Assembly: GCF_014905135.1 (NCBI RefSeq)
Contig: NZ_CP041406.1
Coordinates: 1,674,001 to 1,738,000, forward strand
Source of the DNA: Sulfurimonas paralvinellae
GTDB taxonomy: Bacteria; Campylobacterota; Campylobacteria; Campylobacterales; Sulfurimonadaceae
Reading direction: 5' to 3'
Length of the DNA stretch: 64,000 bases
A program made the translations under genes and the position numbers. Every line of letters starts with the position of its first letter. Position 1 is the stretch's first letter. Positions 1 to 64,000 of the stretch are shown here, piece by piece. A model generated the notes under the pieces. The model searched no databases, was not told where the DNA came from, and saw nothing but the letters and a program-made list of their open reading frames with translations.

Positions 1-124
1 CATTTTTATCACCTTTAGGCACTTCATCCTGATAATATGGCGGTGCCTTATAACCACAAGCACTTAAACTTAATAAAAAGCTTGTTATAATTGCCATATG
101 AAAAACGCTTGTGATATTATTCAT
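1..124 (-). CDS. Small lipoprotein, LptM/YifL-like (3' end beyond window)
   Basis: The minus strand reads a short signal peptide ending in the lipobox LSLSAC, then GYKAPPYY, then an acidic/lysine-rich stretch that runs off the window edge. A lipobox Cys followed by G-x-K-x-P-x-Y is what the small LptM/YifL-type outer-membrane lipoproteins look like. Two starts are possible: ATG at 124 gives 22 residues before the Cys, and ATG at 97 gives 13. The longer one is preferred for signal-peptide length, but neither has a well-spaced Shine-Dalgarno site or a basic n-region. The gene is divergent from the DUF721 gene and overlaps its 5' end if the longer start is used. C-terminus not seen. Confidence 0.5.
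   Translation of the reverse strand, partial: MNNITSVFHMAIITSFLLSLSACGYKAPPYYQDEVPKGDKN
83..91 (+). promoter_or_regulatory. Extended -10 promoter of the DUF721-uvrC unit
   Basis: TGtTATAAT is a perfect extended -10 element. Its last base is six bases before the ATG at 98, so the expected +1 is the A of the start codon itself. No Shine-Dalgarno site lies in front of that ATG. The transcript is therefore probably leaderless. It is inferred from sequence only. Confidence 0.55.
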
Positions 125-544
125 TCTCTTCAAAACAGACCTCAGTTCTCGAAACTATCTCGTTTTACATGTATTGACAAGATTCGTTCCAGTTTTAGTT
201 CGCCCCTGCAAAAGATGATAAAGTTCTCTTACATAAAAAACAATACGCTCTTTTTCGTTCTCAATCATCCGGGTGCCAAACAAGAGTTTGATAATAATAT
301 ACAAAGTATTAAAAGCGCTTTAAAGTTCGTACAACCGCAGGAGTGCAAAGCACTCAATATTACAGATATAAAAGCATTTGTAACGCATACACCGACTGTG
401 CGAACCGCTCCGGCTCAGATAAAAGAACCACAGACATACCCTGAACGTTCATCTGGAGAGTTCAAAATCACAACCGAAGATGAGAAGCTTCGAGGAGTTC
501 TTGAATCAATACAGAATATTATTAAAGAGAAGCATGAATCTTAA
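98..544 (+). CDS. DUF721 family protein (DciA-like)
   Basis: A 148-residue protein with the DUF721 pattern: an N-terminal amphipathic helix region ([12 protein letters not shown]), then a KH-like core with the hallmark stretch [15 protein letters not shown] around residues 52-66. DUF721 includes DciA, the loader/operator of the replicative helicase in bacteria lacking DnaC, and the family is found in Campylobacterota. The helicase role here is inferred from the family only. The C-terminal third is low-complexity and likely flexible. The start at 98 is supported by family-like N-terminal sequence and by a -10 box exactly one promoter length upstream, but not by a Shine-Dalgarno site. The last 11 bases overlap uvrC, so translation of the two is probably coupled. 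Confidence 0.7.
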
Positions 545-2336
545 AAAAACCATCACGCAACTCCCTGCATCTCCCGGAATATATCAATATTTTGATGACA
601 ACGGCAGACTGCTTTACATCGGAAAAGCGAAGAATCTTGCCAACAGAGTAAAAAGCTACTGGCTTTTCAACCCCCAACTGCGGCCAAATCCAAATCTCTC
701 AAGCAGAATAATAAAGATGCTGCAGCAGACGACATCGCTTAACTATATCGTTGTCAATTCCGAACATGATGCTTTGATACTTGAAAACTCACTCATTAAA
801 CAGTTGAATCCCAAGTACAACATCCTTTTGCGTGATGACAAGACATACCCTTACATATATATAGACAATTCTGAAAAATATCCACGATTTGACATTACCC
901 GCAAAATCATCAAAAGTGATGACATTACTTACTATGGACCCTACAGCATCGGTGCACGCGACATTCTCAACTCTCTTTATGAAATTGCCAAACTCGTTCA
1001 AAAAAAGGGATGCCTCAAATCAAAAAAACTCTGCCTCTATCATCAGATTGACAAATGTCTCGGACCTTGTGAACTGCCTGTATCAAAAGAGCGTTACCAA
1101 AAAGAGGTCGATTTGGCCACACAGCTGATTAAAAATAAAAAACTTCTCCTTGAAAAACTGCAGAACAAAATGGAGTTCTACGCAGAGGAGCTGCGTTTTG
1201 AAGAGGCTGCCGAGTTGCGTGACAGAATGGATAAGATAAGCCGCTCCGAGATCAAGAGCGAAATTGATTTTGCATCCAATGAAAATTTTGATATTTTTGC
1301 AGTGGATCACACAGATGAACGAGCTGTGGTTGTGAGAATCTTTATGCGTCATGGTAAGATCATCTCTTCTTCTCATGATTATATAAACCTGCGTGAGGGC
1401 TTTGATGCCAACGAGCTCTACTCGCGTGCCCTTCTCGATTTTTATAAAGATGAAAGACCGCCGATTATCGCACCCATTCTTATTGCACATGCGTTTGAAG
1501 ACCTGCTTCTCATCCAAAAGCATTTAAGCCGTGTCTTTGAGAAAAAAGCGACCATAACCATGCCAAAACGCGGTAAGAAAAAAGACCTCACTGCGCTCGC
1601 ACTGCTCAATGCCCGTGAGCTTCTTAAAAAAGATACAAAAACAAAAGATCTGAAAACATTTCAGGATGTACAAGAGCTTTGTGCGCTTGAAAACACGCCA
1701 TACCGTGTCGAAGTCTTTGACAATTCTCATATGGCAGGTGTTGCCACTGTCGGTGCCATGATCGTTTATGACAACGGCAAGTTTGATAAGAAGTCTTACC
1801 GGACCTATCATCTTGACGCACAAGACGAATATGCACAGATGAGAGAAACCCTCTCACGCAGAGTAGAAAGCTTTTCAAAGAATCCGCCTCCTGATTTATG
1901 GATTCTTGACGGCGGTGCGACACTGCTCAAACTGGCTTTGGAAATTTTAGACTCAAATGGAGTGACACTCGATGTTATCGCCATTTCAAAAGAGAAAGTC
2001 GATGCAAAAGCACATCGAGCCAAAGGGAAAGCAAAAGACATTATCTACACAAAAAAAGATATATTTCGGCTAAAAGAGAGTGACAAGCGATTGCAGTGGG
2101 TACAAAATTTGCGTGATGAAGCACACAGATCGGCAATAACATTTCATAAAAAAACAAAACTCAAACTCGATCAGGAGAGTAAGCTCTTAAGTTTACATGG
2201 AATTTCAGCTGCAAAAATACAAAAACTGCTCAATTATTTTGGAACTTTCGAAGAGTTGAAAAGGCTCTCAATTGAGGAGATTAGTGCAGTTTTGAATGAA
2301 AAAGATGCAAAAACTATCAAAAATTTTTATAAATAA
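534..2336 (+). CDS. uvrC: UvrABC excinuclease subunit C
   Basis: A 600-residue UvrC, full length for the family. It makes the 3' and 5' incisions in nucleotide excision repair with UvrA/UvrB. Domains in order: GIY-YIG nuclease (about 8-95, with [10 protein letters not shown] and [10 protein letters not shown]), a Cys-rich linker (about 160-185), the UVR motif that contacts UvrB (about 205-240, [14 protein letters not shown]), the EndoV/RNase H-like 5' nuclease domain ([29 protein letters not shown]), and a C-terminal helix-hairpin-helix ([12 protein letters not shown]). The start at 534 is chosen because AAAGAGA lies just upstream and [11 protein letters not shown] is the normal family N-terminus; an upstream in-frame ATG at 480 would add 18 residues inside the DUF721 gene. 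A run of nine T follows the stop without a clear hairpin. Confidence 0.95.
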
Positions 2337-2365
2337 GTTTTTTTTTCACTCCTTTATGATATATT

Positions 2366-2374
2366 TGTGATAAT
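2366..2374 (+). promoter_or_regulatory. Extended -10 promoter of the PAS/HPt/kinase operon
   Basis: TGtGATAAT lies 31 bases before the PAS gene, giving a leader of about 24 bases that contains AAGG in front of ATG 2406. No convincing -35 is seen, as is common for Campylobacterota promoters. Confidence 0.45.
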
Positions 2375-2405
2375 TTTAGTTATCTTTAACTTATAAGGTT
2401 TTTTA

Positions 2406-2819
2406 ATGAACAGACCAACACCCATAGATGAAGAGTATTTTTTTGAAGGCTCAGCCATCATTAGCCAGACAGACCTCAAAGGTACGATAACCTATGCCAA
2501 TAGAGCTTTTAGCGAAGTTTCCGGTTACAGTGTCGAAGAGCTTGTAGGCAAACCTCACAATGTTTTAAGACACCCCGATATGCCAAAAATCGTTTTTGAA
2601 AAGATGTGGAGCACCATTCAAAGCGGACAGGCATGGAATGGACTTGTTAAAAACTTGAGAAAAGACGGCAGATATTACTGGGTTGATACAGAAATACTTC
2701 CTATTAAAGATAACGACAGCAATATAACAGGCTATATAGCAGCCAGAAAAGCGGCCTCACGCAAAGACATTCAAGAGAATGAAGAGACATACAAACGTAT
2801 GATTGAAACACAAGATTAA
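2406..2819 (+). CDS. PAS-domain signalling protein (Aer/CetB-like)
   Basis: A single PAS domain fills this 137-residue soluble protein: DLKGTITYANRAFSEVSGYS, the PHNVLRHPDMPK loop, and WNGLVKNLRKDGRYYWVDTEILPI. The RHPDMP and N-G-x-x-KN signature is that of the FAD-binding PAS domains of Aer and of Campylobacter CetB, which report redox or energy state. Flavin binding is inferred from this resemblance, not shown. A short charged helix follows (residues about 118-137). It is the first gene of an operon with an HPt protein (12 bases downstream), a hybrid histidine kinase and a response regulator, so it may be an input or adaptor for that pathway. Confidence 0.8.
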   Translation: MNRPTPIDEEYFFEGSAIISQTDLKGTITYANRAFSEVSGYSVEELVGKPHNVLRHPDMPKIVFEKMWSTIQSGQAWNGLVKNLRKDGRYYWVDTEILPIKDNDSNITGYIAARKAASRKDIQENEETYKRMIETQD

Positions 2820-2831
2820 GAAGGTAGAACG

Positions 2832-4535
2832 ATGCTAATTTACAATTATCAAAAAGAATTTTTAGGAATTGATGAAAAAGATTTAAAGACGCTTGGCTTT
2901 AACTCCCTTTCAGAACTCAGAGCCGAAGTAACAGATTTTGCCGATCTCTTTGTAAAAACACCCGGTTATGTTCATAATTTTCAGCATGTCCACTGGATAG
3001 ATTTTATTAACTATGCCGATGTTTCTGAAGAATCAAAAGTACTTATCAATGTAAATTCAAAAACATTTAAAGCTACCCTTTCTGTCTCAACTATCTTTTT
3101 AATAGACAATCCTACATCGCCTGCTTATATGATATACCTCAATAATCTCCGTCCTCTTTCAAAAAGTGAAAACGAAAATATTTCAAGTGATGTTTTAGAT
3201 AGAGAACTGCCAAAGGTTGAGAAACAAGAGCCTAAAGCCTTTACCCCTGCACCTGAAGTGGCACCAGCTATCCATGATGCCTATGATACAGGAGCACAGG
3301 AAGCAGCACCTATACCTCAAGTGGAAGAAGATCATCTCGAAGTTCAGGAAAATTATGATGAACCGCTAAGTGTTCCGGAATTTGAAGAAGCACCATTGGA
3401 AGTTTATGAAGAACAGCAAGTCACAGAGCCAAAAATATCAGATGAGTCACTTGATGTAGGAGACCTTTCACTAGATGTTTTTGATGAAGAAGAGAGTACT
3501 CCAGTAAAAGAAACAGCTGAACCAGTGGCAGCAACACAAACAGCTGCACCGAAAAAAGTTGTGAAAAAAAAGGTTATTCAAGAAGAGTGGGACAACGGTT
3601 ATCACTATGATCCACACATCGCATCAAAAGAGTTAGGACTTCCACTTGATCTGATTGAAGAATTTATTCAGGACTTTATTGCACAGGCTAAAGAGTTTAA
3701 ACCAAATATCTACAGCTCGATAGAAGATGGTGATGTAGATAATGTAAAAATACTTTCTCACAAACTCAAAGGTGTTGCCGCCAACCTTCGTATAGAGGAT
3801 GCGCATGAAGTTCTCTCAGCTGTCAGTACGACAAATGATATGGATGTAATTCATGACAATCTCGATACTTTTTACAAAATTATTGCAAAATTATCTGGTG
3901 AACCAATTGAGAAAGTAGTCGTCGTCGAAGAAGAAATCGTCGAAGACACTCCAGAAGAAGTCACAACAGATTCTGAACCTGAAATTGCAATAGATCTGGC
4001 AGATGACGATGAGCCTCTTACTCTTGATTTTAAAGATGACGAAGATGAAGAAATTACATTATCAGAAGAGATCGAAGATAAAGATGTTCCTAAAAAAATC
4101 GAAATGCCGGAACTTGCCGATGATGATTTTTTAAATATTGAAATCGCCGACGATGAGGACGATATTATCACTGAAGAGAATCCGTCTGAAGTTGACATAT
4201 CAGTTGATGAGGAAACGGAAGAAATTCATTTTAACAAAGCAGATGCCGCGAAAGAGATTGGCATAGACGAAGAAAGCTTCAATGAGCTCTTTAATGATTT
4301 CGTTACAGAAAGTCATACGATCTTTGAAAAAATCGAAGAGGCCATTGAAAATGATGATCTGCAAAGCTGCCGCAATGAAGCACTGAAATTTAAAGGGATG
4401 AGTGACAATATGCGTTTTCATGAATTTACAAATGAGCTTGAAACACTTATTCACTCTTCAGATAAAGATGCCATTGTTCAATCAGCGGAAAAAATAGATG
4501 CATCACTAAACAAAATCTCAAAGATGGGAGCTTAA
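2832..4535 (+). CDS. Two-HPt-domain phosphotransfer/scaffold protein
   Basis: A 567-residue cytosolic protein. Residues 1-115 form a compact unrecognised N-terminal domain (YNYQKEFLGIDEKDLKTLGF onwards). Residues about 120-250 and 355-460 are acidic, proline-containing linkers. Two HPt-like four-helix domains follow each linker. The first (about 260-350) has the normal site HKLKGVAANLR with His310. The second (about 465-560) aligns as LKFKGMSDNMR, with Leu518 where the phosphorylatable His should be. So one domain can probably carry phosphate and the other cannot. It is directly upstream of the hybrid kinase (3-base gap), which makes it the likely phosphotransfer partner between kinase receivers and the CheY-like protein at 7916. 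Start supported by AAGGTAG. Confidence 0.75.
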   Translation: MLIYNYQKEFLGIDEKDLKTLGFNSLSELRAEVTDFADLFVKTPGYVHNFQHVHWIDFINYADVSEESKVLINVNSKTFKATLSVSTIFLIDNPTSPAYMIYLNNLRPLSKSENENISSDVLDRELPKVEKQEPKAFTPAPEVAPAIHDAYDTGAQEAAPIPQVEEDHLEVQENYDEPLSVPEFEEAPLEVYEEQQVTEPKISDESLDVGDLSLDVFDEEESTPVKETAEPVAATQTAAPKKVVKKKVIQEEWDNGYHYDPHIASKELGLPLDLIEEFIQDFIAQAKEFKPNIYSSIEDGDVDNVKILSHKLKGVAANLRIEDAHEVLSAVSTTNDMDVIHDNLDTFYKIIAKLSGEPIEKVVVVEEEIVEDTPEEVTTDSEPEIAIDLADDDEPLTLDFKDDEDEEITLSEEIEDKDVPKKIEMPELADDDFLNIEIADDEDDIITEENPSEVDISVDEETEEIHFNKADAAKEIGIDEESFNELFNDFVTESHTIFEKIEEAIENDDLQSCRNEALKFKGMSDNMRFHEFTNELETLIHSSDKDAIVQSAEKIDASLNKISKMGA

Positions 4536-4538
4536 CAT

Positions 4539-7500
4539 ATGCAATTAGGCTTAAAGAACAGACTTAGACTAATCAGTCTTTTTCCAATTATCATTCTTAT
4601 TTCTATTACAAGTTACTTTTTATATGACTCATATATGAACTATAAAGCGGCTCAGGTCTTACAAGATAAACTCTCAGTAAACAGAGAGCTTAATGACCTT
4701 ATCAATAATATCTCTCGTGAGAGAGGTATGACCGTAATGTATCTTGGTAACTCATCGCCAAATACATTAAAGTCTCTTGTAAAACAGAGAAAGATCGTTG
4801 ATGAAAAAGCAAAGCTTTACTTTGAACATATCAAAAACCAGCCAAAACTGCATGACCATACCCATGGTGAAAGCAAATGTCCTACATGTCAAAGAGTCCA
4901 TACACTAGAGGGTGAGTTAAAACAGATAGTAGAGATCAGAAAACTTGTCGATGAACAGCAGACAAACTTTGAAGATGTCTATGATATCGTTTACGGTAAA
5001 GCTGAAAAAGAAGGTATTAAAGAGCTTGAAGAGATTACCTCTCAACAGATGGATCCAATCATCAATGAATTTTCTACAGAGTATATCTCCCTTGTTCGTG
5101 CCAATGCGGCAACTGCAGATGAACGTGACTTTATCTCATATACCATTGCACGTTCAACAGAACTTGAAGAAGAAGACATTAATAAATGGATTTCACTTAT
5201 AGCAAAAGCGGATGCCATCAGCTATGATACTATTCAAGATAAAGAACTCGTTAAAAAACTCGATGAGATTCTTAAAAATGAAGATGCAAAAGAGCTCTTT
5301 GAAGATATCAATAGTGAACGTGCAAACATTTTAACACTTGCATCAAGTGGAGAGTATGACACCAATGCCGGTGTATGGTTTGCGATGATATCTGAAAAAA
5401 CAAACCTTCTTTCTGATGCTGAGAATACTGTACTCTCAAGCATGGATGAACGAGCTGTTACAGTAAAAACGGATGCACTGCAATTCCTTGCCATAACGCT
5501 TTCAATCTGGCTTGTCTCTATTATCTTGGCTATCCTTGGTTATCTTCTGTCAAATGAAATTGCAAGAAACATCAAGAACCTTGAAGATGTCCTTACCAAA
5601 GTTGCCGAAGATACGAACGAAGGCGACTCAGCGGTCAATATCAACCTCCACACTGCGCAGGGTACAGCAGAAGCGTATAAACTTCTTGAGAAAATCATTG
5701 AACAGACAAAACTCGATAAGGAAGCGGCACAGGAAGCTTCTGAAGCAAAATCTATGTTCCTCGCCAATATGTCGCATGAGATTCGTACACCGCTCAATGG
5801 TATTGTTGGATTTACTGAACTTCTTAAAGATACAGGTCTGCGTGAAGAGCAGGCAGAGTTTGTCGAAATCATTGAAAAATCATCTGAAAACCTGCTTGAG
5901 ATTATCAACAACATTCTTGACCTCTCTAAAATCGAGTCAAATAAACTTGAGATTGAAGATATTGTCTTTAATCCTATTGAAGAATTTGAAAGTGCCGTTG
6001 AAGTCTATGCTGTGCGTGCGAGTGAAAAACATATCGATCTTGGATGTTTCATCGATCCTGAACTTGAGCAGCCGCTTAAAGGGGATCCAACTAAGATTAA
6101 AGAGGTTATTATCAACCTTCTTTCAAATGCTGTCAAATTTACAAGTTCCTCAGGAGCCATCAATGTCGATATCAGAAAACTTGACTCCGAGCAAGATGGC
6201 ATCACCAGAGTACGCTTTGAGGTACAAGACAGCGGTATCGGTGTAACCGGAGAACAAAAAGCAAGAATCTTTGAAGCCTTCTCTCAAGCCGATACATCGA
6301 TTACGCGTAAATATGGCGGTACAGGTCTTGGACTTACAATTTCCGCACGTTTTATCGAACTCATGGGTGGTCAACTTGACTTGCACTCTGAGCCTGGTGA
6401 AGGAACTACTTTCTTCTTTACAATCGATTTTGAAGAGATTGAAGTTCTTAATGAAAGTTCAAAAGGCACATTCTCAAGTATCAATGCGCTCATCCTTGAA
6501 TCTACACATAAAACGAAACGTCAGGATACTTACCTTCGTGAATACCTTGACTTCTATGGCGTTAGTTATACGACATTCAAAGACAGAAGTGAACTCGAGA
6601 TTCTACAAAGGCAGGTAAGCTATGATCTGCTTATTACCGACTACGAGTATGCAAATGAAGATGATCTAGAAGCTTACAGCAAAATGCCCGAAGAGATGAT
6701 ACTTCTCACCAAGTCCTACTTCATGAGAAAAATCGACTCAATGGCTCTTGATATCTTTAAAACGATCTACGAACCGCTCAACAATACAAAACTCAAATCA
6801 ACGCTTGAAGCATACAATAACGAAAACTTCAAAGCTGAAAAAGCAAAAAAAGCAAATCGTAAAAAATTCAATGCCGAGTCTTCAAAATTCGATGCAAACA
6901 TTTTAGTTGCCGAAGATAATATCATTAACCAAAAGCTCATCAAACGTACACTTGAAGATCTTGGACTTACAGTTGACATTGCATCCAATGGTCTTGAAGC
7001 ATTCCAAAAACGCAAAGATGGAAACTATGACCTTATCTTTATGGATATTCAAATGCCTTTCTTGGACGGAATGGAAGCGACAAAAGAGATACTTGAATAT
7101 GAAGAGGACTACAATCAGCCACACGTTCCTATCTTGGCTCTTACTGCCAATGCCCTTAAAGGTGACAGGGAACGTTTCTTACGTGCCGGTCTTGATGAAT
7201 ACACAACAAAACCACTCGTTCGTGCAGAAATAGTAACACTCTTAAATCACTTCCTTTCTGACCATATCGTTGATGCAGATGAAGCTGTTCCTGCAAATGT
7301 AGAAGCACTCAAGGAGACAGAATCAACACAAGTAGAGCAGGAACCAACACCAATAGCAGAAGAAGAGTTGGAAATAGAAACTCCTCCTGCATCTTCAGAG
7401 CCTCTTCTCATGCCACAATTAGATCAGGATGATGAAGAGATTCCTGCAATTGAAGTAGAGGAGGATATCCAGACAGAGATCGATGAAGAGCCGATAGAAG

Positions 7501-7898
7501 CAGAAACAGCAGAGGAAGCAGCCAAAACACCTAGCTATACTGCAGACATTCTCTTGGCAAAGAAAAGTCCATTTGAAACAAAACTTTTTACAAAACTTCT
7601 TGATTCATTGGGTTACAGTTATGAAACAGCAGCATCTTCTGATGAACTTAACAGTAAAATAAAAGAAAATGCATACAAGCTGGTTCTTTTTGATAAAGAG
7701 TCTGAAAAACTTGACGTAGTTGATTTTGCAAACTTCGTAAAATCTCAGAATGAAGAAAAAGGCATTACATCAGTACTTATTTTAATTACAGATCCGTCAA
7801 TGCCGGAAGATGCAACAGATCTCAGTTATGTAGACGAAACTATGAAAAACATCATAAATAAAGATACACTTCACAGTGTAATAAAAAAATTCATATAA
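4539..7898 (+). CDS. Hybrid sensor histidine kinase with NIT-like sensor and three receiver domains
   Basis: An 1119-residue membrane kinase. It has a TM helix (about 12-28), an extracytoplasmic helical sensor (about 35-315, NIT-like: RERGMTVMYLG), a second TM helix (about 316-340), then HAMP-like/coiled linker. The kinase core follows: H-box MSHEIRTPLNG with His413, N-box INLLSNAVKF, G1 DSGIGV, F-box FEAFSQAD, G2 GGTGLGLTIS. Three receiver-type domains follow. The first (about 650-760) and third (about 1010-1119) are degenerate. The second has VAEDN, phospho-acceptor Asp836 in MDIQMPFLDG, and KPL. Within the sensor, residues 105-121 hold three His in HDHTH plus CPTC and another His, an unusual possible metal or redox site. 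The ligand is unknown; nitrate/nitrite is only a family association. Start supported by GGGAG upstream. Confidence 0.85.
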   Translation: MQLGLKNRLRLISLFPIIILISITSYFLYDSYMNYKAAQVLQDKLSVNRELNDLINNISRERGMTVMYLGNSSPNTLKSLVKQRKIVDEKAKLYFEHIKNQPKLHDHTHGESKCPTCQRVHTLEGELKQIVEIRKLVDEQQTNFEDVYDIVYGKAEKEGIKELEEITSQQMDPIINEFSTEYISLVRANAATADERDFISYTIARSTELEEEDINKWISLIAKADAISYDTIQDKELVKKLDEILKNEDAKELFEDINSERANILTLASSGEYDTNAGVWFAMISEKTNLLSDAENTVLSSMDERAVTVKTDALQFLAITLSIWLVSIILAILGYLLSNEIARNIKNLEDVLTKVAEDTNEGDSAVNINLHTAQGTAEAYKLLEKIIEQTKLDKEAAQEASEAKSMFLANMSHEIRTPLNGIVGFTELLKDTGLREEQAEFVEIIEKSSENLLEIINNILDLSKIESNKLEIEDIVFNPIEEFESAVEVYAVRASEKHIDLGCFIDPELEQPLKGDPTKIKEVIINLLSNAVKFTSSSGAINVDIRKLDSEQDGITRVRFEVQDSGIGVTGEQKARIFEAFSQADTSITRKYGGTGLGLTISARFIELMGGQLDLHSEPGEGTTFFFTIDFEEIEVLNESSKGTFSSINALILESTHKTKRQDTYLREYLDFYGVSYTTFKDRSELEILQRQVSYDLLITDYEYANEDDLEAYSKMPEEMILLTKSYFMRKIDSMALDIFKTIYEPLNNTKLKSTLEAYNNENFKAEKAKKANRKKFNAESSKFDANILVAEDNIINQKLIKRTLEDLGLTVDIASNGLEAFQKRKDGNYDLIFMDIQMPFLDGMEATKEILEYEEDYNQPHVPILALTANALKGDRERFLRAGLDEYTTKPLVRAEIVTLLNHFLSDHIVDADEAVPANVEALKETESTQVEQEPTPIAEEELEIETPPASSEPLLMPQLDQDDEEIPAIEVEEDIQTEIDEEPIEAETAEEAAKTPSYTADILLAKKSPFETKLFTKLLDSLGYSYETAASSDELNSKIKENAYKLVLFDKESEKLDVVDFANFVKSQNEEKGITSVLILITDPSMPEDATDLSYVDETMKNIINKDTLHSVIKKFI

Positions 7899-7915
7899 AC
7901 AAAAGGTAAAAGAAA

Positions 7916-8293
7916 ATGACAAGAACAGATCTGGTTGTACTCGCTGTCGATGATGACATAATTAATTTAAAACTTTTAAAGTCAATGCTTATGAAAAGTG
8001 GTCATGTAAAAGAAGTAATTGAGGCAAAAAATGGTTCCGATGCCATCGGAGAGCTCAAAGCGCGGGATGATATTGACCTTATTCTCTTAGATATTATTAT
8101 GCCTATTATGGGTGGTATAGATATGCTGAAAGTCGTTCGTGCGGATGACAATCTCCGTCAACTGCCTATTATTGTGCTCACAACAGACGAGACAAAGAAA
8201 AGTGAAGCATTGGAATATGGTGCAAATGGATTTTTAATGAAACCTATCAGAAATGATGACCTTCTTCAAAAAATGGAGACGGTCATCGTTTAA
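7916..8293 (+). CDS. CheY-like single-domain response regulator
   Basis: A 125-residue receiver domain with no output domain. The acidic pair is in AVDDD near the N-terminus, the phospho-acceptor Asp is in ILLDIIMPIMGG, the conserved Thr is in VLTTDE, and the Lys is in FLMKPI, so it is complete for phosphorylation. It lies 17 bases after the hybrid kinase with AAAAGGT as ribosome site and is the last gene of the operon. With no DNA-binding domain it probably acts by protein contact, either at the flagellar switch or as a phosphate sink. Downstream is a strong terminator. Confidence 0.88.
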   Translation: MTRTDLVVLAVDDDIINLKLLKSMLMKSGHVKEVIEAKNGSDAIGELKARDDIDLILLDIIMPIMGGIDMLKVVRADDNLRQLPIIVLTTDETKKSEALEYGANGFLMKPIRNDDLLQKMETVIV

Positions 8294-8301
8294 ACATGAT
8301 T

Positions 8302-8330
8302 AAAACAGGTTCTAAATCAGAACCTGTTTT
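8302..8330. terminator. Bidirectional intrinsic terminator between the response regulator and lon
   Basis: A perfect 12-bp inverted repeat (8302-8313 and 8319-8330, loop AAATC) ends in TTTT on both strands. It serves the plus-strand signalling operon and the minus-strand lon operon. The lon stop codon (8312-8314) lies inside the left arm and loop, so the last lon codons form part of the stem. Confidence 0.85.
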
Positions 8331-10729
8331 AAAACCTCTTCAACTCGTTTTACAGGAACAATCTCTAAAGATTCCTGAACTTCTTTTGGAATATCATCCA
8401 AATCTCTCTCATAATTTTTAAATGGAATAAGCACTTTGCTCATTTCAGCTTTATGCGCTGCAATAAGCTTTTCTTTCAATCCTCCGATAGGAAGAACTTC
8501 GCCACTAAGTGAAACTTCACCTGTCATGGCAATCTCAGAACGAATCTTGCGTGAGCTTAAGATAGAAGCAATAACACTCACCATAGCAATTCCTGCGCTT
8601 GGACCATCTTTTGGTGTTGCACCGTCTGGGACATGAACATGCAGATCATAACGCTTATAGACCTCACTCGGATCGACCTTTATCTTTTCAGTTTTTTCAC
8701 TGTAGGTCATAGGAATATTATCTTCAGAAATACGTAATTTACGTTTGTCTATCAAAGTCTTGACAACACTCATCGCAATGCGTGCAGACTCTTTCATAAC
8801 ATCACCAAGACTTCCGGTTAACTGCAAATTACCTTTGCCTTTGATGCGTATACTCTCTATTTTAAGAACATCACCGCCTACAGCTGTCCATGCAAGGCCA
8901 TTCACCACACCTACAACAGGAACCTTATCTGTCTTTTGGATTTCAAAGACTGATTTATCAAAGAACTCTTTAAGATTCTTGACAGATACAGATACTTTCT
9001 CTATCTCTGAATTTTTCAACAGTTCACGCGCTGCCTTACGGCACATCTCTGCGATTCTTCTTCTAAGATTTCTTACTCCCGCTTCACGTGTATAGCTGTG
9101 AATCAGCTCACGCAGCGCCGGTTTTGAGATAGTAAGCTCAGACTTTTTCAACCCGTGCTTTTTCAGCTCCTGCGGTAAAAGATAGCGTTTGGCTATCTCA
9201 AACTTCTCCTGCGGCGTGTAAGAGCTTAGTGTAATGAACTCCATTCTGTCACGCAGCGGTGCAGGAATACGGCCTACATCATTTGCTGTAGCAATAAAAA
9301 TGACGTTGGAGAGATCCAAATCAAAGTTAAGATAGTAATCACGAAACTCACTGTTTTGCTCAGGGTCAAGAATCTCTAAAAGTGCTGCTGTCGGATCACC
9401 CCTCTGTGAACGTGAAACTTTATCTATCTCATCAAGAACAATGACAGGATTCATCTTCTTCGCATCGATAAGCCCTTGCGTGATACGTCCAGGCATAGCA
9501 CCCACATACGTTCGGCGGTGTCCGCGCAGTTCATTGACATCTTCAAGTCCGCCTAAAGCGATGCGGATAAGCGGACGCTTCAAAGCTGTAGCGATGGAGT
9601 TCGCAAGAGAAGTCTTACCAACACCCGGAGGACCTGAAAAGCAGAGAATTGCTCCAGCACCTTTTTTGAGTGCTATGCCGCGTAACTCCAACAGCTCTTT
9701 GACCGCAAAATATTCTACGATCCGCTCTTTTGGCTTTTCAAGTGAGAAGTGGTCTTTGTCAAGCTGCGTCTCTACATTTTCAATTTTAAGTGCTTTTTTT
9801 GCAAACGAGCCAAATGGAATATCTAAAACCCAGTCAAGATAAGTCTGCGTCATGGAAGCATCAGACGAGTCAGGATGCATACGCGCAAAACGCTCAAGCT
9901 GTTTTTTTATCTCTTTATAGGCATCTTCGCCCATTTTGTCTTTTTTCGCCTCAAGCTTTTTATAATACTCTTCTATCTCCTCTTCACGAGCAGTGTCCGT
10001 TCCAAGCTCTTTTTGTATCTGTTTGAGCTGCTCTTTTAAAAAGTACTCTTTATTGACCTTTTCAATGTGCGTATGCACTTTTGAGCGAATCTCTTTTTGT
10101 AGTTTATTCGCTTCTATCTCATCTATGAGAATGTCAATCAAATCCAAAAATCGCTTTTCGGTATCTGTCTCTACAAAAAGTTTATATGCCTGCTCTTTTT
10201 TGAGTTTGATCGTTGAGCAGATAAGGTCTATGATACGGTTGTGGTCATGATTTTCTTCTATGGTACGAAGCAGATCTGGCGGAAAATAATTACTCACCGC
10301 AGAAAGCGCTCGAACCTTCTCACGCACCACTTCTAAAATAGCATCGATTTTCAGTGAATTTACTTCTGTAGGTTCTAAAATATCTACATGGGCAATCAGT
10401 GGATCATCAGATACTTTATAAAGCGATTTTGCGCGTGCAAGCCCCTGAAAAAGAACTTTTACACGACCATCCGGCAAAGAGACCTTGCGCATAATGGAGC
10501 CGACAACACCTGCATCATACAGTGACTCATACTCACGTTCTCCTTCATGTTCCGCTTTTGTCGGGCAGACAATGACAAGTGTATTTTCATCTATAGCCTT
10601 TGTTGCCGCTTCTATATTCTTTTCATCACTCAAAAAGAGCGGTGAGATCATGAAAGGGTATAAAAAGATCTCATCTTCGGCTATCACAGGAATATCAGCC
10701 GGAAATTCACCGTAATTACTTAGTTTCAT
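8312..10729 (-). CDS. lon: ATP-dependent protease La
   Basis: An 805-residue LonA protease that degrades misfolded and regulatory proteins in the cytoplasm. It has the N-terminal substrate-binding domain and coiled region (to about 300), an AAA+ module with Walker A GPPGVGKTS (about 366-374) and Walker B VIVLDEIDK, and the C-terminal protease domain with catalytic Ser711 in DGPSAGIAM and the Lys in KLIAAHKAEM. The start at 10729 is chosen over an in-frame ATG 12 codons upstream because GGAGGACAG sits seven bases before it. The start overlaps the end of bamD by 14 bases, implying coupled translation. The stop codon lies within the terminator. Confidence 0.95.
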   Translation of the reverse strand: MKLSNYGEFPADIPVIAEDEIFLYPFMISPLFLSDEKNIEAATKAIDENTLVIVCPTKAEHEGEREYESLYDAGVVGSIMRKVSLPDGRVKVLFQGLARAKSLYKVSDDPLIAHVDILEPTEVNSLKIDAILEVVREKVRALSAVSNYFPPDLLRTIEENHDHNRIIDLICSTIKLKKEQAYKLFVETDTEKRFLDLIDILIDEIEANKLQKEIRSKVHTHIEKVNKEYFLKEQLKQIQKELGTDTAREEEIEEYYKKLEAKKDKMGEDAYKEIKKQLERFARMHPDSSDASMTQTYLDWVLDIPFGSFAKKALKIENVETQLDKDHFSLEKPKERIVEYFAVKELLELRGIALKKGAGAILCFSGPPGVGKTSLANSIATALKRPLIRIALGGLEDVNELRGHRRTYVGAMPGRITQGLIDAKKMNPVIVLDEIDKVSRSQRGDPTAALLEILDPEQNSEFRDYYLNFDLDLSNVIFIATANDVGRIPAPLRDRMEFITLSSYTPQEKFEIAKRYLLPQELKKHGLKKSELTISKPALRELIHSYTREAGVRNLRRRIAEMCRKAARELLKNSEIEKVSVSVKNLKEFFDKSVFEIQKTDKVPVVGVVNGLAWTAVGGDVLKIESIRIKGKGNLQLTGSLGDVMKESARIAMSVVKTLIDKRKLRISEDNIPMTYSEKTEKIKVDPSEVYKRYDLHVHVPDGATPKDGPSAGIAMVSVIASILSSRKIRSEIAMTGEVSLSGEVLPIGGLKEKLIAAHKAEMSKVLIPFKNYERDLDDIPKEVQESLEIVPVKRVEEVLKQVLI

Positions 10730-11456
10730 TACTGTCCTCCTGAACTGTGTTGCGTGAAACGACACTTTGCGTGTCTGGAATCAAAAAGGCATACCAGGAT
10801 GCTGTGCCGTCACCCTCGAACATAGAACGATACCAAGGAGTATTCGCACGTTCAACTTCATCCCAGTTTATCCATTTCTCCGGCATTATTGCACGGTAAT
10901 AAGCTGCTGCTTTTGGCTTGTCTATACGATCATAAAGAGACGCAATGGTCTCATTTAAAACAGCATCTGCGAGATAAAGATTTGTAAGCATGCTGTCTAC
11001 CAAAGAGTAGTACATAGAGCGTGGATACTTTTGTTTGAATGATTTTGCTTCACTGATAGCATCGGAAATAAGCACCTGGTCACGGCGTGGATTCGGCAGC
11101 GCCATGTATTTCGCTTTTATCTTTAAAAACTCTGCAAACTCCCGCTCGTTTTCATTGGCATAACGCTTGACATACTCATTCAAAAAATGTTCAGTTAAAA
11201 GATACTCTTCATTGTGCATATGAGCAATGGCAAGAATCATCGTAGCTTCCGGCAGCAACGGCGAACCGATATGTTCACCCTGCAGTGAAGAATAGTAATC
11301 ATCTGCTTTGTCAATATCGCCATCGGAGATAGACTGAATGATCTTGCCATACCAATAGGCAGCCGGTTTGTTATACTCGTCAACCTCTTTGGAGCATGAG
11401 CTAAATATGAGTAGAGAGATAACTGCAAATGTAAAAATTTTTAAACTTTTATTCAT
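10716..11456 (-). CDS. bamD: Outer membrane assembly lipoprotein BamD
   Basis: A 246-residue lipoprotein. The signal peptide ends in the lipobox LLIFSSC (Cys21), followed by TPR-like helical repeats (AAYWYGKIIQSISDGDIDKA, then PEATMILAIAHMHNEEY, then a YVKRYANE repeat). BamD is the essential TPR lipoprotein of the BAM complex that inserts beta-barrels into the outer membrane. Length and repeat layout fit the family. The gene is directly upstream of lon and overlaps it by 14 bases, so envelope assembly and protein quality control are probably co-transcribed here. AGGAA precedes the start. The C-terminal region beyond about 200 is less typical. Confidence 0.82.
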   Translation of the reverse strand: MNKSLKIFTFAVISLLIFSSCSKEVDEYNKPAAYWYGKIIQSISDGDIDKADDYYSSLQGEHIGSPLLPEATMILAIAHMHNEEYLLTEHFLNEYVKRYANENEREFAEFLKIKAKYMALPNPRRDQVLISDAISEAKSFKQKYPRSMYYSLVDSMLTNLYLADAVLNETIASLYDRIDKPKAAAYYRAIMPEKWINWDEVERANTPWYRSMFEGDGTASWYAFLIPDTQSVVSRNTVQEDSNETK

Positions 11457-11487
11457 AAAATAGATTCCTGTTGTTAATTAGAATGTT

Positions 11488-11493
11488 ATTTTA
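11488..11493 (-). promoter_or_regulatory. Candidate -10 of the bamD-lon operon
   Basis: On the minus strand TTTTGGATAAAATAAC contains TAAAAT with a nearby TGG, 31 bases before the bamD ATG. The tRNA-Phe gene lies 95 bases upstream on the same strand, so read-through from the tRNA promoter is the alternative. Confidence 0.35.
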
Positions 11494-11551
11494 TCCAAAA
11501 GATATATAATGAGGATTAAATTGCTGAGTAATAATGATTTTTAAAAGGAAG

Positions 11552-11627
11552 TGGTGGCCTGTCTCGGAATCGAACCAAGGACACAGTGATTTTCAGTCAC
11601 TTGCTCTACCGACTGAGCTAACAGGCC
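11552..11627 (-). tRNA. tRNA-Phe (anticodon GAA)
   Basis: The minus strand folds into a complete 76-base cloverleaf. It has a 7-bp acceptor stem GGCCTGT/ACAGGCC, D-loop AGTCGGTA, a 5-bp anticodon stem AGTGA/TCACT, loop CTGAAAA with anticodon GAA, a T-arm with TTCGATT, discriminator A, and an encoded CCA end. It lies on the bamD-lon strand just upstream of bamD. Confidence 0.97.
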
Positions 11628-11644
11628 ATCTTTAAGAGGAGAGA

Positions 11645-11650
11645 ATTTTA
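11645..11650 (-). promoter_or_regulatory. Candidate -10 of tRNA-Phe
   Basis: TAAAAT (inside CTGTAAAATTC on the minus strand) is 17 bases before the tRNA 5' end. No clear -35 is seen. Confidence 0.35.
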
Positions 11651-11783
11651 CAGTTTTGTATCTAAAAAAGAGCTTACACCCCTTAAAATAATACTTTTAG
11701 AAAAAATAAAACATAAAAAAACATGAAATCTTTGTCAAAAAAACTCTATTTTCATATATTTTCAGAACAATCTGTAAAAAAAG

Positions 11784-11792
11784 TGCTACAAT
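11784..11792 (+). promoter_or_regulatory. Extended -10 promoter of the surface protein/pilin module
   Basis: TGcTACAAT is an extended -10 element about 84 bases before the ATG of the 1252-residue protein. The predicted start of transcription is near 11799, so the upstream ORF at 11826 and the A9G10 tract lie inside the leader RNA. The rest of 11628-11875 is AT-rich with nothing else recognised. Confidence 0.5.
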
Positions 11793-11825
11793 AGAGTAAG
11801 GACAAGTAACATTAGTGTTGAGCGG

Positions 11826-11879
11826 ATGTTTGGTGCACTAATTTTACTTAAAAAAAAAGGGGGGGGGGATCTGCCATGA
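11826..11879 (+). promoter_or_regulatory. Upstream ORF crossing the poly-A/poly-G tract
   Basis: ATG at 11826 opens a 17-codon frame (MFGALILLKKKGGGDLP) preceded by GAGCGG. It reads through the whole A9G10 tract and stops at TGA 11877-11879, which overlaps the ATG of the large downstream gene as ATGA. At the present length of ten G this gives a coupled stop/start. One G more, or two fewer, would fuse the two frames. One G fewer would make the upstream frame run on past the start out of frame. The frame arithmetic is read directly; regulation is inference. Confidence 0.4.
11850..11868 (+). repeat. A9G10 homopolymer tract (candidate phase-variation site)
   Basis: Nine A followed by ten G, ending seven bases before the start codon at 11876. 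Poly-G tracts of this length are the classic slipped-strand contingency loci of Campylobacter and Helicobacter. Here the G run also sits where the ribosome-binding site should be, so its length changes both the spacing and the frame of the upstream ORF. It is the only long G tract in the window. Confidence 0.85.
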
Positions 11880-14800
11880 AGTCATTTTCAAAAAAAACAA
11901 TTTTTTTATTATTACTTATCATAATACCCACATCATCAATTGCTGCAACAGCATGTACTGGAACAACAGCTACCTGTTCTTATGATATCACAGCTGCAGA
12001 ATTGGCCTCACAAATAGAAGGCTCTGGTATCACTATTACGAATCCAGTTATTACCCATGGTTCTGGTTCCCAAGTAGGTATTTTCTCAAATGGAATTAAT
12101 GGATCCAATTTAGAAATTGATGAAGGAATCACACTTACCTGTATGAGTGTTGAAGAATCCTTTACAACTAATAGCTCATGGAGTACTTCAATTACTGCTT
12201 CAGACACATATACTGATGCTGACTTAACCGGTATTGACGATAAAGCAATATATAACCCTGTAATCTTTGAGTTTGATGTTACATTAGATGAGAATACACG
12301 TCTTTTATTGATTGATTATCAATTTGCTTCTGAAGAATACAATGAGTATGTAGGTTCCCAATATAATGATGCTTTTGGCTTTTTTATCTCAGGTGGTGAT
12401 TTAAACCAAACATACAATATAGCAAGAGTCGTTGACAATCAGACATATGTAACCATCAATGATATTAACAATTATGACACTGTCACTTTAAATAATGTCA
12501 ATAACGGAACTGCTGGACAATATGGGACACAAGCAAATGTCAATACAGCCAATACAGCTTATTATATAGACAATGATCAAAACAACCAAGGAGGAACTTC
12601 TCCAGTTCTTGTAGAATATGATGGTCTTACACATACACTACATGCTACGCTTGACAACCTTACACCGGGAGAGACCTATCATTTTAAAATGGCTATCGCT
12701 GATACTGCCGATGCATATTGGGATACTGGTGTATTCATTAACAAAATACGTGGTCTACGGGCACCAAAGCTTTGTTATGACTATGCTTATAAACAAAATG
12801 AAAGATATATCACTGCAGAATATAATGATAGTGTTGGTCCCTATATTGATACTGATGTATCTACAAGCGAACCACTTGAAATTGCAATGTACTTTAAAAA
12901 TCAAGAAGAATCTGATTTAGCAGTAAGCAATGTCAAACTCAATGTACTTGATATCAATACATCACAGGCAGCATATTCATCAGAGTCTGTATACGTTACA
13001 CAACCAGGTAGTGTCTACCCAGAACATATAGCAGATAATACTTTAGGTATGACTACAACTAATAGTGAAATACTTAACATACCAATCGATTCTTTTGATA
13101 GTTTTGAAAACTTCTATACATATTTTTCTATTAACCCTCAAACATCTCACTTGACAATGCCTATAGTCGCTAGACTTGATTACAATATCACTATTCCACT
13201 TTCAGCTACACAAAGCGTAACTCTTCCGCGCTCAAGTCTCATTGACCAGGATATTCCAATTTGTGGAGGCGGAGCATCTAGTTATAAACCTGCATACGGT
13301 CTATTTAATATCATAGAAAATGGGTTAAATCCTGGAAAAAGTGCAGGTGACAATAACCTGTTCTATAATTTAAATACTCAGGTTGTCAACAGAACTCCAA
13401 ATATATCTGTTGTTTCTATGGATGAGAACAATCTAGATACCTTAAAAGACATCAATGGTTCTGTGATAGTGGCTGTTGACATGGTGGACTTAGGAGCCTT
13501 TCATGATACAGTCGCTTCTTGTAACGAAGAGAGTAATGCTATTTCCAAGAGAGTATGGACAACAATTGACAATGCTGCACAGGCAGCTGTTTCCTTACTT
13601 CCTGGAGAAGCCCGTGTAAATGCCACATTTAGAGTGAGCTACAATGCTGACGGCAACAACACTGGAGCTTTACATCTCATACCTGCTGCGACAGATGGTA
13701 GTGGAAATGTTATATCTTGGAATGTAGCTAATTTCCCATCACTGGCGGGCAACAATTGTTTACAAGACATGGATGGCAATCCAAATAATGTAGATACAGT
13801 TCCTTCCTGGTGTAATAATGCAGGGACAGCTGCTGCATCAGCTATGGACTTTGATGAACTCGTGGCATGTCAACAGTGTATCTATGGATATGATACGAAA
13901 TTTATCTGTTCACGAGACAATTTTGCTGTTCGTCCTGAAGCTTTTCATATACAGATAAAAGATCAAAACCAAACTGTAACAACTGCAAATGAACCACTGA
14001 TTGGCACGAATACATCGACATCCCCTCTTAAATTAGCAGCAGGTTATAACTATATTTTAGAGATAAATGCTACAAATCATCTTGACAACAATGCATCACG
14101 AGGTTATTATACAGGCATTGATACAGCATATATTTGGTCTCCGCCAGTAGGAAAAGATATAAGCGGATGTAATGACGACAACAACTATACTGCCAATATC
14201 AATTTTGGCAATGGAATTGCCGACCAAAACACAAGTCTTAATCAAGTAGGTGCGTATAGTTTCAATATAAGTGACACGAAATGGACAGCAGTGGATAGTG
14301 ACCTTAATTATTTAATGGATACAAATAGGACTAATCATTATCTTGCACCTTATTCAGCCCACTTTTTAACGGGAACTGATTGTGTTCTCAATAGCGATTT
14401 TGTAGATCAGTCAGCTGTAAATGACAATCTTACTGGATGCGATATTAACAGTACACATTCTACGCATATAAGTAGTACACAGACAATTACATATAACGAT
14501 TTAAATATCAGTTTCTATCCTTATAAATTCGACATTAATGGATCAGTTACAGGCAATCCTATTCTTCCAACGGTAGGAATAAATTATCAAGCAGTAGCCC
14601 CAATCCATGCATTTGTCTATATGTCCGATATAAACAACAGTGCAGATGAAAACATGTCTTATCATCTCAACGGATTTATATCCGCAGCAGGCTACAATGA
14701 TGTATTAGTAGGTAATTTTGTAGAAAAATGTTATGCAACTCCATTAACAATCACTATAAAAACAACAAATAGAGATCTTAATGATACGGAGGGTAATCAT

Positions 14801-15634
14801 GTAACGTTTAGAGCAAGATTTCACGATGTAAACAAAACAACCACTAAACCTATCACAAATTTAGATGTCAATGTAAGTGACACTGCACCTAATGTTGCAG
14901 AGTTTCAATTTGATACAAACGAAAGTCATTTTTATAAAACATCAAATGGTAGCATAAGGACATATCTCAACCTCAATTATGATAGAAATGTAACCAAAAC
15001 GGTCAATCCAAAAGCAATAATTTTTCTCTCTTATGATGTAAATGATACCAATATAAGCCATGCTTTCCATGCAGATCTGCTTAATAATAAAACTTCTGAA
15101 ATGAAAAAGGATCTCAACACTACGCTACCTATTAAATTTTATTATGGTCGTGCTCACGCAGGAAAACAAAGATTTGAAGTACCGACAGACAATCCGTATA
15201 CTACAAATATTTATTATGAAATCTACTGTTATAATGCAGGCTGTAATCTTGCACTGATCCCTAGTATCCAGCATGTTGATGATATTCGCTGGTATCAAAA
15301 TACATTACATGTGACGACAAATGATGGTAATGTCAGTAGTCCGCTAACAGAGCAGGGAGCGTTCAATGTAACATCAAGCATCCCTGCCAACGGAACGAAT
15401 ACAACAACGGCAAATCTTAACTATAATGGAGCTCTTGGTTATCCATACACAACCACTATGGAAATCAATGCGTCCAATTGGCTAATTTATAACGAAAACG
15501 ATGCAAATGCGCAAACAAACCCTTTTCAAGTAGAATTTAACAATGCTAATAGCAGCTGGAGTGGTGAGAGAGAAACAACCACAACCACAAAAGCATCCAA
15601 TGTTTCAAAAACGAACAGGAGAACAATGTGGTAA
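11876..15634 (+). CDS. Large exported surface protein with choice-of-anchor L domain
   Basis: 1252 residues with a signal peptide (MKSFSKKTIFLLLLIIIP, cleavage near residue 25). Residues about 30-290 match the choice-of-anchor L pattern (SQVGIFSNG, DEGITLTC, FQFASEEYNEYVG-like, DAFGFFISGG, ETYHFKMAIAD). Residues about 420-640 have more beta-rich segments. A Cys cluster CQQC-IYGYDTKFIC near 660-680 precedes a FAVRPEAF segment resembling DUF6701/MshQ-type proteins. The second half is Thr/Asn/Asp-rich beta sequence. About 25 extended bacterial N-glycosylation sequons (D/E-X-N-X-S/T) are present, mostly after residue 680. No C-terminal sorting signal or TM helix is seen. Translation overlaps the next prepilin gene by seven bases, which suggests a pilus-associated adhesin. 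Function otherwise unknown. Confidence 0.72.
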   Translation: MKSFSKKTIFLLLLIIIPTSSIAATACTGTTATCSYDITAAELASQIEGSGITITNPVITHGSGSQVGIFSNGINGSNLEIDEGITLTCMSVEESFTTNSSWSTSITASDTYTDADLTGIDDKAIYNPVIFEFDVTLDENTRLLLIDYQFASEEYNEYVGSQYNDAFGFFISGGDLNQTYNIARVVDNQTYVTINDINNYDTVTLNNVNNGTAGQYGTQANVNTANTAYYIDNDQNNQGGTSPVLVEYDGLTHTLHATLDNLTPGETYHFKMAIADTADAYWDTGVFINKIRGLRAPKLCYDYAYKQNERYITAEYNDSVGPYIDTDVSTSEPLEIAMYFKNQEESDLAVSNVKLNVLDINTSQAAYSSESVYVTQPGSVYPEHIADNTLGMTTTNSEILNIPIDSFDSFENFYTYFSINPQTSHLTMPIVARLDYNITIPLSATQSVTLPRSSLIDQDIPICGGGASSYKPAYGLFNIIENGLNPGKSAGDNNLFYNLNTQVVNRTPNISVVSMDENNLDTLKDINGSVIVAVDMVDLGAFHDTVASCNEESNAISKRVWTTIDNAAQAAVSLLPGEARVNATFRVSYNADGNNTGALHLIPAATDGSGNVISWNVANFPSLAGNNCLQDMDGNPNNVDTVPSWCNNAGTAAASAMDFDELVACQQCIYGYDTKFICSRDNFAVRPEAFHIQIKDQNQTVTTANEPLIGTNTSTSPLKLAAGYNYILEINATNHLDNNASRGYYTGIDTAYIWSPPVGKDISGCNDDNNYTANINFGNGIADQNTSLNQVGAYSFNISDTKWTAVDSDLNYLMDTNRTNHYLAPYSAHFLTGTDCVLNSDFVDQSAVNDNLTGCDINSTHSTHISSTQTITYNDLNISFYPYKFDINGSVTGNPILPTVGINYQAVAPIHAFVYMSDINNSADENMSYHLNGFISAAGYNDVLVGNFVEKCYATPLTITIKTTNRDLNDTEGNHVTFRARFHDVNKTTTKPITNLDVNVSDTAPNVAEFQFDTNESHFYKTSNGSIRTYLNLNYDRNVTKTVNPKAIIFLSYDVNDTNISHAFHADLLNNKTSEMKKDLNTTLPIKFYYGRAHAGKQRFEVPTDNPYTTNIYYEIYCYNAGCNLALIPSIQHVDDIRWYQNTLHVTTNDGNVSSPLTEQGAFNVTSSIPANGTNTTTANLNYNGALGYPYTTTMEINASNWLIYNENDANAQTNPFQVEFNNANSSWSGERETTTTTKASNVSKTNRRTMW

Positions 15635-16227
15635 AAAGATATGCATTTACGATGATCGAGCTAATATTTGCTATTGTCATCATATCAATTGCCATTGTCT
15701 CTCTGCCTGTTATGACAAACACGACGCAAAAAGGGGTCGAGCAGAATATAGTACAAGAAGCCATCTTCGCTGCTTCTGCGCAGCTAATGGGAATCATGTC
15801 CGGATATTGGGATGAACTTTCTATGCAAGACAATGCTCTTAGTAATCTTTCAAGAGTCATCAATATAGGCGGTGATTGCGATGCAGTTACACGAATGAGA
15901 CCAGGACATATTGCTCAGCCTTTTCATCGCCGCTGTTTAAATAATGATGTAAACCCTGCAAACTTAAGTGCAACAGGCGGCAATTTTTATTCACTTGATG
16001 ATGCTGTTGCTGCTGTCAATGGGACAGCTGATATATTTGATAATCCAAATGCATCTGATACAGGGTATAAAGATACTTATACAAGTACAGCAACAATTTC
16101 AAGAACAAACGACTTAAAAAAGATTGCTGTCTCAATTCAAGACAGCAATGGCAATACAATTACAAAACTTATCAGTTACAGTGCAAATATCGGTGAGCCG
16201 GAATACTATAAAAGGACTATGCAATGA
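15628..16227 (+). CDS. Type IV prepilin-like protein (minor pilin/pseudopilin)
   Basis: A 199-residue protein with a class III (prepilin peptidase) signal: VKRYA|FTMIEL, where the mature protein starts at Phe with Glu at position 5. A hydrophobic helix IFAIVIISIAIVSLPV follows. The rest is a globular domain with two Cys. The start is GTG at 15628, supported by AGGAG seven bases upstream; it overlaps the stop of the surface protein. It is probably a minor pilin or pseudopilin of a type IV pilus or type II-like system. No assembly ATPase, platform protein or peptidase is in the window. It overlaps the next prepilin gene by four bases. Confidence 0.85.
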   Translation: MVKRYAFTMIELIFAIVIISIAIVSLPVMTNTTQKGVEQNIVQEAIFAASAQLMGIMSGYWDELSMQDNALSNLSRVINIGGDCDAVTRMRPGHIAQPFHRRCLNNDVNPANLSATGGNFYSLDDAVAAVNGTADIFDNPNASDTGYKDTYTSTATISRTNDLKKIAVSIQDSNGNTITKLISYSANIGEPEYYKRTMQ

Positions 16228-17123
16228 TGCGCCGTTATGCTTTTACAATGATAGAGCTTATATTTGTTATTGTGGTAATGGGAATATTGGGAAAATACGG
16301 AGTTGAATTCCTTGCACAGGCATATCATAACTATATATTTGCACAGGTAAACAATCAACTACAGGCAGATGCTGAAATGGCAGTTGAAACGATTGCTGCA
16401 AGATTGCAGTACCGTATAAAAGCATCTGTTATTGGTCGCAAATCAAGTGACAATACATTTGTAGCTATCCAGAGTGCAAGCGGAACACAGTACAATATAT
16501 TAGAGTGGGTAGGGAGTGATGAAGAGAGCTTTCGAGGGAAAACAGCTCCTTATTGGAGCGGAATTATAGACTTAGATGACTCCAATGCTACCTATCTGGC
16601 TTCTCCTGGAACGAACACTGCCGAGATAAACAATATAATTGATGCTCTTGCACATAATAGTGGTACCGATATTAATGACAGTGCCATCTACTTTGTCGGT
16701 TCCAACAGTAACAGCCAACAATGGGGATGGACGATTCCACATGCTGCTTTTATTGATCAAAGCAATGCTATGCATCCAATACAGACAGATGCAAACACTT
16801 CTGTTCTCATTCCAAAAGTCGGTTCATTCAGCGGAGAAGATGTTTATGAATATTATAAACTTGCATGGACTGCTTATGCAGTTGGTATAAAAGATTATGA
16901 TGCTGCTACAAACAAGGGCACTCTTACACTTTGGTATGATTATCAGCCATGGGAAGGAGATGATTATACAAAAGCAACAACACAATCCTCTGTTATCATG
17001 GAAAATGTAAGTACATTCCAATTTCGTGCAGTAGGGTCTGTCATAAAAATTCAAGTCTGTGTAAAATCAGATTTAATAGAGGATGAAAAGTATTCATTAT
17101 GCAAAGAAAAAACAGTTTTTTAA
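16224..17123 (+). CDS. Type IV prepilin-like protein, PilW/GspJ-like
   Basis: 299 residues with the prepilin signal MMRRYA|FTMIEL followed by the helix IFVIVVMGILGKYGVEFL. The size and the later domain (many aromatic residues, C-terminal pair of Cys in KIQVCVKSDLIEDEKYSLC) fit the larger minor pilins of the PilW/GspJ kind. Three extended N-glycosylation sequons are visible (DSNAT, DINDS, DANTS). It starts within ATGATG overlapping the stop of the previous gene, and its end overlaps the next gene by 25 bases, so the three pilin genes are one translational unit with the surface protein. Confidence 0.8.
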   Translation: MMRRYAFTMIELIFVIVVMGILGKYGVEFLAQAYHNYIFAQVNNQLQADAEMAVETIAARLQYRIKASVIGRKSSDNTFVAIQSASGTQYNILEWVGSDEESFRGKTAPYWSGIIDLDDSNATYLASPGTNTAEINNIIDALAHNSGTDINDSAIYFVGSNSNSQQWGWTIPHAAFIDQSNAMHPIQTDANTSVLIPKVGSFSGEDVYEYYKLAWTAYAVGIKDYDAATNKGTLTLWYDYQPWEGDDYTKATTQSSVIMENVSTFQFRAVGSVIKIQVCVKSDLIEDEKYSLCKEKTVF

Positions 17124-17563
17124 GACATTCAGCTCATAAAAGAAGATCGGGAATAGCTATGATAATGGCTATTATGGTAATTGTTATTATTGCTACCATT
17201 ATGGCACTAGCCTTAGCGCTTACATCACAAACGACTAAAAGGACAACAGATATCTATCTTCATGAACAAGCATCTCTCTATTCAAAAGCAGCAGCAGAAT
17301 TAGCACTTTTGAACATTGCAAAAAACGGTTGTTCTAATAATTACAATCATACTTTTGGAGATGCAGGAGAAATCAAATATGATGCAAATGTAACCATGCA
17401 ATATATCTATACTGTTCCAATTGGAGGATGCACCCAATATATTACCATTCATACTCCTGAAGAAAGTGGCTCTGTCATGATGGATATAGCAGTAACACTG
17501 CATGACCCTTCAATAACAAGCGAACCTATCCGCTATTTTAGAAGAACTATCCAAAAATTATAA
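17099..17563 (+). CDS. PilX-like minor pilin
   Basis: A 154-residue protein. A basic N-terminus (to about residue 17) precedes SGIAMIMAIMVIVIIAT and a further hydrophobic stretch, then a small domain with two Cys. The pattern resembles PilX N-terminal domains: the hydrophobic helix follows a Gly but lacks the Glu5 of ordinary pilins. That is also true of GspK/PilX-type tip subunits. One sequon, DANVT, is seen. It is last in the accessory operon; no hairpin terminator was found after it. Confidence 0.7.
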   Translation: MQRKNSFLRHSAHKRRSGIAMIMAIMVIVIIATIMALALALTSQTTKRTTDIYLHEQASLYSKAAAELALLNIAKNGCSNNYNHTFGDAGEIKYDANVTMQYIYTVPIGGCTQYITIHTPEESGSVMMDIAVTLHDPSITSEPIRYFRRTIQKL

Positions 17564-17589
17564 AATTACATTTTCTATAAACCTTTTAA

Positions 17590-17598
17590 TGATATAAT
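17590..17598 (+). promoter_or_regulatory. Extended -10 promoter of hpf
   Basis: TGaTATAAT lies 31 bases before the hpf ATG. AAAGGATTGGG serves as the ribosome site. No recognisable -35. Confidence 0.6.
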
Positions 17599-17628
17599 CC
17601 AAAATATATTATAAAAAAGGATTGGGAA

Positions 17629-18162
17629 ATGAATATTTCTTTAACAGGCAGAAATTTAGAACTGACAGACGCTATCAAGCAACATATGACAGCATCTATA
17701 GAAGCACTTAAAAAATACAATATGGACATTATTTCTGCAAATGTAATTGCAACGACTGCGACAAGAAAAGGAAAAGAACACTTTAACATAGAGTTTGTTC
17801 TTAACCTTCCTCAAAAAAACACTATTGTTATCAATCAACATGACAGTGATCTCTATGCAGCTATTGACATTGCGTTAGAGCGTGCGGAAAAAGCACTTCG
17901 TCGTTTACATGACAAAGAAGTCGATCACCATAAAGTCGGTCTTAATGAACTTAAAGCAGAAATTGTCGATGTAAAAGAGGTAGCCGAAGAGATGGAAGAT
18001 GAGATCATCCCTGTAGAACTTGATCTTTACAAACCACGTGAAGTCGAAGATGTTCTCAGCGACCTCAAAGAGAGCGGAAAAATGTTCGAGATCTTTGTGG
18101 ACAATGAACATAAAACTCGTGTTCTCTACAAAAGAAACGACGGTAAATTCGGTCTTTATTAA
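17629..18162 (+). CDS. hpf: Ribosome hibernation promoting factor, long form
   Basis: A 177-residue long-form HPF. The N-terminal S30AE domain (1-100: MNISLTGRNLELTDAIK, YAAIDIALERAEKALRRL) blocks the decoding centre. The C-terminal domain (about 118-177: VELDLYKPREVEDVLSDL, NGKFGLY-like end) dimerises ribosomes into 100S particles. It has its own promoter and is monocistronic. Its stop overlaps the recG stop by four bases on the opposite strand. The KPREVEDVL stretch matches the usual KP-x-S/x-x-EA region of long HPFs. Expected to act in stationary phase or starvation. Confidence 0.92.
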   Translation: MNISLTGRNLELTDAIKQHMTASIEALKKYNMDIISANVIATTATRKGKEHFNIEFVLNLPQKNTIVINQHDSDLYAAIDIALERAEKALRRLHDKEVDHHKVGLNELKAEIVDVKEVAEEMEDEIIPVELDLYKPREVEDVLSDLKESGKMFEIFVDNEHKTRVLYKRNDGKFGLY

Positions 18163-19970
18163 TCGTTATGAGGTAAAAGAAGCAAATCTTCTTTTACTCT
18201 CTTCACTATCTCTGTATCTTCAGCAAAATCCACCCACGTAAACTGTGAACCACTTTGATTTTTCCCTTTCAGTAGATCACCGCTTTTTCTATATTTGAGA
18301 TCCAAGTTAGCTATATCAAAGCCATTGGTAGTTTTTACAAATTCATCCAATCGCTCAGAGTTGTTTTGGTTAGTATATAAAAAACAGTAGCCCTTGAGTC
18401 CTGTTCGGCTCACGCGACCGCGTAACTGATGCAATGTTGAGAGCCCTAACCTCTCAGCGCCTACAATGACAACCGTTGTGAGCCTCGGCAACGATATACC
18501 TACTTCCACCACTGTCGTAGAGATGAGAATATTGCCTTTTTCTCGAAAATCCAAAAGCACCTGCTCTTTTTCTTTGTCTTTTCCGTGAGTGACATAAACA
18601 TTACTGAAATTCTTTTCCCAATACCCTCTAGCTTCATCAATACTTTGATACGCCAGCATCTCACTCTGCTCCACCAACGGATAGACAATAAGTACCTGAT
18701 TATTTTTGGCTATCTCATTTTTGATATGTTCCAATAACTCTGAAAAATCATTTTTATGGATCACTTTCGAGTCAATGTCTTTTTTATAAGGTGTAGAAGT
18801 AATTAAAGAAACATCAATATGGGCAGATTCTATCATTGCTAAGGTTCTTGGAATAGGCGTAGCCGAAAACTGTAGATAATGTGGTTTCTTTTCACCCTGC
18901 GTTATGAACTTTTCAAGCATATTACGCTGCTGCGTTCCAAAACGGTGCTGTTCATCCACCATAACCAAAGCGGCATCTGGAAGTTCTCTATAGAGAAGTG
19001 CATGGGTTCCTATGATGAAATCATATGCATCCAGAGGTACTTTTTTTGTTTTGTTCGTGATAAGGGCTATGTTCATACCCGGTAGAAATTTTTGTGCCTC
19101 TTCATAGAGCTGATTTGCCAAAATTGTCGTGGGTGCCATTAAGATGGAGCGGTGCGGCATCATCATAAAAGCAGCCGCTAAAATCACCATTGTCTTTCCG
19201 CTGCCCACATCCCCGACTATCATTCTCTTGGCTGCCACATCTTTGGAAAAATCGTTTTGTATATCGTTAATGGCATGTAACTGCTCCTGCGTGAGCGTAA
19301 ATGGCAAAGCAGATAGAAAAGACTCATAACTGCTCTTTTTTGAAGCTATGGCACTGAAATATCTTCGCTTGCGTGAGAGCTGTTTCATATAGATAAAAAG
19401 TTCAAGGTATTTTAATGCTTCCATCGTCTGCTGTGAAAGTTCTCTGCTTTGAAGCAGTATTTCATCAGGAAAATGCAGTTTTACAATCTCCTCTGCAACC
19501 TCTTGAGGTATCCCCTCTTCTTGCAAAGATTGTACACTGACAAGTTCCTGCACAAGACGAGCCATCACATCCGTTCTGAGTGCTGTTTTATATTTTGGAG
19601 TGATAGTGCCTACTTGTGTGACTTTTCGCGGCATACTCATGGAGCACTGTCCGTTTTTGCACTCTATCATCCCATAGTAGCAGTCTCTCTCTCCTGCCTT
19701 GAACTGATGCAGCATATACGGCTTAGGACGAAATAAGACACCGGTTACTCTATGTCCAAAATTATGTGCAAAGAAAGTTACCTGAATGGAATTTGGTGCA
19801 CGATAAATCGACTCGACGGTTGCATCGATGAGTTGTGCTGCGTGAGGATGAAGTCTGTTTTGAATTCTGTAATCTTCATAGGAGTTGGGAATCAAAAGAG
19901 CGAGTTCGCTTATGGTAGATATACCGAGTTTTTTAAATTTTGCTTCTTGCTCTTTTGATAGTTTTTTCAT
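18159..19970 (-). CDS. recG: ATP-dependent DNA helicase RecG
   Basis: A 603-residue superfamily 2 helicase that remodels stalled forks and branched DNA. It has an N-terminal OB-like wedge region (to about 225), Walker A VGDVGSGKT, DEQH box VMVDEQHRFGTQQR, motif III FSATPIPRTLAM, and C-terminal helicase motifs including STTVVEVGISLP and QLRGRVSRTGLKGYCFL. It is shorter than E. coli RecG, as is usual in Campylobacterota. The start is taken at ATG 19970; an in-frame TTG five codons upstream lies inside the promoter. It is last of a minus-strand run after glyQ but has its own promoter. Confidence 0.93.
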   Translation of the reverse strand: MKKLSKEQEAKFKKLGISTISELALLIPNSYEDYRIQNRLHPHAAQLIDATVESIYRAPNSIQVTFFAHNFGHRVTGVLFRPKPYMLHQFKAGERDCYYGMIECKNGQCSMSMPRKVTQVGTITPKYKTALRTDVMARLVQELVSVQSLQEEGIPQEVAEEIVKLHFPDEILLQSRELSQQTMEALKYLELFIYMKQLSRKRRYFSAIASKKSSYESFLSALPFTLTQEQLHAINDIQNDFSKDVAAKRMIVGDVGSGKTMVILAAAFMMMPHRSILMAPTTILANQLYEEAQKFLPGMNIALITNKTKKVPLDAYDFIIGTHALLYRELPDAALVMVDEQHRFGTQQRNMLEKFITQGEKKPHYLQFSATPIPRTLAMIESAHIDVSLITSTPYKKDIDSKVIHKNDFSELLEHIKNEIAKNNQVLIVYPLVEQSEMLAYQSIDEARGYWEKNFSNVYVTHGKDKEKEQVLLDFREKGNILISTTVVEVGISLPRLTTVVIVGAERLGLSTLHQLRGRVSRTGLKGYCFLYTNQNNSERLDEFVKTTNGFDIANLDLKYRKSGDLLKGKNQSGSQFTWVDFAEDTEIVKRVKEDLLLLPHND

Positions 19971-19976
19971 GCTTAT

Positions 19977-20018
19977 ATTATACAAGCAAATTTAAAAAAC
20001 TTTTTAAAAATATGTCAA
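19977..20018 (-). promoter_or_regulatory. recG promoter region
   Basis: On the minus strand a perfect -35 TTGACA (20018-20013) is followed 17 bases later by TTAAAT, and a perfect TATAAT (19982-19977) lies further down. The TATAAT ends six bases before the recG ATG, which would give a leaderless mRNA. The TTGACA/TTAAAT pair would give a leader of roughly 15 bases. No Shine-Dalgarno site is visible. Confidence 0.55.
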
Positions 20019-20028
20019 ATTGAAATAT

Positions 20029-20913
20029 TTACCCGTTAACGCGTTTATTTCTCTCTTCTTCCTGTGCTTTGTAAAGTTCTGCGCAGCCGCGTGAGAGTTC
20101 ACGAATTTTAAGTATATAGTTCTGTCGCTCTGTCTGCGAGATCGCTTTTCTTGCATCGAGAACATTAAAGACATGCGATGCCATCATACAAAGATCATAT
20201 GCCGGTAAAGGCAGCCCGGCTTCAAGTGTTCGCATGCACTCTGCACTTTTTGCATTAAACTCTTCAAAAAGCATTGCTGTATCTGCCACTTCGAAATTGT
20301 ACTTACTAAACTCTATCTCGCTCTCTTTATGTACATCTTTATAGAGTGTTTTGTTGCCCTCTTTATCTACATTCCAGACAATGTCAAAGACCGTATCAAC
20401 CCCTTGAAGATACATAGCAAGTCGTTCTGTTCCGTAAGTTATCTCAGCAGTAACCGGTGAGCACTCGATGCCGCCGACCTGTTGAAAATATGTAAACTGT
20501 GTCACTTCCATACCATTGAGCCACACTTCCCAGCCAAGTCCCCATGCACCGAGCGTAGGTGATTCCCAGTTATCTTCAATAAAGCGGATATCGTGCTTAC
20601 TTACATCAAGACCCAAATACTCCAAAGATTGCAGATAGAGTTCTTGAATATTATCCGGTGAAGGTTTTATAATTGCCTGAAACTGATAGTATGAACCAAG
20701 TCTGTTTGGGTTCTCTCCGTAGCGTCCGTCTGTCGGTCTGCGTGAGGGTGCCACATATGCCGTAGCCCACGGCGTAGAGTCAAGTGAGCGAAGAAAAGTT
20801 GCCGGATGAAATGTTCCTGCCCCTGCGGGAATATCATAAGGCTGTACAATATTGCACCCCTGCTTCATCCAAAATTCCTGTAATTTAAGTAACATCTCAC
20901 TAAAAGTTATCAT
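20029..20913 (-). CDS. glyQ: Glycyl-tRNA synthetase alpha subunit
   Basis: A 294-residue alpha chain of the bacterial alpha2beta2 glycyl-tRNA synthetase. Landmarks are [19 protein letters not shown] at the N-terminus, [10 protein letters not shown], the class II motif [11 protein letters not shown], and [19 protein letters not shown]. It charges tRNA-Gly with the beta subunit (glyS), which is not next to it here. GGCAAG precedes the start. It is within the cheZ-to-recG minus-strand run, 55 bases after the DUF89 gene. Length is normal. Confidence 0.96.
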
Positions 20914-20968
20914 TATATCTTGCCTTATTTTATTTTTCGTATTATATCCAAAGAGACTTTTTTGCTAT

Positions 20969-21838
20969 TTAAACATTCTTGTTTGTCAATTTGCAAACGA
21001 TATCACCGACACTTTTTCCTAAAGAAGCAGCGACAACTTCACACTTCACTTTAAGCAAAAAGCAGATGTTACCTCTGTGTGAAGGAGAAAGACACTCATA
21101 GTTTCCCATCCCTTTGCTAATGACAACATCCGCACTGTCAAATACTGATTGAGCATACTCACTGGCACGTTCATAGGTAAATCCCGGAGTATTGACACCA
21201 CTGTCAATAAGTTCACACAGTTTATCAAAACCAGCCTCTTGTGCTTCTTTAAGTGTCACATCGTTGATAATTGGACATCCGCGTACCATGTAGGAAAAAT
21301 GGATCTGCGGATAGAGTTCCTGCAGCACTTGAATGAACATATAATCAAATATATGCTCTCCTACATTATCTCCTAGTATCGTAACACTCTTCGCACAAGC
21401 GAGCTGCTCACGCAGAGCTTCAAAATCATTATGAGCAAACTCAGTATGAAAAATTTTCTCAAGCTCTTCTTCAAGATCAAAGGTAACTTCAGCCGCCAGA
21501 TCTATGACATTGCCTGCAACCGCTATCTTTGTTGCCGTTAGAAGTTTATCATCTGAATTTTGGAGTTTTTCTTTTAAAAAAGGAACGAATGAGCGGGCTT
21601 TTTGGGTAGAGTGTTCTTTGACCTCAGCATAAAGATCCTCTTTATGAGCTATCTCAGCCATTTTTTCATACACATCGGCAGCAATTTCAGGAGGTGTGAG
21701 GTCAAAAGAGAACTCTTTACTCATTGCATCGACAGTAGTAAGCAGTTTTTTTCTTAAAGCGCTGTCCGCACCAATAGCATCCGCGACTTTGACGCTCTGG
21801 TTAACAATACAGCCCACACATGCAAGATCTATATTCAT
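20969..21838 (-). CDS. DUF89 family protein (damage-control phosphatase-like)
   Basis: A 289-residue protein with the DUF89 layout: an N-terminal helical part with CVGCIVNQ, then a Rossmann-like metal site with LGDNVGEHIFD (about 155-165), a late KGMGNYECL segment, and a C-terminal KCEVVA. DUF89 proteins are metal-dependent phosphatases acting on sugar phosphates and damaged metabolites. The substrate here is unknown. The start codon directly follows the stop of the DUF3972-like gene, so the two are coupled. Confidence 0.8.
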   Translation of the reverse strand: MNIDLACVGCIVNQSVKVADAIGADSALRKKLLTTVDAMSKEFSFDLTPPEIAADVYEKMAEIAHKEDLYAEVKEHSTQKARSFVPFLKEKLQNSDDKLLTATKIAVAGNVIDLAAEVTFDLEEELEKIFHTEFAHNDFEALREQLACAKSVTILGDNVGEHIFDYMFIQVLQELYPQIHFSYMVRGCPIINDVTLKEAQEAGFDKLCELIDSGVNTPGFTYERASEYAQSVFDSADVVISKGMGNYECLSPSHRGNICFLLKVKCEVVAASLGKSVGDIVCKLTNKNV

Positions 21839-22312
21839 CTAAGAAGTGTGTTCATCGATGGCTTTATTCCACATAAGCTTGTACTTACGACGCATAAACT
21901 CAACTTCCTGCTGAGAAAGCTTCAGCTGTTCTTGAAGCGTGTGAATGGTCTTTCTGTCTTCATCATAAAGTTCTTGCAGCGATGCAAGCGCCTCACGCAA
22001 AAACTCATTTTCTGTTTTCACGGCCTCAAGCGTCTCATCTTTTGCATCAAGAACTTTCTCATGAAGATTGATGATCGTACCTATCGTCTTTTCAACGAAC
22101 TCAGGCTGAACAAGCATCTCATGTTTGTTTTTTTCACTGAGTTCACTCAGTTTTGCAGGAACGACAACTTCTGTAGCACCTTTTGATGGATCGATGTAGC
22201 GTATGCCGTCTTCAACTTTTACAGTCAATTTACCACGCTCTACCAGATCATCAATAGCCGATAATTCCAGTCCGGTCAATTCACTGTATTCATCGTCCTT
22301 CATCCACTGCAT
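21839..22312 (-). CDS. DUF3972-like coiled-coil protein
   Basis: A 157-residue cytosolic protein. The first 45 residues look like a MerR/excisionase-type winged helix (DDEYSELTGLELSAIDDLVERGKL, then an IRYIDPSKG wing). The rest is a long coiled coil (about 65-150) rich in E, K, L and Q. This shape matches the small Campylobacterota family DUF3972 as I remember it; function unknown. GGAG six bases before the first ATG fixes the start. It sits between purE and the DUF89 gene in the same operon. Confidence 0.6.
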   Translation of the reverse strand: MQWMKDDEYSELTGLELSAIDDLVERGKLTVKVEDGIRYIDPSKGATEVVVPAKLSELSEKNKHEMLVQPEFVEKTIGTIINLHEKVLDAKDETLEAVKTENEFLREALASLQELYDEDRKTIHTLQEQLKLSQQEVEFMRRKYKLMWNKAIDEHTS

Positions 22313-22334
22313 CGTTATCTCCTGCTTCTGTTTG

Positions 22335-22832
22335 CTATTTTATAATAGTCTCTATCTCTAAAGAATCCATCTCGACTTTTTTCGCTTTTGCAATGCGGTC
22401 TTCTTTTAGCTTAATCGCCAGCTCTTCATTTTCCAGTGCCAAAATCTGCATAGCAAGATATGCAGAGTTGATCGCTCCGGCTTTTCCTATGGCAACTGTA
22501 GCAACCGGCATTCCAGCAGGCATCTGTACGGTTGAAAGGAGTGCATCGATTCCACTCAGTGCTGAAGCCGACATAGGTACACCGATGATAGGTTTGATTG
22601 TCTTTGAAGAGAGAACACCCGCCAAGTGTGCAGCCATTCCGGCCGCTGCAATAAAGACCTGTGCGCCTTTTTTTTCAGCTTCTGCAATATACTCTTTTGT
22701 TCTCTCCGGTGAACGGTGTGCAGATGAGATAATCATCTCATAATTTACACCAAAACTCTCTAACGTGTCAGAACACGACTTCATTACTTCATAGTCACTC
22801 TTTGAGCCTATTACAATTGAAACAAATTTCAT
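22335..22832 (-). CDS. purE: N5-carboxyaminoimidazole ribonucleotide mutase
   Basis: A 165-residue class I PurE. It moves the carboxyl group of N5-CAIR to C4 of the imidazole in purine synthesis. Signature residues are GSKSDYEVMK at the N-terminus, SAHRSPERT (with the catalytic His), and AGMAAHLAGVLSS plus PVIG-like IKPIIGVPMS. Length is typical. A ribosome site AAGGG precedes the start. No purK is adjacent. It lies between the U32 gene and the DUF3972-like gene. Confidence 0.95.
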   Translation of the reverse strand: MKFVSIVIGSKSDYEVMKSCSDTLESFGVNYEMIISSAHRSPERTKEYIAEAEKKGAQVFIAAAGMAAHLAGVLSSKTIKPIIGVPMSASALSGIDALLSTVQMPAGMPVATVAIGKAGAINSAYLAMQILALENEELAIKLKEDRIAKAKKVEMDSLEIETIIK

Positions 22833-22868
22833 ACAAATACCCTTATAATTTTATCTTGAAATTATACA

Positions 22869-24161
22869 CTAATTTTTTGGAGCAGTGTTCATATCATCCC
22901 GTGCCGGAATCCTAAAAAATGTAAACGGCGGAAATGTTGTCGGCAGTTTTATCGGGTTGATGTTTCCACTGTGTACCGCTTCCCAAACTTTGCCTTTTTC
23001 ATCACGCAACTCCTTAAACTGCAGGTAAAGCCTACCCTCTTTTTCGTATGTTGTTCCTGTCTCATTGTCAACAAGTGCTATTTTGCTATCGAGCGGTGCA
23101 ACGACTTCAAGCTCATCACCCGGTCTTGTCGTAAACTTACACATATAATGCGTACCGGCTTCATTAGTCACACCCGTTACCTGATGTGTTCCTAGTTGCA
23201 TCGTAAAATCAAGTGACTGTGTATCGTGCTTTTCAAAAGGACGAGAGATAAGATACGCATCCGTGTAACCACGGTTTTGCAATGACTGAAGCTCATACTG
23301 ATACTTATCACTCTCAACTTTCCCTGCATAGTAGTCATCTATCGCCATTCTATAGGCTTTTGCTGTCACTGCCGCATAGTAGGCTGTTTTTGTTCGTCCT
23401 TCTATCTTAACGGAATCAACAACACCAGAATCCAGGATTTCCTGCATATGTGAAGCGAGATTGAGGTCTTTTGAGTTCATGATGTAAGTACCGACACCCT
23501 CCTCTTCTTCAAGCTTGAAAAGCGTTCCTGTTTCAGGATTCGCGGCATACATCTCATAAGGAAAACGGCAGTCATTGGCACAGCTTCCACGGTTTGGGAC
23601 ACGACCACTTTGCAGTGTAGAGATAAGACAGCGTCCAGAATAGGCAAAGCACATAGAACCGTGAACAAAAACCTCAAGCTCAAGTTCAGGCAGCTCTTTT
23701 TTTATCTCTTTGAGATCTTTTAAACTAATCTCACGTGCAGTAATGATACGTGTCGCTCCAATGTCCGCATAAACCTTTGCATCGAGAACGTTCATCACAT
23801 TTGCCTGTGTGGAGAGATGTAACGGCATATCAGGAGCAAGTTCATGGGCTAGTTTTAAAACACCCGGTGTTGCCACGATAAAAGCATCCGGTTTTAGCTC
23901 TGCCATTTTTAAGATGTGTTTTTTGAGAAGATTGAGCTGAGAATTGAACGGAAAACCATTAATGGTTGCATAGACTTTCTTACCTCTTGCGTGAGCATAG
24001 GCGATTCCTTCTTCAAAATCTTCCCAACTAAATTCTTTGCCGCTTCTTATCCGAAGCGAAAAATGGCTCACACCGCCATAAACAGCATCAGCACCGTAAT
24101 CAAAAGCAATCTTGAGTTTTTCTAACGTTCCTGCCGGAGAGAGGAGTTCAACTTTTTTCAT
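22869..24161 (-). CDS. Peptidase U32 family protein (TrhP/RlhA-like)
   Basis: 430 residues of the U32 family. The N-terminus is ELLSPAGTLEKLKIAFDYGADAVYGG, and the U32 signature is EVFVHGSMCFAYSGRCLIST with the Cys set CxxxxSGRC...GSCANDCRFPY. These Cys are thought to hold an iron-sulfur cluster. E. coli relatives YegQ (TrhP) and RlhA hydroxylate uridine or cytidine in tRNA or rRNA; some relatives are called collagenase PrtC. RNA hydroxylation is the likelier role. It overlaps the cheZ-like stop by one base (TAATG). A C-terminal beta domain (about 330-420) fits the family. Confidence 0.85.
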   Translation of the reverse strand: MKKVELLSPAGTLEKLKIAFDYGADAVYGGVSHFSLRIRSGKEFSWEDFEEGIAYAHARGKKVYATINGFPFNSQLNLLKKHILKMAELKPDAFIVATPGVLKLAHELAPDMPLHLSTQANVMNVLDAKVYADIGATRIITAREISLKDLKEIKKELPELELEVFVHGSMCFAYSGRCLISTLQSGRVPNRGSCANDCRFPYEMYAANPETGTLFKLEEEEGVGTYIMNSKDLNLASHMQEILDSGVVDSVKIEGRTKTAYYAAVTAKAYRMAIDDYYAGKVESDKYQYELQSLQNRGYTDAYLISRPFEKHDTQSLDFTMQLGTHQVTGVTNEAGTHYMCKFTTRPGDELEVVAPLDSKIALVDNETGTTYEKEGRLYLQFKELRDEKGKVWEAVHSGNINPIKLPTTFPPFTFFRIPARDDMNTAPKN

Positions 24162-24877
24162 TATTGTCCAAACTGCGCAAGCAAGGCTTCGATATCTTCA
24201 GTAGATGCCACATCATTGTGAGCATCGCCGACAATATGTGTTGCTGAAGCAACACGTTTTTCATCATCGACTTTTCCTTCAAAAAGAGTGTTCATGTATT
24301 TTGAAAGTGCACGCATAACATTGATGACACGTTCTATCTTCTGTCTGTGAATATCCTGATACTGCATGATATCCATTACATTCATGATGGAATCACCGCT
24401 GTTTTGTAGTGTTTCTATGACTTCTGAAAGATTCTCTTTTGCCTCTTTATTCGATGCAAGCTGTGTTTGAAATGTTTCAACATCAGGAAATTTATCGCAC
24501 AGTTTTTCAAAGAGAGCAATATTTGCTTCTATAACTTCCGTTACACCGCTTAACGTCTCTTCTCTTTCCATAAGGTCATTACTGATATTTTCAATAATGT
24601 CAAAAATTTCACTCGCTTTTTCTTCAGACTCTTTAGTCACATCATCAAGCTGGTGGACCATTTTATTCTCATCTGTTGCCGGAAGTGGAAGTTCAGCTGA
24701 TTTTATCTTGTTTCCTATGATCTCTTCAGGATCTATTTGAGAATTCTCATCTGCAGCATCCTCTAGAGTTTCCTCTGCATCTTCCGCTATATTTTCTTCT
24801 GCAGACTCCTCTTCAGAGAGTTCTTCCATATCGCCCATCTCACCGTTCATCAATGCATCTAATTCTTCTTGCGTCAT
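24161..24877 (-). CDS. cheZ: CheZ-like CheY phosphatase
   Basis: A 238-residue protein. After an acidic N-terminal linker (about 12-70) comes a long helical region (about 75-205) containing MQYQDIHRQKIERVI. Its D-x-x-x-Q (Asp175, Gln179) matches the catalytic pair of CheZ. The C-terminus DIEALLAQFGQ resembles the CheY-binding tail of CheZ. The N-terminus MTQEELDALM also resembles the CheY-binding EIDALL peptide of FliM/FliN-type proteins. It is probably the distant CheZ of Campylobacterota. The ATG at 24877, not the preceding TTG, is chosen because GGAG is seven bases before it. First gene of the minus-strand run. Confidence 0.72.
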   Translation of the reverse strand: MTQEELDALMNGEMGDMEELSEEESAEENIAEDAEETLEDAADENSQIDPEEIIGNKIKSAELPLPATDENKMVHQLDDVTKESEEKASEIFDIIENISNDLMEREETLSGVTEVIEANIALFEKLCDKFPDVETFQTQLASNKEAKENLSEVIETLQNSGDSIMNVMDIMQYQDIHRQKIERVINVMRALSKYMNTLFEGKVDDEKRVASATHIVGDAHNDVASTEDIEALLAQFGQ

Positions 24878-24922
24878 CAAGGTTCTCCGTACTCAAAATT
24901 GGTTTAATTTATCAAATGTCAC

Positions 24923-24928
24923 TATAAT
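24923..24928 (+). promoter_or_regulatory. -10 box of the PHP phosphatase gene
   Basis: A perfect TATAAT is 28 bases before the ATG at 24957, in the 79-base divergent gap with the cheZ-like gene. No clear -35. Confidence 0.45.
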
Positions 24929-24956
24929 AGCATAAAATAAATAAATTCGAGAAAAA

Positions 24957-25736
24957 ATGATAGTAGATTTACATAACCACACACCCCTTTGCAACCATGC
25001 CGAAGGTGAGATAGAAGAGTATATTGAAGCAGCTATACAAAAGGGAACAAAAGTTTTCGGTTTTTCCGATCACGCACCGATGGATTTCGACCCTGAGTAC
25101 CGTATGAAATTTGAAGATATGCAGGCGTATGAAGCGAGTGTGCTTGCTGTAAAAGAAAAATATAAAGACAAAATAGAGATCCTTTTAGGCTACGAGGTCG
25201 ATTATCTGCCGGGTCATATGGATGAGCGAGTTCTGCATGCAGATGTAGACTATCTCATCGGTTCTGTACACTTCATTGATGAGTGGGGCTTTGACAACCC
25301 TGAGTTTATAGGGCAGTATGAAAATGAAGACATCGATGTTATCTGGCAGAAATATTTTGATGCCATAGAAGCCATGGCAAAGACAAAATTATTTGATATC
25401 GTAGGGCATTTGGATCTTATTAAGATCTTTAAGTTCATGCCCAAAAAAGAGATAACAGAGATTGCAAAGAAGGCTTTGCTTGCCATTAAAGAGAGCGATA
25501 TGGTTTTAGAGATCAATGTCGCCGGATACAGAAAACCTGTCGCTGAGGCATACCCTTCCAAAGAGCTTTTAGAAGAAGCGTATAAACTCGGCATCGATAT
25601 AACCCTCTCTTCCGATGCTCATAAACCCGAACAGGTAGGACTCTATAACGATCAGGTGATTGCCATGGCAAAATCAATAGGCTACAGAGAGTGTGCCTAT
25701 TTTCAAAACAGAGAAAAGAAGTTTCTCCCTCTTTAA
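24957..25736 (+). CDS. PHP-domain histidinol-phosphatase family protein
   Basis: A 259-residue PHP-fold metallophosphatase. The N-terminal metal motif is DLHNHTPLCNHAEG, followed by GFSDHAPMDF, GYEVDYLPG, the GSVHF motif, and GHLDLI and SSDAHKPEQVG near the C-terminus, so all the PHP metal ligands appear present. Size and motif order match HisK-type histidinol-phosphatase, the eighth enzyme of histidine synthesis in organisms lacking the HisB phosphatase; relatives may act on other phosphates. Single gene with its own -10; its end overlaps the globin gene end by four bases on the other strand. Confidence 0.85.
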   Translation: MIVDLHNHTPLCNHAEGEIEEYIEAAIQKGTKVFGFSDHAPMDFDPEYRMKFEDMQAYEASVLAVKEKYKDKIEILLGYEVDYLPGHMDERVLHADVDYLIGSVHFIDEWGFDNPEFIGQYENEDIDVIWQKYFDAIEAMAKTKLFDIVGHLDLIKIFKFMPKKEITEIAKKALLAIKESDMVLEINVAGYRKPVAEAYPSKELLEEAYKLGIDITLSSDAHKPEQVGLYNDQVIAMAKSIGYRECAYFQNREKKFLPL

Positions 25737-26176
25737 CTCTTTGTATTAATGACCCATTTGGAAAAAATGTCAAGGTAGTTCCAAAAAGATTCAATGTACT
25801 CCGGGGAGATGCCTTCATCTTCAAGTTCCATCAAAAGCGGCTGATACAACTTCAGCCACACCCGTCTTGCTTTTTCATCAATTCGAAAAGGGGCATGACG
25901 CCCTACCATCTGATGGTCACCACGTGTCTGCGTGAAATAATCAGGTCCACCGGATATCTCTATAAGAAAATCCGCTGCATGCTTCTGGGCTTCTGCAAAA
26001 TCTTCATCGTCAAATACAGGAAACAAAAAAGCTATATCACTCGTTTTAATGGAATCATAATGATCATGAACAAGTTTCCTGAAACGCTCTTCTCCCACCT
26101 CATGAAAAAATCCCGGATGCGGCTTTGCAACTGGAGGCCGAACACCAAGTTCACCGTCTGTAATTTTTAGATTCAA
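25733..26176 (-). CDS. Truncated (2/2) haemoglobin
   Basis: A 147-residue globin-like protein. KHAADFLIEISGGPDYF and HQMVGRHAPFRIDEKARRVWLKL match the truncated haemoglobins of group II type, with His94 in RHAPF as the probable proximal haem ligand. Such proteins bind oxygen or nitric oxide; Campylobacter relatives take part in nitrosative or oxygen stress. The N-terminal about 22 residues extend beyond the usual core. It is a single gene convergent with the PHP gene (four-base overlap) and divergent from trxA. Group assignment is by motif only. Confidence 0.78.
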   Translation of the reverse strand: MNLKITDGELGVRPPVAKPHPGFFHEVGEERFRKLVHDHYDSIKTSDIAFLFPVFDDEDFAEAQKHAADFLIEISGGPDYFTQTRGDHQMVGRHAPFRIDEKARRVWLKLYQPLLMELEDEGISPEYIESFWNYLDIFSKWVINTKS

Positions 26177-26279
26177 AAAGCTTCCTATTTTTTATAAAAG
26201 TATATAAAAAACTCCATCCCTCTAAAATTAAAATTTCTGCATAATATCACTATAAAGTTATAATTAATAATTGCACTTG

Positions 26280-26285
26280 TATAAT
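26280..26285 (+). promoter_or_regulatory. -10 box of the trxA operon
   Basis: A perfect TATAAT (in CTTGTATAATAC) lies 32 bases before the trxA ATG, which has AAAAGGA as ribosome site. The gap 26177-26317 otherwise shows only AT-rich sequence. Confidence 0.55.
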
Positions 26286-26317
26286 ACTTCAAAACAATAA
26301 TGTAAAAGGAAATCCTA

Positions 26318-26638
26318 ATGGGTAAATATATTGAACTAACAGCTGATAATTTTGAAGCGACACTTGCTGAAGGTGTTTCACTAGTAGACTTCTGGGCTCC
26401 ATGGTGTGGGCCGTGTCGTATGATCGCTCCGGTAATCGAAGAGCTTGCTGAAGATTATGACGGAAAAGCAAAAATCTGTAAAGTAAATACTGACGAAGAG
26501 CAAGAGATTGCTGTAAAATTTGGAATCCGTTCTATCCCTACTGTAATGTTCTTCAAAAACGGTGAGTTAGTTGACCAAATGGTTGGTGCTGCTTCTAAAC
26601 AAGCATTTGCTGACAAACTTGACGCACTTTTAGCGTAA
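26318..26638 (+). CDS. trxA: Thioredoxin
   Basis: A 106-residue thioredoxin with active site WCGPC (Cys30, Cys33), the buried Asp in LVDFWAPW, and the cis-Pro in IRSIPTVMFF. It is the general cytoplasmic disulfide reductant, recharged by TrxB, which is encoded two genes downstream in the same run. Normal length and complete. Confidence 0.97.
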   Translation: MGKYIELTADNFEATLAEGVSLVDFWAPWCGPCRMIAPVIEELAEDYDGKAKICKVNTDEEQEIAVKFGIRSIPTVMFFKNGELVDQMVGAASKQAFADKLDALLA

Positions 26639-26657
26639 TTTTAAAAGGCTAAGCAGA

Positions 26658-27146
26658 GTGGCAAAACGCAAAGGAGGCAAAAGCCTCTTTTCACTCTCCA
26701 CTCTTCTTGCTTCTTTCTTTGGTGCCGCAATGATTGCCGGTGCTTTTGCCTACTTCAACTACAAATTTTCCGAATACAAATTTATCGATTTCAAAGAGTG
26801 GTCTTTTTATGAAAAAAGTGATATTTTCATGCCAAAAGAAGAACGCTACATCGTTATCTTTTACTCCTCACGCAACAAAGGAAGTATGGAAAAACTGGCA
26901 AAGCTTAATCTTAACAATCCTATTATCGCCATTGATTACTATAACAAGATCTATCCAAACTCAAAGAACACCACTTTTTTACGCGCAGGAACCAACACCT
27001 CACTGAAGTTCATTCAGCGTTTCAACATTTATGAAGTCCCATCTATGTTCTTTATAAAAAGAATCAAAGAGACTCTTTATAAACAAGATAGTATGATACG
27101 TACACTTGATAAACTAGATGATTTAAAGGATGCGAATTATGAGTAA
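26658..27146 (+). CDS. Membrane-anchored thioredoxin-fold-like protein lacking the CXXC site
   Basis: 162 residues. A basic N-terminus and one TM helix ([18 protein letters not shown], about 16-33) are followed by a likely extracytoplasmic domain. That domain has a thioredoxin-like order: strand YIVIFYSS, helix GSMEKLAKL, and EVPSMFFI as the cis-Pro strand. Where an active CXXC would be there is SSRNKGS, and the whole protein has no Cys. The start is GTG at 26658, with AAGG upstream. It overlaps trxB by eight bases, so it is translated with it. Function unknown; perhaps a redox-inactive docking protein. The fold assignment is my reading, not certain. Confidence 0.6.
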
Positions 27147-28086
27147 TATATTAGACTGTGCCATCGTAGGTGGAGGACCGGCAGGTCTTACTGCAGGACT
27201 CTACACAACACGCGGCGGCTTGGAAAATGTCACTATGTTCGAAAAAGGTATGCCGGGCGGTCAGATCACACAAAGTTCAGAGATAGAGAACTATCCCGGA
27301 GTTACAGGGGAGATCACAGGAATGGATCTTATGATGCCATGGCCCGAACAGTGCCAAAAATTCGGTCTCAAACACGATATGAGCGAAGTGAAACAGATCC
27401 GTAAAGACGGTGACATTTTCACTGTCATTAAAAGTGATGATTCACTTATTCACGCTCATTCTGTCATTGTATGTACAGGCTCTTCTCCAAGACGTGCAGG
27501 TTTTGCTGGCGAAGATGAGTTTTTCGGTAAAGGTGTCAGTACCTGTGCGACCTGTGACGGTTTCTTTTACAAAGGCAAAGAGGTCGCTGTTATCGGTGGT
27601 GGAGACACAGCACTTGAAGAAGCACTCTATCTCGCTAAGATCTGTACGAAAGTCTATCTCGTTCATAGACGTGACACATTCAGAGCAGCGCCAAACACAG
27701 TAAAACGCGTAGAAGAAAATGACAAAATAGAACTTGTTCTCAACTCTGTTCCCGATGAAGTCTATGGTGATGCAATGGGTGTTAACGGTGTGAAGGTAAA
27801 AGACAAAGAAGGCAATATCCGTGATATTGAAGTACCAGGTGTCTTTGTTTTTGTCGGAAACGATGTCAATAACCAAACACTCATTCAAGAAGACGGCAGC
27901 TTTTTATGCGATGTCAATGATCAGGGGCAGGTTATCGTTGATTTGAGCATGAAAACCTCGGTACCGGGTCTTTTTGCAGCAGGTGATATGCGTATTGAAG
28001 CGCCTAAGCAGGTAGTATCTGCAGCCGGAGACGGAGCAGTTGCAGGTATTGCAGCAATCTCATATGTAGATGAACTATTAAACTAA
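27139..28086 (+). CDS. trxB: Thioredoxin-disulfide reductase
   Basis: A 315-residue flavoprotein that reduces thioredoxin with NADPH. It has an FAD site [15 protein letters not shown], the redox pair CATC (Cys136, Cys139), an NADPH site [13 protein letters not shown] followed by HRRDTFRA, and a C-terminal FAD motif GLFAAGDMR. The start at 27139 is chosen because AAAGGA is nine bases upstream; the ATG three codons earlier abuts that site. Overlaps the thioredoxin-like gene by eight bases and is followed after 11 bases by dapB. Confidence 0.95.
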
Positions 28087-28097
28087 AAAGGATATAA

Positions 28098-28871
28098 ATG
28101 ACAACTATCAAAGTAGGTGTATTTGGAGCAAGCGGCCGTGTAGGCAAACTACTTATAGAAGATTTAAAAAATACGCAAGGTATGGGTTTAAGTTCTGTTT
28201 ATGTCAGAAACTCTCTTGATTTTGCAATCGATCCTTCCGTATTGGTAACATCTGATATGCATTCATTTATCGGTGCTTCTGACATCATTATTGATTTCTC
28301 ATTGCCAGAGGCTTGTGAAGCACTGCTCGAAGAGGCTATTAAAACACCAAAACCGCTTGTTATCGGAACAACAGGTTTAAATACACATCAACTCAACCTT
28401 CTCAAGCAGGCAAGCGAGCTTATGCCTGTTCTCTATGCGACGAATATGAGCCTTGGTGTAGCTCTTTTAAATAAACTTGTTCATCAAGCCTCAGCCGCAC
28501 TTGAAGGTTTTGATATCGAAATCGTAGAGATGCACCACAGACATAAAAAAGATGCCCCAAGCGGTACAGCACTCACACTTGCAGAATCTGCCGCAAACGG
28601 TCGTAATCTTGATCTTGATAAAGTTCGTGTCAGTGGAAGAGACGGTAACATCGGTGAGAGAACGAAAGATGAGATAGCCGTTATGGCACTTCGCGGCGGC
28701 GATATCGTCGGACGTCATACAGTCGGTTTTTACAATGACGGCGAGTTCATCGAACTCAACCATACCGCAACCTCACGCAACACTTTTTCAAAAGGTGCAC
28801 TGCGTGCCGGAAAATGGCTCTCAGATAAAGAGCCGGGGCTCTACAGCATCAGTGATTGTTTAGAACTTTAA
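28098..28871 (+). CDS. dapB: 4-hydroxy-tetrahydrodipicolinate reductase
   Basis: A 257-residue DapB, acting in lysine and meso-diaminopimelate synthesis. It has the nucleotide-binding [10 protein letters not shown] at the N-terminus, [16 protein letters not shown], and the catalytic [13 protein letters not shown] with the proton-donor His and Lys. The late [11 protein letters not shown] segment also fits. Last of the trxA-trxB-dapB run; AAAAGGA precedes the start. It converges on pflA with 13 bases between the stops; only a weak AT-rich inverted repeat is seen there. Confidence 0.96.
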
Positions 28872-28884
28872 ACATCTTTTTGTT

Positions 28885-31239
28885 TTAAATCTCTAAAGCC
28901 GATTTTGCAAGCTTTGCCCAGGCGGAGCTTGGATCGGCCTTTATCGCTTCGTTATAGGCCTTCTGTGCCTCTTCATCTCTCCACAGTTTACCAAGAGCCA
29001 TGCCAAGCAGATATTTTTGTCTTGCTCTCTCATTTTTACTCAGTTTTAACGTATCCAAAGAGCGTATTACACTTAATGCTTTATTGTAATCATGTTTATT
29101 CATCAAAGCACTGTAAAGAGCAAATTCTATAAAAGGACTTTGTGCATGGGAGTGAGATCGTTTTTGAATACGCATTACTTTTGTAGCGTATTTGATTATC
29201 ATATTATCATCTTTAAGTTCATCTCCAAGATTTACCATGGCAACATACCTGTCGATATCTTTATAATCAAGCCCAAATATATCTTCAATCTTCGCCATTG
29301 TTTTAATCATATTCTCTTTTTGTTCTAAGCGTTCATAGGCATCAAAAAGATATCTGTAAACCTCTTTATAAGGCGATTTTTTAGCATTTTCAATGAGAGC
29401 GATGAGATCTTTGGCAGCATCCACTACCTCACTGTAGTTTCCTGTCTCAAAATCAATCTTGATGTATCGATAGAGCCATTTTTTACGCTGCTGAATATTT
29501 TTAGACTTGAGATGTTTGAAAGCGACTGATTTACAAAGTTTGAAATCTCCGCCTTTCATCCCACACTCATATATACCGTCATCCCATGAGTTAGAGAGAG
29601 TGATATTGTAGTCATTAGCAATAACAAGTACATTTTTACAGTTTTTCTTCTGCAGTGAACTCTCCATGAGTCCCACAGCTGCCTCTTTTATGATCTGACC
29701 AACATCTGTAAATCTATCACTGTCAAGATTCTTCAGCTCATCTTCCATAGCGAGCAGTGCTTCATAACGTTTCTCTCGAAGCAGCAGTTTCGCTTTTTCA
29801 TACAGTGCTTTATCGGCAATGAAATCACCCTGATACTCTTGAATGAGTTTGTCATACTCAGCAAGTTTTACACTGCTGTTTTGATCATCATCTTCAAAGA
29901 AGAGCCCATCTTTAGCTGTTTGTACATCATCGATGTAGTCACCATCCGGAAATTTCTTTATATAGCTGTTGAGTGCTGCCAATGCCGCTTTTTTATCTTT
30001 TGTTTTTGCCAGCCAAAGCGCTTTGTCTTTGAGAAGCTCTTCATATTCATCATAGGTAGGCCCCATAGAATGCAGCATGGTATCTGCTATAGCTGCTGCT
30101 GTTTTGTATTCCCCTGCATCAGCAAGTGTCTGCATAATCTTCATTGATGCCTTGATATTTTCCATAAAGAAATCCGGTTTTGCCTGGATGATCTTCATGG
30201 CATATTTGGCTGCTTCTTTTGGAGAATGACTTATGAGTATCTTGGTAAGATGAAAAGCTGCCGAAGCTGCCACTTCAAGATTCTTCGTTGTATAAAGCGC
30301 TTTTTTATAGTACTTTATCGCTTCTTTATTAGCTCCGGAACTCTCAAGCATCTCGCCCTTGTAAATATAGCCCCATTGCGCATAGACATTTCCTTTATGT
30401 TCACTAAAAAGCCTATCAAAGAAATAATCTGCATCTGTATTTTGACCTATCTTCGCATAGGCCTTTGCCATCAAGGAAAGCACTTCAGGAACATTCTCAT
30501 CCGAAGAGTACTCACGCAGAAACTCTTTTGCCAGTGCAATGACATTATCATAATTTTTAATTTTATCATTGATTTTAATCTTATAATAAATAAGTTCCGA
30601 TTTAAAAAGTGTGTGTGGATAGGCTGAAAGAACATCGTCAATCATCTCAATGGCTTCGTCATATCTCTTTTTCTTGAAAAATCTTTTGATTTTCAGATAC
30701 TCCGTTACATCTTCGACTTTTTTAATTTTGACAGGATTACCCTGCAGGTCCAAACTTCCTACATATGGAAGTTTGTCCTTATCAAGAAAAAAAGGAAAAT
30801 TAAGTGCCAACTCTGATTTTGACTCCTGCTTTATTAATGGTAAAACTTTTTTATAGCCAATAATTGTCCAACTTTTAGCCATTTTCACATTGGCCGTAAA
30901 TACTGTATCATCTTTACTCAAATCAAAGACATTGGCAATGAGCTTCATCTTATAAAAAGGCTTGATAGATACAAAAAAAGTATCTTTTTTAGTAAAGCTG
31001 TGCACTATAAAAAAATCGTTCTGAAGTGACGGTACTAACTGTGCCGGTTTTTTAGAAAATGCACAGACTATCTCTTTGGTTACATCGAGGTCATCTTTAA
31101 GTTCTTGGCAAACAAAACTGCTTTTGTCTGAGATAAGTAGAATGGAATATTTTGTGAAATTGTCTTTTGCACTCTCGATTGAGATCTCAAGTGCAAAAGC
31201 ATTCAGTGTTATAAAGGCTAAGAGTATGTATCTGTACAA
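28885..31239 (-). CDS. pflA: PflA-like TPR motor protein (paralysed flagella A)
   Basis: A 784-residue periplasmic protein: signal peptide (LLAFITLNAFA), a beta-rich N-terminal domain (about 18-170), the conserved LNFPFFLDKDKLPYVGSLDL, then a long array of TPR-like helices (about 180-780). Length and the LPYVGSLDL region match Campylobacter PflA. PflA works with PflB in the periplasmic scaffold that lets stators assemble around the large Campylobacterota flagellar motor. The start codon is TTG at 31239, with AGGAG upstream and no better start nearby. It lies 35 bases downstream of nuoN on the same strand without an obvious terminator. Confidence 0.82.
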   Translation of the reverse strand: MYRYILLAFITLNAFALEISIESAKDNFTKYSILLISDKSSFVCQELKDDLDVTKEIVCAFSKKPAQLVPSLQNDFFIVHSFTKKDTFFVSIKPFYKMKLIANVFDLSKDDTVFTANVKMAKSWTIIGYKKVLPLIKQESKSELALNFPFFLDKDKLPYVGSLDLQGNPVKIKKVEDVTEYLKIKRFFKKKRYDEAIEMIDDVLSAYPHTLFKSELIYYKIKINDKIKNYDNVIALAKEFLREYSSDENVPEVLSLMAKAYAKIGQNTDADYFFDRLFSEHKGNVYAQWGYIYKGEMLESSGANKEAIKYYKKALYTTKNLEVAASAAFHLTKILISHSPKEAAKYAMKIIQAKPDFFMENIKASMKIMQTLADAGEYKTAAAIADTMLHSMGPTYDEYEELLKDKALWLAKTKDKKAALAALNSYIKKFPDGDYIDDVQTAKDGLFFEDDDQNSSVKLAEYDKLIQEYQGDFIADKALYEKAKLLLREKRYEALLAMEDELKNLDSDRFTDVGQIIKEAAVGLMESSLQKKNCKNVLVIANDYNITLSNSWDDGIYECGMKGGDFKLCKSVAFKHLKSKNIQQRKKWLYRYIKIDFETGNYSEVVDAAKDLIALIENAKKSPYKEVYRYLFDAYERLEQKENMIKTMAKIEDIFGLDYKDIDRYVAMVNLGDELKDDNMIIKYATKVMRIQKRSHSHAQSPFIEFALYSALMNKHDYNKALSVIRSLDTLKLSKNERARQKYLLGMALGKLWRDEEAQKAYNEAIKADPSSAWAKLAKSALEI

Positions 31240-31274
31240 ATGCTCTTCTCCTTTAAAACAGAGTTTTATTGAGT

Positions 31275-32786
31275 TTAGTAGCCGCTATGATATACAAAAG
31301 CTGTAACAAACTCTAATAGTGGATTTATCGCTATAAAAGCAAATATAGTTCCTATTGCTGCTATACCGATGATGGTTTTCAATGCAAGCGTAGCATTTGA
31401 AACATATACCTGTCCACTTTTAGCATCGATAACAGGCTCTTTCATAAACATATAGACAATGAGTTTCAAGTAGTAGTATCCTGCTATCGCAGAGTTAAGA
31501 GCCATTATAAGTGCAAGTATAGTATAACCGTTTGTCACTGCAGAACTAATCATATACAATTTACCCCAGAACAGTGCAAAAGGAGGAACTCCAGCCAAAC
31601 TTAACATAAACAGACCCATGATAAGTGCTGCTACCGGTGCTGTCTTGATCATACCTGCAAACTTGTCATAAGAGTGATCTGAACTTTGATGAGCAGCAAG
31701 ATGTTTCTGACGTGACATCCAAAGCATAGAGAACGATCCAAGGTTTGTAAAACTAAACAGGATCCAGTATAGGAAAAGTGCTGAGTTTGCCTGTGTCGTT
31801 CCAATCAAGATCGCAGCCATAACAAAACCTGCATGAGATATGGAAGAGTAAGCAAGCATACGTTTTACATCCGTCTGCACAAGTGCCCACATATTTGATG
31901 CTGTCATCGTAATAACAACAAAAGCATATAACACGATATCTAGCCATACTATATCGCTGTGTACCAAAAATTCAAAAAATCTCATAGCAACGACAAATGC
32001 AGCTATCTTTGGAACGATTGACATATATCCTGCCATTGCCGCAGAAGAGCCTTCATAGACATCAGGTGCCCATGTATGGAATGGAACAAGTGAAAGTTTG
32101 AACCCGAATGCTGCTAAGAAGAAAGCTACACCCACAAGAACGAATCCTATATCTGCATAGCCGTTTGCAGCTAGAACAAGTGCAATCTTATTGATCTCAA
32201 CAGATCCTGTAAGTGCATAAAACACCATTGCACCAAAGCTAAAGAAACCTGCTGCAAGCGCACCCATTGTAAAATACTTCACAGCCGCTTCAAAAGATTT
32301 TTCACGGTTATGCATCGCAATGAGTGTATAGAGTGCAAGCGATGATGTCTCAAGACCGACAAATACCAAAATAAGGTTATCTGTAGCAACCATAAATTGG
32401 AATCCTGCAATCATGAACAAGAAAAGTGCAAAGAATTCAGGATATGAAAACTCATGAAAACGCTTGTGTGTCAATGCTAAAGGAATAAAGAGCATGGAAG
32501 CACCGACAATGATAAACTGTGCAAGAATTGCAAGTCCGTCTACAAGCATTACATCAAAAACACCAAGAATAGTACCATCTTGCATAAAGATACCGCTGGC
32601 ATCTGCCACTGCGGCAAAGTCCATCGCCAAGAACAGAAGGCTTAAAACTACATAGAGTGATTTATGCAAACCACCTTTGACAATATCTATAACTAAGATT
32701 AAAAGTGCGCCAACTACTGGAATAAGCATTGGTGCCAAAGTCATCAGATTTAATGACTCCATTGAAACATTGATCGGCGACAACAT
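31275..32786 (-). CDS. nuoN: NADH dehydrogenase-like complex I subunit N
   Basis: A 503-residue antiporter-like membrane subunit, with about 14 hydrophobic helices. One helix carries the broken-helix region with LSLVPFHTWAPDVYEGSS. It forms one of the proton channels in the membrane arm. It is the last nuo gene and starts at the base that ends nuoM (TAATG overlap). Complete length. Confidence 0.95.
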   Translation of the reverse strand: MLSPINVSMESLNLMTLAPMLIPVVGALLILVIDIVKGGLHKSLYVVLSLLFLAMDFAAVADASGIFMQDGTILGVFDVMLVDGLAILAQFIIVGASMLFIPLALTHKRFHEFSYPEFFALFLFMIAGFQFMVATDNLILVFVGLETSSLALYTLIAMHNREKSFEAAVKYFTMGALAAGFFSFGAMVFYALTGSVEINKIALVLAANGYADIGFVLVGVAFFLAAFGFKLSLVPFHTWAPDVYEGSSAAMAGYMSIVPKIAAFVVAMRFFEFLVHSDIVWLDIVLYAFVVITMTASNMWALVQTDVKRMLAYSSISHAGFVMAAILIGTTQANSALFLYWILFSFTNLGSFSMLWMSRQKHLAAHQSSDHSYDKFAGMIKTAPVAALIMGLFMLSLAGVPPFALFWGKLYMISSAVTNGYTILALIMALNSAIAGYYYLKLIVYMFMKEPVIDAKSGQVYVSNATLALKTIIGIAAIGTIFAFIAINPLLEFVTAFVYHSGY

Positions 32787-34348
32787 TAGCGCACCTCCTC
32801 TTCAATTACAGTTTTTTTAATGACAATCACTTTCTCTTTTATAAGATTAGGGATTCTCTCTTTTGCTAATTCAGTAGTTGATTTATTATGCATTAACTGC
32901 ACAATTGATTTCACACTGTTGTTAATTGGTTCCAATACAGGTTTTGGATATACACCCAGCCATATTGCCACAATCACCAAAGGAATCAAACCAAAGAGTT
33001 CTTTTTTATTGACATCCGGTAAATCTTTATTTTTTTCATTCGTTACTTCACCGAAAAATGCTTTTTTATATGCTGCAAGCATATAAATAGCACCGACGAT
33101 AATACCAGTACCTGCTAAGAGTGTCAAAATATGAGACTGCTGATAGAAACCAAGTAAAGAGAGGAACTCTCCTACAAAGTTGATTGTAAGCGGCATACCG
33201 ACTGAAGCCATCATCATGATTCCGAATATAGCTGCATATCTTGGCATAACATGCGCCAAACCGCCAAACTCACTCATAAGTTTTGTATGACGTCTGTCAT
33301 AAATCACACCTACAAGTAAGAAAAGTGCGCCGGCAACAACACCGTGACCTAACATTAAGAAAATAGAACCGGAAATACCTTCTACATTTAATGCAAAAGT
33401 TCCTAAGATAATAATACCCATATGTGAAATAGATGAGTATGCAACGACCTGTTTAATGTCTTTTTGCGCATAAGCAACCATTGCCGTGTAAATTACCATA
33501 ATGATCGCTAAGACTGCAATAGGAATCATAAAAAATGCAGAAGCATCAGGAAATAGTGGTAATGAAAATCTCACAAATGCATATGTTCCCATCTTTAAAA
33601 GAATTGCTGCAAGTATTACAGAACCGATAGTCGGAGCTTGTCCGTGTGCATATGGCAACCATGTATGAAATGGAAACATTGGTACTTTAATGGCAAAGCC
33701 AAGAAAGAAAGCGGCAAAAAGCCACAATTGAAATGATTCAGGTAATATAAGTCTATACCAGTCTAAAAGAGCAAAACTCCACGCACCTGTTGCCTGATAA
33801 TAAAAATATGCCATAAAAAGCATGCCTACAAGCATTACAAGTGAACCTGCAAAAGTGTATAAAAAGAATTTTATTGAAGCATATATTCGTAATGGTCCAC
33901 CCCATGCACCGATAATATAAAGCATCGGTACAAGTGAAAGTTCCCAAAAGATATAAAATACAATTGCATCAAGAGCTGCGAACACACCGACCATTGTCAT
34001 TTGTAAGAACAAAAGAGTAATAATCATATATTTGACTTTTGGTGTATCTGTTAAAGAACCGATACCCAAAAGTGTAAAGAATGCTGAAAGTATAATAATA
34101 AAAACTGAAATACCATCAACACCTAATATATAATTAATTCCAAAAGATGGAACCAACGGAAAATTTTCCATGAATTGCATGCCAGATACATTTCCATCAA
34201 ACACATACCACAGCCACAATGCAAGTCCAAACTCAATAGCGGCAACACTCACACCGTAAGCACGCATACTCTCTTTTTGGATCATAAAACCAAATACAGC
34301 AGCCAGTGCCGGAAAGAAGATTAAAATCGATAAAATATGATCTAACAT
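32786..34348 (-). CDS. nuoM: Complex I subunit M
   Basis: A 520-residue antiporter-like membrane subunit with many TM helices. Landmarks are the conserved Glu in FYIFWELSLVPMYLIIGAWG-like sequence and VPMFPFHTWLPYAHGQAPT. It forms a proton channel between NuoN and NuoL. The C-terminus carries a hydrophilic tail rich in K, I and E (about 485-520), longer than a plain membrane end. Its start directly precedes the nuoL stop by one base. Confidence 0.96.
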   Translation of the reverse strand: MLDHILSILIFFPALAAVFGFMIQKESMRAYGVSVAAIEFGLALWLWYVFDGNVSGMQFMENFPLVPSFGINYILGVDGISVFIIILSAFFTLLGIGSLTDTPKVKYMIITLLFLQMTMVGVFAALDAIVFYIFWELSLVPMLYIIGAWGGPLRIYASIKFFLYTFAGSLVMLVGMLFMAYFYYQATGAWSFALLDWYRLILPESFQLWLFAAFFLGFAIKVPMFPFHTWLPYAHGQAPTIGSVILAAILLKMGTYAFVRFSLPLFPDASAFFMIPIAVLAIIMVIYTAMVAYAQKDIKQVVAYSSISHMGIIILGTFALNVEGISGSIFLMLGHGVVAGALFLLVGVIYDRRHTKLMSEFGGLAHVMPRYAAIFGIMMMASVGMPLTINFVGEFLSLLGFYQQSHILTLLAGTGIIVGAIYMLAAYKKAFFGEVTNEKNKDLPDVNKKELFGLIPLVIVAIWLGVYPKPVLEPINNSVKSIVQLMHNKSTTELAKERIPNLIKEKVIVIKKTVIEEEVR

Positions 34349-36274
34349 TTACATAACTCCTAAGCCTGATAAGATCGGTAGGATCGCATCAGAATATCTT
34401 GCTGCAAGTCCAAAGACAACAGCTAATGAAAGCAGACCAACGAGACCGGCTACCATCCATTTGAGCATTGTAGAGAGATTACCGCTCTGCATTGCTCTTG
34501 TTCTCTCACCCGTACCATAGATAATACCGGCAATACCATCGACAGTTGCATCGACGATTTTAAGATCGACTTTACTCCAAAATACATCTGAAATTTCTCT
34601 ATACGGTTTAACAATGTACTCCTCATAAGCATAAGGAATATAGTATTGATTAATAAGTAATTTATACATAAAAGAGTTTTCCACTTTGCTTGTACCATCC
34701 GGCACTTTAACACGTGAATTTGCATATTTTTTATATGCATAAAGGATAGCCAAAGCAACAAAAATCTGTGTACCTACAAGCATAATTAAAGCCGTAACAT
34801 GTGAATGGATATGATACTCTGTAGCACCTAATATCTCTTCAACCATATGGAAGAAAGGCTCTTGAAAAACACCTGCAATCATCGCAAGGATCAAAAGAGG
34901 ACTCATAGCTACAAGCATAAATCTATATGCTTCATGTGGATGGATTCCAAAGATTTTGTATCTCTCTTCACCATGGAAGATCAATGCAACAAGTCTAAAT
35001 GAATAGAATGCTGTCAAACCTGCCGTGAAAAGAAGCACTCCATAGATTACCATATGATGTTCTGCAAATGCCGCTTCAAGAATTGTATCTTTAGAGAAGA
35101 AACCTGCAAATGGGAAGATTCCAGCCAAGGCAAGAGATGCAATGGTCATCATGATCCAAGTCCACTTCATAACCTTTTTCAAACCACCCATTTTAAACGG
35201 ATCGAGTTCATCATGCATAGCGTGCATAACGTTACCCGCACCAAGGAATAAAAGTGCTTTAAAGAATGCGTGAGCCATGAGGTGGAAAAGTGCCACCCAG
35301 TATGCACCAAGACCCGCGGCTGCGAACATATACCCTAGTTGTGAAAGTGTAGAGTATGCAATGATTCGTTTCATATCGCGGTTAACAAGTGCCATTGATG
35401 CTGCAAAGAGTGCAACAAAAGCACCGAGTGAAGCGATAAAGAGACCTACATTTGGAATGAGTGTATAAAGTTCATTTGAACGAATAACCAGATAAACACC
35501 CGCTGTAACCATTGTCGCTGCGTGAATCAATGCAGAAACCGGTGTAGGGCCTTCCATCGCATCGGCAAGCCATGTATGAAGTGGAAACTGTGCTGATTTA
35601 CCCATAGCACCTATGAAAAGGAAGATTCCGATCCATGTCAGTGTTGCGCCGTCAAGAGTATGAAATGCTGCAAAAGCACCGTCATACTGAAGTGTTCCTG
35701 TATTCCAATATACAAGGAAAAGTCCGATCAACATTCCAAGGTCAGCTATACGATTCATAATGAACGCTTCGTTTGCCGCCCATGTTGCACTCTCTTTGTG
35801 AAACCAGAAACCAATAAGTCCCCAAGAACAAAGACCAACACCTTCCCAACCGATGAAAAGACCTGCATAGTTGTCACTCATAACAAGAATCATCATTGAG
35901 AAAACAAATGCTGAAAGCCATGCAAAGAATCTGTTGAATCCTTTATCATGGTCCATATATCCTATAGAGTAAACATGAACGATAGTTGAAACAAGCGTTA
36001 CAACCATCATCATTGTCACAGATACCTGATCAACGATAAAACCAAAAGGAATATACAAGTCTCCTGTAGCCATCCATGTCATCATCTCAACATGTATCGG
36101 CTCGCCACCCTTTAAGATATACATTAAAAGGATTGAACTCGCAACGAATGATGTAAAAATCAACAGTGAAGCGATAATACCTGTAAACAGTTTCTTTGGT
36201 GTAGCAGTAAATAGTGCTGAAAAAAGAGAACTGACAAGTGGTGCAAAAAGTGCAATATATAGATATTTTTCCAT
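34349..36274 (-). CDS. nuoL: Complex I subunit L
   Basis: A 641-residue distal antiporter-like subunit. It has the conserved QFPLHTWLADAMEGPTPVSALIHAATMVTAGVY-type region, and a C-terminal lateral helix and final TM helix, making it the longest membrane subunit. It is four bases downstream of the nuoK stop. An octamer TGCGTGAG copy encodes A-H-A in the FHLMAHAFFKA stretch. Confidence 0.96.
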   Translation of the reverse strand: MEKYLYIALFAPLVSSLFSALFTATPKKLFTGIIASLLIFTSFVASSILLMYILKGGEPIHVEMMTWMATGDLYIPFGFIVDQVSVTMMMVVTLVSTIVHVYSIGYMDHDKGFNRFFAWLSAFVFSMMILVMSDNYAGLFIGWEGVGLCSWGLIGFWFHKESATWAANEAFIMNRIADLGMLIGLFLVYWNTGTLQYDGAFAAFHTLDGATLTWIGIFLFIGAMGKSAQFPLHTWLADAMEGPTPVSALIHAATMVTAGVYLVIRSNELYTLIPNVGLFIASLGAFVALFAASMALVNRDMKRIIAYSTLSQLGYMFAAAGLGAYWVALFHLMAHAFFKALLFLGAGNVMHAMHDELDPFKMGGLKKVMKWTWIMMTIASLALAGIFPFAGFFSKDTILEAAFAEHHMVIYGVLLFTAGLTAFYSFRLVALIFHGEERYKIFGIHPHEAYRFMLVAMSPLLILAMIAGVFQEPFFHMVEEILGATEYHIHSHVTALIMLVGTQIFVALAILYAYKKYANSRVKVPDGTSKVENSFMYKLLINQYYIPYAYEEYIVKPYREISDVFWSKVDLKIVDATVDGIAGIIYGTGERTRAMQSGNLSTMLKWMVAGLVGLLSLAVVFGLAARYSDAILPILSGLGVM

Positions 36275-36278
36275 TCTC

Positions 36279-36587
36279 TTAACCTCTCATACTTGTCATA
36301 GCATCTAAGTCTATACTGTTATGACGTTTATACCAAACGATCAGCAGACCAAGTCCTACTGCAACCTCTGATGCAGCGATCGCAATTACAAAAAATGCGA
36401 ACATCTGACCAGTAAGATCACCATAGTAATGTGAAATCGCAGCAAAAGCGATGTTTACTGAGTTCAGTAAAATCTCTGTTGCGAAAAACAACAAAAGTAA
36501 GTTCTTTCTTCTCATCACACCCACGAGACCTATACAAAACAAGATCACAGAAAGGACAAGATAATGATTTAAACCTATCTCCATCAT
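36279..36587 (-). CDS. nuoK: Complex I subunit K
   Basis: A 102-residue membrane subunit with three TM helices. It has the conserved acidic residues of the E-channel region in LLFFATEILLNSVNIAF and AASEVAVGLGLLI. Normal length. Overlaps the end of nuoJ by four bases. Confidence 0.96.
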   Translation of the reverse strand: MMEIGLNHYLVLSVILFCIGLVGVMRRKNLLLLFFATEILLNSVNIAFAAISHYYGDLTGQMFAFFVIAIAASEVAVGLGLLIVWYKRHNSIDLDAMTSMRG

Positions 36588-37156
36588 GAAAGCACCTTTT
36601 TATTTTTTTCTTCATTCTCTTTAATCTCATCTGAAGACATAAGCGTAAGAGAGATATCCATTTTCTTTCCTGCAAGAACAATACCGGCAACCATTGCCAC
36701 TAGTAACATAATGGCAGCAACTTCAAATGGAATAAGATATTTTGTAAAGAGTACAACTCCTACCATTTGTGTATTGCCAACACCTTCCATTGCAGGATAA
36801 AGAGCAACAATATTTTCAGACACCATCGGTGCAGCAAAAATAACGACAACTAAGATCGCTGCCAAAGTTGCAAGTCCTACGATGATATATTTATTCCCCT
36901 GCTTCTCTTTGACTTCGCGAGTTGTATCGAAAAACATCATACCAAAAGCATATAGAGCCATTACAGCACCTGTATAGACAATAATTTGAACTACACCTAA
37001 AAAATCAGCACCAAGGATAAAGAAAAATGCCGATATAAAAATCATTCCTGCTGCCAAGGCAGTTAATGCATATAACGCCTGCTTAGTTGTTACTGTGATG
37101 TAAAACATAGCAATCGTTAAAAATGCAAACAAGTAAAACGCTACCGCTTCAAACAT
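36584..37156 (-). CDS. nuoJ: Complex I subunit J
   Basis: A 190-residue membrane subunit with about five TM helices and the family segment GADFLGVVQIIVYTGAVMALYAFG. The ATG at 37156 is preferred to the TTG two codons upstream because AAGGAG is eight bases before it. A charged tail (EEKNKK) ends the protein. It lies 12 bases downstream of nuoI. Confidence 0.95.
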   Translation of the reverse strand: MFEAVAFYLFAFLTIAMFYITVTTKQALYALTALAAGMIFISAFFFILGADFLGVVQIIVYTGAVMALYAFGMMFFDTTREVKEKQGNKYIIVGLATLAAILVVVIFAAPMVSENIVALYPAMEGVGNTQMVGVVLFTKYLIPFEVAAIMLLVAMVAGIVLAGKKMDISLTLMSSDEIKENEEKNKKVLS

Positions 37157-37168
37157 AATCAAAACTCC

Positions 37169-37786
37169 TTAATACGCTAGAGGTGTTTTTTTAACACGCT
37201 CATCTTCATGTGGGGTGATAGAACCAAAACCTTCAAACTCAAGCTGTTTACCAGCTTTCATAGTGTCAATCGGTGTCAACATATCTTCATACATAACGAA
37301 GTGTTCTCTCTGTTCTGAAGCATTTTCATACTCACCACCGTGTGTAATTGCAAGCTCTGGACAAACCTCTGCACAGTATCCACAAAAGATACAGCGACCA
37401 AGGTTGATCGTATACTCAGTAACTTCTTTACGAGAATTCTCATCGATCTTTGTGTCAATTCTGATACAGTCAGAGATACAGATCTTTTCACAAAGACCAC
37501 AACCGATACAACGCTCAGTATCTGATTCCCAAAGTCTTTTCATCTTATGTACCGCACGGTATCTTGGACCGATAGGCATCTTTTCCTGAGGATACTGAAT
37601 TGTATGGATGTCAAAGCGAATCATCTCACGCATAACAACCCATAGTCCAACAAATAACTCCCCTTTGAAAGTTCTCTTTACTACACGCTTAAATTTACCC
37701 CAACCATCAGTAGGATAATCTTCAATATCTACAAGAAAGTAACCGTTATCTGCTACATTTCTGTCATTAAATGCTTCCATTTTCAT
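37169..37786 (-). CDS. nuoI: Complex I subunit I (two 4Fe-4S ferredoxin subunit)
   Basis: A 205-residue subunit with two 4Fe-4S sites: CIGCGLCEKICISDCI (about 93-108) and CIFCGYCAEVCPELAI (about 132-147). It passes electrons between the NuoG side and NuoB. The first site lacks the usual Pro after the last Cys. An N-terminal amphipathic region attaches it to the membrane. AAGGGGA precedes the start. Ten-base gap to nuoH. Confidence 0.95.
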   Translation of the reverse strand: MKMEAFNDRNVADNGYFLVDIEDYPTDGWGKFKRVVKRTFKGELFVGLWVVMREMIRFDIHTIQYPQEKMPIGPRYRAVHKMKRLWESDTERCIGCGLCEKICISDCIRIDTKIDENSRKEVTEYTINLGRCIFCGYCAEVCPELAITHGGEYENASEQREHFVMYEDMLTPIDTMKAGKQLEFEGFGSITPHEDERVKKTPLAY

Positions 37787-37796
37787 TCATATCCCC

Positions 37797-38786
37797 TTAA
37801 AACATCATCACAAAGCCAGTGATTACAACATTAATCACCGCTAATGGCATTAGTACTTTCCAACACAACCACATAAGTTGATCCGGTCTCACATCTGGCC
37901 ATGCCGCTCTTGTCCACAAAAAGAAGAAAAAGAAGAATGCCATTTTTCCAAGAAGACCGAGTGCACCAAGAAGTGTTCCGTCACCGTAACCGCCTAAGAA
38001 GATCAAAGGAATTACAAATGAGATAAAGAACATATTTGCATATTCACCGATGAAGAAAAGACCCCATCTCATACCGGAATACTCAGTACCGAAACCATCG
38101 ATGATCTCATGATCATTCGCTATCAAGTGAAACGGTGTACGACCGGTTTCAGCAAATGCAGCGATCCAAAACAGAACAAATGCTACAGGCTGTGACCAGA
38201 TTATCCAGTGAGAGATACCGCCTGCCTGATAATTATTAAAGTCAATTAATGAAAGTGAACCGACCATCATAATAGGTGCAAGCAGCGCAAGACCTGTGAC
38301 AACTTCATAAGAGATAAAGACCGCTGCAGTACGTGCAGCTGAGATCAATGAAAACTTATTTGCAGATGCCATACCACCAAGAAGCGGTCCGTAAAGTCCA
38401 ACTGCCATCATACCGAGAATATAAAGAATACCAATGTTCACATCCGCTACAATCGGGTGAACTTCATACCCAAAAATTTCAAAAGGAGGTAGGAATGGAA
38501 TTGCAGCAGATGCCATAAAAGCAGTTGCTGCAGTAATTGCAGGTGCAATTTTAAAGATAGGACCAACTACATTGCTCGGGATGATATCTTCTTTTGTGAA
38601 AAGTTTGATACCATCGGCAGCCACCTGTAAAAGTCCGTATGGACCAACATTCATCGGCCCTAAACGGCGCTGCATAAATGCAAGAACCTTACGTTCAAAA
38701 TATGTACCGATACCGGCTAACGCTGAGAATATAAGTAGAATTACAACGACTTTGATTATCGTTTCAATTAAATATGCTGTATCCAT
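37797..38786 (-). CDS. nuoH: Complex I subunit H
   Basis: A 329-residue membrane subunit (about eight TM helices) lining the quinone site. It has RRLGPMNVGPYGLLQVAADGIKL near the N-terminus, the acidic loop AETGRTPFHLIANDHEIIDGF, and the late SALFFIGEYANM-like GLFFIGEYANMFF. Three bases separate it from the second nuoG. AAGGTG precedes the start. Confidence 0.96.
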   Translation of the reverse strand: MDTAYLIETIIKVVVILLIFSALAGIGTYFERKVLAFMQRRLGPMNVGPYGLLQVAADGIKLFTKEDIIPSNVVGPIFKIAPAITAATAFMASAAIPFLPPFEIFGYEVHPIVADVNIGILYILGMMAVGLYGPLLGGMASANKFSLISAARTAAVFISYEVVTGLALLAPIMMVGSLSLIDFNNYQAGGISHWIIWSQPVAFVLFWIAAFAETGRTPFHLIANDHEIIDGFGTEYSGMRWGLFFIGEYANMFFISFVIPLIFLGGYGDGTLLGALGLLGKMAFFFFFFLWTRAAWPDVRPDQLMWLCWKVLMPLAVINVVITGFVMMF

Positions 38787-38789
38787 ATA

Positions 38790-41276
38790 TTACACCTTTT
38801 CTATCGAAGCTGAGTTAAAGCGGTAACCGCTAAAAAGTGCTTCTGAATTTAGATTTTTATCAAAAGTAGGCAGAACTACGATTGAACCTTCAATTTTGTT
38901 ATCACTCACTACATTTGCGGACAATTCGCCATTTGCAGTTGTGATTTTCACAGTATCACCTTCATTGAAGTCAGAATTTGATAAGAACTCTTCACTCATA
39001 TAGATACCACTCACCTCATCAAGCTCCGTCGTTTTGTATGTAAACGGCGTAAACTGTCTTACAGGATTTGCTAAATAAATTATACTACCTTCAAGCTTGT
39101 CATCCCTGAATTTATCAACACTTTCATCACCAGATGTCTCGACTGCTACATTTTCTAACACATAACCGCGCATTTCCGTACCGTCGTTTTCATAATGATT
39201 TGGAAGATTATCGAACTCCTCAGCTTTAAATCCGACAGCCGTAGGAAGTTCTACTGTATAGTCAATAACATTCTCAGCTTCAAATCCAAGTGCATTGGCA
39301 ATATCATTAAGCTCATACCCATTGTAACCGATCGCTGCATTTGTAGGGTTGACACGCTTGTTAACACTTGTTAATGTACCCTCTTGCTGATTGATAGCCG
39401 GCATATCCAGATCACCGTCACCAAGTCCTGAAAGTACAAAATCGCCATCAGTGTTATAGCCTACGGTGTAGCTGCCTTTTTCATCATCAAGTTCACAGAT
39501 AAGGCTTACACCAAGTGTATTTGTTAAGGTTGGAATCATTACAAGTTCAAATGCCGTATATTTCTCAACCAAAGCGACAAGACGGGCAAGATTTTTAGAG
39601 TTTGGATGTGTATAGAGATCCGGTCCGACCATAAGAGCGAACGTCTCTTTTTTCTTCAGATTTTTTTCCAAAGTTTCCATAAACTTATCATCTGCCCCAA
39701 GAATTTCCAAGAGTTTGTTATCATCAACGACAATCTCTTTTTTTACTTTTGTAGAGACCATTTTAGATTTTTCTATTTCGACTTCTTCCTCTTCACCTGT
39801 CTCTTCATTGACTTTGATCTCTTTGACGATCTCAACTACTTTTTCTTTGACGACCTCTTCAATTTCAATTGTTTTAGAAGAGTGAAAACCTGCTAAATAA
39901 CTAACGATGTCAGCAGGCAGTTTTTCTTTATCTCCAAATAGATCAAGTAATAGATAAAGTGCCGTCTCTTCTTGAAGCGGTGCATGCTGCACTGTCATAA
40001 TAGACTTCCCAAGACCTTCTATAATAGGATCTTTGACAGGATGGAAATAGAGTCCGGCACCTTTACTTACAGTAAGAGAATTGTTCAGTGCATAGCGTGC
40101 ATTTGGATTATCTGACTTGAGTGCTGAACCGATAGAGACGATAAAATTCGTTGTGTGAACACGTTCAAGGTCTGAACTGTAAAGTTTTGTACCGCTTATC
40201 TCAGAGTAATCATTCAAAAATGTCTGGAAAGCCTTCGCTTCAGGGTTGACAAGCTTATAACCGAATTTCTCTTTCATTTTCTGTAGAAGCAGTGCTTCTT
40301 CATTAGTGATTGTCGAAGTAAAAGCGATCGTATCTGCTTTTTTGAATGCTTCTATGGCTGCATTGAATGCATTTTCATCTCTAACAGCATCGGCATTTTG
40401 ATAATCAAATCCGTAACGTCCCGCACCGCAAAGTGAAACGTAGTTCCACTCATTCATCACACGGTAGATCTTATCTTCAGGATTTTCAATGCTTGTATGT
40501 TTGACATCATAAGAGATCTGACATCCTGCTGAACAGTGACCACATGTTGCCGGAATCTGCTTGAGCTCCCATGCATTTGATTTATACATAAAGTGTGTAT
40601 CAACCAGTGCACCGACCGGACAAACGGCAGCACATTCACCACAAGAGGTACAGTCAAGTACATCCGTACCGTTTGTCAGACCGATAAGTGACTTATTGAG
40701 CTTATTCCACATCGCATATGAATCTTTTGGCATCGTCTCTTTGAATTCTGCATCGATCGCATCTGCTCCACGAGGTACAGTCTTTAAAGAGTTGTCACCG
40801 ATCATATCCTTACAAGCCGTCACACAACGCTCACAAACAATACAGAGACCTGGATCATAATGTAAATGTCCCCAATCATGAGAACTTCTATCTACATCCT
40901 TAATCGCATAGCTTTGGGAATCAACGCCGATATGGAGTGTATAGTTTTGAAGTTCACACTCTCCTGACTGATCACATACACCACATTGAAGCGGGTGATT
41001 TACATCATATACTTCCATGATAGCGCGACGTTCTTTTTCAATATTGTCCGTACTTGTTGTGATATTCATCCCGTCTTTTGCTTTGGCATTACAAGCATAA
41101 ACCTGTTTACCATCTGCCTCGACAAGACATATACGACACGCAAGAGTTGGACTACAACGTGTTAAATAACATATAGCAGGAATGAAGATATCATTCGCAC
41201 GAGCAGCATTGAGTATATACTCACCCTCTTGCGTATGAATCTCTTTTCCATCAATGTTTATGGCTATTTTACTCAT
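38790..41276 (-). CDS. nuoG: Second NuoG-type iron-sulfur subunit (NuoG2)
   Basis: An 828-residue paralogue of the NuoG upstream. It has an N-terminal 2Fe-2S domain (CYLTRCSPTLACRIC...C), the HPLQCGVCDQSGECELQ His/Cys site, and two 4Fe-4S sites CIVCERCVTACKDMI and CTSCGECAAVCPVGAL. The CGHCSAGCQISYDV site of the molybdopterin-like domain follows. A lysine/glutamate-rich insertion (about residues 460-510, E/K/V repeats) is absent from NuoG1. The C-terminal half resembles the degenerate formate dehydrogenase-like domain. It starts in TAATG with the nuoG1 stop. Two NuoG subunits are a feature of some Campylobacterota complexes; their division of labour is unknown. Confidence 0.9.
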   Translation of the reverse strand: MSKIAINIDGKEIHTQEGEYILNAARANDIFIPAICYLTRCSPTLACRICLVEADGKQVYACNAKAKDGMNITTSTDNIEKERRAIMEVYDVNHPLQCGVCDQSGECELQNYTLHIGVDSQSYAIKDVDRSSHDWGHLHYDPGLCIVCERCVTACKDMIGDNSLKTVPRGADAIDAEFKETMPKDSYAMWNKLNKSLIGLTNGTDVLDCTSCGECAAVCPVGALVDTHFMYKSNAWELKQIPATCGHCSAGCQISYDVKHTSIENPEDKIYRVMNEWNYVSLCGAGRYGFDYQNADAVRDENAFNAAIEAFKKADTIAFTSTITNEEALLLQKMKEKFGYKLVNPEAKAFQTFLNDYSEISGTKLYSSDLERVHTTNFIVSIGSALKSDNPNARYALNNSLTVSKGAGLYFHPVKDPIIEGLGKSIMTVQHAPLQEETALYLLLDLFGDKEKLPADIVSYLAGFHSSKTIEIEEVVKEKVVEIVKEIKVNEETGEEEEVEIEKSKMVSTKVKKEIVVDDNKLLEILGADDKFMETLEKNLKKKETFALMVGPDLYTHPNSKNLARLVALVEKYTAFELVMIPTLTNTLGVSLICELDDEKGSYTVGYNTDGDFVLSGLGDGDLDMPAINQQEGTLTSVNKRVNPTNAAIGYNGYELNDIANALGFEAENVIDYTVELPTAVGFKAEEFDNLPNHYENDGTEMRGYVLENVAVETSGDESVDKFRDDKLEGSIIYLANPVRQFTPFTYKTTELDEVSGIYMSEEFLSNSDFNEGDTVKITTANGELSANVVSDNKIEGSIVVLPTFDKNLNSEALFSGYRFNSASIEKV

Positions 41277-43519
41277 TACATTACTCTCACTATTTTGGAT
41301 TTAAGAAATCTATAACTACTGTAGTCAGCCCCGCTGTCAAAAGTAGGGTTGAGCGCAATCGTTCCTTTTAACTCATCATCAAGTTTAAAGACTCTCTTTT
41401 GTGTAAGACCGTTTAAACTGATCTCAATTCTGTCACCGTCACTGATCTTCGCTGCAGCAGCAAACTGTGCCGATCCGTGAAGTGCCGTATCGCGTTCAAG
41501 CTGTCTTGTCACATTTGTAAAACTGTTAAACTGCAGTACAGGGTTTGCATGATAGATGACCGTACCGTTATACTCCGGAAGTTCAGCGATCTCTTCAAGC
41601 TTGCCATCCATAGAACACTCTACGGTATCAAGCAGATAACCGCGGTTATCTTCACCGAATTCACCAAGGAAATTCTCCAACGAATCAAATTCCACTGTTT
41701 TAAAACCGGCAGTTTGCGGAAGTTTTCTTGTGTAGTCAATCGTATTTTCACTCTCAATTCCCAGTGCGTTGGCTAGGTCATTTAACTCATATCCTTCAAA
41801 TGCAAGTGCTGCATTCAGAGGAAGTACACGGTTATCAATATTTACGACAGTACCTTCTTGCTGGTTGAGTGCCGGAATTTTCAGATCTGCATCTTCTAAA
41901 GCCGAGATTACATAATCACCTTTGGCATTGTAACCGACAACATTGTCTATGTTCTCATCACAATCAAGATCACAGATCAGTGAAACACCGACAGTGTTGA
42001 CTTCATTTGGCACAACAAGCAGTGAAAAATCAGTATACTTTTCAATGAGTGCTGCAAGTTTTGCAATATTTGCCGCTCTTGCGTGAGCGAACATATCTGC
42101 ACCCACGATAAGTACTTTGTTCTGAGATCGTGCAAATGATTTACTCATAAACGCAAGCTCATCATCACCGACATTGCTCTCAGCCTCCAGATATCCAAGG
42201 TCAAGATCATTCAAAAATGCACGCGTTGCATCATCGACATCAGCATCTTTCAGCAGTTCGTTCGCAAGCAGTGCCATAACACCCTCTTCCGTTCCAACTT
42301 CATACTTCATAAACTGTGTCGCTGTATTTTTCATTAAAGCATCTTCCATCGGATGGGCATAAACGATTTTCGCACCATTATGACGCGCTGCAGTTGTCAG
42401 TGCATAACGTACACCAGGATTGTCAGTTGCGATGCGTGAGCCTATAAGAACGACAGCATCCGCCTGTTTCACAGCTTCTAAATCAGCAGAAGCCTGCAGT
42501 TTACCGCTTACAGATGCGTACGCTTTCATAAACGCACTATAGAGTCGTGCATCTTCGTTGAAAAGCTTGATGCTAAACTTCTCTTTTATGCTGTTGAGAA
42601 TATAAGCCTCTTCATTGGTGATCACCGAAGAGAAACGAATCGCTGCAGCATTTTGAATCTTATCAAGCGCTGTTGCAAATACTGTTTCATCTTTTGTCGA
42701 TTGTGCATCGAAATCAAATCCGAAACGTCCTGCACCGCAGAGTGATGCAAATTCAAAATTGTTCTTCACTCTATAGATACTCGCATCTGCATTAATACCT
42801 GCGTGACGTGTTTCATACTCCAGAGTACAGCCTGCAGAACAGTGTGCACACGTAGAAGGCACACGAGAAAGTTCCCAAGCATTTGCAGTGTATTTAAAGT
42901 CTGAACTTACAAGTGCACCGACAGGACATACTGCGATACATTCACCACAGAACGTACAATCAAGTGTCTCTGAATCTTTTGGAATGATCGTCGAGCTGTA
43001 TCCACCGAATTTTACTTCAATGGCGTCATCACCGATCACTTCATTACAGACATGAACACATTTCTCACACATGATACAAAGAGCCGGATCATAATTGATA
43101 AGGCCCCAGTCTTTTACAGTTCTGAGCTGATCTTTCGCTGAAAACTCTTGATGAGCTACACCGAATTCAAGTGTCATATTTTGCAGATCACACTCACCTG
43201 ACTTATCACATACACCACACTCTAAAGGGTGATTTACATCATAAAGCTTCATGATGTTCTGACGCTCACGCTCAAGCTCATGAGAGTTTGTTGTTACATT
43301 GATACCTTCTGTCGGCGGCGTGTTACAAGAGAGGATGAACCCGTCAACTCCCTCAACTTCCACAGAACAGATACGACACGATGCACATGGCGATGTTTTT
43401 GAGATATAACACATTGTAGGAATATAAACACCGTTTTTACGTGCAGCCTGAAGGATTGTCTCACCTTTGGCTGCCGTTACATTTTTGCCGTCAATTGTAA
43501 AGTTAATCATTTTTTCCAT
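41276..43519 (-). CDS. nuoG: First NuoG-type iron-sulfur subunit (NuoG1)
   Basis: 747 residues: N-terminal 2Fe-2S domain (CYISKTSPCASCRICSVEV), HPLECGVCDKSGECDLQ, 4Fe-4S sites CIMCEKCVHVCNEVI and CTFCGECIAVCPVGAL, then CAHCSAGCTLEYETR and the molybdopterin-like domain. All cluster ligands appear intact. Three in-frame starts are close together (TTG 43525, ATG 43522, ATG 43519); 43519 has the best spacing from AGGAG. It passes electrons from the unusual upstream flavoprotein into NuoI. Confidence 0.92.
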   Translation of the reverse strand: MEKMINFTIDGKNVTAAKGETILQAARKNGVYIPTMCYISKTSPCASCRICSVEVEGVDGFILSCNTPPTEGINVTTNSHELERERQNIMKLYDVNHPLECGVCDKSGECDLQNMTLEFGVAHQEFSAKDQLRTVKDWGLINYDPALCIMCEKCVHVCNEVIGDDAIEVKFGGYSSTIIPKDSETLDCTFCGECIAVCPVGALVSSDFKYTANAWELSRVPSTCAHCSAGCTLEYETRHAGINADASIYRVKNNFEFASLCGAGRFGFDFDAQSTKDETVFATALDKIQNAAAIRFSSVITNEEAYILNSIKEKFSIKLFNEDARLYSAFMKAYASVSGKLQASADLEAVKQADAVVLIGSRIATDNPGVRYALTTAARHNGAKIVYAHPMEDALMKNTATQFMKYEVGTEEGVMALLANELLKDADVDDATRAFLNDLDLGYLEAESNVGDDELAFMSKSFARSQNKVLIVGADMFAHARAANIAKLAALIEKYTDFSLLVVPNEVNTVGVSLICDLDCDENIDNVVGYNAKGDYVISALEDADLKIPALNQQEGTVVNIDNRVLPLNAALAFEGYELNDLANALGIESENTIDYTRKLPQTAGFKTVEFDSLENFLGEFGEDNRGYLLDTVECSMDGKLEEIAELPEYNGTVIYHANPVLQFNSFTNVTRQLERDTALHGSAQFAAAAKISDGDRIEISLNGLTQKRVFKLDDELKGTIALNPTFDSGADYSSYRFLKSKIVRVM

Positions 43520-43528
43520 CATCAACTC

Positions 43529-45565
43529 CTAGGCCTGTACCATTGCTATATAGTAACAACGCATACATCTCTCGGCTTCAGCAAGTGCCTGCTCTTGAGT
43601 AAATCCAAGATTAACCTCTTTGTTGTTGTCTTTACGATCATCAACAGCAAGTACAGAAGAGTGCTCACGCGGTAGACCCGGAAGCCAGCCGCTCACTTTC
43701 TCTTTCTTATCATAGACCTTGAGTTTCATCAAATGATCTTCCATGATCTCTTCATCTGTAAGCGTCACTTCTCCTGTTTGCACATAACGAGCCATAACCG
43801 AAGCGGCACGTTTTGCCTGACCAACGGCATTGACAATCGTCATCGGACCATATTCACAGTCTCCCGCAGCAAAGATACCCTTGCGTGAGGTCATATAGTC
43901 TTTACCATTTGTTTTAATGGTAGCCCATGAAGTCATCTCAATATCCCACTCTTCAGGAAGCAAGTCTAAGTCTGCTGACTGAGAAACGGCAGGAATGAGA
44001 TAATCTGCTTCGATCGTATAAGATTCACCCTCGATTTTAACAAGTTGAGCACGACCGCCGTCAGGATCGGGAACAAGTTCAAACTTATCGATGAGCAGTT
44101 CATTTAGAACATCATTTTCATCGGTAGAGATCTTGTTGACAGCCGAGTGGAAAAGAAATTCAACACCCTCTTCTACTGCTTCATGATACTCTTCATAGGT
44201 CGTGTTACGGATAATTGTCTTCTCATCACGACGATAGATCATATAAACTTTTTTGGCATTGGCACGAATGGCACAGCGGACAACATCCATAGAGGTAAAT
44301 CCACCACCGACACAAACAACTGTTTTACCGGTTAGATCAACATAGTCAGTCGTTAGAAGATTCTCTTCTTGTACCTCTTTTGGAATTTTAATGCCGTACT
44401 TCTCATAAAGGTTTACCCTATCGAGGAAATCAATCGCACCCCAGTAACCTTTAATTTCAGGTCTTTCATTTTCACAACGAACCTTTTTAGAGATACGTGT
44501 TCCAACAGCGACCATCGTTGCATCATACTCATTTTCAAATCTACGCATATCATCTGCAGAGATTCTTGAGTTCGTGATGAAATTGACACCCATATCACGA
44601 ACACATTCGATATCCTGATTGTATTTATCAATCGGCATACGGTATTCAGGTACACCGACGGCAACCTCACCACCAAGAACAGGAAGGTCTTCATAAACAT
44701 CAACTTCAACACCCTCGGCTGCAAGATAGTAAGCCGTTGTAAGACCGGCAGGTCCTGCACCGATTACTGCAACTTTTTTACCGATAGGTGCTTTTTTCTC
44801 CATCGGATGGAAAAAGTCATATTCATGATCTGTTTCCCAATCAGCACCAAGACGTTTGAGTGACATAATAGAAATAGGCTCATCAAGATTCGTTCTACGG
44901 CATGCATCTTCACACGGGTGAGGACAGACACGCCCACATGTATGTGCAAGCGGCATCGTTTGACGTGTCGCCATTAATGAATCATCAAAACGTAAATCCC
45001 TTACGCCTTCAATATATCCCGGAATATCAACATGTGATGGACAGGCATCCGTACAAGGTGCTGTTATCTTTGCGATATAACCGATAGAATCTTCATAGTG
45101 CTTTGATTTTTTCTTTTCATTGATACACTCCATGAATGTATCTTCAAAGTGTGTCATCAGATCTAAAATAGGGTTTGGAACAGTCTTTCCAATCTCACAT
45201 TTAGAAGTGATCTGCATACTTTTTCCAATCTCTTTCAAGTGATCCAAATCAGCTACTTCACCTTCACCGCGAGCAATCTTGTCAAGGACATCATATAAGA
45301 TACGACCACCCCAACGTCCAGGAGCACATCGTCCACATGCTTCCGAATACTCTTGATACTGTGCAGCATACTCCATTGCCAAACGGATGACATCGACATC
45401 TTCATTAAAAAGTGCCACACCGTCCCAGCCTATAAAGGCTTTGGAATCACGGTGATCATCATACTGTGCCGGCAGGTTATAAGCTGATTCTTCCCACTCT
45501 TCTTCGGATTTACCTATATTGTTTATAGATTCACCCTTCCAAGTAGAAAAATAGACTTTACTCAC
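43529..45565 (-). CDS. NuoF-position flavoprotein: NuoF C-terminal-like plus GltD-like oxidoreductase
   Basis: 678 residues standing where nuoF normally lies. Residues about 60-150 resemble the iron-sulfur end of NuoF (EACGRCAPGRWGG). The rest is like the GltD/glutamate synthase small chain: 4Fe-4S region CTDACPSHVDIPGYI and CGRVCPHPCEDACRRTN, FAD site VIGAGPAGLTTAYYL, NAD(P)-type site VCVGGGFTSMDVV with YRRDEKT, GIFAAGDCEYG, and a terminal CMRC. The NADH/FMN domain of true NuoF is missing. In Campylobacter the equivalent (Cj1574c) replaces NuoF and flavodoxin is the likely donor; the donor here is unknown. GTG at 45565 is preferred over TTG 45571 by spacing to AGGGA. Confidence 0.85.
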   Translation of the reverse strand: MSKVYFSTWKGESINNIGKSEEEWEESAYNLPAQYDDHRDSKAFIGWDGVALFNEDVDVIRLAMEYAAQYQEYSEACGRCAPGRWGGRILYDVLDKIARGEGEVADLDHLKEIGKSMQITSKCEIGKTVPNPILDLMTHFEDTFMECINEKKKSKHYEDSIGYIAKITAPCTDACPSHVDIPGYIEGVRDLRFDDSLMATRQTMPLAHTCGRVCPHPCEDACRRTNLDEPISIMSLKRLGADWETDHEYDFFHPMEKKAPIGKKVAVIGAGPAGLTTAYYLAAEGVEVDVYEDLPVLGGEVAVGVPEYRMPIDKYNQDIECVRDMGVNFITNSRISADDMRRFENEYDATMVAVGTRISKKVRCENERPEIKGYWGAIDFLDRVNLYEKYGIKIPKEVQEENLLTTDYVDLTGKTVVCVGGGFTSMDVVRCAIRANAKKVYMIYRRDEKTIIRNTTYEEYHEAVEEGVEFLFHSAVNKISTDENDVLNELLIDKFELVPDPDGGRAQLVKIEGESYTIEADYLIPAVSQSADLDLLPEEWDIEMTSWATIKTNGKDYMTSRKGIFAAGDCEYGPMTIVNAVGQAKRAASVMARYVQTGEVTLTDEEIMEDHLMKLKVYDKKEKVSGWLPGLPREHSSVLAVDDRKDNNKEVNLGFTQEQALAEAERCMRCYYIAMVQA

Positions 45566-45574
45566 ATTCAATCC

Positions 45575-45799
45575 CTATTTTTTCACGACGATAGTCCAGT
45601 CGACTTCGTTGAATTTTAATGAGTTGTATAACTCATACCCACACTCTTTTACAAGATCAGCAGAGCGCTGAATCGGTGTAAAATCACCTATTTCAAAAAG
45701 AAAGATCAAAGTCTCGTTCGGCTTATGTTTTTCTTCTAAAATCTCTTTCATACGAGGTTCAAAATCGTTTCCAAGTTTTCTTAAGTCATATCTTTTCAT
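45575..45799 (-). CDS. NuoE-position small subunit (Cj1575c-like)
   Basis: A 74-residue soluble protein between nuoD and the NuoF-position flavoprotein. It has no Cys, so it cannot carry the 2Fe-2S cluster of NuoE. KRYDLRKLGNDFEPRMKEIL and NEVDWTIVVKK are the recognisable parts and fit the small protein that replaces NuoE in Campylobacterota complex I. It starts in TAATG with the nuoD stop. Probably a structural adaptor for the flavoprotein; function unproven. Confidence 0.75.
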   Translation of the reverse strand: MKRYDLRKLGNDFEPRMKEILEEKHKPNETLIFLFEIGDFTPIQRSADLVKECGYELYNSLKFNEVDWTIVVKK

Positions 45800-47040
45800 T
45801 ATCTGTCAACCTCACCAAATACAATATTTGTCGTACCGATTATAGATACAACATCCGGAATATAGTGACCAGGTAGGAGGTCAGTCAAGATTCCTGTATG
45901 CCAGAATGATGGCGCACGAAGTTTCAATCTGTACGGATATGGTCCACCTTGAGAGTTGATGTAAAAACCAAGTTCACCTTTTGGTGATTCAGTCGGAACA
46001 TAAACTTCACCTACAGGCGGTCTCATTCCCTGCGTTACAAGCACGAAGTGCTGCATCAAAGAGTAGTTTTGCGTCATGATGTCAAGTTTCGGCGCGGAAA
46101 TATACTTCGGTGCGTGAGCCATTAGCTCTGTTTGACCGTCTTTTTCACATTTCTCGTACATCTCTATACATTGATAAAGAATCTTCGCAGACTCTCTCAT
46201 CTCTTCCATGTAAATACGATAACGGGCGAAGTTGTCACCCTTATCAGAGAACGGTACATTGAACTCTACTTCATCATACAATTCATACGGTTCTTCCTTA
46301 CGAATATCCCAGGCAACACCGCTCGCTCTGAGCATTGGACCTGTACATCCCCAAGAGAGTGCCATTTCTGTCGGAATCGTTCCAACTTCTTCCATTCTCA
46401 TTCGCCAAATACGGTTTGAGTCTAAAAGATCTTCATAATCTTTAATATTTTCTGGAAGTTTATTTAAGAACACTCTTAACTGATGTAAAAAACCGTCCTG
46501 AATATCCAAAGGAACACCACCGATGCGAATAGCCGCATGTGTAAGTCTCGCTCCACAATAACCTTCGATGATATCCATAAGATATTCTCTCTCACGGAAT
46601 GCAAAAAGAAAAACCGTCATTGCACCGATATCAAGAGCCGTAGTCGCCAGCCAGAAAAGGTGAGACATCAAACGGTTGATCTCTAAAAGAAGCATACGAA
46701 TAACTTTCGCACGACGTGGTACTTCAAGACCAATGAGCTTTTCAACTGCCAATGCAAATCCATAGTTATTTGAAGATGATGCAATGTAGTCCATACGATC
46801 CGTTGTCGGCATGAACTCGTTATAGATCATATTTTCAGCCATCTTCTCCATACCACGGTGAAGGTATCCGATATCCGGATGTGCTTTTACGATCTGCTCT
46901 TGTTGCAGGTGCAACATCAATCTTAACTGTCCATGAGCAGAAGGGTGCTGTGGACCGAAGTTAAGAATCAATTCATTATCGTCTCTGTCAAATGTAATAT
47001 TTTCAAAAAACGGTGTTAATCTGTTTGTTACTTGTGCCAT
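45799..47040 (-). CDS. nuoD: Complex I subunit D
   Basis: A 413-residue 49-kDa-type subunit, related to the hydrogenase large chain. It helps form the quinone site with NuoB and NuoH. Landmarks are [42 protein letters not shown], and the C-terminal [29 protein letters not shown]-type region. Ends at DIVFGEVDR-like sequence. GGGTGG precedes the start. Separate from nuoC (not fused), 12 bases apart. Confidence 0.96.
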
Positions 47041-47052
47041 ATTTTTACCACC

Positions 47053-47859
47053 CTATCTTTGCGGATCATCAATTACTTTTGATGACTCTTTATCTAATTT
47101 TGTAACCATAAACACGCCACCCTCTTCTTGATAAGATTCAACATGTCTCTCTTCGTCACCTGTGATCTCAGTACCTTTTGGCACTTCAAATCCAAGACGG
47201 GCAAAACGCTCAGAATCATATCTGTCAACTCTTGCAGTGTCACGAAGTTCAGGCCCGATGATATCACGTGCTTCTTTTCCGTAGATTTTATCTACTTCAT
47301 ACCATGCAGCGAATTCATCACCTTCTAGCGGATACGTTTTAAGAAGTGGATGTCCCTGCCAGTCGTACGGCATTAAAATACGTTTCATAAATGGATGTCC
47401 GTTTGCCTCAATACCAAACATATCGAACATCTCACGCTCTGACCAGTCTGCACTTCTAAAAAGCTTCTCGACAGAGTCTACTGCCTGACCGTTTTTAATG
47501 AAGTATTTTACACGGACACGTTTACGTTTTGTCATAGAAAGCATTTGGTAGAAGATCTCGAATGTATCATCTTTTGCCAGCCAGTCAATCGCTGAAAGTT
47601 CTGAAAGTTGTGTATATTCAAGTTCATCTCTCATCAACTCAAGCACACCGTAAATATCATGCGGGTTGATATAGATGACCATTTGCTCTACCTGAATGTA
47701 AGCATCTTTTACTTCAAACTTTTCTTTGATAGCTGCCAAATCTGCTGCAAATACTTCATCACAGTCTACATTTTCTTTAGGAACCTGCGGCGCGACATAA
47801 AATCTGTCTGTATAGTAGGCTTTTGCCTGTACATCGTCTTTAGGTGTATACGCTCTCAT
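47053..47859 (-). CDS. nuoC: Complex I subunit C
   Basis: A 268-residue 30-kDa-type subunit of the peripheral arm. The core is LSAIDWLAKDDTFEIFYQML, WSEREMFDMFGIEANGHPFMKRILMPYDWQGHPLLKTYPLEG. An N-terminal extension of about 35 residues and a C-terminal tail (after about 215) lengthen it beyond the usual core. Start overlaps the nuoB stop region; AAAAGG is eight bases upstream. Confidence 0.95.
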   Translation of the reverse strand: MRAYTPKDDVQAKAYYTDRFYVAPQVPKENVDCDEVFAADLAAIKEKFEVKDAYIQVEQMVIYINPHDIYGVLELMRDELEYTQLSELSAIDWLAKDDTFEIFYQMLSMTKRKRVRVKYFIKNGQAVDSVEKLFRSADWSEREMFDMFGIEANGHPFMKRILMPYDWQGHPLLKTYPLEGDEFAAWYEVDKIYGKEARDIIGPELRDTARVDRYDSERFARLGFEVPKGTEITGDEERHVESYQEEGGVFMVTKLDKESSKVIDDPQR

Positions 47860-48368
47860 TACATTAACCTTTTTGCTTTTTGTGCATTACCGGCTTTGTT
47901 CGCACGGATCTTTTTCTGTAACAACATCACACCGTACTGCAGTGTCTCAGGACGTGGTGCACAACCAGGAAGATACAAGTCAACAGGAATGATTCTGTCA
48001 CATCCCTGAACAGTTGCATATGTGTTGAACATTCCACCTGTATTCGCACATGAACCCATAGAGATAACCCATCTTGGCTCTGTCATTTGATCATAAAGAC
48101 GCTTGATGAACTCTGCGTGTTTTTTCGTAAGTGTTCCGGCAACGATCATAACGTCAGCCTGACGAGGAGAAGCACGGAAGATAGTTCCATAACGGTCAAA
48201 GTCAAAACGAGATGCACCCGAGGCCATCATCTCAATACCACAACATGCAAGACCATATGTCAGTGCCCAAAGTGAGTTTGAACGTCCCCAGTTTACTATC
48301 TTGTCAATAGAAGTCAGCGCGACAGGAAGTCCACCGTCTTGTGTATAATTTACTTTATGTTGTGCCAT
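47859..48368 (-). CDS. nuoB: Complex I subunit B
   Basis: A 169-residue subunit carrying the N2 4Fe-4S cluster next to the quinone site. The ligands are in [21 protein letters not shown] and LPGCAPRPE. The ATG at 48368 (MAQHKVNY) is preferred to one seven codons upstream because AGGAG is seven bases before it. It overlaps the end of nuoA by 19 bases. Confidence 0.96.
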
Positions 48369-48739
48369 TCTAGCGCTCCTTTTTTCCATGCATATACGAA
48401 ACCAATTGCCAATAATACGATGAACATAATCATCTCAGCAAATCCAAACCAACCTAAAACTTTAAAGTCAACTGCCCATGGAAACATAAACACAATCTCA
48501 ACATCAAAAAGTAAAAACAGAAGTGCGAACAGATAAAACTGTGGCGACAATCTATTTGGTTGTTTTGTGATTTCCGGTCCACATTCGTAAACAGAAAGTT
48601 TGATTTTTTCACTATCTTTTGCAGCTAATGCACGACTCGCCAAACGAGCGATAATTGTCGTTGTTATAAATGCACCGAATGTAATGACAAACAGTACGAA
48701 TACCCCAAAATACGGATTCGCAGTATTGATATGATCCAT
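48350..48739 (-). CDS. nuoA: Complex I subunit A
   Basis: A 129-residue membrane subunit with three TM helices. The conserved loop [11 protein letters not shown]-like (YECGPE) and [22 protein letters not shown] identify it. First gene of the nuo operon; AAAGGTAGG precedes the ATG. A candidate promoter lies about 130 bases upstream. Confidence 0.96.
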
Positions 48740-48871
48740 ATAACCTACCTTTTAAAATAAAAGCCATCTTTATGAAAAACATAGCTTTTTTCAATATTTG
48801 TCTTCTAACGCTTATCAACATCCCTTGTGAAAGGGTCTGTTGTATTTACATTTAGAAAAAACAGTTACTGC

Positions 48872-48877
48872 ACTATA
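48872..48877 (-). promoter_or_regulatory. Candidate -10 of the nuo operon
   Basis: TATAGT in TTTTTGATATAGTGC on the minus strand, preceded by T-rich runs as in many Campylobacterota promoters. The predicted leader of about 125 bases contains a short inverted repeat (CCCTT/AAGGG near 48825). The 254-base gap 48740-48993 holds nothing else that I recognise apart from the terminator at its edge. Confidence 0.4.
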
Positions 48878-48965
48878 TCAAAAAGAGTATTAAAAAAAGT
48901 TTTATAAGGAAGAAGTATTTAAAAATGTCACTTATTGCAACACGGCAATAAAAAAGAGAAAATGA

Positions 48966-48993
48966 AGTGTGTAGATTCGTAATCTACAGCACT
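48966..48993 (-). terminator. Intrinsic terminator of the AAA+ ATPase gene
   Basis: A perfect 8-bp stem (48970-48977 with 48981-48988, loop CGT), extended by AGTG/CACT with one bulge, begins directly after the TAG stop at 48994. On the minus strand it is followed by TTCATTTTCTCTTTTTT. Confidence 0.75.
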
Positions 48994-50730
48994 CTATTTG
49001 TTAAGAAATCCCATCGATTTTTCACTGTCGAAATTGGCATCTTTCTCGCGACGAATCTCATCAATGAAATCCTCAAGCGCAAAGAGCGGCTCTTCTCGTA
49101 CTGCCACTTTATAGGCAGTATTTTTGACTATAAGATTTATCTGACCGCCTGTTAAAGAGTACTCTGCAAGTTTTTTCACATCGAAGCCTTCTTCATACGG
49201 AGCACTTTTAGGAAGCATTTTGTTCCAGAGTTCAAGTCTTTGTTCTTTATTGGGTTTTTTAAACTCTATCTTGTAATTAAATCGGCGTGAAAACGCTTTG
49301 TCAATATTTTCAAGCAGGTTTGTCGTGGCTATAAGCATGCCCCGAAAATTCTCTATCTGCTCGAGAAAGATATTTTGCATCTGGTTATGCATCTGATCAG
49401 AGCCTGTGATGTTACCGGAACTTCTCGCACCTAAAAACTGGTCTGCTTCATTGAGTAACAGTATAGGCTCAGTTTTTGTCTTCTCACTCAGTTCATAAAA
49501 GGTGTCGAAAATCTTTCTGACATTCTTTTCACTCTCACCGACATACATGGAGAGAATCTTTGAACAGTCAAAAGCAAGCACCTGACGCTTCAAAGATTTT
49601 GCCAGTGAATAAGCCGTCATAGTTTTTCCTGTTCCCGCCGGACCATAGAAAATAATGCGCGCATCAATACCGCTTTTTTTATCTTTAATACCCCATTTTA
49701 CAAGACGGTTCACCACCTCTTTGTCGACCTGACGCATCAAATTTTCCAATGTCTGACGCGTTTCATTATTGAGTACGACATCTTCAAGTGACGTTTCACT
49801 CTCGACAAGTTCAAAGATATCCTGTTCTTCAACAAGTGCATTGAGCTTCAAGCGTGTCACTTTTTTTGTCTTTTGTGGATGCATAATGCTCTGAAGCACA
49901 TCATCAACGATATAAAAAGAGCGGCTGATACCACCAAAAGGGTTGAGCATCTCTTCATAGTCTATTATCCCGCTGCTAAGCAGATTTGAACCCTCTTCCA
50001 AAAGTGAACGGTTCTTGATACGCTCATACTCATCAGTCGAAATCAGATCAATCAGTGTATTCATCTCACGCAGACTCGCATCCGTCGCACTATACTCCTC
50101 ACGCAAAAGCGCGATAAAAATCACCTGTTCATGATTATTCATCTTCTTTTGTTTAAAGAATTTATCGAGTACAAGACTTTCCGATGTCTGAGCGACTCTC
50201 TCTTCAATACGTTTTTCAAGATGTTTGAGTTTGTTTTGAAGTCTGTCAATTCCTAAAGAGTGCTCATGCACATTTTGACGGATGACAGACATCTTTTGGT
50301 ACAACTCTATACGAAAGAACTGATCTTGAAGATACTCAAGATGATCGGCATACGGCTTAATATCCGGCAAATCAAGATCGAGTGTTCCATCTTGAAGCAG
50401 TTTTAAGAATGAAGGAGTAAGCCCCACTGCCGTGTTTAAAAGTTCAAGCGGTGTGACTTCCGAGATCTTCATCGGTGTGAAACTCTGCTGGTGCAGCCAG
50501 CCGAGTTCAAGCAGATTTTTCACCTCGATGAGATGATCGAGATGATCGTAATTCTTATCGCCGTAGAGATCTTGCAGCAGCGTAATGACGAGAACATCAT
50601 CCTGCCCCTCAACATACTTTTTCGCGATAGTGCGCAGAATATTCGCTTCTGCCACACTTGTTTTTAGATGTATGAAAATATCACTCTTTGCTACATCTTG
50701 TGTATTTAAAAAATTAACTAATGTCTTCAA
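48994..50730 (-). CDS. AAA+ ATPase of unknown target
   Basis: 578 residues. The N-terminal half (to about 310) is helical without a recognised domain. The C-terminal half is a classic AAA+ module: Walker A FYGPAGTGKTMT, sensor/arginine finger SRRFNYKIEFKKP, and ATTNLLENID. The Walker B reads ILLLNEADQF, with Asn in place of the usual Asp before Glu, a variant known in some AAA families. The start is TTG at 50730 with AAGGA six bases upstream. It follows the FadL-type gene by eight bases. Function unknown; remodelling of a protein partner is the family expectation. Confidence 0.8.
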   Translation of the reverse strand: MKTLVNFLNTQDVAKSDIFIHLKTSVAEANILRTIAKKYVEGQDDVLVITLLQDLYGDKNYDHLDHLIEVKNLLELGWLHQQSFTPMKISEVTPLELLNTAVGLTPSFLKLLQDGTLDLDLPDIKPYADHLEYLQDQFFRIELYQKMSVIRQNVHEHSLGIDRLQNKLKHLEKRIEERVAQTSESLVLDKFFKQKKMNNHEQVIFIALLREEYSATDASLREMNTLIDLISTDEYERIKNRSLLEEGSNLLSSGIIDYEEMLNPFGGISRSFYIVDDVLQSIMHPQKTKKVTRLKLNALVEEQDIFELVESETSLEDVVLNNETRQTLENLMRQVDKEVVNRLVKWGIKDKKSGIDARIIFYGPAGTGKTMTAYSLAKSLKRQVLAFDCSKILSMYVGESEKNVRKIFDTFYELSEKTKTEPILLLNEADQFLGARSSGNITGSDQMHNQMQNIFLEQIENFRGMLIATTNLLENIDKAFSRRFNYKIEFKKPNKEQRLELWNKMLPKSAPYEEGFDVKKLAEYSLTGGQINLIVKNTAYKVAVREEPLFALEDFIDEIRREKDANFDSEKSMGFLNK

Positions 50731-50738
50731 ATATTTCC

Positions 50739-51983
50739 TTAAAATTTATAACCGAGACCTGCAGAGATGATCAAAATATCACCATCTGAAAATTCTCCGT
50801 TGAGACTTGTATTATGTACTTTTCTGCTTTTATGCATAGAATAAAGACCTGAAAGACCGACATCGATTTTATCATTGATTTTGTAACGTCCACCAAGTGA
50901 AACCGATGTTGTGTCTGTATCCGGAAGTTCAAAACCTACTGTTGCTTCAGGAGTTGGTGTTTCATCAATTACCAAACCTGCCATAACAGTTAAATCATTC
51001 AGCTCTTGTGTGAGACCAAAACGGAAAGTATTTGTATCTTTCCAATCTTTTGGAATTACTGTACCAAAAATAGCTTCAAGTACCGGACCTTGTGAACCAT
51101 CATAATCAAAATCTAATTGATTATATGCAGACCACATTGTTCTCTCATATACCATTTCAAGAGTAGTCTTTGTTTCAAAAGTATATGCTGCTGCTATATT
51201 CCATGATGCAGGTAGAGGGACACTTACACTTGCTGAACCATCATACGTTGAACCACCAGCAAGACTTGTTGCCAATTTTGCATTACCTTCTACGCTCAAA
51301 TCAACTTTTGAACGGTATGTAAGCCCTATTTCTAATTCTTTTGTTGGCTGATATGCCAAAGCAAGGTTATATCCAAAGTCCGTAGAATCACCTGTCATAT
51401 CACGAGAAACTGTTCCTAGACCACCTAAAGCAGGAATATTTGTAATACCATTACTTTTAACAATACCACTAGTATTAACAATCCTAAATCCAACTGCAAA
51501 ACCTAATTTATCATTAATTTTAAAGGCAGCCGTAGGATTGACTTCAACTATTTCTAGAGTAAACTCTTCTGCAGAAGTTCTTGCAGGTTCAGTTTTCCAT
51601 TGCTTAGAAAGTCCACCAGGTGCTGTAATACTCACACCTACTCTTGCATTATTTTCACCTAATTTTGGTGAAACATAATGGAGTGTAGGAACAACAAAAT
51701 CTTCTTTTTCAGAGTGTAAGTTTTGATTTGTCAAAGCACCAACACTTCCTTTATATTTTACTTTATCAAGCCCAATATAAGTCAAATCCACTTCAAGATT
51801 ATTCTTGTCTTGCATAAAGACCATTTTTGCAGGGTTGTAGTACGCTGCATCCGCATTTTCATGATTGTGTGCAATGTTCGCTGCACCCAAAGCTACTGCA
51901 TTTGTAGAAGTTTCGGGGATCTTGTATCCGCCTGCCATTAAAACCGAGCTTGCCACAAGTGACATCAAAGCAATTTTTTTCAT
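50739..51983 (-). CDS. FadL/TodX-type outer membrane transport protein
   Basis: A 414-residue beta-barrel with signal peptide (MKKIALMSLVASSVLMAGG). The OMPP1/FadL hallmark follows it: AVALGAANIAHNHENADAAYYNPAKM. Alternating-residue strands run to a terminal Phe (ISAGLGYKF), as needed for BAM recognition. Family members pass hydrophobic compounds such as fatty acids or aromatics across the outer membrane; the substrate here is unknown. AAGGGAAG precedes the start. It and the AAA+ gene form one unit. Confidence 0.88.
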   Translation of the reverse strand: MKKIALMSLVASSVLMAGGYKIPETSTNAVALGAANIAHNHENADAAYYNPAKMVFMQDKNNLEVDLTYIGLDKVKYKGSVGALTNQNLHSEKEDFVVPTLHYVSPKLGENNARVGVSITAPGGLSKQWKTEPARTSAEEFTLEIVEVNPTAAFKINDKLGFAVGFRIVNTSGIVKSNGITNIPALGGLGTVSRDMTGDSTDFGYNLALAYQPTKELEIGLTYRSKVDLSVEGNAKLATSLAGGSTYDGSASVSVPLPASWNIAAAYTFETKTTLEMVYERTMWSAYNQLDFDYDGSQGPVLEAIFGTVIPKDWKDTNTFRFGLTQELNDLTVMAGLVIDETPTPEATVGFELPDTDTTSVSLGGRYKINDKIDVGLSGLYSMHKSRKVHNTSLNGEFSDGDILIISAGLGYKF

Positions 51984-52024
51984 TTTTCTTCCCTTTTTTT
52001 TTATTTTCTGCCAACGATATTACA

Positions 52025-52915
52025 CTATTTATTCTCAAAAGAGTATAAAAGTTCTATTTCCTCTTTCCAGATCGTCTCATCGATCGTCTCTAAAATGAGC
52101 GGAATATCATTCATGCGTTCATCGTTCATAATGAACCTAAAAGCATCAAGCCCGATTTCGCCCTTTCCTAAAGAGTGATGTCTATCCACATGGCTGCCTA
52201 ATGGCGGTTTGGAGTCATTAAGATGCATTCCCATTAAGTATTTAAAACCGACAATCTTGTCAAATTCACTCCATGTTGCATCATAAGCCTCACGTGTTCT
52301 TATGTCATAACCAGCCGTGAACATATGACAGGTGTCAATGCAGATACCAATACGGCTTTTATCTTCCACTTTGTCGATGATGTGAGCCAGATGCTCAAAT
52401 CTCCAGCCAAGGTTGCTTCCCTGCCCTGCCGTATTTTCTATGACAGCGCTCACGCCGCTTGTCTTATCAAGTGCAATGTTGATGGATTCTGCTATAACAT
52501 CAAGGCATTTGTCCTCTATTGGCTGCATCACTTCACGGTTTTCTTTGTCTTTTTTACTTACTTTTGCCAGATGGCTTCCGGGATGAAAATTGAGTCTGTC
52601 AAGCCCAAGTTGCGCACAACGCTCAAGTTCATCAATAAAAGCTGCACGTGATTTTTCAAGCTTCTCAACTTCGGGATGCCCGAGATTGATCAAGTAAGAA
52701 TCATGCGGAAGAACATGTTTTGGAAGAATGCCGCTCTTTTGAAGATTCTCTTTAAACTTCTCTATGGTCTCACCATCAAGCGGCTTTGCAACCCACTGTC
52801 GCTGATTTTTTGTAAAAAGAGCAAAAGCTTTTGCCCCTATCTCCATAGCATTTAACGGTGCATTGTAAACACCGCCGCTTGCACTCACGTGAGCGCCTAC
52901 AAATTTATTACTCAT
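52025..52915 (-). CDS. nfo: Endonuclease IV (AP endonuclease)
   Basis: A 296-residue TIM-barrel AP endonuclease with three zinc ions. It has GAHVSASGG at the N-terminus, [66 protein letters not shown] and ILETID: all metal ligands appear present. It cleaves at abasic sites in base excision repair. Start overlaps the upstream lipoprotein stop by four bases (ATGA); AAGGA precedes it. Confidence 0.95.
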
Positions 52916-53382
52916 TGAACATCCTTGATTTTAAATAGTATGTGATTTTTTCTATCTTTAAAATAGATCTCTTTTGGAGTCACACGGTAACTTATCTCCA
53001 CCTCTTGCGTGAGAATACGCTGCGTAAATCCAAAAGAACTCTTTTCAAAGTTGCTTCCGTTGAAAATCTTTCTGCCAAGCAATATGTTTTGCAGTATATT
53101 TTCAGGGTAAGCGCTACTAAGATACGCTTCGTTGAAACTCTTTTTTGAGATACATCCCTCATCGCTCACGCAGATAAGATGATTGATCTCAATTCTTTTA
53201 ACAACCGTTCCTGCCATAAAGAGTTCCAACTGCAGAGCATCATCTGTGTTTCTGATATAACCAATATCTGAAAATCGAAATTTCTTTGTTTTTATGGTTA
53301 CAATTTTAGTAGTCGTGTGCTCATAATTCTTGACACTGCATGCCGAAAAAAACAATAATGCAACTACTAAAAAATATTTCAT
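52912..53382 (-). CDS. Putative lipoprotein of unknown function
   Basis: A 156-residue protein with signal peptide and lipobox LLFFSAC (Cys15), then a mostly beta domain with three further Cys (one in CVSDEGC). I do not recognise the family. It is flanked by overlaps on both sides: it begins in TAATG with the 53-residue Cys-rich gene and ends in ATGA with nfo. The three are therefore probably co-translated from the promoter at 53577-53605. Confidence 0.7.
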
Positions 53383-53543
53383 TAGTCGTTTGGTAAAAAT
53401 TTACCGCATTTTTTTTCAGCCGTTCCGCCGAAACTCTTTACTTCTACCGCTGTACCGTTTTTAACAATCGTTTGTCTTTTACAATCATCTTTTGCTATAC
53501 ATTCTTCATTTTTACATCCAATATTTTCTGCTACTTGTGCCAT
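53382..53543 (-). CDS. 53-residue Cys-rich protein
   Basis: A short frame MAQVAENIGCKNEEC... of 53 residues with four Cys (positions 10, 15, 21 and 46), many Lys/Glu, and no signal peptide. Support: AAGGAT ten bases before the ATG, a well-formed promoter 34 bases upstream, and a one-base TAATG overlap with the lipoprotein gene. The Cys spacing could bind a metal ion. I do not recognise the family. Confidence 0.65.
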   Translation of the reverse strand: MAQVAENIGCKNEECIAKDDCKRQTIVKNGTAVEVKSFGGTAEKKCGKFLPND

Positions 53544-53576
53544 AATAATCTATCCTTATTTAAAAAAAGTTTTGAA

Positions 53577-53605
53577 ATTATAGTAAAATATTTGCAATTT
53601 GTCAT
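53577..53605 (-). promoter_or_regulatory. Sigma-70-type promoter of the Cys-rich/lipoprotein/nfo operon
   Basis: On the minus strand ATGACA (-35, five of six to consensus) is followed by a 17-base spacer and a perfect TATAAT. The predicted +1 is near 53570. This is one of the few promoters in the window with both boxes at normal spacing. Confidence 0.7.
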
Positions 53606-53645
53606 AAAAGTACCAAGCGTAAAAAAAATCTAATAAACTTTTAAA

Positions 53646-54914
53646 ATGAAGATCCATATAGATATCGACTGCTTTTTTGTTTCTGCCGCTCGTATTGTTG
53701 ACCCCTCACTTGAGCATAAGCCTGTCGTTATTGGCGGGAGAAGCGATACAAAAATATTCTCACGTGAGGCTAAAAATCAAACGGTCAATTTTGAGAATTC
53801 AGGAAGTTTTGTTCCCACATTTTATAAAGCATACGAAGCAAAGGATGATGATATAGCATCTTTTATGGAAAATGGCAGACTTCGAGGCATCTTGACAACA
53901 GCGAGCTATGAAGCTAGAGCCTTTGGTATCAAGACCGCTATGAGTCTGCGTGAGGCAAAAGAGCGATGCCCCGAGGTCATCATCAAAGCACCGAACATGA
54001 CTTTATACCAAGAACTTTCGCACAAACTTCACGATTTTCTCGCACTGAAAATTCCGCTGATAGAACAGGCAAGCATTGATGAGTTCTACGGTGACTTAGA
54101 AGGCTGGATAGCAGATGAAGATGTAGCCGCATTCATCGATGCACTCCGCCATGAGATAAAAAAAGAACTGCAGCTGCCCGTCTCCATCGGTGCTGCCAAA
54201 ACACGCTACATCGCCAAACTCGCCACTACGTATGCTAAGCCCTTTGGCTCCAAGATCATTACTCCTTGGGACTTTGATACGTTTATCAATCCTATCAAGG
54301 TTGAAAACTTTGCAGGTATCGGCCGCAGTATGCGCAAAAAACTTCACGATGCACAGATTCACACACTTGGAGAGCTGCGAAAACGCCGCGGTACACTGGA
54401 GTCATGGGGACCTTATGCAACAGAGCTTTATAAACGGGTCAACTGTGAAAGCGATACCCCAATTGAGACTAAACACAAAAGAAAATCCATCGGTATCTCA
54501 CGCACTTTCGATCCTCTTTTTGATCGTAATGAGCTTCGCAGACGTGTTCATATTTTGGCACGACATCTCAGTTTTGCCATTTTAAAACTCGATGTCATTC
54601 CGACCGTTTTTCATCTGAGCATCCATTATGAGATGAATCAAAAATCACACATCAACATTTCACGCGCAGAGATATTTACCGAAAAGAAGTTTGATGCTTT
54701 ATGCCTGGAGATGCTGCATCAAGCAGACAAACACAGAAGGCTGCAGGTCATTCGCTTAAGCATTAACTGCTCGAGCTTTACAAAACACTCACGCAAGGAG
54801 CTCTCTCTCATAGGTTTTGAAGATGAACAGAAAATGCACAACCTAAGTAAACAGGTACAAAAACTACGTGAGAAATATGGCATCGATACTATAAAATTCG
54901 GCAGCGAAATGTAA
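53646..54914 (+). CDS. Y-family DNA polymerase (Pol IV/ImpB/UmuC-like)
   Basis: A 422-residue translesion polymerase. The catalytic acids lie in IHIDIDCFF and ASIDEFYGDL; the family segment ASYEARAFGIKTAMSLREA and the HhH region VENFAGIGRSMRKKL are clear, with a little-finger domain at about 255-390. Between the first strand (IGGRSDTKIF) and ASYEAR is an insertion of about 30 residues (roughly 36-70) not usual in DinB. A basic C-terminal end lacks a clear beta-clamp motif. Starts with no strong ribosome site. Divergent from the Cys-rich gene. Confidence 0.88.
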   Translation: MKIHIDIDCFFVSAARIVDPSLEHKPVVIGGRSDTKIFSREAKNQTVNFENSGSFVPTFYKAYEAKDDDIASFMENGRLRGILTTASYEARAFGIKTAMSLREAKERCPEVIIKAPNMTLYQELSHKLHDFLALKIPLIEQASIDEFYGDLEGWIADEDVAAFIDALRHEIKKELQLPVSIGAAKTRYIAKLATTYAKPFGSKIITPWDFDTFINPIKVENFAGIGRSMRKKLHDAQIHTLGELRKRRGTLESWGPYATELYKRVNCESDTPIETKHKRKSIGISRTFDPLFDRNELRRRVHILARHLSFAILKLDVIPTVFHLSIHYEMNQKSHINISRAEIFTEKKFDALCLEMLHQADKHRRLQVIRLSINCSSFTKHSRKELSLIGFEDEQKMHNLSKQVQKLREKYGIDTIKFGSEM

Positions 54915-54930
54915 AAAATTCTCTAATCTA

Positions 54931-54939
54931 TGTTACAAT
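54931..54939 (+). promoter_or_regulatory. Extended -10 promoter of the DUF234-like gene
   Basis: TGtTACAAT sits in the 32-base gap after the polymerase gene. It ends seven bases before ATG 54947, and no Shine-Dalgarno site lies between, so the transcript would be leaderless or nearly so. Confidence 0.5.
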
Positions 54940-54946
54940 TATCTCC

Positions 54947-55897
54947 ATGACAAATAGGAAACTTCTAGAGCAGTTTCGCTCTTTTTACTTTCAAAACTAT
55001 CCTGACGATATGGAGACGCAGATCTCCTACTTTGCTGTCTTTGGCGGACTTGATTGGGATATTGACACAACAAAGCCCATCTCGGAGCTCATTCAAACAC
55101 TCATTTTAGACAACTTTGAAGCCATCGATGCAAAGATGCGTGAGCTTACACTCAATGAAACCATTAACAGAAAACTACTCAAAGCACTTGCAACCGGAGA
55201 CAGACGCATATTTTCAGCTTTTAACAAAGCGGGGCTGAACAACGGAAACGGCGGAGCGGCACTCAACTATCTACAGGAAAAAGGGTTGATCCAACTCGAA
55301 TACTCACGCGAAGAGCATCCACGTGAGAAATACCCAAAGACAAAACTCAAACGCGAAGAGGCACGCCACCGTATCTCTCATAAAGTTCTCTTTACACATC
55401 CCTTCATCCGTTTTTGGTTCTATTTTATCATACCGCATATAAAAGAGATAGAAACAAAAAAATATGATGCTTTTTTAAAGGATTTTGAACTACGCCACAA
55501 CAGTTACACCAGTCTAGTGTATGAAGAGCTCTCAGAGGTACTGCTGAACTACAATCTGCGTGATGCAAACATTATGAGTTCGGGGAGTTACTGGGATGCC
55601 AATCTTGAGATAGATATACTGACACTGACACAAAACGGGCGCATCTATGTCGGCGAATGCAAATGGACAAACCATAAGGTCAATAAAAAAGAGCTGCACA
55701 AGATAAATGACAAGTGTAAAAAACTTGGAATCGAACCGACACAGATAGTTTTTTTCTCGAAACGGGGATTTTCAAATGAACTTAAACAGCTGCAGGGAAC
55801 TTCACTCGCACTCTACAGCAGTGAAGATTTTGAAGCACTTGTCAAAACAAGGCCAAAAGGGAAACTCTATCCGTTAATTACCCGCAATGCCTCATAA
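54947..55897 (+). CDS. DUF234-like protein with PD-(D/E)XK nuclease motif
   Basis: A 316-residue protein with a winged-helix-like part (about 55-150, RKLLKALATGDRRIFSAFNKAGL, ALNYLQEKGLIQLEY), the segment FTHPFIRFWFYFIIPHI, and a C-terminal nuclease-like fold with LEIDILTLTQNGRIYVGECKW (E-x-D...E-C-K). The last two parts match the DUF234 end of archaeal-type ATPases, but the usual N-terminal P-loop ATPase is absent. DNA cleavage is plausible but unproven. Convergent with the J-domain gene, whose end it overlaps by 31 bases. Confidence 0.65.
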   Translation: MTNRKLLEQFRSFYFQNYPDDMETQISYFAVFGGLDWDIDTTKPISELIQTLILDNFEAIDAKMRELTLNETINRKLLKALATGDRRIFSAFNKAGLNNGNGGAALNYLQEKGLIQLEYSREEHPREKYPKTKLKREEARHRISHKVLFTHPFIRFWFYFIIPHIKEIETKKYDAFLKDFELRHNSYTSLVYEELSEVLLNYNLRDANIMSSGSYWDANLEIDILTLTQNGRIYVGECKWTNHKVNKKELHKINDKCKKLGIEPTQIVFFSKRGFSNELKQLQGTSLALYSSEDFEALVKTRPKGKLYPLITRNAS

Positions 55898-56673
55898 GCC
55901 TCACGCAGGAGTTGAAACTTCTGTGTATAGTGCTGTACCATATGGGGTGCTTCATGGATGATCTTATCGGGATGATATACTTTCGTCAATTTTTTATAGC
56001 TTTTTTTCAAGGCATCCTGACTCGCTCCGACAGGACATTCCAAAATCGTATAGAACTCTTTTTTCTCTTCAAGTTCATCCGCTTTGGCCAAATCACCAAA
56101 AGAGAAGTTTGCAAAATCAGAGTAAAGTTTTGACATAAAATGATTGTCATAGGTATATTGAATCTGATAGTGCAGAATATGCCGCTTGTTCAGTGCTTTT
56201 TCAAGTCTTGCTTTGGCTTTATAGGCACTCACATCTATCACCATCGAGATGTCAGTCCCGCGTTCTACATAGACCTCGAGCTGTGAACGGAGATAGTTCG
56301 TCACCCATGCATTCGGAGAGTCCAAAGAGATAAGTACCGTATTTTTATCATAGGCATAAAGATGCACTTTTATGATCTCCGGTTCTTCCATCTTGTCGAG
56401 TTCTATCTTAATAGGCTGTGTGCCGTACTTTAACATAGAACGAAGAAAAAACTCATGATTGAAATCATGAGTGCGTGCATGAAATTTACTCAATTTTCGT
56501 ATAAATTCTTCACGTACGTCTTTTAATGTTTCATTGCGAAAAACAAGGACAGCCTTAGGTAAAAAGAGCATACCTCTTGTGTGTTGATTTAAGAACTCTT
56601 TCATCCACTGGGAATTTAAAGTTTCAAATCCGGTTGTGATGAGAATAAGGTTATTACGTAAAACAATATCCAT
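55867..56673 (-). CDS. Protein with C-terminal J domain (DnaJ-like)
   Basis: 268 residues. The J domain is at the C-terminus (about 205-268): YTILECPVGASQDALKKSYKKLTKVYHPDKI with the HPD motif, then LREAYEALR. Upstream (1-200) is a mixed alpha/beta region with no known domain. The layout is like DjlA but without its N-terminal membrane helix. It should stimulate a DnaK-type chaperone on a specific client. AAAGG precedes the start. Its 3' end overlaps the DUF234-like gene. Confidence 0.82.
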   Translation of the reverse strand: MDIVLRNNLILITTGFETLNSQWMKEFLNQHTRGMLFLPKAVLVFRNETLKDVREEFIRKLSKFHARTHDFNHEFFLRSMLKYGTQPIKIELDKMEEPEIIKVHLYAYDKNTVLISLDSPNAWVTNYLRSQLEVYVERGTDISMVIDVSAYKAKARLEKALNKRHILHYQIQYTYDNHFMSKLYSDFANFSFGDLAKADELEEKKEFYTILECPVGASQDALKKSYKKLTKVYHPDKIIHEAPHMVQHYTQKFQLLREAYEALRVING

Positions 56674-56788
56674 CTACACTGCCTTTTACACATTATTTAT
56701 TATTAGTATAGCAAAAAAAGTTCCACTTATGAAGAAAACTATTCTTGATAATTAAGATAGCTTTGAGATTATTTATAGATATTTTGAG

Positions 56789-56794
56789 TATAAT
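56789..56794 (+). promoter_or_regulatory. -10 box of purF
   Basis: A perfect TATAAT (TTTGAGTATAATTG) 37 bases before the TTG start of purF. No clear -35. Confidence 0.5.
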
Positions 56795-56831
56795 TGCATT
56801 ATTATTTTACTACCCCTTTTAAGGATAAAAT

Positions 56832-58187
56832 TTGCGCGAAAATATGAATGAAAAATGTGCTGTTGTCGGTATTTTTGGTCACGAAGAAGCTTCCAAGTTA
56901 GCTTACTTTTCTCTTCACTCACTGCAGCATCGTGGGCAAGAGGCTGCAGGGATAAGCTCTGCTGACGGCCACAAGGTCCATACTATTAAAGATCGTGGAC
57001 TTGTGATGAAGGTCTTCAATGAAGAGAATCTAAAGACACTCAAAGGCTCTGCAGCTGTAGGTCACACCCGCTATTCGACTGCAGGCGACGACTCCATTTT
57101 AGATGCCCAGCCGGTATTTGCACGCTATGACCTTGGTGAAATGGCAATAGTACATAACGGAAACCTGACAAACGCCGAAGAAGTACGTAACGCTCTTATT
57201 GAAAAAGGTGCTATTTTTCAAACCTTTATGGACACGGAAAATCTTATCCACCTTATTGCAAAAAGCATGAAAGAGCATCTGCTTGACAGAATCATCGATG
57301 CCGTTCAAAGAATAGAAGGGGCATTTTCTTTGGTATTTTTAAGCCGGACAAAAATGTTTGCAATGCGTGACAGATTTGGATTTCGTCCACTCAGTCTCGG
57401 TCGTCTTCCAAACGGTGGCTACATCGTAGCAAGTGAAACTTGTGCTTTTGACTTGGTCGGTGCAACATTCATTCGTGATGTCGAACCGGGTGAACTTCTT
57501 GTTTTCGAAGAGGGAAAAGCACCACAAAGTATCAAAATTTACGAGCCACAGCCAAAACACTGTATCTTTGAGTATGTTTACTTCGCACGTCCCGACTCTT
57601 CGGTTTTTGGTCAGTCTGTCTATGAAACACGTAAAAACATGGGAAAAGAGCTCGCGCGCATCGAGCCTGTTGAAGCCGATTTAGTTGTCCCTGTTCCAGA
57701 CGGCGGTGTTCCGGCAGCTATCGGATATGCCCAAGAGAGCAAGATCCCTTATGAGATGGGAATAATGCGAAACCACTACATCGGCCGCACATTCATCGAG
57801 CCGACACAAGAGATGCGTGACCTGAAAGTAAAGATGAAACTCTCTCCGATGACAGACATCATCAAAGGCAAACGCGTCATTGTTGTTGATGACTCCATTG
57901 TCCGTGGTACAACATCAAAACGTATCATCCGTATGCTTAAAGAGGCAGGAGCTTCTGAAGTGCATATGCGAATCTCATCTCCACCAACAACAGATCCATG
58001 TTACTATGGTGTTGATACTCCGGATAAAGACAAACTCATCGCCGCAAATATGAGCACACAAGAGATCTGTGAATTTATAGAAGCGGATTCTCTCGCTTAT
58101 CTTGATGAAGCATCTCTGCTTAGAAGTGTCAATGCAACAGATGAGAGCTACTGTACTGCTTGTTTTACAGGTAAATACATCGTTTAA
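56832..58187 (+). CDS. purF: Amidophosphoribosyltransferase
   Basis: A 451-residue PurF that makes phosphoribosylamine from PRPP and glutamine, the first step of purine synthesis. It has the N-terminal glutaminase domain (nucleophile Cys in MNEKCAVVGIFG, HRGQEAAGI, VGHTRYSTAG) and the phosphoribosyltransferase domain with the PRPP loop VIVVDDSIVRGTTSKRI. The start is placed at TTG 56832 because AAGGAT is five bases upstream; an ATG four codons later has no site at normal spacing. The peptide before Cys is probably removed. Overlaps the radical SAM gene (TAATG). Confidence 0.94.
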   Translation: MRENMNEKCAVVGIFGHEEASKLAYFSLHSLQHRGQEAAGISSADGHKVHTIKDRGLVMKVFNEENLKTLKGSAAVGHTRYSTAGDDSILDAQPVFARYDLGEMAIVHNGNLTNAEEVRNALIEKGAIFQTFMDTENLIHLIAKSMKEHLLDRIIDAVQRIEGAFSLVFLSRTKMFAMRDRFGFRPLSLGRLPNGGYIVASETCAFDLVGATFIRDVEPGELLVFEEGKAPQSIKIYEPQPKHCIFEYVYFARPDSSVFGQSVYETRKNMGKELARIEPVEADLVVPVPDGGVPAAIGYAQESKIPYEMGIMRNHYIGRTFIEPTQEMRDLKVKMKLSPMTDIIKGKRVIVVDDSIVRGTTSKRIIRMLKEAGASEVHMRISSPPTTDPCYYGVDTPDKDKLIAANMSTQEICEFIEADSLAYLDEASLLRSVNATDESYCTACFTGKYIV

Positions 58188-59146
58188 TGAAGCAAATCTA
58201 TACATATGGCAGCTACCTGCGTGAGAAGTTTGGTGCCAAAGTTTACAAAGTCGGCATCAACATCTCCGGTTTCACCTGTCCAAATATCGACGGGACTGTA
58301 GCAAAAGGCGGCTGTACTTTTTGTGAAAACGACTCATTTTCGGCAAGTACGGATGAAGTTCAAGAGCTCAAAGGTTTTCACCTTAATCTTGATTCAACAG
58401 AAAATCCTTTCTTACAAAAGCAGCTGCTGCAACTGCAGCAACAGTTCGATGCCATTTCCAAACGACAAAAAAATGAGTATGGTGCCCAAAAATTTCTCGT
58501 CTATTTTCAATCATTTACAAACACCTATGCTCCCTTTGAGACACTCAAAGCACTCTATGAAAAAGCACTCTCTTTTGATGATGTCATCGGTCTTAGCATC
58601 GGTACACGCTCAGACAGTATCACCGATGAAACACTTACATACCTCAGTGATATTGCAAAAACAAAAGAGATCTGGATAGAGTTCGGCATACAGTCGGTAT
58701 ATGACAAGACATTACAAAGGATCAACAGAGGCCACGACAGTGCCAATGTCAAAGAATGGATAATGAAGTCCAAAGATGCCGGATTGAATGTTTGCGGTCA
58801 TCTGATCTTCGGTCTTCCCGATGAAACGCAGGAGATGATGCTTGAAACTGCAAAAGAGGCTTATAACTGGAGAATTGATTCTGTCAAGTATCATCCACTT
58901 TACGTCGTAAAACGTACCGCTCTTGCCAATGAATATACTCGTGGAGAGTTTAAGCCTATCAGCGAAGAACTCTACATCGATACACTTATAAAAGCTTTAC
59001 AGATGAAACCCGAAAATGTAAGTGTGCAAAGAATAACAGCGGGGATCAATGATGATTCTCTCTTAGCGCCGCAGTGGTGTCGAGATAAAAATGAGCAGAT
59101 CAAACACATCAATCATGCGTTCAAAAAGATAGGTCTCAAATACTAA
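58187..59146 (+). CDS. TIGR01212-type radical SAM protein (YhcC-like)
   Basis: A 319-residue radical SAM enzyme. The cluster motif is C-P-N-I-D-G-T-V-A-K-G-G-C-T-F-C, the spaced form typical of the YhcC family, with YGSYLREKFG at the start, FLVYFQSFTNTYAP, IGTRSDSI, and WIEFGIQSVYDKTLQRINRGHD. Substrate not established; related proteins modify tRNA. It starts in TAATG with the purF stop, so it is co-translated. No clear terminator after it. Confidence 0.88.
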   Translation: MKQIYTYGSYLREKFGAKVYKVGINISGFTCPNIDGTVAKGGCTFCENDSFSASTDEVQELKGFHLNLDSTENPFLQKQLLQLQQQFDAISKRQKNEYGAQKFLVYFQSFTNTYAPFETLKALYEKALSFDDVIGLSIGTRSDSITDETLTYLSDIAKTKEIWIEFGIQSVYDKTLQRINRGHDSANVKEWIMKSKDAGLNVCGHLIFGLPDETQEMMLETAKEAYNWRIDSVKYHPLYVVKRTALANEYTRGEFKPISEELYIDTLIKALQMKPENVSVQRITAGINDDSLLAPQWCRDKNEQIKHINHAFKKIGLKY

Positions 59147-59161
59147 AAGAGTCTCACTCTG

Positions 59162-59707
59162 CTAATGTCCCCAAACTTTTGCAAATTGTGCCGTAGAGCT
59201 AAAATAAGGCGGATAGTCGAAATAGACTCGAAAGCGTTTTGATTCTCCAGGTTTAAGATTTTTTGCTACGATGAACTCTTTTTCAATTGTCTGCGGCTTG
59301 TTAGACATTCCCAGACCGCTAGAGAAAAATGACATAATTCCATTTGGTTTATAGAAATTACCGCCTTTTACATTTCCCGTTGCATGCCCTTTATTTACCA
59401 GTTTAATATCAAAGGTCACTTTCCCTATAGGATAGTTTCCGACATTGGTGACAATACCCGTATAGATGATTTTTTCTGTACTTAAAAGACGTTTGTTCTG
59501 CATTTTACTGAGTGTGACTTTCTTTGTATATTTATCAACTACAAAAACGGAAAAGACTGCTAAAAAGGCACTGATGAGAGCAGTTGAAAAGAGCATGGAG
59601 TACTTCATTTTATCGTCTTTTTGTTGCAGTGATGCAGCGACACCACCTATAAAGATAAGCAGAATGACCCCAAGTACCAGATAGTGCCAAATATTAAAGA
59701 GTATCAT
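59162..59707 (-). CDS. DUF2393-type membrane protein (second copy)
   Basis: 181 residues with two N-terminal TM helices (LVLGVILLIFIGGVAASL, MLFSTALISAFLAVFSVFV) and a basic loop between, then a periplasmic beta domain (about 75-181) with GIVTNVGNYPIGKVTFDIKLVN. It matches the Campylobacterota-only DUF2393 as I know it; the function is unknown. Its start overlaps the stop of its paralogue by four bases. Confidence 0.7.
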   Translation of the reverse strand: MILFNIWHYLVLGVILLIFIGGVAASLQQKDDKMKYSMLFSTALISAFLAVFSVFVVDKYTKKVTLSKMQNKRLLSTEKIIYTGIVTNVGNYPIGKVTFDIKLVNKGHATGNVKGGNFYKPNGIMSFFSSGLGMSNKPQTIEKEFIVAKNLKPGESKRFRVYFDYPPYFSSTAQFAKVWGH

Positions 59708-60216
59708 TTACAATTCGCTCCCAGTGAAATATTGTAATCTCGTTTATATGTAAAAGGTTCGACAATAATTTTAAATTCTTTTGTCTGCCCTTTTTTGATA
59801 TCTTCTTCAACTATCGACATCTTAGCAAAAGGCTTTAATCTATATATGTAATTCTTATATTTATTTGCTGTCACTTTATAGACATTTGCGGTAATCTTGC
59901 AGGATTTAAAATCAAACTTCGAATCATTGGTAATAGTGCCTTTAACGACAACTGCCTGAGAAAAATTGAGTTTTTTCTGTGAGACAAGCTCTGTATGATT
60001 TTTAAAAAGAAATTTATGCATCTGCATGTAACCGAGTGTCGGTCCGAGTAAAAACACAGCAAAGGCAAGCAGTACAAAAAAGATAGCCAAAGTCAGCTTT
60101 CTTCGTAACAAAACCGCCAAGATGATAAAAAGTACAAAAAGCGCGATAACAGAACCAAAAAGAATGTAATCATAAGGTATGAGCCCATCTATAAAGTTCT
60201 GCAGCTTTATCTTCAT
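59704..60216 (-). CDS. DUF2393-type membrane protein (first copy)
   Basis: 170 residues with two N-terminal TM helices (about 18-38 and 45-65) and a periplasmic domain with VVKGTITNDSKFDFKSCKITANVYK. It shares the layout of the next gene (two TM helices, then a G-x-I/V-T-N beta domain), so the two look like diverged tandem copies. Function unknown. Follows hisIE by nine bases on the same strand. Confidence 0.7.
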   Translation of the reverse strand: MKIKLQNFIDGLIPYDYILFGSVIALFVLFIILAVLLRRKLTLAIFFVLLAFAVFLLGPTLGYMQMHKFLFKNHTELVSQKKLNFSQAVVVKGTITNDSKFDFKSCKITANVYKVTANKYKNYIYRLKPFAKMSIVEEDIKKGQTKEFKIIVEPFTYKRDYNISLGANCK

Positions 60217-60225
60217 AGAAATCTT

Positions 60226-60906
60226 TTACGCTTCTCTTGAATTTTTTTCAGCAATACCGCTTATACCAAAACGGCGTGCAAGTTCTTGTTTGATTCTATC
60301 CGGTGAGATATTCTTAGAAGCAAGAGCAACAAGCATATGGTAGGTAAGATCTGCTGCTTCATAGACCATTTCAGCTTCATCATCATCTTTATGTGCAAAA
60401 CAGTACTCACCGGCTTCTTCCACGACTTTTTTCAAAATCGTATTTTCACCTTTTGAGAGTAGTTTCGCAGTCCATGATGTCTCAGGATCCGCACTCTTTC
60501 TCTCTTGAATCGTATGGTAAAGTGTATCTATCACACCGTAAGTATTATTGAGATTCACTTCAACCTCACTCTCTACTTCCCCACTCTCAAGCTCCGTAAA
60601 AAAACATGATCTGCGTCCTGTATGGCACGCTACACCGTTTTGCTTCACCTTAATGAGCAGTGTGTCATTATCACAGTCGATATTAAACGACTTTATCTCT
60701 TGTGTATGTCCGCTGCTCTCACCTTTTTTCCAGATACGTTGTTTTGAACGGGAAAAATAGTGCGCGATTTTTGTTTTGAGAGAAAGCTCTAATGCTTCAC
60801 GATCCATATAAGCCATCATCAACACTTCATTTGTCTCAGCATCCTGAACAATGACAGGGAGAAGATCCTGCTTCTGCCAGTCGACTCTATTTAAAACTTC
60901 ATCCAT
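60226..60906 (-). CDS. hisIE: Bifunctional phosphoribosyl-AMP cyclohydrolase/phosphoribosyl-ATP pyrophosphatase
   Basis: A 226-residue fusion acting in steps 2 and 3 of histidine synthesis. The HisI domain (1-120) has VLMMAYMDREAL, SGHTQ, CDNDTLLIKVKQNGVACHTGRRSCFF with its zinc Cys. The HisE domain (about 130-226) has LYHTIQERK, SWTAKLL, EEAGEYCFAHKD, and EAADLTYHMLV. The start at 60906 (MDEVLNRVDW) is preferred to a longer frame within the SPFH gene; only two bases separate it from that stop. Confidence 0.94.
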   Translation of the reverse strand: MDEVLNRVDWQKQDLLPVIVQDAETNEVLMMAYMDREALELSLKTKIAHYFSRSKQRIWKKGESSGHTQEIKSFNIDCDNDTLLIKVKQNGVACHTGRRSCFFTELESGEVESEVEVNLNNTYGVIDTLYHTIQERKSADPETSWTAKLLSKGENTILKKVVEEAGEYCFAHKDDDEAEMVYEAADLTYHMLVALASKNISPDRIKQELARRFGISGIAEKNSREA

Positions 60907-60908
60907 CT

Positions 60909-61997
60909 CTATTTCGCCGTCGTTCTTTGCTTCGCGTTTTTCATATCTACCCATATATTTGGAGTAGAACCGCCAGGTGTTAAGAAGATCTTCGCATCTT
61001 TATTCTCACGCAATGCGTCATTGAACTTGTTCTGAACTTTCATCTGCTCTAACTGCAACAGTTTCGGTGTCAAAGATTTCGCTATTGCAATGTTTGCTGC
61101 TGCATTTGCTTTGGCTTCTATTGTGATGGCATCTGCTTTACCTTGCGCTTCGATTCTCGCTTTTTGTGCAATACCCTGTGCTTCTGCCGCTTTTTTGAGA
61201 GCCTCTTGTTTTGCACGCTGCACTTCCTGCTCAGCACGCTGCACTTCTTGTTTTGCTATCTGAACACGTTCAATCTGATCTTTTACTTTTTGCGGTAGAA
61301 TGATGTCACGAAGCTGAATAGACTGTAAAATTACTGGTTTGTTCTTCAATCCGTCAACACTTTTGCGAATCCCCTCTTCTATCTCGGTAGCAACTTTATT
61401 TCTGATAGTCGGCAGTGACTCAGCATCATATTTACCAATGACATTACGAACAATATCACGCACAACAGGGTTGATTATCTTATCTTCCCAGCTAAATCCC
61501 CAGTTAGAGATCGTTTGTGCTGCAAACTGAGCATTAAGTCTATACTGCACCGTCAATTCGATTGAAACAGGAAGACCGCGTTTATCTAAAACAGTTACTG
61601 CAGGTTTTGTAATGATCCCAGAATTTGTTCTCATACTTACCTCATTGCGTGAGACATAGTTGATGATACGCACTTTTGTATCAACCGTATAAACCTTTTG
61701 AATGATAGGAATGATAAAATGCAGTCCCGGTAATAGTGCCTGATCCTGATACTTTCCGTTTGTGCTTAAAATACCGCGCTCACCCTCTTCAATGATGGTA
61801 AATGGTTTTGCCAATACTAAAACAACGACAACAGCGACTAAAAAGTACATTAGTGCCGCTTTACCACCGCCGAAGTTGAAGTTCATATTTGGCATCTGTG
61901 GACCATTTGATCCCCCGTTACTACCTGAGTTCGACTGTTTAAAACCGCCGCCCTCGCTCTTTTTTTTGTTAAAATAATCGTTCATATCTGAAGCCAT
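60909..61997 (-). CDS. SPFH/prohibitin (HflC-like) membrane protein
   Basis: A 362-residue protein: a Gly/Asn/Ser-rich cytoplasmic N-terminus (about 5-40), one TM helix (LMYFLVAVVVVLVLA), an SPFH domain (about 65-230: FTIIEEGERGILS, LPGLHFIIPIIQKVY, RDIILPQKVKDQIERVQIAK), then a long coiled coil with QEVQRAEQEVQRAKQEALKKAAEAQGIAQKA. SPFH proteins form membrane cages that often regulate the FtsH protease. The start at 61997 has GAGGAT ten bases upstream; ATG at 62021 would add eight residues. Confidence 0.85.
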   Translation of the reverse strand: MASDMNDYFNKKKSEGGGFKQSNSGSNGGSNGPQMPNMNFNFGGGKAALMYFLVAVVVVLVLAKPFTIIEEGERGILSTNGKYQDQALLPGLHFIIPIIQKVYTVDTKVRIINYVSRNEVSMRTNSGIITKPAVTVLDKRGLPVSIELTVQYRLNAQFAAQTISNWGFSWEDKIINPVVRDIVRNVIGKYDAESLPTIRNKVATEIEEGIRKSVDGLKNKPVILQSIQLRDIILPQKVKDQIERVQIAKQEVQRAEQEVQRAKQEALKKAAEAQGIAQKARIEAQGKADAITIEAKANAAANIAIAKSLTPKLLQLEQMKVQNKFNDALRENKDAKIFLTPGGSTPNIWVDMKNAKQRTTAK

Positions 61998-62033
61998 TAA
62001 TATATTATCCTCTTTTTTCATTGCATTTTCTGC

Positions 62034-62960
62034 TTATAATTCATCAACATACGTTAAGTAATGCTCATATTTTTTGTTTCTTCCAAAGACGATATCGAAA
62101 TACGAACTTTGGATAATAGCCGTTATCTCACCGCGTGAGCCTATCCCTATCTCTCTTGCATCAACCACAGCAATAGGTGTGATCTCTGCAGCCGTTCCTG
62201 TTAAGAACGCTTCATCTGCCACATAGACTTCTTCACGTGTGATACGGCGGCGTGTTACTGTGTAACCCATATCTTCTGCCATCTCAATGACCATTTTTTG
62301 TGTGATTGAAGCCAATGCATTATCACTAGGCGGCGTGATGATCTCACCGTCTTTTATCATAAAGAATGCCGCACCGCTCGCTTCTGCCACATACCCCTGA
62401 TCGTCAAGCAGAAGTGCTTCATCGTAACCGCAGTCAATAGCTTCATATTTTGCCATTTGCGAGTTGAGATAGTTTGCCGTTGCTTTTGCTTTCCCCATAT
62501 TTGAAGTATTTGCAGGACGTGTCATAGATACAATTTTGAGTCTAATACCTTTACGCATTCCCTCTTCACCAAGGTAAGCACCCCACTCCCATGCAGCAAC
62601 AGCCGTTTCAACAGGAGCATCTTTATGGTACAGACCCATTACACCGTAACCCAAAAATGAGAAAGGACGAAGATAGACATTATCGCCGGTAAATTCATTT
62701 TTACGCACAAGTTCTATCTGTGCAAGATTGAGTTCCTCAACTGTGTAAGGAATGTTAATGAGTGTCATCTTTGCAGACTCTTTGAGTCTTTTTGTGTGAT
62801 CGTTCAAGCGGAATATTGCATAGCCTCTGTCTGTTTTATAGGCTTTCGTACCCTCGATAACACCATTTCCATAGTGAATAGTATGCGTGAGCACATGCAC
62901 TTTCGCATCGTCCCATGCTACAAATTTTCCATTCATCCAAATATATTTGGCTGCGTCCAT
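62034..62960 (-). CDS. ilvE: Branched-chain amino acid aminotransferase
   Basis: A 308-residue class IV PLP aminotransferase performing the last step of valine, leucine and isoleucine synthesis. It has IWMNGKFVAWDDAKVHVLTHTIHYG, RPFSFLGYGVMG, the Lys region GKAKATANYLNSQ, ALLLDDQGYVAEASGAAFF, and LTGTAAEITPI. Full length. GGAG precedes the start. It is first in the minus-strand ilvE-SPFH-hisIE-DUF2393 run; a TAAAAT-type -10 lies within the 60 bases upstream. Confidence 0.95.
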   Translation of the reverse strand: MDAAKYIWMNGKFVAWDDAKVHVLTHTIHYGNGVIEGTKAYKTDRGYAIFRLNDHTKRLKESAKMTLINIPYTVEELNLAQIELVRKNEFTGDNVYLRPFSFLGYGVMGLYHKDAPVETAVAAWEWGAYLGEEGMRKGIRLKIVSMTRPANTSNMGKAKATANYLNSQMAKYEAIDCGYDEALLLDDQGYVAEASGAAFFMIKDGEIITPPSDNALASITQKMVIEMAEDMGYTVTRRRITREEVYVADEAFLTGTAAEITPIAVVDAREIGIGSRGEITAIIQSSYFDIVFGRNKKYEHYLTYVDEL

Positions 62961-63058
62961 AAATTCTCCAAGCTGTTGATATTTTATAATTGTTGCTATT
63001 TTATCTAAAATGGTATTTACATTGTATTAAGGAGTATAAGGATTAAAGGTATTTAATC

Positions 63059-63084
63059 ATAAAGCCCTTTAGAGAGGGCTTTAT
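63059..63084 (-). terminator. Intrinsic terminator of the porin gene
   Basis: A perfect 10-bp inverted repeat (63059-63068 and 63075-63084, loop TTAGAG) lies about 48 bases past the porin stop. On the minus strand the stem ends in TTTATGATT. The remainder of 62961-63131 shows only the ilvE upstream region. Confidence 0.65.
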
Positions 63085-63131
63085 CTGATTAAACAATAAG
63101 GGGAAATGAAATTTTAAAATTTGCGTTTATG

Positions 63132-64000
63132 TTAGAATTTTACTTCTGCTGTTAGCATATAGTCTACACCATTATAACTATCGGCACCTTGCGTCGTATC
63201 AGTCAATGGAAGAATACCTTTATCATAATCTTTTACAGTTGCATTGGCTACCCATTCAACATTTCTGTTTTGTTTCCATGCTGCACCAATGATATAAGAT
63301 TTTTTATCATATTCTTTATCTCCATCATTAGCTTCAGGTGTCCAAAAATCATATCTTGCAAGTAATTTATACTCTTTTTCTTCACCCATACGAAATTCAG
63401 TATTCACAGACCAGCCTTTACCCGCTTTACTTGATGCAATACCGCCTACTTTATTAACATGAGAATCTAAATATTGCGCTGCAACTAGGAAGTTTGGTTG
63501 GTTATAAACAGTATGTAAACCGTAAAAGTTCATATCTTCTGATGATCCATTTACAGTTAAATGTTCTTGATTTAATTGACCATAAAATGATGCATCGAAA
63601 TATGTTTTACTTTCTTGCTTATCTTTTCCACTGACACCTAGTAAGTGAGCAGTAGTTCTCCATTCAAAGCTCATTCCGTTATCACGTTGATATTTATGAT
63701 ATCCTTCACCATTGAAAATACCGATATCTGCCTCAAAGTATTTTGTTCTCGTTTTTGTCATAATACCAAAATCAGCTGAATTTGAAAGATCACCCGCTCT
63801 TTTTGTCTCAACGAGAACTTTTGAAATGCTTCTGTAGTACCAAGAGTTATGCTCTTCATAATCATGCCAAGGACGGTGAGCTAAACCAATTTCAACGCCT
63901 GTTGCAGGAAGAATATTATTTAGGTAAAGATATGCATATTTTGCACGAACTTTTTCATCACCAGTAACATCTTTAGATACATCGAATGTTATACGATAGT
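63132..64000 (-). CDS. Outer membrane porin, 5' part beyond window
   Basis: The frame is open from the stop at 63132 to the window edge at 64000 (about 289 residues seen), so the start is not in the window. An internal Met at 63761 is not the true start, because in-frame sequence with the same character continues upstream (PATGVEIGLAHRPWHDYEE, NSWYYRSISKVLVETKRAGD). Alternating beta-strand pattern, many aromatic residues, and a C-terminal ...TAEVKF ending in Phe indicate a beta-barrel. It resembles the phosphate-selective or general porins of Sulfurimonas relatives; the substrate is unknown. Confidence 0.8.
   Translation of the reverse strand, partial: YRITFDVSKDVTGDEKVRAKYAYLYLNNILPATGVEIGLAHRPWHDYEEHNSWYYRSISKVLVETKRAGDLSNSADFGIMTKTRTKYFEADIGIFNGEGYHKYQRDNGMSFEWRTTAHLLGVSGKDKQESKTYFDASFYGQLNQEHLTVNGSSEDMNFYGLHTVYNQPNFLVAAQYLDSHVNKVGGIASSKAGKGWSVNTEFRMGEEKEYKLLARYDFWTPEANDGDKEYDKKSYIIGAAWKQNRNVEWVANATVKDYDKGILPLTDTTQGADSYNGVDYMLTAEVKF

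Follow-up and report, generated by a model that had tools for sequence, protein, structure and literature searches.

In a window of 64,000 nucleotides from Sulfurimonas paralvinellae (contig NZ_CP041406.1), by which we mean the whole stretch of DNA analysed, one gene encodes a protein of 1252 residues with 27 extended N-glycosylation sequons of the type D/E-X-N-X-S/T (X not Pro), compared to 2.7 expected by shuffling of its residues. Because this excess is ten times chance, is kept in most relatives and is accompanied by an oligosaccharyltransferase PglB, the protein is, judging from sequence, probably coated with sugars. We consider it likely that it is a secreted, PglB-glycosylated and pilus-associated adhesin, of which the C-terminal half is kept loaded with acceptor sites and sheathed in glycans. 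The features of the region are as follows.

11850..11868, forward strand: A9-G10 homopolymer tract in the Shine-Dalgarno position, 7 bases 5' of the ATG
11876..15634, forward strand: gene of the sequon-bearing surface protein, 1252 aa, 27 extended sequons
11876..11947, forward strand: probable Sec signal peptide, residues 1-24, read from sequence
11999..12745, forward strand: choice-of-anchor L domain (NF038133), residues 42-290 (E=1.5e-51, 175 bits, cut-off 27)
13916..15631, forward strand: C-terminal half dense in sequons (21 sites), residues 681-1252
14483..15631, forward strand: conserved C-terminal domain (alignment A1), residues 870-1252, with shared site columns
15628..16227, forward strand: prepilin-like gene (Pfam N_methyl 21.6 bits versus 21.2; TIGR02532 20.0 versus 16.3)
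16224..17123, forward strand: second prepilin-like gene (TIGR02532 18.6 versus 16.3; below the Pfam cut-off)
17099..17563, forward strand: GspK/PilX-like minor pseudopilin (GspK 27.9 bits, cut-off 130)

The shuffled sequences had a standard deviation of 1.6 sequons and never more than 11 in 5000 shuffles. Most of the sites are located in the C-terminal part: residues 681-1252 contain 21 (1.3 expected, maximum of 6 in 3000 shuffles), which amounts to one per 27 residues over these 572 residues with a median gap of 20.5, while residues 1-680 contain 6 (1.3 expected). The first-pass annotation had claimed about 25 sites where composition predicts about two, concentrated past residue 680 and spaced every 15-30 residues, and our counts agree with it on each of these points. 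The plain motif N-X-S/T is also raised (45 compared to 26 expected), but this excess lies wholly in the five-residue form, the non-acidic N-X-S/T sites numbering 18, below expectation. The excess is specific for the register, since shifted and reversed control motifs are not enriched: we counted 4 S/T-X-N-X-D/E (2.7 expected), 1 D/E-X-X-N-X-S/T (2.6), 4 D/E-N-X-S/T (2.7), 2 N-X-N-X-S/T (3.0) and 3 D/E-X-D-X-S/T (1.5), with D/E-X-N-X-X-S/T mildly up (7 compared to 2.7). None of the remaining five reading frames of this DNA contains a sequon. As our definition of the sequon bars proline from both X positions, the absence of this residue there carries no weight in either direction. In a sample of 450 ORFs from the genome, the other 449 were at chance (85 sequons, 97 expected), and the second-highest count, 3 sequons, belonged to an ORF of the same operon.

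The excess extends to the homologues of this protein. In 98 homologues from ten families, which include both near-identical G062 copies, we found 1684 sequons where 267 were expected, and 84 of the 98 were individually enriched at p<=0.01. By family, the enrichment was 14.1-fold (f16), 9.5-fold (f4), 9.1-fold (f10), 7.8-fold (f20), 7.7-fold (f18), 6.1-fold (f6 and f1) and 5.2-fold (f7); the highest count was 67 sequons in a homologue of 4061 residues. Twenty syntenic orthologues together had 352 sequons compared to 55.9 expected, with shifted and reversed controls at 0.80-1.39-fold (D/E-X-D-X-S/T 1.38-fold, S/T-X-N-X-D/E 0.80-fold) and the two motifs that share the D/E-X-N core, D/E-X-N-X-X-S/T and D/E-X-N-S/T, at 1.7-fold. 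Conservation of the sequons beyond Asp/Asn-rich composition, on which the first-pass reading depended, was thus borne out. In this set the second copy in G036 (L055) gave no match and G021 was represented by an 848-aa piece with a broken frame. Of two further homologue sets of 39 proteins, one covered 38 loci, with L111 and L112 lacking a usable match and matches of fewer than 250 residues dropped, and the other excluded matches of fewer than 300 residues; L032 and L003, being the same contig as G007 (L037), were counted once.

The -2 acid was enriched only where N-X-S/T follows. In 89 proteins, with f11, f14, G336 and G359 held apart, Asp was preferred to Glu at -2 (1315:350, against a background of 2.1:1), Ala was the most favoured residue at +1 (2.4-fold), and Thr was slightly ahead of Ser. 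These preferences are close to the published PglB optimum, DQNAT. In 86 homologues (the same four held apart, and proteins of 900 residues or fewer left out), sequons were densest at a distance of 200-400 residues before the C-terminus.

Many individual sites move while the total count stays high. Across the 20 orthologues the sites fall in 58 different columns, 25 of which are used once; the most widely shared are N999 (17/20), N926 (13/20), N1198 (11/20) and N877 (10/20). In 323 pairs of genus members (320 random and three named), 22-39% of the sites were retained at 20-55% identity, compared to 1-19% for controls without the D/E-X-N core, although the exclusion of G336 and G359 favours the sequons a little. 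The sequons are therefore kept better than controls as the proteins diverge, even if many positions move. Above 55% identity (4 pairs), 71% of the sequons and 9-67% of the controls were kept, the controls nearly as well.

The protein is built from a variable head and a conserved C-terminal domain. The N-terminus (MKSFSKK, then a hydrophobic stretch and SIAA) resembles a signal peptide by eye and by a crude script only, and to this extent agrees with the proposal that the protein is exported. The choice-of-anchor L region, a clear member of its family, forms a variable head module that is poor in sequons. This domain occurs in just 5 of 23 homologues, and the interchangeable heads of other homologues include Ig, cadherin, Calx-beta and DUF11 domains. 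With E values up to 10 admitted, the window protein had no match to DUF6701 (PF20419), whereas 1 of the 20 orthologous C-terminal domains had one (8.1e-8), and DUF6701/MshQ was dropped as a family name. We found no relative in the PDB at E<=1 and none in the plasmid collection. An AlphaFold2 model of residues 680-1252 with one relative had a pLDDT of 26.9 and was not used.

The A9-G10 tract is the sole run of seven or more G or C within the window. The proposal that the gene is phase-variable was right about the presence of a long homopolymer, but the tract lies 5' of the ATG, where a change of its length by slippage leaves the frame untouched. At this position relatives have GGGG or AGGAG, and the longest G run near the gene start in 93 related loci was 5, so the long tract is not conserved and the case for phase variation is weak. 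A search of 11400-12000 against Rfam gave a tRNA alone above threshold.

Throughout the genus, the gene of the large protein is closely linked to three genes for minor prepilin-like proteins, and these share the excess. The first contains no sequons here, but its 20 orthologous ORFs contain 43 (5.8 expected). The second has DSNAT, DINDS and DANTS (54 compared to 6.4 in 19 orthologues), and the third has DANVT (32 compared to 2.4 in 18 orthologues). No N_methyl or prepilin motif scored over cut-off in the third gene, and as its GspK score is below the equivalog cut-off we call it GspK-like only. The cytoplasmic neighbours HPF (0 sequons, 3.2 expected) and Lon (1, 2.6 expected) are not enriched.

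The PglB-type oligosaccharyltransferase that this reading implies is present. The 2.08-Mb genome has one STT3 match, a PglB of 732 aa that aligns end to end with C. lari PglB (5ogl, E=1.4e-160) and has three domains over cut-off (PF02516 128.6 bits, PF21436 181.3, PF18527 47.4). In a comparison of the motif columns of 10 PglBs, it had the equivalents of D56, R147, D154/D156, TxxE, R331, WWDYG and M..I, which we take to be the catalytic and acceptor-reading residues. According to the accessible part of one study, Arg331 reads the -2 acid of the sequon (PMC4894442). A pgl cluster was also found, with genes of a PglF relative (E=1.8e-127), a WecA-like protein, a GT4 and a PglK relative (E=4.3e-178) at 1.120-1.139 Mb; a search for a PglC-type transferase (PF02397) in this genome gave none. 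Among 12 genomes examined, just one other had a close PglK (61% identity), and the rest had ABC relatives at about 26-30% only, or none at threshold. Within the class, the conserved C-terminal domain occurred in 129 of 210 STT3-positive and 2 of 88 STT3-negative genomes, a co-occurrence that is confounded by phylogeny and is therefore given without a p-value.

Several homologues depart from this pattern. Six from Campylobacteraceae (f11), in genomes with PglB, had 10 sequons compared to 10.4 expected, and three of four g11 (Campylobacteraceae) proteins had none; Q/N at -2 seemed raised in two of these four (7 compared to 2.5 and 5 compared to 2.1), though the sites are few. Genus member G359 has an intact PglB yet only 2 sequons (2.3 expected), and G365, G360, G396 and G308 were only 2-2.5-fold enriched. 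A change in PglB specificity was rejected as the cause of low counts, the checked motif columns being intact in G359, G365, G360, G126, G215 and G046. In the opposite direction, PglB was not found in G143, yet its protein has 10 sequons (2.7 expected). G336, of the same genus and 99% complete, gave no STT3/PglB match and has 3 sequons (2.3 expected), whereas its seven nearest homologues have 11-27 (similarity score 0.45-0.48, this being identity over aligned residues, scaled down when fewer than 1000 align); it has a long branch and is the one unenriched member in a group of 43. In relatives pglB follows a glycosyltransferase gene, and the G336 contig breaks off inside this gene or directly behind it, so that pglB may sit in an assembly gap. 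As G359 with an intact pglB is equally unenriched, we rejected G336 as a natural PglB knock-out; it is no clean test. Two other STT3-negative genomes were G346, negative by profile but with a PglB fragment at a contig end, and G007, a bin with 27 sequons that is 93% complete and 8% contaminated.

These data bear on the question whether the motif could serve another purpose. It is improbable, in our judgement, that D-X-N-X-S/T is a structural or metal-binding repeat of a beta-rich C-terminal fold (Asp/Asn turns, calcium loops) with no part in glycosylation. Such a repeat would fit the composition of the protein (Asn 11.7%, Thr 10.8%), the conserved C-terminal domain with widely shared columns such as N999 and the mild rise of D/E-X-N-X-X-S/T, but Campylobacteraceae homologues with the same domain and operon and 9-10% Asn lack the excess, D/E-X-D-X-S/T and S/T-X-N-X-D/E are near chance, the sites are scattered over many columns, and the adjoining pilin-like proteins, from a different family, are enriched as well.

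Two other readings accept the link with PglB. It is possible, though we doubt it, that selection for PglB glycosylation acted on the sequons formerly, or in relatives, and that this strain now fills few of them or fills them incompletely, using only a few conserved sites (such as N999, N926 and N1198); PglB favours flexible, accessible acceptor sites, and many sites turn over. A precedent is Helicobacter pullorum, for which the available text describes six occupied sites in five proteins (PMC6025236). Neutral relics would decay, however, yet 21 sites stand in the last 572 residues, and at 20-55% identity sequons are retained more often than control motifs. We likewise hold it unlikely, while worth keeping in mind, that a type II-like secretion pseudopilus takes the proteins as its substrates, which would then be released instead of being displayed on a pilus, their glycosylation marking or protecting a secreted product. 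The GspK-like fourth gene and the varied N-terminal heads would suit such a role; against it, the conserved close linkage within the genus to three genes for minor prepilin-like proteins favours association with a filament, as does the DUF6701-type C-terminus in one of 20 members. A C-terminus of this type also occurs in MshQ, a large MSHA pilus protein encoded beside minor pilins. The window protein resembles MshQ and DUF6701 proteins in its size and its position beside minor pilins, and differs from them in having no DUF6701 match of its own.

For the pilus-associated, glycosylated adhesin that we favour, we infer site occupancy, glycan structure, pilus display and sheath function along the following lines. 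The protein would be exported by Sec, and as many as 27 of its asparagines would then receive, from PglB in the inner membrane, a lipid-linked glycan that the PglF / WecA-like / GT4 / PglK cluster assembles. The glycosylated protein would then join a complex of the minor pilins encoded by the next three genes, likewise sequon-enriched, and display a bare head that can be exchanged, carried by a scaffold whose glycan sheath may shield it from proteases or stiffen it.

This arrangement resembles the PglB systems of Campylobacter jejuni and H. pullorum in the acceptor rule and in the homologous PglB, PglK and PglF. In those species, as the consulted part of the source has it, many proteins are modified (more than 60 in C. 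jejuni, and the five in H. pullorum; PMC6025236), whereas here the 27 predicted sites are on one protein and the remainder of the sampled proteome is at chance. In density it is closer to archaeal S-layer glycoproteins, that of Sulfolobus acidocaldarius having >30 N-glycosylation sites, one per 30-40 residues, in the portion of the report available (PMC4287180). The archaeal proteins form a lattice, use AglB as the oligosaccharyltransferase and have partly confirmed occupancy, while the window protein would be a pilus-linked adhesin with predicted sites served by PglB.

In the accessible text of one source, the direct effects of general N-glycosylation in bacteria are described as unresolved (PMC7683400). 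The sequon excess of the sampled genome comes down to one operon, which keeps this excess in many genera. This suggests that free-living relatives of Campylobacter have retained PglB in large part for the sake of pilus-linked surface proteins. We give about even chances to the broader proposal that, in Campylobacterota outside Campylobacteraceae and Helicobacteraceae, N-glycosylation has its principal, dedicated client in the adhesin and its minor pilins, with selection holding the number of C-terminal glycans while their positions drift, and with a bare head on a stalk as dense in glycans as an archaeal S-layer. If true, the dense glycan coats of archaeal S-layers would have an equivalent in bacteria, and these proteins would offer a natural multi-site acceptor for glycoengineering.

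The target, a 1252-residue protein, contains 27 D/E-X-N-X-S/T sequons (X not Pro, the acceptor rule of Campylobacter PglB), whereas residue shuffling gives a mean of 2.7 and a maximum of 11 in 5000 trials. The first-pass annotation had put these figures at about 25 and about two, and its impression that sites cluster after residue 680, every 15-30 residues, is borne out by the 21 sequons found there (1.3 expected; median gap 20.5 residues). N-X-S/T without the acid is slightly below expectation, the entire excess residing in the five-residue form; shifted or reversed control motifs occur at about chance level, and neither the shifted frames nor the reverse strand of this DNA yields any sequon. 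The excess is not an effect of composition.

Features of the target
11876-15634, + strand: open reading frame of the target, 1252 residues
Target residues 42-290: choice-of-anchor L domain (profile match)
11850-11868: A9-G10 tract 5' of the ATG, at the ribosome-binding position

We compared the target with about a quarter of the genome (the window, the PglB locus and twenty 20-kb stretches), in which 450 ORFs were called, some of them mechanical false ORFs. The 449 others carry 85 sequons against 97 expected, with 37 versus 34.0 in the 157 that have a crude N-terminal hydrophobic stretch and 48 versus 63.3 in the 292 that do not. The runner-up, with 3 sequons, belongs to the target's own operon, where it is the second prepilin-like gene. 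The target, which starts with a signal-peptide-like stretch, is followed by two prepilin-like genes, a GspK-like minor pseudopilin gene and a ribosome hibernation factor; from the target to the GspK-like gene, neighbouring genes share a few bases. The other flank carries a tRNA, bamD and lon. The order from big protein to GspK-like gene recurs in all 18 sufficiently long genus stretches among the 19 with the big protein (L044 ends inside the second prepilin gene), most of which also include hpf and, where they extend that far, bamD. The heads of the homologues are interchangeable (choice-of-anchor L, Ig, cadherin, Calx-beta or DUF11). AlphaFold2 gave no usable model of target residues 680-1252 (pLDDT 26.9).

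Sequons are kept beyond composition in orthologues, a point on which the first-pass annotation had made its reading depend: the target and 19 syntenic genus orthologues together hold 352 versus 55.9 expected. Control motifs in these 20 proteins reach 0.80x (S/T-X-N-X-D/E), 1.23x (D/E-X-X-N-X-S/T), 1.39x (D/E-N-X-S/T), 1.72x (D/E-X-N-X-X-S/T) and 1.75x (D/E-X-N-S/T). Enrichment extends to the relatives' first and second prepilins (43 versus 5.8 and 54 versus 6.4) and GspK-like proteins (32 versus 2.4); BamD, also exported, has 8 versus 2.5, HPF 0 versus 3.2 and Lon 1 versus 2.6. With 39 class-wide homologues (710 versus 101.8) and 39 additional genus homologues (622 versus 110.7), the pooled 98 proteins contain 1684 sequons against 267.3, and 84 are individually enriched at p<=0.01. 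Ratios per family range from 5 to 14, except in f11 (1.0, 6 proteins) and f14 (2.0, 1 protein), which we read as Campylobacteraceae and Helicobacteraceae. The 89 proteins of the enriched lineages prefer Asp to Glu, favour Ala at +1 2.4-fold and have slightly more Thr than Ser, close to DQNAT, the published PglB optimum (PMC4894442). Among the homologues, one of 4061 residues (G109, L097 567-12752, - strand) has 67 sequons versus 9.9 expected, G062 encodes near-identical tandem copies (L084 788-5890 and 6053-11365) with 19 each, and the frame of the G021 orthologue (L047 2630-5176, - strand) is broken by a TAA that leaves an 848-aa C-terminal piece.

Sites in the same column as those of the target number 23 of 27 in G007 (75% identity), 16 in G033 (62%) and 11 in G031 (35%), the last having 26 sites of its own. 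Over 323 pairs, 320 of them drawn at random, site retention was 22%, 30% and 39% at 20-30, 30-40 and 40-55% identity, compared with 1-7%, 5-13% and 9-19% for controls without the D/E-X-N core and 12-30% for two controls with it. The C-terminal alignment of 20 proteins distributes 192 sites over 58 columns, of which 25 are used once, while the columns of N999 and N926 are occupied in 17 and 13 proteins. Judged from these retention and column counts, the sites therefore form a kept core with a drifting remainder. In 86 proteins, the highest density, 3.2 per 100 residues or 13.8x, occurs at a distance of 200-400 residues from the C-terminus; beyond 1000 residues, in the region of the interchangeable heads, it drops to 1.7-1.9x.

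The first-pass annotation had proposed a search for pglB and a pgl cluster, and the former is present. The only STT3 (oligosaccharyltransferase) protein of the source genome (2.08 Mb, 2 contigs), 732 aa at C1:1385258-1387456, gives a full-length alignment to C. lari PglB (5ogl, E=1.4e-160). It has the known catalytic motifs and an arginine equivalent to C. lari R331. R331 contacts the -2 acid, and this arginine does not by itself set specificity, because relaxed enzymes keep it (PMC4894442). A second cluster is located as follows:

G000:C1:1120427-1139497 (1.120-1.139 Mb; L079, L080): second glycan cluster of the source genome

Besides a WecA-type sugar-phosphate transferase, a DegT aminotransferase and two GT4 glycosyltransferases, it encodes a PglF relative (E=1.8e-127 to 5bju) and a PglK relative (E=4.3e-178 to 5c73). 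PF02397 (PglC type) has no match in the source genome, and glycan assembly therefore probably starts with the WecA-type enzyme.

Among 298 class genomes, the C-terminal domain (target residues 870-1252) occurs in 131 and STT3 in 210, including 129 of the 131 domain carriers (overlap counted by eye from two lists); among 98 genus genomes, 92 have STT3 and 88 have the domain. Of the six genus genomes negative for STT3, three carry the domain: G346, in which a contig ends in a fragment of PglB; G007, an incomplete, contaminated bin; and G336, whose contig breaks at the point where pglB would begin. The G336 homologue (L082 647-4411, + strand) is full length and Asn-rich, with a long branch, odd composition and 3 sequons, which is no excess. 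A sequon excess is also absent from G359, where pglB is intact. From these cases PglB therefore seems nearly necessary, but not sufficient, for the excess, in an association that is confounded by kinship; low-sequon members are scattered over the tree (5 changes for 6 rows).

The claim that the protein is phase-variable found no support. No other run of G or C in the window is as long as that of the A9-G10 tract, and relatives have at most five G at the ribosome-binding position. As the tract lies 5' of the ATG, slippage cannot switch the frame; it could tune translation. Separately, a TGAGCC(C)...TGCA element lies tens of bases 5' of the start codon in the window (11817-11868, variant TGAGCGG) and upstream of homologues, for example in L037, L041, L042 and L120, TGAGCC being upstream of the start in 31 of 93 homologue loci versus a 4% background. 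In some loci the element could base-pair with GGGG at the ribosome-binding site; in the window it has no Rfam match.

Starting from the observed excess, register and upkeep of the sites, the operon and the enzyme, the most likely course is that the target would be exported and that PglB would glycosylate it at many sites in the periplasm; together with the minor pilins it would be displayed as an adhesin of a type 4 filament, a bare head on a glycan-coated scaffold. N-glycosylation by PglB is an established kind of system, and tests of PglBs from vent relatives have been reported (Mills et al. 2016, as cited in PMC6025236). Titles and abstract openings matched in searches of the open literature, with subscription journals mostly outside this range, describe no such protein. 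The site density of the target resembles that of the archaeal S-layer (PMC4287180), and a single pilus-linked protein with such a density appears to be new.

Follow-up and report, generated by a model that had tools for sequence, protein, structure and literature searches.

The locus analysed here raises the question of what is made when the gene for a large secreted protein, termed BIG, is joined by overlapping frames to three prepilin genes at a place where no pilus assembly genes are recognised. The reading favored here, which is given a probability of roughly 0.7, is that the four genes together specify the tip of an MSHA-type type IV pilus, in which a PglB-glycosylated stalk of BIG would carry a swappable, glycan-poor head and would be docked by its tail on minor pilins. 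At the level of sequence, the operon and its conservation, the DUF6701 homology, the MshL/MshE machine, the head/body mosaic and the body-confined enrichment of sequons are established.

In the window, i.e. the whole 64-kb stretch of DNA that was analysed, the ORF calls place BIG and the prepilin genes P2, P3, and P4 on the + strand. BIG (11876..15634, +; 1252 aa, ATG start) is the candidate for a secreted tip protein and a diverged homologue of the DUF6701/MshQ type. It is followed by P2 (15628..16227, +; 199 aa, GTG start), a type IV prepilin with the motif A^FTMIE, by P3 (16224..17123, +; 299 aa), a type IV prepilin that is MshO-like by its size and place, and by P4 (17099..17563, +; 154 aa), a PilX/GspK/MshP-like prepilin (G^IAMIM) without Glu5. 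The frames overlap by 7, 4, and 25 bp (BIG/P2, P2/P3, and P3/P4, respectively), so that the four-gene operon proposed in an earlier note on this DNA is real. That note had also stated that assembly machinery is missing nearby, and none was recognised among the neighbours examined, the rest of the window having been covered by the ORF list only. A G10 homopolymer tract adjoining an A9 (11859..11868, +) precedes the start codon of BIG by 7 bp and is a possible phase-variable element. In a sample of 479,503 bases from this genome no other G/C run reaches 9, and among the 93 other relatives for which 200 bp or more of upstream sequence is available, none has a comparable G/C tract there; as the tract is present in 1/94 (the window only), phase variation as a family-wide trait was rejected. 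Promoter and terminator scans, in which the promoter numbers were at chance level, were left unused.

Two of the small proteins had been described as FTMIEL-type prepilins and the third as PilX-like, and both descriptions hold. P2 matches the N-methylation model N_methyl of Pfam with 21.6 bits (cut-off 21.2), P3 reaches 18.5 bits, which is below the same cut-off, and NCBIfam TIGR02532 exceeds its own cut-off in both, so that P2 and P3 carry the motif. P4 matches GspK weakly (NCBIfam, E 1.6e-6, below the model cut-off), and the lack of the prepilin Glu5 is shared by 65 of the 65 relatives with a readable motif (out of 66). Extended PglB-type sequons (D/E-X-N-X-S/T) number 3 in P3, 1 in P4, and 0 in P2, which bears out the sequons noticed earlier in the second and third pilin-like proteins.

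BIG itself begins with a putative Sec signal peptide (aa 1-23; 11876..11944, +), read off the translation rather than taken from a cleavage-site prediction tool. Its head (aa 42-290; 11999..12745, +; 1 extended sequon) belongs to the choice-of-anchor L domains by its match to NCBIfam NF038133 (175 bits, cut-off 27, E 1.5e-51), and the structure model of this part is poor (pLDDT 56). The body or stalk (aa 291-1252; 12746..15631, +) holds 26 extended sequons and 14 cysteines and is predicted by AlphaFold2 to be a multi-domain beta protein (pLDDT 86.2, pTM 0.76). Within it, the region of aa about 661-1210 (13856..15505, +), which contains CSRDNFAVRPEAF, is homologous to DUF6701: an hhalign comparison of 49 BIG bodies with 8 DUF6701-positive proteins, all 8 rows of the second alignment being Pfam DUF6701, gave a probability of 100 and an E-value of 2.1e-40 over 402 columns. 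The similarity of the large protein to MshQ/DUF6701 claimed previously is thereby upheld, and the FAVRPEAF segment that had been called DUF6701-like does sit within the aligning region. The window BIG gives no match reaching the curated cut-off of the Pfam DUF6701 model (PF20419) and is therefore filed as a diverged homologue and not as a Pfam member; in other genomes (e.g. G127 and G064), the same model matches BIG proteins directly adjoining pilin genes. Judged from sequence, then, the BIG body is a diverged DUF6701 (MshQ-type) homologue. As to the C-terminal beta-propeller of PilY1, Pfam gave no match in the window BIG, and the 49-row body alignment gave none to a PilY1 model. The C-terminal tail of BIG, which ends in TNRRTMW (15566..15631, +), is modelled with low confidence, has a conserved terminal Trp, and is a candidate docking peptide for the minor pilins.

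Searches of the PDB gave no match with the BIG sequence or the body profile and nothing convincing with the head profile (E 0.49 or worse), and Foldseek with the body model returned low TM-scores only. VIA-align placed the first domain of the body (residues 7-169 of the model, aa about 295-457) close to Ig-like domains of Gram-positive pilins and adhesins (Z about 9-11, identity at most 13%), a kinship that was rejected, the resemblance being taken as that of a common beta-sandwich; the matches listed exclude no further family.

The assembly machine had been expected elsewhere in the genome, and it is indeed found there and is of the MSHA type. The sole secretin found is MshL (NCBIfam TIGR02519, 271.9 bits, cut-off 250.2), and the extension ATPase adjoining it carries an MshEN domain (PF05157, 59.2 bits, cut-off 23.1; PF00437, 422.8 bits); this MshL/MshE locus lies ~1 Mb from the tip operon, and the genome has one prepilin peptidase. 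MshM, MshN, MshI, MshJ, and MshK are expected in a given order beside MshL, and ORFs fitting them in size and order adjoin it, of which the MshM-like one matches AAA_22 (46.5 bits) and the MshJ-like one PilO (22.4 bits, cut-off 22), the MshI- and MshK-like ones being without a profile match. The machinery, the presumed major pilins, and the tip operon occupy three separate sites on C1 (at about 0.68, 0.25, and 1.69 Mb, respectively) and are not gathered in one locus as in V. cholerae, and the system is therefore called MSHA-type by its machine, as a variant with a dispersed layout. Of 199 genomes from the order, 144 have P3, and an MshL-type secretin accompanies it in 141/144, as against 39/55 of the genomes without P3, in counts that are uncorrected for kinship and include weak secretin matches.

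Type II secretion systems and type IV pili have parts in common, and P4 resembles GspK, which together allow another view of BIG, namely that it is a cargo pushed out by the machine in the manner of a type II secretion pseudopilus, with P2-P4 as the pseudopilus tip, and that it is then set free or stays on the outer membrane; PilY1 has likewise been compared with T2SS substrates in an excerpt of PMC7541494. This is nonetheless an unlikely account, given that the one secretin found belongs to the MSHA pilus class, that the ATPase has an MshEN domain, that the operon is tightly co-inherited, and that the MshQ of V. cholerae belongs to a pilus operon (PMC4624765, in part).

The BIG-pilin arrangement recurs across Campylobacterota. 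The linkage of the pilin genes to the large protein stands for most genomes, the pilin genes following BIG in 38/41 genome loci and at least one of them coming after it wherever a named locus had room downstream (74 loci). The situation that the note had named as refuting, pilin genes apart from the large protein, is met with in a minority, namely in family f16, where BIG and the pilin genes are at separate places, and in several fragmentary assemblies in which the pilin genes have no large ORF alongside. The head and the body were delimited in 91 of 113 BIG proteins, those with a locatable body start and a head of more than 100 aa. Clustering with a coverage rule (low-stringency clustering had merged all heads) resolved two dissimilar head classes on one common body type, choice-of-anchor L being one of at least two; the identity means of this class are based on 60 of 91 pairs. 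Some relatives carry adhesin-type domains, namely cadherin, Calx-beta, DUF11, and Ig. The type of the tail (W-tail vs R-tail) tracks the type of P2/P3 and not that of the body, in a comparison of length-filtered loci, 7 with an R-tail and 25 of the 57 with a W-tail (150 of 300 W-W pairs), and this covariation may represent one event in neighbouring DNA.

These heads also bear on whether the operon serves a DNA-uptake (competence) pilus instead of a surface adhesion pilus. Because the genome has a single secretin, any transformation pilus must share the MSHA-type machine, and a small protein resembling ComEA lies together with another prepilin near pglB (both named by inspection). Large exchangeable heads, and the adhesin-type domains of some relatives, nevertheless fit varied surfaces better than DNA, and a competence role is considered improbable.

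The case for a glycosylated stalk is built on the sequons, the expectation for which was derived from shuffles keeping composition. The window BIG has 27 extended sequons vs 2.6 +/- 1.5 expected, all 42 of 42 BIG ORFs exceed their expectation, and the 113 non-redundant relatives (left from 126 BIG ORFs after removal of redundancy by C-terminal identity) hold 2086 vs 302, so that at each of these three scales the excess expected of a PglB acceptor is beyond chance. At residue -2 of the 113 proteins, D is enriched 4.7-fold and E 2.5-fold, only with S/T at +2, [DE].N is followed by Pro at +1 less often than expected, and the control motifs (Q.x.S/T, Q-centred, D.D.S/T, D.N.D/N, D.D.D, [DE].N.G) are at chance, below it, or no more than 15% away from it. 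The excess resides in the bodies (1533 vs 160.5 expected in 91 proteins, about ten times chance) and hardly in the heads of the same proteins (132 vs 87). The note had identified neither this extent and placing of the sequons nor the choice-of-anchor L head and its exchange. The minor pilins of the named relatives share it (P2, 172 vs 22; P3, 165 vs 22; P4, 85 vs 9), and it is absent from a sample of the own genome outside the operon (106 vs 114, no ORF with more than 3) and from the genes that flank BIG operons at 79 named loci (81 vs 106.5). D-x-N motifs are known from calcium-binding loops, BIG is N-rich (11.7%), and the excess is missing in some PglB-bearing genomes, but an origin in composition or metal-binding loops was rejected as highly improbable, since the shuffles keep composition, the controls stay at or near chance, E is enriched as well as D, Pro +1 is depleted, and heads and neighbouring genes show little or none of the excess.

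PglB is encoded in this genome (732 aa). The strict rule that its presence entails sequons and its absence none does not hold: G041 (vs its sister G118) and the genome of L187 conform to it, and family f11 and several STT3-negative assemblies contradict it. In f11, which has PglB, 4 of the 6 loci show operon sequons near chance, with ratios from 0 to 1.5, and the other 2 an excess of roughly 2.5-fold. In eleven genomes the search for STT3 gave no hit, and their sequon ratios are nevertheless 5.8 to 24; the majority are assemblies in fragments, but G022 and G056, with a completeness of 99% and 100%, respectively, are hard to set aside.

In the MSHA-type tip model preferred here, BIG would be exported to the periplasm by Sec, where the oligosaccharyltransferase PglB would glycosylate as many as about 27 Asn, nearly all of them in the multi-domain body. 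The conserved C-terminal tail would dock BIG onto the minor pilins, which presumably prime the fibre, following which the MshE/MshG motor (~1 Mb away) would extend the major pilin behind the complex and push it out via MshL. Outside the cell, at the presumed tip, the glycan-coated stalk would present the glycan-poor, exchangeable head (here choice-of-anchor L), which would bind its target and so mediate adhesion, and PilT/PilU-like motors may retract the fibre.

Sulfur-oxidising Campylobacterota must touch solid sulfur or minerals in order to oxidize them. A broader and tentative proposal, held with less than even confidence, is that the MSHA-type pilus tip is the main PglB client across these bacteria, with a glycan-armoured MshQ-type stalk and a bare head that could grip solid elemental sulfur or minerals. 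The link to sulfur is speculative; the parts of two reports used here state that Sulfurovum indicum up-regulates MshL on elemental sulfur (PMC10045233) and that the sulfur oxidation of one strain required direct contact (PMC9948710). If the proposal is true, the glycan-armoured stalk would be a bacterial counterpart of the glycosylated adhesin stalk. MshQ is counted in an extract of PMC9815625 among the MSHA components of unknown function, and the present family offers it a testable role as head, stalk, and docking tail and a well-defined setting for its study. Very densely N-glycosylated bacterial proteins are predicted, and a purpose of PglB in free-living Campylobacterota is suggested. The literature, as far as its partial texts go, yielded no account of this operon and none of an MshQ bearing N-glycans, and nothing was found on DUF6701, choice-of-anchor L, or MSHA type IV pili in Sulfurimonas; the available portion of PMC10066037 mentions neither pili nor glycosylation nor adhesins.

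Compared with known systems, the locus most resembles the MSHA pilus of V. cholerae in its MshL secretin, MshEN-domain ATPase, PilT-type motors, and minor pilins beside a large DUF6701-type protein. It differs in that the DUF6701-type gene comes first here and last there (mshC-D-O-P-Q, in the section of PMC4624765 cited), in that machinery, presumed major pilins, and tip operon are at three places, and in that PglB sequons are densely packed in the tip protein, whose heads are exchangeable. PilY1 and minor pilins at the Myxococcus pilus tip are the experimental precedent, and the cluster_3 PilY1 of Myxococcus xanthus is likewise a large soluble protein with a variable N-terminal and a conserved C-terminal part, accompanied by minor pilins, one of them without Glu5, in a priming/tip-complex model (all from excerpted passages of PMC7541494). 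BIG, unlike PilY1, lacks a match to the beta-propeller family and is homologous to DUF6701 instead, and it would work like PilY1 and is not a member of its family. The Campylobacter jejuni PglB system shares the acceptor rule with an acidic -2 residue, described in part of PMC4894442, which also includes the PglB of Sulfurimonas denitrificans, and a PglB homologue is present here, but one protein in this case holds up to tens of sites, the other sampled ORFs having at most 3. Finally, the BIG head exceeds the curated cut-off for the NF038133 choice-of-anchor L proteins, from which the present case differs in that the DUF6701-type body bears this domain as one class of head among at least two.

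The four genes of the operon (11876-17563, all on the forward strand) encode BIG, a secreted protein of 1252 aa, followed by the prepilins P2, P3 and P4 of 199, 299 and 154 aa, and their overlaps of 7 bp (BIG/P2), 4 bp (P2/P3) and 25 bp (P3/P4) bear out the overlapping four-gene operon described in an earlier note; the next gene, for a hibernation factor, starts at 17629. Both P2 and P3 carry an A^FTMIE prepilin junction, and that of the PilX-like P4 is G^IAMIM, without Glu5, the absence of which is given in passages of PMC7541494 as a trait of PilX and GspK; Glu5 was found in 0/65 P4 relatives with a readable motif. A G10 tract next to A9 (11859-11868), 7 bp before the BIG start, is the sole G/C run of at least 9 in the 479.5 kb sampled and has no counterpart in the relatives, and it is possibly a lineage-specific phase-variation switch.

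The nearest named relatives belong to Sulfurimonas, and the BIG family also occurs in records of Sulfuricurvum, Sulfurovum, Sulfurospirillum, Hydrogenimonas and Nitratifractor. Among 199 genomes sampled from the order, BIG was detected in 68, of which 67 have P3, and P3 in 144. The recurrence of the operon in other Campylobacterota, raised by the earlier note, is evident in the loci retrieved via BIG: pilin genes adjoin BIG in 38 of 41 genome loci (40 fetched, plus the window), and at least one of the three lies within four ORFs after BIG in 74/74 named loci with sequence downstream (5 of the 79 stop at BIG). Genome family f16 keeps the two apart, with the pilin trio at one place in the genome and BIG at another, where no pilin genes adjoin it (L077-L079). 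Viewed from P3, in 40 loci picked mostly for undetected BIG or missing PglB, a large ORF (>500 aa, or cut at a contig end) lies directly upstream in 25; one other locus has a 499-aa ORF, and the rest have none or a contig end. The claim that the pilins travel with the large protein thus holds in most BIG-retrieved loci and fails in f16, and because of the separate trio and the gaps in the P3 view the link is strong, not absolute. Three loci (L068:3788-14365, L208 and L223) carry a tandem pair of BIG ORFs ahead of a single pilin trio, which could let one pilus machine show alternative tips.

A choice-of-anchor L domain (NF038133, 175 bits, cut-off 27) makes up the head of BIG, aa 42-290, and the rest of the window's BIG has no significant Pfam match. 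Among 397 genomes from the phylum, the Pfam DUF6701 model finds a match in 31 (above cut-off in 27), and by comparison of coordinates the matching proteins include BIGs adjoining pilin genes in two genomes (G127 and G064). Alignment of 49 BIG bodies with 8 DUF6701-positive proteins by hhalign (probability 100, E 2.1e-40, 402 columns) spans BIG aa ~661-1210, including the CSRDNFAVRPEAF segment, which argues that BIG is, by profile similarity, a diverged DUF6701 homologue and upholds the DUF6701/MshQ resemblance noticed earlier; V. cholerae MshQ is presumably a DUF6701 member. The lone BIG body is modelled confidently (pLDDT 86.2, pTM 0.76) as a chain of beta domains.

The window's BIG contains 27 extended sequons (D/E-X-N-X-S/T) against 2.6 ± 1.5 in 1000 shuffles. 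In one set, each of 42 BIG ORFs has more sites than expected (8 to 67 per ORF); 64 complete named BIGs hold 1095 sites vs 176 expected, the lowest being that of locus L187 (3 vs 2.3), and 113 non-redundant BIGs hold 2086 vs 302. Across these 113, position -2 of N-X-S/T shows a 4.7-fold excess of D and a 2.5-fold excess of E; there is no such enrichment if +2 is other than S/T or ahead of Q-X-S/T, and barely any ahead of D-X-S/T (1.07 and 1.22). Ca-loop-like motifs, considered as a source of the excess, occur near chance or below in the same set. The pilins of named relatives are likewise enriched (P2, 172 vs 22; P3, 165 vs 22; P4, 85 vs 9), and no excess was found beyond the operon in sampled ORFs of the window's genome (106 vs 114, none with >3 sites) or in 415 ORFs flanking the named loci (81 vs 106.5). 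A giant BIG of at least 3444 aa, cut by the stretch (L058:5667-16001), has 67 sites vs 8.3, and DUF6701 proteins found by Pfam search in other genomes (L152, L155, L160) have 27 vs 2.4, 26 vs 1.5 and 33 vs 2.2.

Where the head/body boundary could be placed (91 proteins), the heads hold 132 sites in 46,761 aa vs 87 expected, and the bodies 1533 in 85,728 aa vs 160.5. The 49 aligned bodies distribute 829 sites over 179 columns, the most-used of which is occupied in 36 rows: density is retained and most positions turn over. Sites are richest at aa ~689-788 and ~889-1088, and a cysteine-dense segment (aa 639-688) has one across all 49 rows. The same 91 heads fall into one class of 74, 14 of the choice-of-anchor L class and 3 singletons; within the choice-of-anchor L class, identity is 68% in heads and 43% in bodies, heads exceeding bodies in 59 of 60 pairs examined (91 possible). 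Two findings point to exchange of head modules: another class of head occurs on the same body, and heads are better conserved than their own bodies.

The C-terminus of BIG is conserved, though the lone model is unsure there, its last residue being Trp in 97, Arg in 10 and Lys in 1 of 108 proteins, as would be expected of a docking peptide. In seven R-tail loci, body similarity to W-tail proteins (0.346) matches that among W-tails (0.332), and similarity falls from W-W to R-W pairs for P2 (0.344 to 0.241) and P3 (0.389 to 0.264) and little for P4 (0.352 to 0.322). This pairing of tail type with P2/P3 type is suggestive of tail docking, not proof, and the R-tail loci probably trace to a single event in contiguous DNA.

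The window's genome encodes PglB (732 aa), and the enzyme was detected in 157/199 genomes, 64/68 with BIG and 129/144 with P3. In a test of 22 loci, a simple rule of sequons with PglB and none without it fits genome G041 (100% complete, no STT3 found; 10 vs 3.3, none in pilins) beside its PglB-bearing sister G118 (22 vs 3.6), and the genome of L187 (no STT3 found; 4 vs 2.7). The rule is countered by 11 further STT3-negative genomes with ratios of 5.8 to 24, which may be incomplete assemblies or hold an overlooked enzyme, and by six f11 loci with PglB and ratios of 0 to 2.6, so that PglB alone is insufficient to load the operon with sequons. Four f11 loci (L147, L174, L178, L179) have complete BIG-pilin operons and almost no extended sequons, yet PglB in the genome; two PglB-bearing loci of family f6 (G094, G081) show ~3-fold excess.

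The single secretin of the genome is MshL by NCBIfam, above cut-off, and clusters with MshG-, MshE- (MshEN domain), MshM-, MshN-, MshK-, MshJ- and MshI-like ORFs, several named from order and size alone. There are two more PF00437 proteins, which we take to be PilT/PilU-like, one prepilin peptidase, and two short prepilins adjoining a priA-like gene as major-pilin candidates. MshL-type secretins match in 141/144 genomes with P3 and 39/55 without, uncorrected for descent and counting weak matches. A 156-aa major-pilin candidate (L038:3435-3905) has 2 extended sequons vs 0.1, and the shaft may be glycosylated too. In L039:2709-3658 and L080:1259-3457, pglB has as neighbours within a few kb another prepilin, of 219 aa, and a ComEA-like gene for an 82-aa helix-hairpin-helix protein, another possible link of glycosylation with pilus or competence.

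Passages of PMC7541494 present PilY1 with minor pilins in Myxococcus as a model for a priming and tip complex; by analogy, P2-P4 would prime the fibre and BIG would cap it, with stalk glycans that might space, hydrate or protect the stalk against proteases and a head that would stay free. Our boldest guess, that the target of attachment is solid sulfur, draws on passages whose subject is other than this operon, namely the rise of MshL on elemental sulfur in Sulfurovum indicum, a genus described there as without flagella (PMC10045233), and the contact required for sulfur oxidation by strain ST-27 (PMC9948710). What would surprise specialists is the proposed architecture, a bare, exchangeable head on a stalk dense in glycans. 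The earlier note's finding stands, better than stated there, including an MSHA-type arrangement with its machinery elsewhere: secretin and ATPase mark the system as MSHA-type, one whose genes are dispersed and whose large protein is a diverged homologue of DUF6701.
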